This document shows, in pieces, positions 1 to 33,868 of a stretch of DNA of 33,868 nt; positions within the stretch are counted from its first letter, which is position 1; every line of letters starts with the position of its first letter. The DNA comes from Gammaproteobacteria bacterium. GTDB taxonomy: Bacteria; Pseudomonadota; Gammaproteobacteria; GCA-001735895. The stretch spans positions 1-33,868 of the forward strand of contig JAHEKJ010000031.1 in the NCBI GenBank assembly GCA_024638385.1, in the 5' to 3' direction. The translations under genes and the position numbers were made by a program. The notes below the pieces were generated by a model, which saw only the letters and a program-made list of their open reading frames with translations, did no database searches and was not told the origin of the DNA.

Positions 1-137
1 AAGCTGCCAAGCAATTGATTACAAAGGCAAACCAGAAAGGCGGAAAGGACAATATTTCGGTAATGCTGTGCCGAATCGACGAGGATTTTTCGACCAAACA
101 GGGCTGGTTCAAAAAGTTGGTTGGGTGGTTCGATTAA
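1..137 (+). CDS. PP2C-type Ser/Thr protein phosphatase, C-terminal end only
   Basis: Partial gene entering from the left edge, read in the third frame and ending at TAA 135-137. The visible 44 residues contain a GGKDNISVML motif, the conserved last metal-binding segment (GG-x-DN-x-S) of PP2C/PPM phosphatases of the Stp1/PppA type, followed by a short basic-aromatic tail. The family hydrolyses phosphoserine and phosphothreonine with Mn or Mg. It lies 45 bp upstream of an FHA (phosphothreonine-binding) gene on the same strand, the usual company for such phosphatases. The catalytic N-terminal part lies outside the window, so the family call rests on one motif plus context. Confidence 0.7.
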   Translation, partial: AAKQLITKANQKGGKDNISVMLCRIDEDFSTKQGWFKKLVGWFD

Positions 138-182
138 CGGATTAGACCGGTTTCAAAATATCTCTAGAGGCTGAATCACGAC

Positions 183-905
183 ATGGTCGCAAAACTGATA
201 ATGACATCGAACTCGGGCGAGAAAACCGAATACGAGTTGGTCAATGAGACCACCACGATTGGTCGCAAACCGGGCAACGATATTCAGATCGACAACCTGT
301 CAGTCAGCGGCCGCCACGCCCAGGTCATCACGATTCTCGAAGACTCTTTCCTCGAAGATCTCGGCAGCACCAACGGCACCTACGTCAACGGCAAACTGGT
401 CAAGAAACACGCACTCGAACACGGCGACAGCATCACCCTCGGCAAGTATCAGATCACCTACCAAAATGCCTCCAGCGGCGGCGAACAGGATTTCGAGCAA
501 ACCATGATCATCCGCCCCGGCGAGGCGGGCATGCCGGAGGAAGCCGGCGGCAAGGAGATCGACAAGTCGGTGCAAAAGATTTCGGCGGCGATCGCCTCCG
601 AGGCGGCCAGCACCGCAGCCTCACCGATGGCGAACCGGGAAGCCTGCCTGCAACTGTTGAGCGGTGCCAACGCCGGCAAGGAGCTGGTGCTGACGAAGGC
701 ATTGACGACGATCGGCCAGCCGGGCGTGCAGGTTGCCGCCATCACGCGCCGGCCGCAGGGATTCTTCCTGATCCACGTCGATGGCGGACCCGGCAATGCC
801 GTTCCCAAGGTCGGCGGCTCGCCGATCGGCTCGAACGCGCACGAACTCAAAAGCCACGATATTATCGAAATCGCCGGCGTCAAAATGGAGTTCTACCTGA
901 AGTAA
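183..905 (+). CDS. FHA domain protein (two FHA-like domains)
   Basis: A 240-residue soluble protein. Residues about 4-95 form a canonical FHA domain, a phosphothreonine-peptide binding module, with the expected GR (27-28), SGRH (42-45) and STNGTYVNG (62-70) signatures. A linker of about 50 residues rich in Ala, Glu and Gly follows, then a second, degenerate FHA-like fold from about residue 152 (QLLSGANAGKELVLTKALTTIG) to the end, lacking the clear SxxH and NG motifs. No signal peptide or membrane segment is visible. It sits between a PP2C phosphatase and a CHASE2 adenylate cyclase on one strand, so it probably reads Thr phosphorylation that the phosphatase reverses. The partner kinase is not in the window. 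Family call firm, role inferred. Confidence 0.88.
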   Translation: MVAKLIMTSNSGEKTEYELVNETTTIGRKPGNDIQIDNLSVSGRHAQVITILEDSFLEDLGSTNGTYVNGKLVKKHALEHGDSITLGKYQITYQNASSGGEQDFEQTMIIRPGEAGMPEEAGGKEIDKSVQKISAAIASEAASTAASPMANREACLQLLSGANAGKELVLTKALTTIGQPGVQVAAITRRPQGFFLIHVDGGPGNAVPKVGGSPIGSNAHELKSHDIIEIAGVKMEFYLK

Positions 906-948
906 ATCGCGGCGGCGGCTCCGCCGACCACGTATCCGGGGGCAAGCC

Positions 949-3180
949 ATGCAGCTACAGCGCATTGTTCGGCTGGTGCTCAGCGCGCTGATCCTGCTCG
1001 TGCTGCTCATCGACACCTCGGGTCTGTACAAGTACCCCTTCGTTCGACAACTCGAAAACTGGACCTACGACGCGCGTCTGAACTTCACGCTGCCTCGAAA
1101 CGTCGACGAGCGCATCGTCATCGTCGACATCGACGAGAGTTCGCTTGCCGAGGTCGGCCGCTGGCCGTGGAGCCGCGACAAGCTCGCGACCATGGTCGAC
1201 AACCTGTTCGACTATTATCGGGCCGACGTCGTCAGCTTCGATATCGTGTTTGCCGAGAAAGACGAGAGCTCGGGACTCGAAAAGTTCGAAGAGCTGGCGC
1301 GCACCAAACTCAAGAACGATGCCGATTACCTCGCAGCGCTGGCAGACATTCGGCCGAGCCTGCGCCACGACGAAATCTTCGCCAACAGCCTGGTCGGGCG
1401 CAACGTCGTCCTCGGCTACTACTTCAAGACCTCGCTGCAGGAGGGCGAAACCGGCGTCACCGGCCTGTTGCCGCCGGCGCTGACCCGAATGGACGCACAG
1501 TGGAGCGAGCGCCTGCCGATCAAGAAGGCGGCCGGCTACGGCGGCAACCTCGAGATCCTGCAGGCGTCGGCCCGCAGCGGGGGTTACTTCGACAACCCCT
1601 ACGTCGACCCCGACGGCGTGTTTCGCCGCGTGCCGCTGGTTCAGTCCTACGAGGGTTACCTGTTCGCATCGCTCGCGCTCGCCACTGCGCAGGCGCACCT
1701 CGATGCCACCGGGATCGAGCTGGTCGTCGAGTCCGAGGGCACCAGGGGCGGCAAGGAATACTATGCGCTGGAAACGATCAATCTGAAGAATTACCGGATA
1801 CCGGTCGATGCCAACGGCGCGGTTTTCGTTCCCTACCGCGGGCCTCAGGGAAGCTTCACCTACGTCTCGGCGCACGAAGTCCTGTCGCGCGAGGCCCGGT
1901 CCGAAAAGTTGCGCGACAAGATCGTCCTCGTCGGCACCTCGGCGCCGGGCCTGCTCGATCTGCGTTCGACGCCGGTGCAAAACATCTATCCCGGGGTCGA
2001 GGTTCACGCCAACATCATCTCGGGCATTCTCGACGAGCGCATCAAGCACAAACCCGCCTGGACCGTGGGCTACGAATTCGTCCTGCTGGTCGTCATCGCG
2101 GTCAGCATGGCCCTGTTACTGCCGCTGATGTCACCGCTGCTCGCGGCCGCGGGCACGCTGGCGTTGACGGCCACGGTGCTGGCCGGCACCTTCTTCGCCT
2201 GGGAAAACAACCTGATACTGCCGCTCGCGAGCCCGTTGCTGCTGCTCGTGCTGATGTTCATGCTGCACATGACCTACGGTTTTTTCATCGAGTCCCGCGG
2301 CAAGCGCCAGCTCGCCAACCTGTTCGGTCACTACATTCCACCCGAGCTGGTCGACGAGATGAGCGAGTCGCCCGAGGAATTTTCGCTCGACGGCGAGAAT
2401 CGCGAAATGACGGTGCTATTCTCCGACGTGCGAGGCTTCACGACGATTTCCGAGGGCATGGATCCGAAACAGCTGACCCAGCTCATGAACGCGCTGCTGA
2501 CGCCGATGACGCGCGTCATCCACAAGAATCGCGGCACCATCGACAAGTACATGGGCGACGCGATCATGGCCTTCTGGGGCGCGCCGCTGGCCGATTCGGA
2601 GCACGCCCGGCACGCGCTGTACGCGTCGATGGAGATGATCGACGAGCTCAGGATCATGCAGGAGGATTTCCGGCAACGCGGCTGGCCAGAGGTCAATATC
2701 GGCATCGGCCTCAACACCGGCGACATGAACGTCGGCAACATGGGCTCCGAGTTTCGCATGGCCTACACGGTGCTCGGCGACGCGGTCAATCTCGGCTCGC
2801 GGCTCGAGGGCCTGACCAAGAACTACGGCGTCAATATCATCGTCAGCGAGACCACCAAGGCCGCCATCCCCGAATTCGTGTTCCGTGATCTCGACCTGGT
2901 GCGGGTCAAGGGCAAGCACGAGCCGGTCGCAATCTTCGAACCGGTCGGGCACAAGAACGATCTCGACAAATCGATAACATCCGAGTTATCGGCTTACCGC
3001 AAGGCCCTGATGTATTTTCGCGCGCAGGACTGGGACAAGGCCGAGCTCGACTTTTTCAATCTCGGCCGCGCCTATTCCGACCGCCATCTGTACCAGGTTT
3101 ATCTCGATCGCATCGCCGTCTATCGCAAGGATCCGCCCGGCGCCGACTGGGACGGTGTCTTCACCCACACGACCAAGTAA
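949..3180 (+). CDS. CHASE2-domain class III adenylate cyclase
   Basis: A 743-residue membrane protein that should convert ATP to cAMP. An N-terminal membrane segment (about 5-24) leads into a large CHASE2 sensor domain (about 35-360, periplasmic in this family). Three closely packed membrane helices (about 370-445) and a class III cyclase domain (about 480-660) follow. Catalytic residues are present: metal-binding D493 (FSDVRGF) and D537 (DKYMGD), purine-selecting K533 and D611 (VLGDAVN), and transition-state N614 and R618. Lys and Asp at the selectivity positions favour ATP over GTP. A helical tail of about 60 residues follows. The ATG at 949 is preceded by a GGGGG ribosome site. It lies 43 bp after the FHA gene, probably co-transcribed. 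The signal sensed by CHASE2 cannot be read from sequence. Confidence 0.92.
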   Translation: MQLQRIVRLVLSALILLVLLIDTSGLYKYPFVRQLENWTYDARLNFTLPRNVDERIVIVDIDESSLAEVGRWPWSRDKLATMVDNLFDYYRADVVSFDIVFAEKDESSGLEKFEELARTKLKNDADYLAALADIRPSLRHDEIFANSLVGRNVVLGYYFKTSLQEGETGVTGLLPPALTRMDAQWSERLPIKKAAGYGGNLEILQASARSGGYFDNPYVDPDGVFRRVPLVQSYEGYLFASLALATAQAHLDATGIELVVESEGTRGGKEYYALETINLKNYRIPVDANGAVFVPYRGPQGSFTYVSAHEVLSREARSEKLRDKIVLVGTSAPGLLDLRSTPVQNIYPGVEVHANIISGILDERIKHKPAWTVGYEFVLLVVIAVSMALLLPLMSPLLAAAGTLALTATVLAGTFFAWENNLILPLASPLLLLVLMFMLHMTYGFFIESRGKRQLANLFGHYIPPELVDEMSESPEEFSLDGENREMTVLFSDVRGFTTISEGMDPKQLTQLMNALLTPMTRVIHKNRGTIDKYMGDAIMAFWGAPLADSEHARHALYASMEMIDELRIMQEDFRQRGWPEVNIGIGLNTGDMNVGNMGSEFRMAYTVLGDAVNLGSRLEGLTKNYGVNIIVSETTKAAIPEFVFRDLDLVRVKGKHEPVAIFEPVGHKNDLDKSITSELSAYRKALMYFRAQDWDKAELDFFNLGRAYSDRHLYQVYLDRIAVYRKDPPGADWDGVFTHTTK

Positions 3181-3183
3181 GAC

Positions 3184-4428
3184 CTACCAGCAAGCTCGCA
3201 GCTCGGCGGCGAGAATATCGATGCCGCGCGCCAGATCGTCCTCGCTTTGCACGAAATTCATTCGAATACAGCATTCGCCGTGCGCCGACACGGCGCTCTG
3301 CCCGGGGAAGAAATACTTGCCGGGCACGATCAGCAGGCCGTTTTGCTTGAGGCGCTCGTAGAGCTCGCTGGTCGTGATCCCGAGATCCTCGAAGTAGAGC
3401 CACAGGAACATCGAGCCCTCGGGCTTGTGAATATGCAGTCGCCGATCGTCCACCGCCGCCTTCAGCAGATCGACCGCAAGCCGCGAGCGCTGCTGATAGA
3501 ACGGCCGGATAATCTGCTCGCACATCGGCAGCAAGGCTTCGTCGACGATCAGCCGGTTGACGATCGCCGCGCCGATGCCGGCCGGCGCCAGGCTCGTGAT
3601 CGCGGTCAGGTTGGCGAAGTAGCGAATCAGTTCCTCGTTGGCGATGACGATTCCGGTGCGGCTGCCGGGCAGGCCGAGCTTGGACAGGCTCATGCAGACG
3701 ATGGTGTTGTCGTTCCACAGCGGATTGACGTCGCCGAAGATGATGTTCGGAAACGGCGTACCGTAGGCGCTGTCGATCAACAGCGGCACGTCGTGGTCAC
3801 GCGCGATCCGGTCGAGCTGGGCGCATTCGGCATCGGTCAGTACGTTGCCGCTGGGGTTGGTCGGTCGCGAAACGCAAATCAGGCCGGTCGTGTCGTCCAC
3901 CTCGAGATTGTCGAAGTCGACCTGGTACTTGAAGAATCCGTCGTCGAGATGCTCGATTCGGGCCGGCTGACTGACAATCAGGTCGGGCTCTATGCCGAGA
4001 TCGCAATAACCGATGTACTCGGGCACCAGCGGAATCAGTACCCGCTGCCGGGATTGACCGCGCCGCCCTGCAAAGCTGTTGAAGAGAATGAAAAACGCGC
4101 TCTGGCTGCCGTGGGTCAGGGCGATGTTGCGCGAGCTGACGCTCCAACCGTAACGATCCCGAAAAAACGCCGCCAGATTCTCGAGAAACTCGGCCTTGCC
4201 CTGCGGGCTGTCGTAATTGGCGAGCGTCGCCAGTAACTCGCCCGACTCGTGCAGCTTGTCGAGGACTTGCTCGAAGACCGGCATGACGTCGGGAATCGTC
4301 GCCGGATTGCCGCCACCGAGCATGACGACCCCCGGTTGCGCGAGGCCCTCGCTGAGATCGTCCATCAGGTGGGTGATACCCGAGTATCCGCGAAAATGTT
4401 CGCCCAGGTCGGAAAACTTCATTGGCAT
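3184..4428 (-). CDS. avtA: Valine-pyruvate aminotransferase
   Basis: A PLP enzyme (fold type I aminotransferase) exchanging amino groups between valine or alanine and the matching 2-oxo acids. It resembles E. coli AvtA along its length: SGITHLMDDL and MLGGGNPATIP near the N-terminus, THGSQSAFF, PLVPEYIGY, SRPTNPSGNV, the Schiff-base lysine in MSLSKLGLPGSR, and IHKPEGSMFLW. With the start at 4428 it has 414 residues, close to the usual 417. The frame stays open upstream to 4518, but those residues do not resemble the family; ATG 4422, two codons in, is an equal alternative start. It converges with the adenylate cyclase gene (3-bp gap) and diverges from the thioesterase gene. Cytoplasmic. No terminator is evident at the convergent end. 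Confidence 0.92.
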   Translation of the reverse strand: MPMKFSDLGEHFRGYSGITHLMDDLSEGLAQPGVVMLGGGNPATIPDVMPVFEQVLDKLHESGELLATLANYDSPQGKAEFLENLAAFFRDRYGWSVSSRNIALTHGSQSAFFILFNSFAGRRGQSRQRVLIPLVPEYIGYCDLGIEPDLIVSQPARIEHLDDGFFKYQVDFDNLEVDDTTGLICVSRPTNPSGNVLTDAECAQLDRIARDHDVPLLIDSAYGTPFPNIIFGDVNPLWNDNTIVCMSLSKLGLPGSRTGIVIANEELIRYFANLTAITSLAPAGIGAAIVNRLIVDEALLPMCEQIIRPFYQQRSRLAVDLLKAAVDDRRLHIHKPEGSMFLWLYFEDLGITTSELYERLKQNGLLIVPGKYFFPGQSAVSAHGECCIRMNFVQSEDDLARGIDILAAELRACW

Positions 4429-4556
4429 ATGGCAAGGCTGTCGATCAGGCGCACACTGACAAGTTTTGCGAAAATTGCAAGCGATTATACCCCAGGAATC
4501 GCGGTTGACTCCGAGCATCGATCTGGCACCATGCGGCGGGTATGGCAGGAAGATCC

Positions 4557-4958
4557 ATGGAATACACGCACAGCCTCGAGTTCAAGGTACGCGACTACGA
4601 ATGCGACCTGCAGGGCGTCGTCAACAACGCGGTTTATCAGAATTACCTCGAACATGCGCGCCACGAACTGCTGCTGGCGCGCGGCATCGATTTCGCCGCA
4701 TTGTCGCGGGCCGGCATCGACCTCGTCGTGGTCCGGGCCGAGCTCGACTACCGGCAATCACTCGGCAGCGGCGACCGTTTCGTCGTCAGGAGCCGGATCG
4801 AGCAGGTGTCGCGAGTCCGCTTCGAGTTCCGCCAGGATATTTACCGGCTACCCGACGAACGGCTGATGCTGTCGGCGCGCATTACCGGCACCTCGCTCAA
4901 CGCGCGCGGTCGGCCGCAGGTGCCCGCCGAACTGGCCGCGCTGTTCGACGAAGCCTAG
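4557..4958 (+). CDS. Hotdog-fold acyl-CoA thioesterase (4HBT, YbgC/FadM type)
   Basis: About 133 residues forming a single hotdog thioesterase domain. The catalytic region CDLQGVVNNAVYQNYLEHAR matches the 4HBT signature (Asp, then N/H, Y..Y.E.AR), followed by the beta strands LVVVRAELDYRQSLGSGD and VRFEFRQDIY. Such enzymes hydrolyse acyl-CoA thioesters in the cytoplasm; the substrate is not predictable here. The ATG at 4557 is preferred because AGGAAG lies at suitable spacing before it; ATG 4542 would add five residues. It is divergent from avtA and ends 3 bp before the converging DUF934 gene. It stands alone, so context gives no pathway. Confidence 0.83.
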   Translation: MEYTHSLEFKVRDYECDLQGVVNNAVYQNYLEHARHELLLARGIDFAALSRAGIDLVVVRAELDYRQSLGSGDRFVVRSRIEQVSRVRFEFRQDIYRLPDERLMLSARITGTSLNARGRPQVPAELAALFDEA

Positions 4959-4961
4959 ACC

Positions 4962-5438
4962 CTACGCCAGGCCGCCAGCGACGCGCCGCGGAGCCGGCTG
5001 GTAACTCAGGCTGATTTCGGCGAACGCGTCGAGTGCCGACGCCAGGTCTTCGCCGTCGACCAGTTCGAACTCGTCGAATCCACAGCGCTGCATGAACGCG
5101 AGCTGATCGCGCAAAACCTCGCCGCGGGCGCGGATGGTGCCACGATAGCCATGCCGGTTGCGCAGCAGGCTGGCCTGGCTGAAGGCCCTGCCATCGGCGA
5201 ATTTGCCGAAGCTCAGAACCACGATCCCGAGGCGCGGCAGATACGGCAGGATTTCGTCGATCGCATCGTCGGGATCCAGTTCGACGCCGACCGCGAAGTC
5301 GCTGGCGCTGATCTCGCGCCATTCCCGCTTGAGCCGTTCGAGGCCGACGACGACGCGCGCGCCGCTCGGCGTCTTTGCGTCGTCGAGGCGAATCCAGTCG
5401 TCGACCAGGGGTCCGGTCGGATCAATGAGTTGTGGCAT
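4962..5438 (-). CDS. DUF934 protein, partner of sulfite reductase
   Basis: A 158-residue soluble protein of the DUF934 family. Typical features are the opening LIDPTGPLVDDWIRL, then GVELDPDDAIDEILPYLPRLGIVVLSFGKFADGRAFSQASLLRNR, and the C-terminal CGFDEFELVDGEDL. The family is found directly downstream of CysI-like sulfite reductases in proteobacteria, as here, where its start overlaps the reductase end by 17 bp, implying translational coupling. Its biochemical role is not established; a role in assimilatory sulfite reduction is inferred from genetic linkage. ATG 5438 is chosen because upstream sequence in this frame is the shadow of the reductase gene. Confidence 0.85.
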   Translation of the reverse strand: MPQLIDPTGPLVDDWIRLDDAKTPSGARVVVGLERLKREWREISASDFAVGVELDPDDAIDEILPYLPRLGIVVLSFGKFADGRAFSQASLLRNRHGYRGTIRARGEVLRDQLAFMQRCGFDEFELVDGEDLASALDAFAEISLSYQPAPRRVAGGLA

Positions 5439-7077
5439 AGACGCGCTCCCGAAACGGATCCCGGCCGATGCGGCGCAGGGTGTCGATGAAGTTTTCGCCG
5501 TGGTCGCGAAATTCCAGGTAGGTTTCGATAATGCGCTCGACGGCTTCGCCGATGCCGGCCTTGGCGACCGACGGACCCAGCACCTTGCCAAGCGCGCAAT
5601 CGTCGCCGTCGGCGCCGCCGAGCGTAATCTGATACCAGTCCTCGCCGTTCTTGTCGACGCCGAGCAGGCCGATGTTGCCGACGTGATGATGCCCGCAAGC
5701 GTTCATGCAGCCGGATATGTTGATCCGCACCGGACCCACGTCGAAGGCGCGGTCGAGCGCCTCGAAACGTTGCGCAATGTCGTCGGCCACGTCGATCGAG
5801 GTCGCGTTCGCCAGCGCGCAGAAATCGAATCCGGGGCAGCAAATGATGTCGTTGACCGTGCCGATGTTCGGGTTGGCCAGGCGCAAACGCGTCAACGCCT
5901 GCCATAGCGGCTCGAGATCGGTTTGCTCGACCTGCGCAAGAATCAGGTTTTGCGTGTAGGTCGTGCGAATTTCGCCGAGGCTGAAGCTGTCGGCGAGTTC
6001 GGCGACCGCGTCCATTTGCTCGGCGCTGATATCGCCCGGCGCCTGGCCGTGGCTCTTCAATGACAGATAGACGACGCGGTAGCCCGGCATCCGGTGGGCG
6101 CGCGTGTTTTGCCGATACCAGGTCGCGAACATCGGGTTGCGCGCGCACAGTCCCGCAATCTCCTCGTCGTCGTCGAGGCAGCGGTAATCGAAGGTCTTGA
6201 AAGCGTCCCGAACCGCGTCGATTCGCTCCGCGTCGAGCTTGAGCTCGGAATCGCGGATTTCGAGCCACTCGGCCTCGACCTGTTCGCGAAACGACTCGAT
6301 TCCGATCGCGTTGACCAGTATCTTGATGCGCGCCTTGTAAATGTTGTCGCGCCGACCGTGCAGATTGTAAACGCGCAGTATCGCATCGACGTAGCTCAGC
6401 AAGTCCTCGCGCGGGAGGAAGACTCGAATCACCTTGCCGATCACCGGCGTGCGTCCGAGACCGCCGCCGACGAGCACGCGAAATCCGTGCTCGCCACGTT
6501 CGCCGCGCACCATTTGCAGTCCGATATCGTGCACCTGCGAGGCGACCCGGTCCTGGGCCGAGCCGGTCACCGCAATCTTGAACTTGCGCGGCAGAAACGA
6601 AAACTCCGGGTGCAGCGTCGACCACTGGCGCAACAGTTCACACCAGATGCGCGGGTCCTCGATTTCATCGGGCGCGACGCCGGCAAGCGGGTCGGAGGTC
6701 ACGTTGCGAATGCAGTTGCCGCTGGTCTGGATCGCGTGCATCTGCACGCGGGCGAGTTCTGCCAGAATGTCCGGCACGGTCTCGAGCGGTGGCCAGTTGA
6801 ACTGGAAATTCTGGCGCGTCGTGACGTGGGCGTAGCCCCGGTCGTAAGTTCGCGCGATGTGCGCGAGCATCCTCATCTGCGCCGAATTCAGCACGCCGTA
6901 GGGAATCGCGACCCGCAGCATCGGCGCGTGCCGCTGAACGTAGAGGCCGTTACGCAGGCGTAGCTGCTTGTAGACTTCCTCGTCGAGTTTACCGGCGAGG
7001 TAACGATGGGTCTGGTCGCGAAACTGCGCGACGCGTTGCTCGACCAGTTGCTGATCGACCTGGCTGTAGGCGTACAT
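5422..7077 (-). CDS. cysI: Assimilatory sulfite (or nitrite) reductase, siroheme and 4Fe-4S hemoprotein, CysI-like
   Basis: A 551-residue cytoplasmic reductase with the duplicated ferredoxin-like and siroheme layout of the family. N-terminal substrate-binding segments include YAHVTTRQNFQFNWPP and TSGNCIRNVTSDPLAG. The 4Fe-4S/siroheme cysteines lie in CCPGFDFCALA and SGCMNACGHHH (C-x5-C and C-x3-C) in the C-terminal half. It should reduce sulfite to sulfide with six electrons. The short form paired with DUF934 is the Pseudomonas-type, CysJ-independent arrangement; no flavoprotein gene is nearby. A nitrite-reductase (NirA) role cannot be excluded from sequence, but the DUF934 partner and sulfur genes elsewhere in the window favour sulfite. 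The 202-bp gap upstream is shared with divergent fabI. Confidence 0.85.
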   Translation of the reverse strand: MYAYSQVDQQLVEQRVAQFRDQTHRYLAGKLDEEVYKQLRLRNGLYVQRHAPMLRVAIPYGVLNSAQMRMLAHIARTYDRGYAHVTTRQNFQFNWPPLETVPDILAELARVQMHAIQTSGNCIRNVTSDPLAGVAPDEIEDPRIWCELLRQWSTLHPEFSFLPRKFKIAVTGSAQDRVASQVHDIGLQMVRGERGEHGFRVLVGGGLGRTPVIGKVIRVFLPREDLLSYVDAILRVYNLHGRRDNIYKARIKILVNAIGIESFREQVEAEWLEIRDSELKLDAERIDAVRDAFKTFDYRCLDDDEEIAGLCARNPMFATWYRQNTRAHRMPGYRVVYLSLKSHGQAPGDISAEQMDAVAELADSFSLGEIRTTYTQNLILAQVEQTDLEPLWQALTRLRLANPNIGTVNDIICCPGFDFCALANATSIDVADDIAQRFEALDRAFDVGPVRINISGCMNACGHHHVGNIGLLGVDKNGEDWYQITLGGADGDDCALGKVLGPSVAKAGIGEAVERIIETYLEFRDHGENFIDTLRRIGRDPFRERVYATTH

Positions 7078-7229
7078 GTTCCAACCTGGCGTGCTAATCC
7101 TGGCAGGCGAATATATCCCGGCGCCTATATCTCAAAAAACGATAAATCAAGATACATTATTTGCATACCCGATATCGCATTCGACCGAGCGGCAAGCCGG
7201 GCCCGAGCCGCCAACCTCGTGTTGCGGGA

Positions 7230-7258
7230 TTGCATGCACCGTTGGAGGCTGACACAAT
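7230..7258 (+). promoter_or_regulatory. Candidate sigma-70 promoter of fabI
   Basis: TTGCAT (7230-7235), 17-bp spacer, CACAAT (7253-7258), placing a transcript start about 15 bp before fabI. The -10 match is moderate. A GGGGGA ribosome site follows at 7271-7276. Read by eye only. Confidence 0.4.
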
Positions 7259-7279
7259 AGTTTTCATTTTGGGGGACAC

Positions 7280-8065
7280 ATGGGATTTCTAGCCGGCAAA
7301 AAAGCGCTGATCATCGGCATCGCGAGCAATCGCTCGATCGCCTACGGCATCGCGCAAGCCATGCACCGCGAAGGCGCCGAACTCGCTTTCAGCTACGCCA
7401 ACGAGAAGCTCAAGCCCCGGGTCGAAAAGTTCGCCGCCGAGTTCGATTCCGACATCACCCTGCCCTGCGACGTCACCAGCGACGACGAGATCGAAGCCCT
7501 GTTCGCCGACCTCGGCAAGCGCTGGGATTCGCTCGACGCGCTGGTGCATTCGGTTGCTTTCGCGCCGCGCGAGGCGCTGGCCGGCGATTACCTCGCCAAT
7601 CTCGATCGCGAGGGGTTCCGCGTCGCCCACGACGTCAGTTCCTACAGCCTCGCCGGGATGGCCAAGGCCGCGCGCCCGATGATGCAGAATACCAACGGCG
7701 CGATCATCACGATGACTTATCTTGGATCGCAGCGCGCGCTGCCGAACTACAACATCATGGGTGTTGCCAAGGCCAGCCTCGAGGCCAACGTGCGATATCT
7801 CGCCGCCGCGCTGGGACCTGAAGGTATCCGCGTAAACTCGATTTCGGCCGGGCCGATCAAGACCCTCGCGGCGGCCGGCATCGGCGATTTCAAGAAAATA
7901 CTCGACGAGGTCGAAACCAATGCGCCGCTCAGGCGCAACGTGACCACCGAGGACGTCGGCAACGTCGGCGCATTCCTCTGTTCCGACCTGGCCGCGGGCA
8001 TTACCGGGGAGAATATTTTCGTCGACTCGGGTTACAACATCGTCAGCATGGGGGTCATCGACTGA
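7280..8065 (+). CDS. fabI: Enoyl-[acyl-carrier-protein] reductase (NADH)
   Basis: A 261-residue short-chain dehydrogenase-type enzyme carrying out the last reduction of each fatty acid elongation cycle (trans-2-enoyl-ACP to acyl-ACP) in the cytoplasm. The N-terminal nucleotide-binding region has the FabI pattern [13 protein letters not shown]. The active-site tyrosines Y147 and Y157 and lysine K164 sit in [21 protein letters not shown], the FabI spacing. The length matches the E. coli enzyme (262). The start has a strong GGGGGA ribosome site 3 bp upstream of the ATG. It is monocistronic and convergent with ppiD; fabI next to ppiD is also the order in Pseudomonas. Confidence 0.96.
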
Positions 8066-8067
8066 CG

Positions 8068-8088
8068 CCGACCCGCCACGGCGGTCGG
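8068..8088. terminator. GC-rich hairpin between convergent fabI and ppiD
   Basis: CCGAC (8068-8072) pairs with GTCGG (8084-8088), and CGCC pairs with GGCG inside, leaving one bulged C. There is no T-run on either strand, so intrinsic termination is uncertain, but the position between two gene ends suits a transcript end. Confidence 0.3.
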
Positions 8089-8113
8089 TAGCGGGCCCGC
8101 ACCGGGGCCGGAT

Positions 8114-9994
8114 CTATCCTTCGAGTTCGTCGAGCGGAGTGCGCACGATCTCGGCTTGCCGCGTGACGTGATCGATCAAGGCCTGGTAATCGGCGCCGGC
8201 CGTTGCCTCGACCAGCGCGTCGGCGGCGGATTCATCGCTCGCGGTATCCGTCCGCACCGCGCTCAGTTCGATGATCGCAAACTCGCCGTCGGCGAGCGTC
8301 ACGCCAGCGAACTCCGGATCGGCGCCCGGTTTCGGCATCTGGAAGGTGTGTGCGCTCAGTGCCGCATCGACACCCGCCTGGTTGCGTTCGATGAAGCCGA
8401 GATCGCGGATCGGCGCCGACCATTCTGCGGCAATCGCCTCGAGGGACTTGCCCGATTTCAGTTGTGCCAGGGCCTCGGTGCCGGCCTTCAGGTTACGCTC
8501 TTGCGCGCGGGCCCGGCGCAACTGCCGCTCGATACGTTCGCTGACAGCGTCCAGCGGTTGTTGTTGCGGCGGCCGATGTTCGTGAACGCGCAGAAACACG
8601 ACGCGGTCGTCGCCGAGTTCGATCGCCTCGCTGTTCAATCCCTGCTGTAATATTTCGGGAGCAAAAGCGGCTTGCCTGACGCGGGTCTCGGCGGCAATGC
8701 CGTCGCCATTGAAGCGGCTGAACCAGTCACTACGCTCGAGCGCAAGACCCAGTTGCTCGGCCGCCGGCGCAAGCGAGTCCGGTTGTTCATATGCCAGGTT
8801 GGCGAGACTTTCGACCAGGTCGTAAATCTGCCCCTCGGCGCGTTCGTTCCTGATCTCGTCCTCGAGGGTCGCGCGAACCGCATCGAGCGGCTGAAGCTCG
8901 CCGCCGCTGACGGCGTGCAACCGGATCAGGTGCCAGCCGAAGCCGGTCCTGACCGGCTCGCTCAGCTCGCCCGTCTCGAGACCGAACAGTACGTCCTCGA
9001 AATCCTTGACCATGACGCCGCGCTCGATTTCGCCGAGATCGCCGCCGGCGCTGGCCGATCCCGGGTCCTCCGAGTATTCACGGGCAATGTCGGCAAAACT
9101 TTCACCGTCGACGATGCGCTGACGCAAGGCTTCGATCCGCTCTCGTACCGCATCGGCGTCGTCGTCGCCGGCCTTGAGCAGTATATGGCTGGCCTCGCGA
9201 ATCTCGGGACTCGCATAGGCCGCGAGGTTGCTTTCGTAACGCGCCTGTACCTCGGCCGGGTCGACCCGAATCGCCTGCTTGATCTTGTCGAGGCTAAGCT
9301 CGACGTACTCGATACGCACCTGCTCGGGTGTCTTGAATTGATCCGGGTTGGCCAGGTAGTGCTGCTCGATCTCGTCGTCGCCGATTTCGATCGACGCCGG
9401 ATCCGTGGCATAGCCCAGGGTTCTGATCTTGCGACTCTGACTGGCCAGGCTGGCATAGAGTCGACGCTGCCCGGGCAGCGTGAAGGCGGTCGCGACGATT
9501 CCGTCGCGAAACTGCTCGAGCGCCTGGCTGCGTCGCAGATCGGCCTCGAACATCAGCGGCGAGTAGCCCAGCGATCGAAGCTGCGCCTGATACAACTCCG
9601 GATCGAAACGCCCATCGGTCTGAAACGCCTCCATCCCGCGAATGATGCCGCCGAGCGCGGTGTCGCCAATGCGGTATCCCCGGTCTTCGATGTACTGCCG
9701 CAGGGCCACTTCCTCGATGATTTGTTCGCGCACCTGCGAGCGCAGCTGGACCTCACTGCCGAAGCTGGCCGGAATATTGCCGCCGAACAATTGCAACAGA
9801 CGCTGGCGATAGTTCGCGTAGGCCTGGTCGAGATCGCGGGCGCTGATCTCTTCGCCGTTAACGATCGCTGCCGGCGGCAGCTCGCCGCCGCCGAAATAGG
9901 AGTTGACGCCCCACAGCGCGAACGGAATGCTGATCAGGAAAATGATGCCGTAGGCAATCCAGCCGGTTACCTTGTCGCGAATGGCTTGCAGCAT
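8114..9994 (-). CDS. ppiD: Periplasmic folding chaperone PpiD (SurA-N and parvulin domains)
   Basis: A 626-residue inner-membrane-anchored chaperone acting on outer membrane and secreted proteins as they leave Sec. One membrane helix near residues 13-30 (GWIAYGIIFLISIPFALWG) is followed by a SurA-like N-terminal domain (about 35-260). A parvulin domain lies at about 268-365 (REASHILLKAGDD, then SEDPGSASAGGDLGEIERG and GFGWHLIRL), followed by a long helical C-terminal region. The length matches E. coli PpiD (623). Parvulin signature residues are well kept, so isomerase activity is possible, although the domain is inactive in the E. coli protein. It follows hupB and two tRNA genes. Confidence 0.93.
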   Translation of the reverse strand: MLQAIRDKVTGWIAYGIIFLISIPFALWGVNSYFGGGELPPAAIVNGEEISARDLDQAYANYRQRLLQLFGGNIPASFGSEVQLRSQVREQIIEEVALRQYIEDRGYRIGDTALGGIIRGMEAFQTDGRFDPELYQAQLRSLGYSPLMFEADLRRSQALEQFRDGIVATAFTLPGQRRLYASLASQSRKIRTLGYATDPASIEIGDDEIEQHYLANPDQFKTPEQVRIEYVELSLDKIKQAIRVDPAEVQARYESNLAAYASPEIREASHILLKAGDDDADAVRERIEALRQRIVDGESFADIAREYSEDPGSASAGGDLGEIERGVMVKDFEDVLFGLETGELSEPVRTGFGWHLIRLHAVSGGELQPLDAVRATLEDEIRNERAEGQIYDLVESLANLAYEQPDSLAPAAEQLGLALERSDWFSRFNGDGIAAETRVRQAAFAPEILQQGLNSEAIELGDDRVVFLRVHEHRPPQQQPLDAVSERIERQLRRARAQERNLKAGTEALAQLKSGKSLEAIAAEWSAPIRDLGFIERNQAGVDAALSAHTFQMPKPGADPEFAGVTLADGEFAIIELSAVRTDTASDESAADALVEATAGADYQALIDHVTRQAEIVRTPLDELEG

Positions 9995-10061
9995 AGAATT
10001 CTGAGTCGGCCTTATCCTGCGGTCGAGACGAAATAGCGCCCGGTACGAGCGCTATCGATAG

Positions 10062-10138
10062 TGGCGGAGTGGACGGGACTCGAACCCGCGACCCCCGGCG
10101 TGACAGGCCGGTATTCTAACCAACTGAACTACCACTCC
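10062..10138 (-). tRNA. tRNA-Asp(GUC)
   Basis: A 77-nt cloverleaf with acceptor GGAGTGG/CCACTCC, anticodon loop CTGTCAC giving anticodon GUC, T-arm GCGGG-TTCGAGT-CCCGT and an encoded CCA end. It lies 8 bp downstream of tRNA-Val on the same strand, between hupB and ppiD. Confidence 0.97.
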
Positions 10139-10146
10139 TGATTTTG

Positions 10147-10222
10147 TGGTGGGTGCTGACGGGATCGAACCGCCGACCCTCGCCTTGTAAGGGCGATGCT
10201 CTCCCAGCTGAGCTAAGCACCC
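10147..10222 (-). tRNA. tRNA-Val(UAC)
   Basis: A 76-nt cloverleaf with acceptor GGGTGCT/AGCACCC, anticodon stem TCGCC/GGCGA, loop CTTACAA (anticodon UAC) and an encoded CCA. It lies 18 bp after the hupB stop and is probably processed from a hupB-tRNA transcript. Confidence 0.97.
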
Positions 10223-10240
10223 GGGTCCCAAAAAGGTGGG

Positions 10241-10513
10241 CTAGTTTACAGCGTCTTTCAACGCTTTGCCAGCCTTGAACGCGGGAACTTTGGACGCCTT
10301 GATCTGGATGGTTTCGCCGGTGCGGGGGTTGCGTCCCGTGCGCGCATCACGGTGACGAACGAGGAAAGTTCCAAAACCAACGATGGTCACCTGATCTCCA
10401 GACTTCAAAGCTTCGGTCACGGCTCCGATTACGCCGTCAACCGCGCGCGAAGCGTCGGCTTTGTTCAAATCGGAAGCGTTAGCGACAGCATCGATCAATT
10501 CGGATTTATTCAT
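10241..10513 (-). CDS. hupB: DNA-binding protein HU-beta
   Basis: A 90-residue nucleoid protein. It shows the whole HU fold: helical N-terminus ([26 protein letters not shown]), then [26 protein letters not shown] with the DNA-intercalating RNP signature of the beta arm, and a C-terminal helix ([14 protein letters not shown]). HU bends and compacts DNA as a dimer. It has its own promoter candidate about 135 bp upstream and a GGAAA ribosome site. The lon-hupB-ppiD order is the Pseudomonas-type one. Confidence 0.96.
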
Positions 10514-10648
10514 TAGATATTTCCACTTGGTTAGGTTGATGTATTTTTAGCCCGATGGGCGGACAGGAAAAACGTGCGACTGCCATGCAGATCGTTTTGC
10601 AGGCGAGCCGCTTTCAGGCTCTTTGATATCCCCCGTCCAGAGCGTTGA

Positions 10649-10677
10649 ATTAAACCAACAGCACGCTTGAGGGTCAA
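10649..10677 (-). promoter_or_regulatory. Candidate sigma-70 promoter of hupB
   Basis: On the minus strand TTGACC (10677-10672), 17-bp spacer, TTTAAT (10654-10649). It would give a leader of about 130 nt before hupB. No strong terminator is visible between lon and this site, so read-through from lon may also occur. Confidence 0.55.
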
Positions 10678-10725
10678 CCATCTAAGCCCAAAAACTTTAA
10701 ATAAGTCGCATTATTTCACTAAGGA

Positions 10726-13164
<2,439 letters not shown>

Positions 13165-13192
13165 AGGTGCCTCAAAGCGTAGGTCTCGAGTG

Positions 13193-13221
13193 TATATGGG
13201 TTTCCAACGTCCGTTTTCAAC
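13193..13221 (-). promoter_or_regulatory. Sigma-32-like heat-shock promoter of lon
   Basis: Minus strand GTTGAAA (13221-13215), 14-bp spacer, CCCATATA (13200-13193). This is close to the RpoH consensus CTTGAAA-N13-15-CCCCATNT, and lon is a classical RpoH target. The transcript would start about 20 bp before the lon ATG. Read by eye. Confidence 0.6.
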
Positions 13222-13247
13222 CCGGCTCTCAACTGCCTGGCTTAAGG

Positions 13248-14522
13248 CTATTCGTCAGAAGCCACGCGCTGCATTTCGCCGCCCTCGTAAATAACGTAGG
13301 GCTGGGCATGACCTTCGATGACCGCGGCGTCGACGACGACCTTGCTGACGTTTTCCATCGCGGGGAGATCGTACATGATTTCGAGCAGGGTATTCTCGAG
13401 GATCGTGCGCAGGCCGCGGGCGCCGGTCTTGCGCACCATGGCCTTCTTCGCGACCGCGGTCAGCGAGTCAGGACGAAACTCGATTTCGCAGCCCTCGATC
13501 TCGAACATTTTCTGATACTGCTTGGTGATCGCGTTTTTGGGCTCGGTCAGGATCTTGACCAGCGCATCCTCGTCGAGTTCCTCGAGCGTCGCGACCACCG
13601 GCAGGCGGCCGACGAACTCCGGGATCAACCCGTACTTGATCAGGTCCTCGGGCTCGACCTTGGCGATGATCTCGCCGAACAGGTCTTTCTTGTCCTTGCT
13701 CTTGACGTCGGCGCCGAATCCGATGCCGCCCTTTTCCGAGCGGTTCAGAATGACCTTGTCGAGCCCGGCGAACGCACCGCCGCAAATGAACAGGATCTTG
13801 CCGGTGTCGACCTGCAGGAACTCCTGCTGCGGGTGCTTGCGCCCGCCCTGCGGAGGGACCGACGCGACCGTGCCTTCGATCAGCTTCAGCAGCGCCTGCT
13901 GCACGCCCTCGCCGGACACGTCGCGGGTGATCGACGGGTTGTCCGACTTGCGCGATATCTTGTCGATTTCGTCGATGTAGACGATGCCGGTCTGCGCCTT
14001 TTCGACGTCATAGTCACACTTCTGCAACAGTTTCTGGATGATGTTTTCGACGTCTTCGCCGACATAGCCGGCTTCGGTCAGGGTCGTCGCATCGGCGATC
14101 GCGAAGGGTACGTTGAGCAGTCGCGCCAGGGTCTCGGCGAGCAGTGTCTTGCCCGAACCGGTCGGACCGATCAGCAGGATGTTGCTCTTCGACAGTTCGA
14201 TGTCGTCCTTGATGTGGCCGACTTCGAGGCGCTTGTAATGGTTGTAGACCGCGACCGACAGCACTTTCTTGGCGCGGCTCTGGCCGATGACGTACTCGTC
14301 GAGCACCTTGTAGATTTCGTGCGGGATCGGCAGCTTGCTGTCGGCGTCGTCGCCGTTTTCGTGGATTTCCTCGCGGATGATGTCGTTGCAGAGGTCGACA
14401 CATTCGTCGCAGATGAACACCGAGGGGCCGGCGATCAGCTTCCGGACCTCGTGCTGGCTCTTACCGCAAAACGAGCAGTAGAGCAGCTTTTCGTCCTTAT
14501 TCTTCGATCTATCGTCACTCAT
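13248..14522 (-). CDS. clpX: ClpXP protease unfoldase subunit ClpX
   Basis: A 424-residue AAA+ unfoldase that recognises tagged substrates and feeds them to ClpP. An N-terminal zinc-binding domain (C16, C19, C38, C41) is followed by the AAA+ domain with Walker A GPTGSGKT, the pore loop GYVGED, Walker [11 protein letters not shown] and the arginine-rich sensor region KTGARGLR. Length equals E. coli ClpX (424). It lies 118 bp downstream of clpP. That gap has a TAATAT box (14567-14562) but no convincing -35, so co-transcription with clpP is the simplest reading. Confidence 0.97.
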
Positions 14523-14640
14523 TTCCCAACTACCGATATTTCATGCCCGACTGACTCGATAATATTAGACGCCGGGGACAAGCACAACCGGAAAAACCGC
14601 TTTTTGATCAACGATTCACACATCGATCGATAGAGATTCT

Positions 14641-15318
<678 letters not shown>

Positions 15319-15337
15319 GTGTTTGCCATCCGTTCCG

Positions 15338-16642
15338 TTACAGGTTGCCGCTCATCAGGTCGGTAAACCCGACCTCCTTTTCCGTCACCCTGGCGCGCTC
15401 CAAGATATGGGCGACGACCTGGTCTTCAAGCACCATGCTCTCGACCGAAGCACGCGCCTGCCGATTTTGCCGGTAATAGTCGCGGACCTGCTCCGGCTGT
15501 TCGTAGGCGACCGCCATCTCCTCGATGGTCGCATCGACAAGCGATTGATCCAGCTCGATTTTTTCGTTCCGGATCACTTCGCTGACCAGCAGCCCGAGCT
15601 GCACCCTGCGGGTCGCTTCGTCGCGGAACAGCTCGTCGGGAAGACCGGACTCGTCGATCTCGGCGAGATCGCGTCCCATTCGCTGGGCGGCCTGCGCGCG
15701 CAGGCTCCTGATTTCCTCGGCGACCAGCGCGCCCGGCGCGATGATCTCGTTGTGCTCGAGCAGGCCCGCCATGACCTGATTCTTGACGTGCTGCTTGACG
15801 CGGTCGCTGCGCTCCTTCTCCATATTCGCGCGCACGTCCTGCCTGAGCTTGTCGAGATCGCCGTCCTGGATGCCGAAACTCCTGGCGAATTCGGCGTCGA
15901 TCTCCGGTAGTTCGGGTTCCGACACGCGCGTCGCGCGCAGATTGAATTCGGCTTTCTTGCCGGCGACGTCCTTGCCGTGGTAGTCCTCCGGAAAATTGAC
16001 CTCGACGGTCCGCTCCTCGCCGGCCCTGATGCCCTCGAGGCCGCGCTCGAACTCGTCGAGCATCTGCCCCGCGCCGATTTCGACCGGCATGTCCTTGCCC
16101 GCGCCGCCGTCGAACGGCTGGCCGTCGATGCGGCCCTCGAAGTCGACCTGTACCTGGAAGCCGGTCTCGGCGGCGGCATCGACCTCTTTCCATTGCTTGC
16201 GCTGCTCGCGCAGCGTCTCGAGCATCTTGTCGAAATCCTCGTCGGTGACCTCGACCATCGGCTTCTCGACCTCGATCGACTCGAAATCGAGCGCGTCGAG
16301 CTCGGGGTAAACCTCGAAGGTCGCGGTATAGGAAACGTCCTGCTTTTCGGCGTCGTTGATCTCGTCGATGCTCGGCGCGCCTGCCGGCCGCACCTTTTCC
16401 TGGATCAGCGCCTGCTGGTACGACGACTGGATGACGTCGCCAATGACTTCCTGGCGCACGTGACCGCCGTACTTCCGTTGCACGACCTTGAGCGGCACCT
16501 TGCCCGGGCGGAAGCCGTCGATGCGAACGGTCTTGCTCAGGTCCCTGAGTTTCCGTTCGACCGCGGCGTCGACCTCGTCCGACGGGATCTGCACCGTCAT
16601 CCGGCGCTCCAGGCCCTCGAGGGTTTCTATCGATACTTGCAT
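15338..16642 (-). CDS. tig: Trigger factor
   Basis: A 434-residue ribosome-associated chaperone and peptidyl-prolyl isomerase that meets nascent chains at the exit tunnel. The N-terminal ribosome-binding domain has the expected loop [16 protein letters not shown] (GFRxGKxP signature). A FKBP-type isomerase domain follows at about 160-245 ([29 protein letters not shown]), then the helical chaperone domain. It heads the tig-clpP-clpX-lon series, as in many gammaproteobacteria. The tRNA-Leu gene lies 71 bp upstream. Confidence 0.96.
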
Positions 16643-16713
16643 GTTTGAATCTCGCGCTACCCGGCCGCGATCCGTCGACAGCCGGGCTGCCGCCGGATCG
16701 GGCGCGGGAGATA

Positions 16714-16798
16714 TGGTGCGAAAGGAGAGACTCGAACTCTCACATCAAAAGATACCAGAACCTAAATCTGGCGCGTCTACCAATTCCGCCACTTTCGC
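16714..16798 (-). tRNA. tRNA-Leu(UAG)
   Basis: An 85-nt class II tRNA with acceptor GCGAAAG/CTTTCGC, anticodon loop carrying UAG, a long variable arm, T-arm GAGAG-TTCGAGT-CTCTC and an encoded CCA. It is the last of the cluster before tig and is separated from tRNA-His by a terminator-like hairpin. Confidence 0.96.
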
Positions 16799-16863
16799 AG
16801 ACAACAAAATCCGAATTCCCATTATAGGAACTCGCCCTGGTTTAACCAGCCATTTCGCGGCCG

Positions 16864-16895
16864 GTAAAATAAGGGCGCCTGCGATGCAGGCGCCC
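16864..16895 (-). terminator. Rho-independent terminator after tRNA-His
   Basis: A perfect 10-bp stem (16895-16886 with 16882-16873, GGGCGCCTGC/GCAGGCGCCC) and a 3-nt loop, followed on the minus strand by TTATTTTAC. This would end the tRNA-Pro/Arg/His transcript and implies that tRNA-Leu and tig either rely on read-through or have their own promoter in the 65 bp before tRNA-Leu. Confidence 0.65.
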
Positions 16896-16901
16896 GGGAA
16901 A

Positions 16902-16979
16902 TGGGGTGGATGATGGGATTCGAACCCACGACATCAAGAATCACAATCTTGCACTCTAACCAACTGAGCTACATCCACC
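16902..16979 (-). tRNA. tRNA-His(GUG)
   Basis: A cloverleaf of 77 nt plus the encoded G-1 that pairs with C73, a hallmark of tRNA-His. Acceptor GTGGATG/CATCCAC, anticodon loop TTGTGAT (GUG), T-arm GTGGG-TTCGAAT-CCCAT, encoded CCA. It lies 7 bp downstream of tRNA-Arg on the minus strand. Confidence 0.97.
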
Positions 16980-16986
16980 ATTGAAA

Positions 16987-17308
16987 TGGCACGCCCGGCA
17001 GGATTCGAACCTGCTACCCTCGGCTTAGCATACCACTACGCCTTTCGACGCCCCGCACGCGGGTTTGTGGTCTGGACTATCTCTTCACCGTCTCAGGTGT
17101 CGCACGTATAGTCTCTACGGATCCCCCGCCGTGGCCGGGTTTCCTCGGGATTGCCATCGGCCCGACCATGATCCGGTCGGCCGTTAAGGTTTCCCCGATA
17201 CAGTGCGATCCACTCTACGGGTTCCGTTTCCCCGCAGAGGCTCCTAACAGCATAACCCCGGGTTATGCGCTCAAAGGCCGATGCTCTATCCGAATGAGCT
17301 ACGGGCGC
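16987..17308 (-). tRNA. tRNA-Arg(UCU), split by a group I intron
   Basis: Exon 1 is 17308-17274 (35 nt) and exon 2 is 17028-16987 (42 nt). Joined, they make a standard 77-nt tRNA: acceptor GCGCCCG/CGGGCGT (G1-U72 wobble), D-stem GCTC/GAGC, anticodon stem TCGGC/GCCGA, a 7-nt loop CTTCTAA with anticodon UCU, T-arm GCAGG-TTCGAAT-CCTGC, discriminator G and an encoded CCA. The loop equals that of E. coli argU (tRNA-Arg UCU). The 245-nt insertion lies between U34 and C35, inside the anticodon. Without splicing the gene cannot yield a working tRNA for AGA codons. Standard scanners that do not allow introns will miss it or mis-call it. Confidence 0.93.
17029..17273 (-). ncRNA. Group I self-splicing intron in tRNA-Arg(UCU)
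   Basis: A 245-nt intron. The 5' exon ends in U and the intron ends in G (17029), as group I splicing requires. Elements seen: P2, CTCUGCGGG-type 9-bp stem right after the guide; P3, UCGCAC (17208-17203) with GUGCGA (17105-17100); P7, GACUAU (17113-17108) with AUAGUC (17080-17075); P8, CACC/GGUG between them; P5 hairpin CCGACC/GGUCGG; P9 hairpin CCCGC/GCGGG. Conserved strings GGGGAAACC, GUAGAGACUA and AUAGUCCAGA resemble the Azoarcus tRNA-Ile intron, so subclass IC3 is likely. The guide at 17247-17241 pairs with both exons. No open reading frame for a homing endonuclease exists inside. T is written as U here. Confidence 0.92.
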
Positions 17309-17317
17309 TCGGAATAC

Positions 17318-17446
17318 CTTTCCTGGGGAGGATTTTTTTGCGATGGCCGCGTCAGCACCGTGCTCGGACCTCACGTATGTCTATATACGCTGCGGTCCTG
17401 CGCGCGGTGCCTCCTTGCCCTCGCAAAAAAATCCTCCCCAGGAAAG
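17318..17446. repeat. 128-bp palindromic element between tRNA-Pro and tRNA-Arg
   Basis: Perfect 26-bp inverted repeats (17318-17343 and 17421-17446, beginning CTTTCCTGGGGAGGA and containing a T7/A7 run) flank a 77-bp centre. The centre is itself an imperfect palindrome: GCACCG/CGGTGC, GGACC/GGTCC and an ACGTAT/ATACG core. The whole could fold into one long hairpin, like a small non-autonomous mobile element or a dispersed intergenic repeat. No transposase gene and no clear target-site duplication are visible. It separates two genes that are close together in related tRNA clusters. Confidence 0.75.
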
Positions 17447-17557
17447 ACATTACGCAAACCTGAAATCAGGCTCGCCAAGACCCTTGTCCCTGGGGCTTCG
17501 CGGGATCGGATTTTACCGGTTTCGGGAGGTTTGCGACAGACCCGCCGAGATCAAATT

Positions 17558-17634
17558 TGGTCGGGGTGGAGAGATTTGAACTCCCGACCCACTGCTCCCA
17601 AAGCAGTTGCGCTACCAGGCTGCGCTACACCCCG
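17558..17634 (-). tRNA. tRNA-Pro(UGG)
   Basis: A 77-nt cloverleaf with acceptor CGGGGTG/CACCCCG, anticodon loop with UGG (CTTTGGGAG region), T-arm GGGAG-TTCAAAT-CTCTC and an encoded CCA. It is the first gene of the Pro-Arg-His-Leu cluster and lies about 65 bp downstream of a strong promoter. Confidence 0.97.
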
Positions 17635-17705
17635 AAATCCGTCTGCGAGCCGCGTAACGGGAGCGACACCGGTCGTACCCGCCGGCAGACCCGACAAGGC
17701 GCGGA

Positions 17706-17734
17706 ATGATACGCCGATACCCGTCGAGGGTCAA
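17706..17734 (-). promoter_or_regulatory. Promoter of the tRNA-Pro/Arg/His cluster
   Basis: Minus strand TTGACC (17734-17729), exact 17-bp spacer, TATCAT (17711-17706), followed by a GC-rich stretch starting TCCGCGCC. A near-consensus sigma-70 promoter with a GC-rich discriminator is typical of stringently controlled stable RNA genes. Confidence 0.7.
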
Positions 17735-17777
17735 TCGAATACCCGATAGAATTCAATCATTTAGAATCGCGTCACGC

Positions 17778-19163
17778 TCAGGCACGGCGCCAGCGGGTGC
17801 CGTCGGCGCCATCCTCGATGACGATACCGGCGGCACTCAATTCGTCGCGAATGCGGTCGGCGCGGGCGTAATCCCCGGCCTTGCGCGCCTCGAGCCGCTC
17901 GGCGATCAGCGCCTCGATGGCGCCGTCGACGAGGCCCGAGGACTGGCCGGCGCGTGACTTGAGGTACTCGGCCGGGTCGGCCTGCAACAGCCCGATGACG
18001 CCGCCGAGGCGCCGCAGCAACGCCGCCAGCGCGTGCCATCCGGCATCGTCGGCATCGCGCCGGCGGTTGATTTCGCGCGTCAGGTCGAATAGCACCGCGA
18101 TCGCTTCGGGTGTATTGAAATCGTCCGCGAGCGCCTGCTCGAAGCGCTGCTGAAACTCGCTGTCGTCGGGCGCATCGACCGGCCGCGCGTCGAGCATCGC
18201 CGAGTACAGCCGCTGCAAGGCGGCACGCGCATGCTCGAGTTGCTCGTCCGAGTAGTTCAGCTGGCTGCGATAGTGGCTGCCGACGATGAAATAGCGGATC
18301 TCCTCGGCGCGGTAGCTTTCGAGGACCTCGCGCAGGACGAAGAAATTGCCGAGCGATTTCGACATCTTTTCCTCGTTGACGCGCACGAAGCCGTTGTGCA
18401 TCCAGTAATTGACGAACTTGCCGCCACTGGCGGCCTCGCTTTGCGCGATTTCGTTTTCGTGGTGCGGAAACTGCAGGTCCTGGCCGCCGCCGTGGATGTC
18501 GAAATGTTCGCCGAGCAGGCTGGTCGACATCGCCGAGCACTCGATGTGCCAGCCCGGGCGGCCGTCGCCGAAGCTCGACGGCCAGCTCGGCTCGCCGGGC
18601 TTGGCCGCCTTCCACAGTACGAAATCGAGCGGATCGCGCTTGTTTGCGTCGACCTCGACGCGCTCGCCGGCGCGCAGCTCGTCGATCTTCTTGCCCGACA
18701 GGCAGCCGTAGGGGGCGAATTTTTCGACCGCGAAGTAGACATCGCCGTTGCCGGCCTGGTAGGCGTAGCCGTCGGCGACCAGCTTCTCGATCATCACCAG
18801 GATCGGGCCGATGGTTTCGGTCGCGCGCGGCTCGAGGTCCGGCCGCAACACGCCGAGGGCGTCGGCGTCCTCGTGCATCGCGACGATGAAGCGCTCGGTC
18901 AGCGCATCGACGGTCTCACCGTTGTCGGCCGCGCGATTGATGATCTTGTCGTCGATGTCGGTGATGTTGCGCACGTAGGTCACGTCGTAGCCGAGGTGCC
19001 TGAGCACGCGATAGACCACGTCGAACACGACCAGCACCCGCGCGTGGCCGATGTGGCAATAATCGTAGACCGTCATGCCGCAGACATACATGCGCACCCG
19101 ACCCGGTACGATCGGCTCGAAGGTTTCCTTGCTGCGAGTCAGGCTGTTGTAAATCTTGAGCAT
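17778..19163 (-). CDS. cysS: Cysteinyl-tRNA synthetase
   Basis: A 461-residue class I aminoacyl-tRNA synthetase that charges tRNA-Cys, identical in length to the E. coli enzyme. HIGH motif in [13 protein letters not shown] in [11 protein letters not shown], zinc-binding region including CGMTVYD and WHIECSAMS (the editing-free Zn site that selects cysteine), and a C-terminal anticodon-binding region. The frame is open upstream to 19466, but that stretch is antisense to ppiB; ATG 19163 gives the standard [13 protein letters not shown] start. It is divergent from ppiB (about 140 bp apart) with a modest TTTCGC-N17-TAAACT candidate promoter. Confidence 0.97.
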
Positions 19164-19245
19164 GGGCGGCTGCGATCTGCGCGCGACAAAATACCGGCAG
19201 AGTTTAAAAGAAGCGCTCGACCAGCGAAACCCCCCGCGTGCATGC

Positions 19246-19274
19246 TTCCCACGGCGGCGACAAATCAGTAGAAT
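19246..19274 (+). promoter_or_regulatory. Candidate sigma-70 promoter of ppiB-lpxH
   Basis: TTCCCA (19246-19251), 17-bp spacer, TAGAAT (19269-19274). The transcript would start about 22 bp before the ATG at 19303. The -10 is good, the -35 moderate. Confidence 0.45.
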
Positions 19275-19302
19275 CCGACAGCTTGTTGCAACGGGAATGC
19301 CG

Positions 19303-19911
19303 ATGAGACAGACGTTACTGCCGATAGCTATCCTGGTCGCAGCCTTGCTTTCCCTGATCCTCTTTCCCCACATCAAAGGTAAGCCATCCATGAACGAAAC
19401 CTCGAACGGCAATCCGGTCGTCGTGATCGAAACCAGTATGGGCAGCATCACGATCGAACTGGACATGCAGAACGCGCCGGTCAGCAGCGAAAATTTTCTC
19501 GCCTACGTCGATGACGGCTATTACGCGGGCACGATCTTTCACCGCGTTATCCCCAACTTCATGATCCAGGGCGGCGGCATTACCGAGGACATGCGCGACA
19601 AACCCGGCGGTCGCGCGCCGATCGACAACGAGGCGCAAAACGGTCTCAAGAACGAACGCGGCACGCTGGCGATGGCGCGCACCAGCGACCCGCACTCGGC
19701 GACCTCGCAGTTTTTCATCAATCACGTCGATAACGACTTCCTCAATTTCACCAGCGAGTCGATGCAGGGCTGGGGCTACGCGGTTTTCGCCCGCGTCGTC
19801 GACGGCATGGACGTGGTCGACGCGATCGCGCAGGTGCCGACCGGCAACAAAGGCGGCCACCAGAACGTGCCGCTCGAGGCGATCGAAATTACCGGGATCA
19901 GTCGCCAGTAA
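19303..19911 (+). CDS. ppiB: Cyclophilin-type peptidyl-prolyl cis-trans isomerase
   Basis: A cyclophilin domain with the family signatures [14 protein letters not shown] (catalytic Arg), [17 protein letters not shown] and [14 protein letters not shown]; it speeds proline isomerisation in folding. From ATG 19303 (GGGA 6 bp upstream) the product has 202 residues and begins with a hydrophobic stretch ([18 protein letters not shown]) that would anchor it in, or send it across, the inner membrane. From ATG 19390 (AAAGG upstream) it would be a 173-residue cytoplasmic protein like E. coli PpiB. Both starts are credible. The 173-residue core resembles PpiB rather than PpiA. lpxH follows 12 bp downstream, probably co-transcribed. 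Confidence 0.88.
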
Positions 19912-19923
19912 CACCGCCCGGGA

Positions 19924-20643
19924 ATGCGCGACGAGACTTTATTTTTCTCCGACTGCCACCTGGATCCTGCGCGGCCCGAGGTGAGCGCGACGCTGGTCGA
20001 ATTTCTCGACCGGCGAGCGGTGGGCGCCGCGCGCATTTTCATTCTCGGCGACCTGTTCGAGGTCTGGCTCGGCGACGACATGCCGACCGACGGGCTCGAG
20101 CCGGTGATCGATGCGCTCGCGCGGCGCGCCGCCGACAGCCCGACCTTCTTCCTCGCCGGCAATCGCGACTTTCTGCTCGGCCGCGGCTTCGCCGATCGCG
20201 TCGGCCTGACGCTGCTCGACGAACCCGAGTTGCTCGAGCTCGGCGATGCGCGCGTCGCGCTGGTTCACGGCGACACCCTGTGCACCGACGATCACGACTA
20301 CCAGGCGTTTCGCGCGCAGGTGCGGCAACCGGCATGGCAGGCCGATTTCGTCGCCAAACCGTTGCCGGAGCGCCAGCAGATCGCGGCCGGGTTGCGCCGC
20401 GACAGTGCCGCGGCGATGGCACAAAAAACCATGGAAATCATGGATGTCAACGATGACGCGGTCGGCCGCTGTTTCGCCGCGCTCGGTGTCGACTCGATCG
20501 TCCACGGCCATACCCACCGACCGGCGGTGCACCGGCCCGCCCCCGGGTTGACGCGCTACGTGCTCGGTGACTGGAATCCCGGACCCAGCTTTCTGAGCTG
20601 GCGCGCCAGCGCCGGTTTCGAACTGGTGGACGCGCGGGTCTGA
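19924..20643 (+). CDS. lpxH: UDP-2,3-diacylglucosamine diphosphatase
   Basis: A 239-residue calcineurin-like metallophosphoesterase of lipid A synthesis that cleaves UDP-2,3-diacylglucosamine to lipid X and UMP at the inner membrane face. The metal-binding motifs appear in order: SDCHLD, GDLFEVWLGDD, GNRDF, HGDTLCTDDHDYQAFR and HGHTHRPAVH. Length agrees with E. coli LpxH (240). It follows ppiB, as in Pseudomonas. A short GCCGG-CAAT-CCGGC hairpin follows the stop but without a clear T-run. Confidence 0.95.
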   Translation: MRDETLFFSDCHLDPARPEVSATLVEFLDRRAVGAARIFILGDLFEVWLGDDMPTDGLEPVIDALARRAADSPTFFLAGNRDFLLGRGFADRVGLTLLDEPELLELGDARVALVHGDTLCTDDHDYQAFRAQVRQPAWQADFVAKPLPERQQIAAGLRRDSAAAMAQKTMEIMDVNDDAVGRCFAALGVDSIVHGHTHRPAVHRPAPGLTRYVLGDWNPGPSFLSWRASAGFELVDARV

Positions 20644-20798
20644 CGCCGGCAATCCGGCGCCCGTTCTCAATGCCATCGAAGGGACGCCGACGCCTGTGGC
20701 ACAATCATCCGCAGCGATCGGGCTGCATCGGTCGCGGCAACAACAACAACAGAGGGGTCAAAGATGTCACATCGCCATGCAATCCTTCGTAGTTCCCG

Positions 20799-21107
20799 AT
20801 GTCTCCTTCCTGGTTCGTGACCTCGTCGGATTCCGGTACGCTGGTCATGTGCACGATGCTGTCGATGGGCGACGAGCATCCGCCGATCAAGTTCCGCCTG
20901 TTCTGGGGCATCACCGCCGGCGTCGTCGCCGGGGTGCTGATGCTCGCCGGCGGCCTCGCCGCGCTGCAGACGGCATCGATCGTCGCCGGTTTGCCGATTG
21001 CGATCATACTGCTGTTGATGGCTTACGGCATGTGGCGGACGCTCAACGAGGACTTCCCGGGCCTCGACGTCGAGGACAAGCGCGATCTCGAGTATCTGAA
21101 TCGCTGA
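20799..21107 (+). pseudogene. C-terminal remnant of a BCCT (betaine/carnitine/choline) transporter
   Basis: A 102-residue open frame that reads as the last two membrane segments of a BCCT symporter: WFVTSSDSGTLVMCTMLSMGDEHPP is the segment following helix 10 in the family, then FRLFWGITAGVVAGVLMLAGGLAALQTASIVAGLPIAIILLLMAYGMWRTL. Intact BCCT proteins have 500 or more residues; about 400 are missing. An in-frame TAG (20790-20792) precedes the ATG closely and the upstream 150 bp show no transporter sequence in any frame, so this is a deletion remnant rather than a frameshifted gene. Expression as a small membrane protein cannot be excluded. Confidence 0.75.
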
Positions 21108-21118
21108 CGCACGCAGTG

Positions 21119-21138
21119 CCGGGCCGGACCCGGCCCGG
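21119..21138. terminator. Hairpin between convergent BCCT remnant and DUF455 gene
   Basis: A perfect 9-bp inverted repeat (CCGGGCCGG at 21119-21127, CCGGCCCGG at 21130-21138) lies in the 42-bp gap between two gene ends. No T-run on either strand, so it may stop or protect transcripts rather than act as a classical terminator. Confidence 0.4.
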
Positions 21139-21149
21139 CGCAGTATTCG

Positions 21150-21947
21150 TCAATTACCCTGCTCGAGGGCCTCGAGTTCGGCCGCGTCGAAGCCGGCGGC
21201 GAGCCGTGCCGGCCAGTTGAACGGGCCGCGCAGTCTGCCGTCGACATAGGTCGCGACCAGGTCACGAAAGGTCGTTTCGGGATCGACGCCACGCTGGTCG
21301 CAAAAGTGGCGGAACCAGTGACTGCCGACGCGTACATGGCCGATTTCGTCGCGGTAGATGATCTCGAGGAGCTCGGCCGCGGCGGTATCGCCGGCCTGGC
21401 GAAACTTCGCGATCATGCCGGGCGTCACGTCGAGACCGCGCGCCTCGAGCACGCGCGGCACCAGCGCCATGCGCTCGAGCGCGCTGCCTCGGGTCCGGCA
21501 TACCATGTCCCATAATCCGGCATGTGCGCTATAGGCGCCATAGCGGCTGCCGCGGCGCTCGAGTTCGTCGGCGAGCAGTCGGAAATGCTTTGCCTCGTCG
21601 CGTGCAACCCCGAGCCAGTCGTCGACATAGCGTCGCGGTAATCGGCGAAAGCGATACACCGCGTCGAGCGCGATGTTGATTGCGCTGAACTCGATGTGCG
21701 CGAATGCGTGCAATAGTCGAATACGGCCCTCGGCGGTCGCGCTGCTGCGCCGTTCGAGTCGGCGCGGATCGACCAGCTCGGGCCGCGCCGGCCGCCCGGG
21801 ATCGTCGATCGCGAGGATCGGCGCGGCCGGATCGAGCGCAAGCTCGCCGGCCCGCCACGCCTCGTGAATGCGCCCGGTCGCGGCGCACTTGGCCGCCGGA
21901 TCGGGGCACAGAATCGCCGCCTCGACCTCCCGGTATAGCTCAACCAT
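21150..21947 (-). CDS. DUF455 ferritin-like domain protein
   Basis: A 265-residue soluble protein of the DUF455 family, an all-helical ferritin-like group. Potential metal ligands sit in FAHIEFSAINIALDA, GVARDEAKHFRLLADEL and YRDEIGHVRVGSHWF, a repeated E/D..H pattern typical of di-iron carboxylate proteins. The real function of DUF455 proteins is unknown; an oxygen- or peroxide-using di-iron enzyme is inferred only from the ligand pattern. ATG 21947 overlaps the end of metZ by 8 bp, so it is probably translated with metZ from the SAM-regulated transcript. The open frame continues upstream, but that part is the shadow of metZ. Confidence 0.82.
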   Translation of the reverse strand: MVELYREVEAAILCPDPAAKCAATGRIHEAWRAGELALDPAAPILAIDDPGRPARPELVDPRRLERRSSATAEGRIRLLHAFAHIEFSAINIALDAVYRFRRLPRRYVDDWLGVARDEAKHFRLLADELERRGSRYGAYSAHAGLWDMVCRTRGSALERMALVPRVLEARGLDVTPGMIAKFRQAGDTAAAELLEIIYRDEIGHVRVGSHWFRHFCDQRGVDPETTFRDLVATYVDGRLRGPFNWPARLAAGFDAAELEALEQGN

Positions 21948-23118
21948 CGAGGCCGCGGCAGAGGTCGGCGACGATATCATCGATCGCTTCGAGGCCGACG
22001 GCGACACGCACGAGCCCGTCGCCGATGCCGGCGCGCTCGCGCACCTCGGCGCTGACCCGGCCGTGGGTGGTCGAAGCGGGATGCGTGATCGTGGTCTTGA
22101 CGTCGCCGAGATTGGCCGTAATCGACAGCATGCGCGTCGCGTCGATGACCCGCCAGGCGGCGGCCTTGCCGCCCTTGACGACGAACGAGACGATGCCGCC
22201 GAAATGGCTTTGCTGGTCCCTGGCGAGCGCATGCTGGGGATGCGACTCGAGTCCGGGATGGTAGACCTTCTCCACCGCCGGATGCGATTCGAGCAAGCGC
22301 GCCAGCGTCAGCGCCTGCTCCGAATGCGCGCGCATCCGCAGGCTTAGCGTCTCGAGACCCTTGAGCGCGACCCAGGCATTGAACGGGCTCATGCTCGGTC
22401 CGGTCGTGCGTATCACGCCGAAGACTTCCTCGCCAACGAGGTCGGCGTCGCCGATCACGGCGCCGCCGACGATGCGCCCCTGCCCGTCCAGATACTTGGT
22501 GGCCGAATGGATGATGACGTCGGCGCCGAGCTCGAGTGGTCGCTGCAGCACGGGCGTACAAAAACAGTTGTCCACTGCGAGCAGGCAATCGTGCGCGTGT
22601 GCAATTTCGGACAGTGCGCGGATATCGCAGATTTCCATCAACGGGTTGGACGGAGTTTCCAGGAACAGGAGCCTGGTGCTCGGCCGGATCGCCGCTTCCC
22701 AGGCGGCGAGGTCCGTCAGGTCGACGAAGCTGGTCTCGACGCCGAAGCGCGTCAGGTATTTGTCGAACAGCGTAGTGGTCGCGCCGAACAGCGCGCGCGA
22801 GGCGACGACGTGGTCGCCTTGCCTGAGCACGGCCAAACACAGGCTCAGGATCGCGGCCATTCCCGAGGCCGTCGCGACGCAGCTCTCGCCGCCTTCGAGC
22901 GCGGCCAGGCGCTGTTCGAAGATGCGCGTGGTCGGGTTGGTGAAGCGCGAGTAGACGTTGCCGTCCTCGTCGCCGGCGAAGCGCGCCGCCGCCTGCGCCG
23001 CGCTGTCGAAGACGAAGCTCGACGAAGTGAAAATGGGTTCGCTGTGTTCTTGCTCTCGACTGCGTTCGTGGCCACTGCGAATCGCCAGAGTGTCGAAGCC
23101 GGGTTTGTCTTGGGTCAC
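21940..23118 (-). CDS. metZ: O-succinylhomoserine sulfhydrylase
   Basis: A 392-residue PLP enzyme of the Cys/Met metabolism family that makes homocysteine directly from O-succinylhomoserine and sulfide. Schiff-base lysine K208 lies in HSATKYLDGQGR; the cofactor region has NVYSRFTNPTT, ATASGMAAI and FLETPSNPL. The GTG start at 23118 has GGAGAAA five bases upstream. The purF-...-metZ neighbourhood is the Pseudomonas one, there metZ as well. Expression should be controlled by the SAM-II riboswitch and promoter upstream. It uses the sulfide supplied by the sulfite reductase of this window. Cystathionine gamma-synthase is the alternative, less likely by gene order. Confidence 0.9.
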   Translation of the reverse strand: MTQDKPGFDTLAIRSGHERSREQEHSEPIFTSSSFVFDSAAQAAARFAGDEDGNVYSRFTNPTTRIFEQRLAALEGGESCVATASGMAAILSLCLAVLRQGDHVVASRALFGATTTLFDKYLTRFGVETSFVDLTDLAAWEAAIRPSTRLLFLETPSNPLMEICDIRALSEIAHAHDCLLAVDNCFCTPVLQRPLELGADVIIHSATKYLDGQGRIVGGAVIGDADLVGEEVFGVIRTTGPSMSPFNAWVALKGLETLSLRMRAHSEQALTLARLLESHPAVEKVYHPGLESHPQHALARDQQSHFGGIVSFVVKGGKAAAWRVIDATRMLSITANLGDVKTTITHPASTTHGRVSAEVRERAGIGDGLVRVAVGLEAIDDIVADLCRGLDG

Positions 23119-23119
23119 T

Positions 23120-23143
23120 GAGTTTCTCCGCTGGAAAAAACTC
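23120..23143 (-). promoter_or_regulatory. Hairpin burying the metZ ribosome-binding site
   Basis: On the minus strand GAGTTT (23143-23138) pairs with AAACTC (23125-23120), and CC (23134-23133) with GG inside, giving about ten pairs with one bulge and an AGC loop. The stem contains the GGAGAAA Shine-Dalgarno sequence of metZ and ends one base before the GTG. It is the probable expression platform of the SAM-II element. Confidence 0.6.
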
Positions 23144-23177
23144 GGCAGGGATGTCGGGGCAGAAGCTTTGCGGAAAC

Positions 23178-23252
23178 ACCCTCTTTAGCACATTTATTTC
23201 GCGAACCCGCGGTTCGCCGGCGCCTGCAAGCCGAGTAACAAATCGGCGCCGA
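23178..23252 (-). promoter_or_regulatory. SAM-II riboswitch upstream of metZ
   Basis: Minus-strand RNA matches the SAM-II (metA) consensus: P1 arm CGGCGCC (23251-23245), GAUUUG (23244-23239), loop ending CUUGCA (23230-23225), P1 arm GGCGCCG (23224-23218), then AUAAAUGUGCUAAAG (23197-23183) and GAGGG. The loop ACUC (23236-23233) can pair with GGGU (23181-23178) as the pseudoknot. An extra 7-bp hairpin GCGAACC/GGUUCGC (23217-23201) is inserted between P1 and the AUAAAUGU tract, which is short in known examples. Binding of S-adenosylmethionine is expected to lower metZ expression. Confidence 0.88.
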
Positions 23253-23259
23253 ATAGGAG

Positions 23260-23288
23260 AAGATATGCCCCCGGTCGGGGCTTGTCAA
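23260..23288 (-). promoter_or_regulatory. Promoter of the metZ riboswitch transcript
   Basis: Minus strand consensus TTGACA (23288-23283), 17-bp spacer, TATCTT (23265-23260). The predicted start (about 23253) falls exactly at the 5' edge of the SAM-II aptamer. The -35 overlaps the last codons of the yqhA-like gene, so metZ can be transcribed apart from the upstream purF operon. Confidence 0.75.
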
Positions 23289-23294
23289 GCCGCG

Positions 23295-23819
23295 TCAGGC
23301 CGACGGTTTGAGGTTCAACCGATCGGTCAGCGACATGCCGATCGCGGAAAGCACGAACACGATGTGGATGATGACGTACCACATGATCTTGTCGTTGTCG
23401 GCGATTTTCTCGACATTCATGAACACCTTGAGCAGATGGATCGACGAGATCGCGACGATCGACGCGGCAACCTTTTGCTTGAGGCTGCCCGAGTCGAGCT
23501 TGCCGAGCCACGCCAGCTTGTCGGCGCCCTCGTCGATATCGATGCGCGACACGAAGTTTTCGTAGCCGCTGAACATGACCATGACCAGCAGCCCGCCGAC
23601 CAGCGCCATGTCGATCAGCGACAGCGTGACCAGTATCAGGTCGGCTTCGGGGGCCGCCAGCACCTGCGGGAAATAATGTATCACTTCCTGGAAGAACTTG
23701 ATCGCCAGCAACACCAGCGCCAGCGACAGACCGATATAGATCGGCGCCAGGATCCAGCGGCTCGCGTAAAGCAGGGTTTCGGCGAATTTCTCCATGTTGT
23801 TCGGTACTCTCGTGCTCAT
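23295..23819 (-). CDS. YqhA-family (UPF0114) inner membrane protein
   Basis: A 174-residue membrane protein with four hydrophobic segments (about 18-42, 58-85, 117-131 and 142-163) and the family pattern [26 protein letters not shown] and [13 protein letters not shown]. The TIGR00645/UPF0114 family occurs widely in proteobacteria; function unknown. The start overlaps the end of the L,D-transpeptidase gene by 4 bp (ATGA). ATG 23795 is an alternative start. The metZ promoter lies partly within its 3' end. Confidence 0.87.
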
Positions 23820-24355
23820 CGAATCAGGACCAGATCGTTGACCAGCACCTCGTCGAACAGCTCGATGACGTCATCGTTGCACATGCGAATGCAGCCGGCC
23901 GAAACCGGCCGCCCGATGCGCTGCTCGTCGGTAGTGCCGTGAATGTAAATATAGCGCGAATAGGTATCGCAGGAACCGCCGCGGTTGATCCCGTCCTCCA
24001 TGCCGTCGAGCCACAGAATGCGTGACGTGATTTCATCGGCGTCGCGGTTGTCGAAGACCGCGGCGATCCGGCCGCAGGGTTCGCGCGCTTCGAAGATCGT
24101 GCCGCGCGGCTGGCCGCCGCCGATTTTCCGGCGAACGCGGTGGATACCCATCGGTGTCTGGTAGGAATCGATGCGGTTACCCATACCCCTTGCCGCGGTC
24201 GATATCCGGTAACTGCGTCGCCGCGCGGGATCGATGTCGATCCGGTGCAGTTCCTGCTGTGCCGAGTCGACGAAAATAATCGGCCGTTCTTCGGCGAGCG
24301 CAGCGTTACCCGGCAGCCTCGGAGAGATTTCGCGATGCAGGTCCTGCCAGCGCAT
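23816..24355 (-). CDS. L,D-transpeptidase (YkuD domain) protein
   Basis: A 179-residue protein, nearly all YkuD domain. H139 and catalytic C155 sit in [22 protein letters not shown], the HG-x14-SxGCxR signature of enzymes that form L,D cross-links in peptidoglycan or attach proteins to it. No signal peptide or membrane anchor is seen from ATG 24355, unusual because the substrate is periplasmic. The start overlaps the purF stop by one base (TGATG), so it is translationally coupled to purF, and it overlaps the yqhA-like gene by 4 bp. The substrate and export route are open questions. Confidence 0.85.
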
Positions 24356-25869
24356 CAGGCGTTGTTATGCAATTCCATGCCGACGACGTTGACCTGTTCG
24401 TCGACCTTTTCCTTGGCCGAGTCGTTGCGCTGATCGCTGATCTTGCTCAGGTAGTCGTCGTCGATCGTTTTGGTGACGTAATGCCCGTCGAAACACGAAC
24501 AGTCGAAGCGCTTGATCGAGCGATTGCCCTTTTGCACCGCGTCGACCAGATCCTCGAGATCCTGGTAGATCAGCCAGTCGGCACCGATGTATTCGGCGAT
24601 CTGCGCCTCGTCGCGGTCGTGCGCGACGAGTTCTTGCGCGGCCGGCATGTCGATGCCATAGACATTCGGATAACGTACCGGGGGCGCGGCCGAGGCCATG
24701 TAAACCTTCTTCGCGCCGGCCTCGCGCGCCATCTGAATGATTTGCTGCGAGGTCGTGCCACGCACGATCGAGTCGTCGACCAGCAGCACGGTCTTGCCCT
24801 TGAACTCGATGTCGATCGGGCTGAGCTTGCGCCGCACCGACTGCTTGCGCAGCTTCTGCCCGGGCATGATGAAGGTGCGTCCGATGTAGCGATTCTTGAT
24901 GAAGCCTTCACGAAACTTCACGCCGAGATGAAAGGCCAGCTCCATCGCCGACGGCCGGCTTGTGTCCGGAATCGGGATCACGACGTCGATGTCGTGCTTC
25001 GGCATTTGCCGCAGGATCTTGCGCGCGAGCTTGACACCCATGCGCAGCCGAGCCTTGTAGACGTAGATATCGTCTATGATCGAGTCCGGCCGCGCGAAGT
25101 AGACGTATTCGAAGATGCACGGACTGAGCCGGCTCGACGCGGCGCACTGGCGCTTGTGCAGCTGGCCCGAGGCGTCGATGAAGATTGCTTCGCCCGGCTT
25201 GAGATCGGCAACGAGCTCGAATCCCGCGGCCTGCAAAGCGACGCTCTCCGAGGCGACCATGTACTCGCTGCCCGCATCGCCCTGACGGCGACCGTAGACC
25301 AGCGGACGAATGCCGCGCGGGTCGCGGAAGCCGATGATGCCCTTGCCGGTGAGCATCATGACGACGGCGTAGGCGCCCTCGATGCGACGGTGCGTCGCGC
25401 TGATCGCGGTGAATATCTCGTCGGGCGTCAGGTTCAGGCTGCCGCACTTGTGCAGCTCGTGGGCGAACACGTTGAGCAGTGCTTCGGAATCGGATTCGGT
25501 ATTGATATGCCGCAGATCCGACTCATAGAGTTCGGCCTTGAGCTTGTCGACGTTGGTCAGGTTACCGTTGTGCGCCAGGGTGATGCCGTAGGGCGAATTG
25601 ACGTAAAACGGTTGCGCTTCGGCCGACGACGAACAGCCGGCGGTCGGGTAGCGCACGTGGCCGATGCCCATGTTGCCGGTCAGCTTGAGCATGTGGCGGG
25701 TGTGAAACACGTCCCTGACCTGGCCGTTGTCCTTGCGCAGATTCAGCTTGTTACCGTCGCAGACGACGATTCCCGCGGAGTCCTGGCCGCGATGCTGTAA
25801 CACCAGCAACGCATCGTAGATGGTTTGCGCCACCGGATGGTGGCTCACGATTCCGACTATTCCACACAT
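24355..25869 (-). CDS. purF: Amidophosphoribosyltransferase
   Basis: A 504-residue enzyme of the first committed purine step: PRPP plus glutamine to 5-phosphoribosylamine. The class II glutaminase domain begins with the nucleophile Cys2 (MCGIVGIV) and includes [12 protein letters not shown] and AHNGNLTN; the C-terminal phosphoribosyltransferase domain has the PRPP loop [14 protein letters not shown]. Length matches E. coli PurF (505). It follows cvpA by 28 bp, the classical cvpA-purF operon. Confidence 0.97.
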
Positions 25870-25897
25870 ATCTCGTCCGTCCGCAACGCGCCAGGTC

Positions 25898-26386
25898 TCA
25901 GAAATCGAAGCTGCCGACCGCGTCGGCAGGGATCACGCCCCTGACCCATTCGGCCAGCTGTTGAAAAAATCCGACCGATGCCGAATCCCGCCACCACTCG
26001 GCCTCCGGCATCGGCGTCAGGCTCGCGAGCAGCACGACCATAATCACGATCAGGACGCCGCGAGCCGCACCGAAGACCACGCCCAGCGCCCGGTCGGTAC
26101 CGCTCAGGCCCGTCTTCGAAACCAGCTGGGTAAAGATGAAATTGACGATCGCACCGACGACCAGCGTGCTGACGAAGAGGATCGCGAAGGCGACGACATT
26201 GCGAATCGTCGGCGCGCTGATGAACGGCTCGAGCATGACGGCCAATGGCGAAAAGTAGCGGAAGGCCAGCACCCCGGCGACGATCCAGGTCAGTAGCGAG
26301 ATCGATTCCTTGACGAAGCCGCGAACCAGGCTGATCAATGCCGACAGCACGATGATCACCAGGATTACCAGGTCTAGCCAACTCAT
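25898..26386 (-). CDS. cvpA: CvpA family membrane protein
   Basis: A 162-residue inner membrane protein with four hydrophobic segments and the conserved N-terminus [25 protein letters not shown]. Known in E. coli for colicin V production and envelope stress tolerance; molecular role undefined. Placed between dedD and purF as in most gammaproteobacteria. Confidence 0.93.
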
Positions 26387-26473
26387 AAAACTCCTCGCAC
26401 GGATGCCACCTCGGGCGGGCTGTGCTCGCTGCTGCCTTTCGACCCGCGGTCGAATCCCGACGGCAGCGGCCGA

Positions 26474-27076
26474 TTATCTTTCATACTTCATGATAATGCC
26501 ATCGATGTCGTACTTGGCCTTGACCTTGTTTTGCGCGACCCGGGTCTGGTCGCGAGAGATGAAGGGACCGAGCCTGACCCGGTAGCTCGCCTTGTCGTCG
26601 AGCGTGAACTGCTCGATGAAGACCGCGGCAATGTTCGACTGGCGCAGGCGGTCGCGCTGCCTGAACGCCTTGTCGCGGTCCTGGAAGCTGCCGACCTGCA
26701 ACACCCAGCTGTCGCCACCGCTGCGCGCGGCGGGCTCGCTGCGCGCGATCTTGTTCTCGGTCGCGGTCGGCGGCGTCGCGTCGCGCGCGGATTTCGGCGC
26801 GGTTGCGGCGGAGGATTCGGTTGCGGCCGGGGCGGCTTTGCTGTCTTCGTCGACGAAGCGAGGCTCGAGGTCGGGCAAGTCCTTGACGCCGGTCTGCAGT
26901 TCGATCAGCTTGGATTCGAACTCGGGGTTCGCGGTAACCAGCGGCTGCGGCGGAATGACGACCTCGAGCGTCTCCTTGCGCACGCCGGCGCCGTCGAGAA
27001 TCATCGGCAGGAAGATGACCGCGAGCGAAAATACGACCGCAATCCCGACCAGTCGGTTTTTAATGCTAGCTTCCAT
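26474..27076 (-). CDS. dedD: DedD-like SPOR domain protein
   Basis: About 200 residues: a short cytoplasmic N-terminus, one membrane helix (about 6-24, VGIAVVFSLAVIFLPMIL), an Ala/Glu-rich periplasmic linker, and a C-terminal SPOR domain (about 125-200, SWVLQVGSFQDRDKAFRQRDRL to the end). SPOR domains bind septal peptidoglycan stripped of stem peptides; DedD helps cell constriction. ATG 27076 is preferred because a GGCAGG sequence precedes it; the frame starts at 27091. Overlaps the folC end by 11 bp. Confidence 0.88.
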   Translation of the reverse strand: MEASIKNRLVGIAVVFSLAVIFLPMILDGAGVRKETLEVVIPPQPLVTANPEFESKLIELQTGVKDLPDLEPRFVDEDSKAAPAATESSAATAPKSARDATPPTATENKIARSEPAARSGGDSWVLQVGSFQDRDKAFRQRDRLRQSNIAAVFIEQFTLDDKASYRVRLGPFISRDQTRVAQNKVKAKYDIDGIIMKYER

Positions 27077-28358
27077 GATTTGCCTGCCCACCCGGGGCGG
27101 AGATTGCGCGCTGGATCAATTCAACGGTTACGAAGGAGCCGGTGGCGAGCATTATATCTCGATTGCTCAAAGATGACAGCGCGTGACGCAACGCATCGTC
27201 GGGCCGCTCGAACAGGCGCTCGACGTCGACCTGGGACTCGATGCGTTCGCGCAGCCGCGCCGCGGACTGCCCGCGCGGGCAGTCCAGCGACAGCAGCCAC
27301 CAGGCGTCGACCTCGGGCGCGAGCGCGCGCACGAACTCGTCCGCCTGCTTGTCCTCGAGCATGCCGAGCAGCACGACGATGCGGCCCGCGGGCGGACGCC
27401 GCTCGGCCAGGCATTCGGCGAGCACCCGGGCGGCGTCCGGGTTGTGGCCGACGTCGAGAATCAGCGGGCAAGGCAGCGGGCTTGCGACCGTCTCGAAACG
27501 ACCGGCAATACGGGTGCCGGCGAAAAAGTCGGCGACCTGGCGCGGCGGATACTCGCCGAGCGGCAACAGCCGGGTCAGGCCCGCGACGACCCCGGCCAGG
27601 TTTTGCGCCTGGTGGCGGCCGCCGAGCACCCGCGCGAGCTCGAATTCCAGCCCCTGCCCGCGCCAGCGAATCCGGTTTTCGTCGAGCACGGCGAAATCGT
27701 AGTCGCGTCCGAGGCGTAGTTCGCGACAGCCACGGCGCTCGATTTCGTCGCTGACCGAGCGCGGCGGGTCGGGATCGTTGACGACGACCGCAACCGCATC
27801 GCGCAGGATGCCCGCCTTTTCGAAGCCGATGAGTTCCCGGCTATCGCCCAGCCAGGCCTGGTGATCGAGCCCGATCGGCGTCAGGTGGGCGAGGTCGGGA
27901 TCGACGATATTGACCGCGTCGAGGCGACCGCCGAGTCCGACCTCGAGGATCGCGTAATCGGGTTGCCAGTCGTCGATGAGCCTGAGCGCGGCGAGGGTGC
28001 CGAATTCGAAATAGGTCAGCGCGGTCTCGCCGCGCGCCGCCTCGACCGCGGCGAAGGCCGCGCACAGGTCGTCATCGGTCACGGGTTCGAGGTTGCGTTT
28101 CAGGCGCTCGTTGTAGCGCAGGATATGCGGCGAGGTATAGCTGGCGACCGAGAAGCCGGCGTGCCGCAGCCAGGTTTCGTAGGCGGCGACGCTCGATCCC
28201 TTGCCGTTGGTGCCGGCGATCGTGACCACCCGGCCGGCAATCCGGCCGAGGCCGAGCCGGCGGCCGACCTCGGCGACGCGCTCGAGGCCGAGATCGATCG
28301 TCTTGTCGTGCAGCGCCGTCTGCCAGTCCAGCCACTGTTCGAGGGTGTCGAAGCGCAT
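27066..28358 (-). CDS. folC: Bifunctional folylpolyglutamate synthase / dihydrofolate synthase
   Basis: A 430-residue Mur-ligase-fold enzyme that adds glutamate to dihydropteroate and folates. ATP loop TIAGTNGKGSS near residue 47, the catalytic region SPHILRYNERL, GLDHQAWLGDS, and the C-terminal glutamate ligase domain with DVGHNPDAARVLA. Length is close to E. coli FolC (422). It lies 22 bp after accD, the usual accD-folC-dedD order. Confidence 0.95.
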   Translation of the reverse strand: MRFDTLEQWLDWQTALHDKTIDLGLERVAEVGRRLGLGRIAGRVVTIAGTNGKGSSVAAYETWLRHAGFSVASYTSPHILRYNERLKRNLEPVTDDDLCAAFAAVEAARGETALTYFEFGTLAALRLIDDWQPDYAILEVGLGGRLDAVNIVDPDLAHLTPIGLDHQAWLGDSRELIGFEKAGILRDAVAVVVNDPDPPRSVSDEIERRGCRELRLGRDYDFAVLDENRIRWRGQGLEFELARVLGGRHQAQNLAGVVAGLTRLLPLGEYPPRQVADFFAGTRIAGRFETVASPLPCPLILDVGHNPDAARVLAECLAERRPPAGRIVVLLGMLEDKQADEFVRALAPEVDAWWLLSLDCPRGQSAARLRERIESQVDVERLFERPDDALRHALSSLSNRDIMLATGSFVTVELIQRAISAPGGQANHGS

Positions 28359-28380
28359 GAAATCTTCGCGCCGGCAGGAT

Positions 28381-29244
28381 TCAGGGTGCCGCCTGCCCCG
28401 TCAACATCGTGCACAGCGAGCTGATTTTTTCGCGCATCTGGCGGCGATCGACGATCATATCGAGCGCGCCGTGCTCGAGCAGGAATTCGCTGCGCTGGAA
28501 ACCCTCGGGCAGGGTTTCGCGCACGGTTTGCTCGATGACCCGGGGGCCGGCAAATCCGACCAGCGCGTCGGGCTCGCCGATGTGAATATCGCCGAGCATG
28601 GCGAAGCTGGCGGAGACCCCGCCCATCGTCGGGTCGGTCAGCACGCAGATGTACGGCAGGCCGCGACGCGACAGGCGGGTCAGCGCGGCGCTGGTCTTGG
28701 CCATCTGCAGCAGCGAGAAAAGGGCTTCCTGCATGCGCGCGCCGCCGCTGGCGGTGAAGCAGATCAGCGGCGCGTCGTGCTCGATCGCGACATTGACCGC
28801 ACGGACGAACTTTTCGCCGACGACCGAGCCCATCGACCCGCCCATGAACTGGAATTCGAAGGCCGTGGCGACCATTTCGACGCCCATGACCGTGCCCCGC
28901 ATCGCGATCAGCGCATCCTTTTCGCCGGTCTGTTTCTGCGCCTGCGCAAGCCGATCCCGATAGCGCTTGTCGTCACGAAACTTGAGCACGTCCTCGGCTT
29001 CCAGATTGGCCGCGATTTCGCTGCGCCCGTCCTCGTCGAAGAAGAAATCGAGCCGGTTGCGCGCCGTGATCCGCATGTGGAAATCGCACTTGGTGCAGAC
29101 TTCCTGATTGCGCTCGAGCTCGGCGCGGTAAATGATCGCGTCGCAGCGGTCGCACTTGGCCCACAGGCCCTCGGGAACGTTCTTCTTGTCGTTGCCGCCC
29201 GACGTGCGAATTTTCGATGGCAGCAACATTTCGAACCAGTTCAT
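28381..29244 (-). CDS. accD: Acetyl-CoA carboxylase carboxyltransferase subunit beta
   Basis: A 287-residue subunit moving the carboxyl group from biotin to acetyl-CoA to form malonyl-CoA, the first step of fatty acid synthesis. The N-terminal zinc ribbon is intact (C31, C34, C50, C53). The crotonase-fold domain has [40 protein letters not shown] and [11 protein letters not shown]. Length is close to E. coli AccD (304). It lies 21 bp downstream of trpF. Confidence 0.96.
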
Positions 29245-29265
29245 GCGTCGCTCCGGCGGTCGGGC

Positions 29266-29904
29266 CTAGTTGTCGATTTCGTCGCCACGTTTTACCTCGC
29301 GAATGAAGGCTTCGATCAATTCGGCGCTCTTGATCCCCCTGGAGACCTCCACGCCGCTGCTTACGTCGACTCCCCAGGGCCTGATCCGGGATACGGCGGC
29401 GGCCACGTTCGACGGGTTGATACCACCGGCCAGGACGAGTGGAAAGTCGAAGGAATCAGGGATATCGGACCAGTCAAATGTATCACCCGAGCCGCCCATG
29501 CGTCCAGCCGCATTGCTGTCGAGCAGAAATCCCTGCGCCGACGGGTAGGCGCTTGCGTAGTCGCCGATGTCGTCGACGCTCGCCATCGGGATCGACTTGA
29601 TGTACGGCAAGGTCCAGGCGGCGCAGAACTCGTCGGTCTCGCTGCCGTGAAATTGCAGGCAATCGGGCCGCACGCGATGCACGACCTGTGCGATCCAGTC
29701 TTCGTCATCGTCGAGAAATACCGCGGTAACGGTGACGAACGGCGGCAGTCCCCGCCGGATCTCCAGCGCCGGGTCGATGTCGACAAAACGCGAACTCGGC
29801 GGATAAAACATCAGGCCGATAGCATCCGCACCGGCGCGCGCCGCGACATCGGCATCCTCGGGGCGGGTGATACCGCAAATCTTGATTCGGGTTCGACGGG
29901 TCAT
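29266..29904 (-). CDS. trpF: Phosphoribosylanthranilate isomerase
   Basis: A 212-residue TIM-barrel enzyme of tryptophan synthesis converting phosphoribosylanthranilate to its ribulose form. Catalytic Cys in KICGITRPEDA and catalytic Asp in GVDVSSGVE, plus LQFHGSE and LAGGINPSNV. ATG 29904 is chosen because it gives the standard MTRRTRIKICGIT start; the frame runs upstream into truA. The truA stop and the trpF start are separated by one base, so translation is probably coupled. A stand-alone trpF beside truA is the gammaproteobacterial (Pseudomonas-type) arrangement; no trpB or trpA follows here. Confidence 0.95.
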   Translation of the reverse strand: MTRRTRIKICGITRPEDADVAARAGADAIGLMFYPPSSRFVDIDPALEIRRGLPPFVTVTAVFLDDDEDWIAQVVHRVRPDCLQFHGSETDEFCAAWTLPYIKSIPMASVDDIGDYASAYPSAQGFLLDSNAAGRMGGSGDTFDWSDIPDSFDFPLVLAGGINPSNVAAAVSRIRPWGVDVSSGVEVSRGIKSAELIEAFIREVKRGDEIDN

Positions 29905-29905
29905 T

Positions 29906-30688
29906 TCAGAATAATACGGGTTTTCGCGACACTTCGGGCAGCTCGAATCGTCCGGGATACCGGGTTTGCACGAAGTATAGCCCCTGGGCGGGCGCGGTGA
30001 CATCGGCCCGCCCGCGATCGCGCGCGGCGAAGACGTCGGCGAACCATTGCCCGCTCTGCTCGCCCTTGCCCACCGCCATCAGGCTGCCGGCGATGTTACG
30101 CACCATGTGATAGAGAAACGCGTTGGCCTTGATATCGAGATAGACCCGGTCGGCGTCGCGCGAAACCGCGATCGCCTGCACGTTGCGCCGGCTCGAGCGC
30201 GCCTGACAGCCGACCGCGCGGAAGCTGGAAAAATCGTGTTCGCCGAGCAATAGCTGCGCGCACTCGTGCATCGCCGCCTGGTCGAGCGGCCGGAACTCCC
30301 AGCAACAGCGATCGTGGAACAGCCCGCTGGCGACCGGCGTGTTCAAAATGATGTATCGATAGGCCCGCGCGAGCGCGCTGAAACGTGCGTGGAAATCCGA
30401 ATCCACCGGGCGTACCCATTGAATCCGGATGTCGCGCGGCAGGCGACAATTGGCTCCCAGGACCCAGGCGCGTTCGTCACGCTCGGCGCCGGAGTCGAAG
30501 TGAGCAACCTGCCCGATCGCGTGCACGCCGGCATCGGTGCGTCCCGCGCAGACGAGTTCGACCGGATGATCGGCGACGAAGGCGAGCGCCGACTCCAGCT
30601 GCTGCTGTACCGACGGGCAATGCGGCTGGCGTTGCCAGCCGCAATAGGCCGAGCCTGCATACTCGACGCCCAGGGCGTATCGGATCAC
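29906..30688 (-). CDS. truA: tRNA pseudouridine(38-40) synthase TruA
   Basis: A 260-residue enzyme that makes pseudouridine at positions 38-40 in the anticodon stem-loop of many tRNAs. Catalytic D52 in CAGRTDAGVHA, with FHARFSALARAYRYII and FLYHMVRNIAGSLM. GTG start at 30688 with AGGA upstream at a spacing of 9. It heads the truA-trpF-accD-folC series and has its own candidate promoter after fimV. Confidence 0.95.
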   Translation of the reverse strand: MIRYALGVEYAGSAYCGWQRQPHCPSVQQQLESALAFVADHPVELVCAGRTDAGVHAIGQVAHFDSGAERDERAWVLGANCRLPRDIRIQWVRPVDSDFHARFSALARAYRYIILNTPVASGLFHDRCCWEFRPLDQAAMHECAQLLLGEHDFSSFRAVGCQARSSRRNVQAIAVSRDADRVYLDIKANAFLYHMVRNIAGSLMAVGKGEQSGQWFADVFAARDRGRADVTAPAQGLYFVQTRYPGRFELPEVSRKPVLF

Positions 30689-30717
30689 TGTGAGTTGTCC
30701 TGATGATGGCAGGCGCC

Positions 30718-30723
30718 ATTATA
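30718..30723 (-). promoter_or_regulatory. Candidate -10 box of the truA operon
   Basis: Minus strand perfect TATAAT (30723-30718) about 30 bp before the truA GTG, within an otherwise GC-rich gap after fimV. No good -35 hexamer is visible at 16-18 bp. Confidence 0.4.
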
Positions 30724-30796
30724 TATCGCCCGCGCCCGGACCGGTTCCGTCTCGTCGCGGAGGCCCGGTTCGCCGGCGATGAGTTCGCCGAAAGGG

Positions 30797-33700
30797 CTAG
30801 ATTTGCTCGAGCAGCGTCTTGGCCTCGGCCTTCTGCTCCTCGTTGCCCTCGGAGATCACTTCCTCGAGACTGCCGCGGGCGCCCTCGGTATCGCCCATGT
30901 CGATGAAGGCGCGCGCCAGATCGAGCTTGGTCGAAACTTCGTCGACGTCGTCGGGCAGCATCAGATCGCCGATATCGTCGATATCGGCGATCGACGGCGT
31001 GGCCGCAGTCGGCTCTTCGAAATCGCCGGGGGCGAAGGTTCCAGTCTTGACTTCCTCGTCGTCTTCCAGATCGATGTCGAAAGCCATCGATTCGTCGTCG
31101 ACCGATTCGACCACGTCGGTCGGTTCGATGAAATCGTCACCGCCGAAATCGATGATCGAGATATCCTCGTCCTCGTCTTCGTCCTCGTCGCCGATGCCGA
31201 GCGTGAGCTCGCCGGTATCGAGATTGAGCTCGCCGGTCTCGTCGGGTGCCGACGCCAGCAGCGAAGCGGTCTCGTCCATGCCCAGGTCAATCTCGCTTTC
31301 ATCGTCGTCGATCAAGTCCTCCAACGACGCCGACGTTACGATCTCGGTATCCTCGTAGTTCGGCGTGATGATCGCGGTCGCGGTATCTTCTTCGTCCGGC
31401 GGCGCGATTTCGAGCGCGTCGTCGTCGGTCATGGTCTCCAGCTCCGCATCCAGATCGAACTCCGCGGTGCCGTCGAGATCGAGAATGCCGGTTTCGTCGT
31501 CGATGTCGAGTTCATCAACGGCGGACACGTCGTCGAGTTCGAGGTCCTCGGGCAACGATAGATCGGTTTCGGGCGCCGCGGCATCGGGCGCCGCGGCGTC
31601 GTCCATCGAGAATTCGAGCTCCTCGCCGATTTCGTCCGGCAGGTCGAGACCGGTATCGACCTGTTCCTCGGCACGGATGGCAGTATCCTCGTCGTCATCG
31701 AGCTGTGGCAGGTCGGAAATGCTGTCGATTTGCTGGGTCGCCGAAATATTGCCGGCCTCGCCGAGGTTGGCGGTGTCGTTGAAATCTCCGTTGGTGTCTT
31801 CCTCGCCGAGTTGGAAATCGGTGGTCGAGAAATTGGTTTCGTCCTCGTCCGCCGCACCCAGGTCGAAATCGGCTTCCTGCGGCTTGGCGATTTCGAGATC
31901 CGCAGCCGACAGGCCGCTGTCCTTGGCATCCGAAAACAACGCGTTGTCGGGCGCAAGTTCATACCCCATGACCTGGACGCGATCCCAGTAGCGCGCGCCG
32001 GCGTCGCCCATCGACTTGAGATTTTCGGCTTCGTTGACGAATGCGTCGACATTCTTGGTCGCGAAATAGGTGTCCAGCAGCTTGGAGCGGTAATCGGCGC
32101 GTTCGGGATGCTCGGCGATGCTATTGCTGAGCAATTCCTCGGCATTGTCGTAAAGGCCATAGGCGAGGTAGACGTCGACCTCGTTGAGCACGTCGTCCTG
32201 TTCGCCTTCGCCCCCCGCCGCTTCCGGCGCCGGCGCCGGCGTCTCCGGTTCGGGCATTTCGACGGCCGAGATCACCGCGGTCTTGACCATGTCGTCGACC
32301 GGCTCTTCGAATCGCGGCTCCGGCGCCGATTCGGGCTCGACGTCGCCAGGAATCCCGATATCGGTTTCTTGCAGCGTTTCGGCCTCGACCAGATGAACCG
32401 GCGTCAGCTCGTCGTCGTCGTCGATCAACGCGGCCGCGCCATCGTCGCTGACCATGATGCCGGACTCCTCGTCGGCACCGGCGCGACGGCGCTTGACCAG
32501 CAACAACACCAGCAGCAACACGACCACGCCACCGAGCGCGGCGAGGATGATCGGGTCGGCAAACATGCCGCCGATGCCGCCGATGCCGCCGAGGTCGCCG
32601 ATGCCGCCGAGATCGGGCATCGACGGAATCATATCGATGATATCGGGCGGCAGGATTCCGTCGAATACCGATGGCGACTGCGACACGGGCTCGGCCACGA
32701 TGACCGGCGCCGCCGGCGTCAGGGTTTCGTTCTGACCCGCGTCGGCAACCATTTCGCCGGCCGGGGCCTCGTCGGGCTGCTCCGTTAGCGCTTCCTCGCT
32801 CTCGCCGTCCGGAATGTCGCTGCCGGCGGCGGCGGCCGATTCCTCGGCCTGCGCGGCGGCTTCCTCGGCGAGTAGTTCCTCGAGCAGGGCTTCTTCCTCG
32901 CTTTGCAGCTGTTCGTTGACCGCCGCTTCGGTGGTCTCCGCCAGCGGAGCTTCGTCGTCCACGGCTTCCTCGGAAACCGCCTCCTCGCTCTCGCCGTCGG
33001 GAATCTCGTCGACCGGCAGCGGTGCCGGCTCCTCGGCCTGCGCCTGCTCGGACTGCAGCTGCGCGAGGCTGTCGTCCTCGATCTGGATCATCTTCTGCAA
33101 TTCTTCGAGCTTCGACAGGCGCGCCTGCAACTCGGCGATGCGCGACTCGAGTTCGACGTTCTCGATCCGCGCGGCGTCGAGTTCTTCCTCGGCCAGCGCG
33201 AGCTTGGTTTGCAGTTCCTCGATTTCGGCCGGGTCGCCGGTGCCGGCGCTGTCGCTGCTGCCGTCACCCGGCACCAGCAGGCTGAGTTCGCTGCCGCTAT
33301 CGGCCTCGGCTGCGGTTTCGGCTGCGGTTGCGTCGGGCCCGGTGCCGGCATCGGATTCCGCCGCCACCGCTGTACTGCGACCGGTTACGCGGGCAACGTA
33401 CTCTTCCCACAGGCCGTTTTGTACCAGTACCTCGGCATAGGCTTCGCGCTGCCCGAGCGACTCGATCTCGGACGTATCGGGCACGCGCAAGACGGCGCCG
33501 AGCTTCATGTTGTTGATATTGCCGTCGTTGAAAGCGCGCGGGTTGGCGCGCTGAAACGCGAGCATGACCTGCGACATCGACTGGCCGGGGCCGCGAACGC
33601 GCGACGCGATACTCCAGAGGGTATCGCCCCTAACGACCAAAACATCATCCCGGATGATGTTTTGCGACGACGTGGTAAACGTGGGTTCGCTGATCGGCTC

Positions 33701-33868
33701 CGGTGCCGGGGCCGTGTCGGTGAGCGCGATCGGTTCGGTAATCGCCGGCGCCGGTTCGTCGGCGATCGGCGCCGGCTGCACCGGCGTCACCCCGGCCTCT
33801 TCGGCGATCCGCGCGACGCCGGCCGCTTCGTCGATCGGCGCGACCGGTTCGATCGCGACCGGTTCGAT
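30797..33868 (-). CDS. fimV: FimV/HubP-like polar landmark protein (N-terminus outside window)
   Basis: An open frame running off the right edge, at least 1023 residues visible. It has a LysM-type peptidoglycan-binding region (VVRGDTLWSIASRVRGPG), then a coiled coil (LEELQTKLALAEEELDAARIEN-type, about visible residues 215-260) and acidic repeats. One membrane helix lies near visible residue 436 (ILAALGGVVVLLLVLLLVK), followed by a long very acidic cytoplasmic region with a TPR-like segment (YLAYGLYDNAEELLSNSIAEHPE). The C-terminal FimV domain (STKLDLARAFIDMGDTEGARGSLEEVI) is clear. The family organises cell poles, type IV pilus or flagellar motility and cAMP signalling in Pseudomonas. ATG or GTG positions inside the window (e.g. 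33790) are internal. The signal peptide lies beyond the edge. Confidence 0.92.
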   Translation of the reverse strand: MEPVAIEPVAPIDEAAGVARIAEEAGVTPVQPAPIADEPAPAITEPIALTDTAPAPEPISEPTFTTSSQNIIRDDVLVVRGDTLWSIASRVRGPGQSMSQVMLAFQRANPRAFNDGNINNMKLGAVLRVPDTSEIESLGQREAYAEVLVQNGLWEEYVARVTGRSTAVAAESDAGTGPDATAAETAAEADSGSELSLLVPGDGSSDSAGTGDPAEIEELQTKLALAEEELDAARIENVELESRIAELQARLSKLEELQKMIQIEDDSLAQLQSEQAQAEEPAPLPVDEIPDGESEEAVSEEAVDDEAPLAETTEAAVNEQLQSEEEALLEELLAEEAAAQAEESAAAAGSDIPDGESEEALTEQPDEAPAGEMVADAGQNETLTPAAPVIVAEPVSQSPSVFDGILPPDIIDMIPSMPDLGGIGDLGGIGGIGGMFADPIILAALGGVVVLLLVLLLVKRRRAGADEESGIMVSDDGAAALIDDDDELTPVHLVEAETLQETDIGIPGDVEPESAPEPRFEEPVDDMVKTAVISAVEMPEPETPAPAPEAAGGEGEQDDVLNEVDVYLAYGLYDNAEELLSNSIAEHPERADYRSKLLDTYFATKNVDAFVNEAENLKSMGDAGARYWDRVQVMGYELAPDNALFSDAKDSGLSAADLEIAKPQEADFDLGAADEDETNFSTTDFQLGEEDTNGDFNDTANLGEAGNISATQQIDSISDLPQLDDDEDTAIRAEEQVDTGLDLPDEIGEELEFSMDDAAAPDAAAPETDLSLPEDLELDDVSAVDELDIDDETGILDLDGTAEFDLDAELETMTDDDALEIAPPDEEDTATAIITPNYEDTEIVTSASLEDLIDDDESEIDLGMDETASLLASAPDETGELNLDTGELTLGIGDEDEDEDEDISIIDFGGDDFIEPTDVVESVDDESMAFDIDLEDDEEVKTGTFAPGDFEEPTAATPSIADIDDIGDLMLPDDVDEVSTKLDLARAFIDMGDTEGARGSLEEVISEGNEEQKAEAKTLLEQI

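Follow-up and report, generated by a model that had tools for sequence, protein, structure and literature searches.

The interrupted gene and its surroundings

The window, by which we mean the whole analysed stretch of 33,868 nucleotides, carries on its minus strand (17308-16987) a tRNA-Arg(UCU) gene that is interrupted within the anticodon. The joined exons form a tRNA of 77 nt with the anticodon loop CUUCUAA. The sequence bears out the first-pass annotation both in this reconstruction, from exons 17308-17274 and 17028-16987, and in its description of a 245-nt insert that starts after U34 and ends in G. ARAGORN reported no tRNA-Arg(UCU) gene at this locus. The features are collected in Table 1.

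The open reading frames beyond tRNA-Leu are presumably tig, clpP, clpX and lon. Because a promoter-like site precedes tRNA-Pro and a terminator-like hairpin lies past tRNA-His, the Pro, Arg and His tRNAs may be made as one shared transcript. Between tRNA-Pro and tRNA-Arg we also observed a near-palindrome of 131 bp (17317-17447) with inverted ends of about 26 bp, as judged by eye, which has no second copy in the genome at E ≤ 0.001. A reading of this palindrome as a miRNA was rejected, with 36.9 bits for the miRNA model against a cut-off of 94.

Table 1. Features of the tRNA-Arg(UCU) locus in window coordinates, and free-standing endonuclease relatives in the coordinates of their own records
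Feature	Position	Strand	Basis or remark
5' exon of tRNA-Arg(UCU), 35 nt, to U34, ending ...CUU	17274..17308	-	1-2 changes in 22 empty-site loci
3' exon of tRNA-Arg(UCU), 42 nt, from C35, CCA encoded	16987..17028	-	sequence
Group I intron, 245 nt, between U34 and C35, probably IC3, without endonuclease ORF	17029..17273	-	
Internal guide GAG	17241..17243	-	sequence and drawn structure; P1 pairing by eye
P10 strand UUAG, pairing with 3' exon CUAA (17028-17025)	17244..17247	-	drawn structure
P1 extension hairpin, 8 bp	17250..17268	-	sequence varies across the six family introns
P2, 9 bp	17213..17239	-	both-side changes in 9/9 pairs
P3 (17208-17203 with 17105-17100)	17100..17208	-	encloses P4-P6 and the P7 5' strand; both-side changes in 5/6 pairs
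P4 (17198-17193 / 17150-17145) and P5	17145..17198	-	drawn structure, co-variation
P6	17119..17144	-	endonuclease gene occupies the P6 loop in relatives
P7 (G17115-C17074, bulged A17114, GACUA 17113-17109 / UAGUC 17079-17075)	17074..17115	-	
P8, between the P7 strands	17099-17096 / 17089-17086	-	both-side changes in 2/4 pairs
P9 with P9a and P9b	17032..17071	-	co-variation
Terminal G (omega-G)	17029..17029	-	sequence
tRNA-Pro	17634-17558	-	one side of the intron-bearing tRNA-Arg(UCU)
tRNA-His	16978-16902	-	other side of tRNA-Arg(UCU); tRNA-Leu next
Sigma-70-like site, candidate promoter, upstream of tRNA-Pro	17706..17734	-	consensus match only; 3 found in the region vs 0.5 expected
Terminator-like hairpin 3' of tRNA-His	16873..16895	-	consensus match only; 4 found vs 1.3 expected
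Free-standing endonuclease relatives (two phages and one viral contig)	L273 2351-2926; L274 2406-2941; L272 1498-1970		

Structure and class of the intron

Helices P2 to P9 can all be drawn as pairings in the window intron, and the core strings GTAGAGACTA and ATAGTCC are both present, in agreement with the earlier reading of P2, P3, P5, P7, P8 and P9 from the sequence. The core that characterizes group I introns, P3-P8 and P4-P6 with the P7 pseudoknot, is found here, and P2-P6, P8 and P9 co-vary. The splice sites follow the group I rules, with an exon U opposite a guide G and a G at the end of the intron. P1 consists of three pairs between the exon CUU and the guide GAG, the U.G pair at the splice site being formed by exon U34 and a guide G. 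The motif GGAG occurs within the first 80 nt in 78 of the 79 introns with both exons (6 from the window's family and 73 others; two entries, L067 and L073, apparently duplicate G012 and G039). The P10 pairing is less constant, with just 2-3 of the window's pairs kept in the other family introns, as judged by eye.

P7 is the guanosine-binding helix of group I introns, and the window P7, with GACUA/UAGUC and a further G-C pair across the bulged A, has the layout of the usual guanosine site. The helix is paired and invariant in 24 of 24 introns compared. Introns of the IC3 subgroup have an IC core, are small and often lie in tRNA genes. The P6 segment of the window intron comprises 22 nt between its anchors, and the drawn structure contains no P5 extension domain of the P5(a-d) kind. 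Such a domain is described as absent from IC3 introns in the available text of PMC11835236, and the window intron probably belongs to this subgroup. Minimum-energy folding with no imposed pairs and no pseudoknots recovers the P1 extension, P2, P3, P4, P5, P6 and P9, and the folding energy has a z-score of -2.9, with 2 of 200 shuffled sequences equally low.

Detection by covariance models and co-variation

The Infernal search proposed in the first-pass annotation did produce a match to the Rfam model Intron_gpI (RF00028), at 34.6 bits and E = 3.9e-7 for a 601-bp stretch, although this score is lower than the 50-bit gathering score and the intron is for that reason missing from a default Rfam listing. 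The gathering score is a curator's threshold and not a biological criterion. A second covariance model, R2, was built with a computed consensus structure from 15 introns, to which the six family carriers contributed none (one of the 15, for example L096, may derive from a different genome of the window's family). Model R2 scores the window intron at 201.7 bits and has no second match in the 33.9-kb window at E ≤ 1.

Co-variation was assessed in 24 tRNA-Arg(UCU) introns, where 92.0% of 1314 cells pair and both-side changes occur in 39 of the 56 proposed pairs. The number of cells changed on both sides is 197, compared with 55.3 in shuffles, and none of 500 shuffles was as high. When the partners are slid by 1-3 columns, pairing falls to 36-43%, a comparison in which the unslid count is favoured because the pairing structure was drawn on the window intron. 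The presence of a group I intron in this tRNA-Arg(UCU) gene, as first proposed from the letters of the window, is well supported by sequence and structure.

Carriers and empty sites in the family of the window genome

We searched 41 genomes of the family, of which 34 gave a match and 7 did not; the intron is found in 6 of the 41. Its length in these carriers is 245 nt (the window and G012), 233, 396, 665 and 674 nt. At 22 of the 24 family loci that lack the intron the two exons are exactly contiguous (gap 0), the other two being cut by contig ends, so that exact empty sites exist in related genomes. An apparent second, partial intron copy in G012 was rejected: it is the end of a contig that runs into the one locus, followed by tRNA-His and tRNA-Leu. 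In G021, a relative of the window genome, we observed on the minus strand (L348) a second such intron, which by eye lies in tRNA-Leu(UAA).

On a ClpX tree of 27 family genomes the distribution of the intron requires at least five gains or losses, three of them forced by well-supported branches. The carriers are not clustered on this tree beyond chance (192 of 500 shuffles were as low), a pattern compatible with gain and with loss alike.

Endonuclease genes in related introns

The 665- and 674-nt family introns contain an ORF in the P6 loop that matches the Pfam family PF11645 (PDDEXK_5) with E = 2.6e-43 and 1.3e-39, respectively. The nearest solved chain to the intron endonuclease L037 is 2ost_A, recorded as a "putative endonuclease" (E = 2.1e-7); 2ost we take to be I-Ssp6803I. 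No fitting NCBIfam model was found for four endonucleases scanned. The 396-nt family intron (L039) retains an endonuclease remnant of about 166 bp and no long forward ORF, and the window intron has no endonuclease ORF. Among the 79 introns with both exons, 23 carry a PD-(D/E)XK endonuclease, 22 of them intact by script (L037, L038 and 20 others) and the remaining one being L086. All 22 script-intact genes stop at the TAG within GTTCCG-TAG-AGACTA (GCTCCG in one), which places the stop codon inside the conserved J6/7-P7 stretch of the ribozyme. To judge from substitution rates, the endonuclease ORFs are under purifying selection, with dN/dS of 0.07-0.30 for 24 pairs among the 25 that have diverged least, the remaining pair being identical; the values are rough because dS is 1.2-1.9. 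The endonuclease tree mostly tracks the host phyla, so transfers between phyla would be few or old. Among plasmids, one record contained a distant endonuclease relative (30% identity), and model R1 found no intron in that record.

These data bear on the possibility that the intron was inherited vertically within the window's family and lost many times, instead of homing. The intron identities among the six carriers (75-88%) are similar to the ClpX identities (76-88%), which is compatible with old inheritance accompanied by losses, and copies without an ORF are unable to home by themselves. However, vertical inheritance has to accommodate the five or more changes on the ClpX tree and the intact endonucleases held by two family members. 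It also fits poorly with the introns of G012, G011 and G001, which are mutually closest (84-88%), whereas the ClpX genes of the same genomes are 82% identical to each other and no closer than to that of the window (81-84%). We consider inheritance with many losses possible but unlikely.

Distribution across bacteria and relation to known introns

For the bacterial scan we combined a pattern for the 3' core of the intron with a tRNA 3' half starting CTAAG, in one genome per species; the pattern demands CU in the anticodon, and CCU would also have passed. The scan yielded at least 116 stretches and at least 80 loci in eight phyla. The 5' exon was readable in 74 of the 80 listed loci (73 by script and L105 by eye), and all 74 have the anticodon UCU; the other six have no readable 5' exon, mostly because the stretch ended. 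According to the database records, the listed loci include at least 46 in Pseudomonadota, 15 in Bacillota, 9 in Bacteroidota and 2 in Omnitrophota, and at least one each in Armatimonadota, Thermodesulfobacteriota, Chloroflexota and Myxococcota, with four unplaced. UCU was read in seven of the eight phyla, the exception being Armatimonadota for lack of a read 5' exon, and phyla represented by a single record may be misbinned.

In the window's class, 77 of 369 genomes match model R1 at E ≤ 1e-4. This class, Gammaproteobacteria, includes in GTDB the former Betaproteobacteria, from which Ile2 introns are known. Introns at 89 places in 74 of the genomes (L180-L268) were surveyed for their host genes, with split introns counted once and with the weakest matches and an equally good second match in G286 excluded. 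The hosts are tRNA-Leu(UAA) in 27 cases, Ile2(CAU) in 19, Arg(UCU) in 18 including the window, Thr(UGU) in 5, Arg(CCU) in 2, Lys(UUU) in 2, and Ser(UGA) and Lys(CUU) in 1 each, with 14 places without an assigned host. One of the Leu(UAA) assignments (L193) is doubtful, the joined tRNA being poor and resembling tRNA-Ile(CAU), and in four Leu(UAA) introns, 688-698 nt long, the forward ORFs do not exceed 51 codons. One of the 18 Arg(UCU) introns (L191) lies after nucleotide 36 and so occupies a second site in the same tRNA. Bacilli, the class that includes Lysinibacillus, gave matches at E ≤ 1e-10 in 21 of 250 genomes, and at least four of these genomes were already-known carriers.

The intron of Azoarcus tRNA-Ile(CAU) is of the IC3 type. 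Like the window copy, it and the Ile2 introns are small IC3-like ribozymes in the anticodon loop with a short P1, but the 19 Ile2 introns of the class survey lie after nucleotide 36, whereas that of the window lies after 34. Introns are also known in the tRNA-Arg(CCU) of alphaproteobacteria. They share with the window an arginine tRNA interrupted in the anticodon, but the two found in the class survey again lie after nucleotide 36. The intron of Synechocystis tRNA-fMet carries I-Ssp6803I and resembles the UCU family in combining a tRNA anticodon intron with a PD-(D/E)XK endonuclease, although in another tRNA and another phylum, the similarity being that of L037 to 2ost_A. Beggiatoa and Thiomargarita are large sulfur bacteria of the Gammaproteobacteria. 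For Beggiatoa BOGUAY and Candidatus Thiomargarita nelsonii, putative group I introns have been reported in tRNA-Arg-TCT, the same tRNA as in the window (PMC4853749), and examples of an intron in tRNA-Arg(UCU) are thus already in print. The available text of that paper does not assign their type or structure and mentions neither an endonuclease nor a wider spread. Elsewhere, Ile2 introns have been described in Burkholderia and Acidovorax (PMC8450103), tRNA group I introns have been listed for cyanobacteria, alpha- and beta-proteobacteria (PMC4033280), and tmRNA introns have been found in 21 phyla (PMC11915505). An intron in tRNA-Arg(UCU) is not mentioned in the available text of PMC5733544, PMC6341768, PMC4013482, PMC4090602 and PMC3943268. 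In the openly licensed literature, searched without a focus on viral tRNA introns, we found no report of a UCU family with an endonuclease or of viral copies. The initial impression that a UCU-arginine host is unusual in a gammaproteobacterium does not hold, given the carriers among the family genomes (6 of 41), the 80 or more bacterial loci and the published Beggiatoa and Thiomargarita cases (PMC4853749).

Viral copies and free-standing endonucleases

A scan of IMG/VR with a slightly wider pattern than the bacterial one returned 22 contigs (L325-L346), two of which, L326 and L331, are apparently the same sequence. Both exons are clear in 20 of the 22, all in tRNA-Arg(UCU); of the other two, L338 lacks a convincing 5' exon and L342 is truncated. 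Model R2 matches all 22 contigs, some with a second match elsewhere, and it matches twice in a 484-kb record of an uncultured phage. One of the viral introns contains a PD-(D/E)XK ORF and eight contain another ORF, which was HNH_3 in both of the two scanned. A scan of ten proteins from seven contigs identified replication proteins in L344, L346 and L336 and a partial tail-protein match in L330, only families of unknown function in L332, and no match in L337 and L343. The viral label rests mainly on IMG/VR, as replication proteins occur in cells too, and the exons of L335 suggest that this contig may be bacterial DNA next to a prophage.

Among phage records, 53 matched the window query; of the best 10, H23-H25 are weak and H26-H31 span little beyond the tRNA 3' half. 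The endonuclease query matched 54 phage records, three of which, among the best 20, were examined. In three of the four viral records examined, a free-standing relative of the endonuclease lies beside an intact tRNA-Arg(UCU) gene. These records are Synechococcus phage Sf-FR1, where the relative has 61% identity, Acinetobacter phage Herod, where it has 44%, and an IMG/VR contig, where it has 55%. The exception is Enterococcus phage EFP01 (33% identity), where the nearest arginine tRNA is UCG, not UCU. Model R1 found no intron beside any of the four free-standing relatives, its sole match being one of 10.8 bits about 1.5 kb away in Herod. We also noticed by eye that in L272 the endonuclease relative and the tRNA-Arg(UCU) both lie between two halves of another tRNA.

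These observations lead us to speculate that the tRNA-Arg(UCU) anticodon could be a home site traded between phages and bacteria, with phages carrying the intron in their own tRNA-Arg(UCU), armed with a PD-(D/E)XK or an HNH endonuclease. Such phages might bring the intron into bacteria on entry; alternatively, the phage enzyme might cut the only AGA-reading tRNA gene of the host while the phage supplies a replacement. We put this forward very tentatively and think it rather unlikely to be correct as stated. The viral tRNA copies matter in view of the statement in a 2014 review that all phage introns seen until then were in protein-coding genes (PMC3984707).

Splicing and the decoding of AGA

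The source assembly comprises 4.25 Mb in 232 contigs and is 91% complete. It has 25 tRNAs above the cut-off, among which the arginine ones are CCG and CCU, and for example Ala, Asn, Glu, Ile, Lys, Trp, Tyr and Arg(ACG) are absent; with so many tRNAs absent, the list is weak evidence on a UCU gene. The intron is present in the genome in one full-length copy. AGA is rare yet used, accounting for 3 codons among the 7000 in 13 genes of the window. The assembly, itself 91% complete, yielded no contiguous UCU gene, and splicing is probably required for the supply of this tRNA. A strict pattern likewise detected no such gene in the 6 family carriers or in 16 other carriers, one of the five other family carriers being rated 100% complete, whereas all three empty-site controls contain one. 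A gene with a changed D-arm, as in G012, would escape this pattern, and the family genome search found none either.

It is conceivable that the window copy is a dead relic that no longer splices, with the cell relying on another tRNA-Arg(UCU) gene outside the assembly, as the incompleteness of the assembly and the many tRNAs absent from its list mean that genes were missing or missed. We consider this very improbable, since the core helices and splice-site rules are kept, the exons are intact, and none of the five other family carriers and 16 further carriers has a contiguous UCU gene. That splicing would serve as a regulatory switch on AGA decoding, for which the rarity of AGA and the want of another UCU gene might speak, is extremely unlikely, as no sensing element was seen, the same intron is present in very different hosts, and a near-neutral parasite accounts for the data. 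The earlier statement that the AGA-decoding tRNA is placed under the control of splicing is retained only insofar as splicing is probably required.

A probable mobile intron at the tRNA-Arg(UCU) anticodon

We are confident that the window intron belongs, as a copy without an ORF, to a mobile group I family, probably IC3, whose home site is the tRNA-Arg(UCU) anticodon. The lack of an endonuclease in the window copy and its Rfam score below the gathering cut-off speak against this reading. Since 23 of 79 such introns encode a PD-(D/E)XK endonuclease, the window copy resembles a stripped mobile intron. The distribution of the family is scattered. From the sequences we infer splicing, cutting and homing along the following lines. 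The pre-tRNA would fold such that P1, formed by the exon CUU and the guide GAG, sets U34 at the active site, and a free guanosine bound in P7 would attack after U34. In the second step U34 would attack behind the terminal G while P10 keeps the 3' exon in place, and this would join U34 to C35 and restore the UCU anticodon. In the relatives, the PD-(D/E)XK endonuclease encoded in the P6 loop should cut the uninterrupted gene, and repair would copy the intron in, while the window copy would have retained the ribozyme alone.

Of most interest is the wider picture, in which a family with endonuclease-bearing members has repeatedly occupied one anticodon, both across many phyla and in viral contigs. 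As the interrupted tRNA-Arg(UCU) is missed by both ARAGORN and the Rfam default, genomes of this kind seem to have no AGA-reading tRNA. In this family one and the same site occurs naturally in empty, armed, decayed and stripped form, so that the homing cycle of such an intron could be tested directly.
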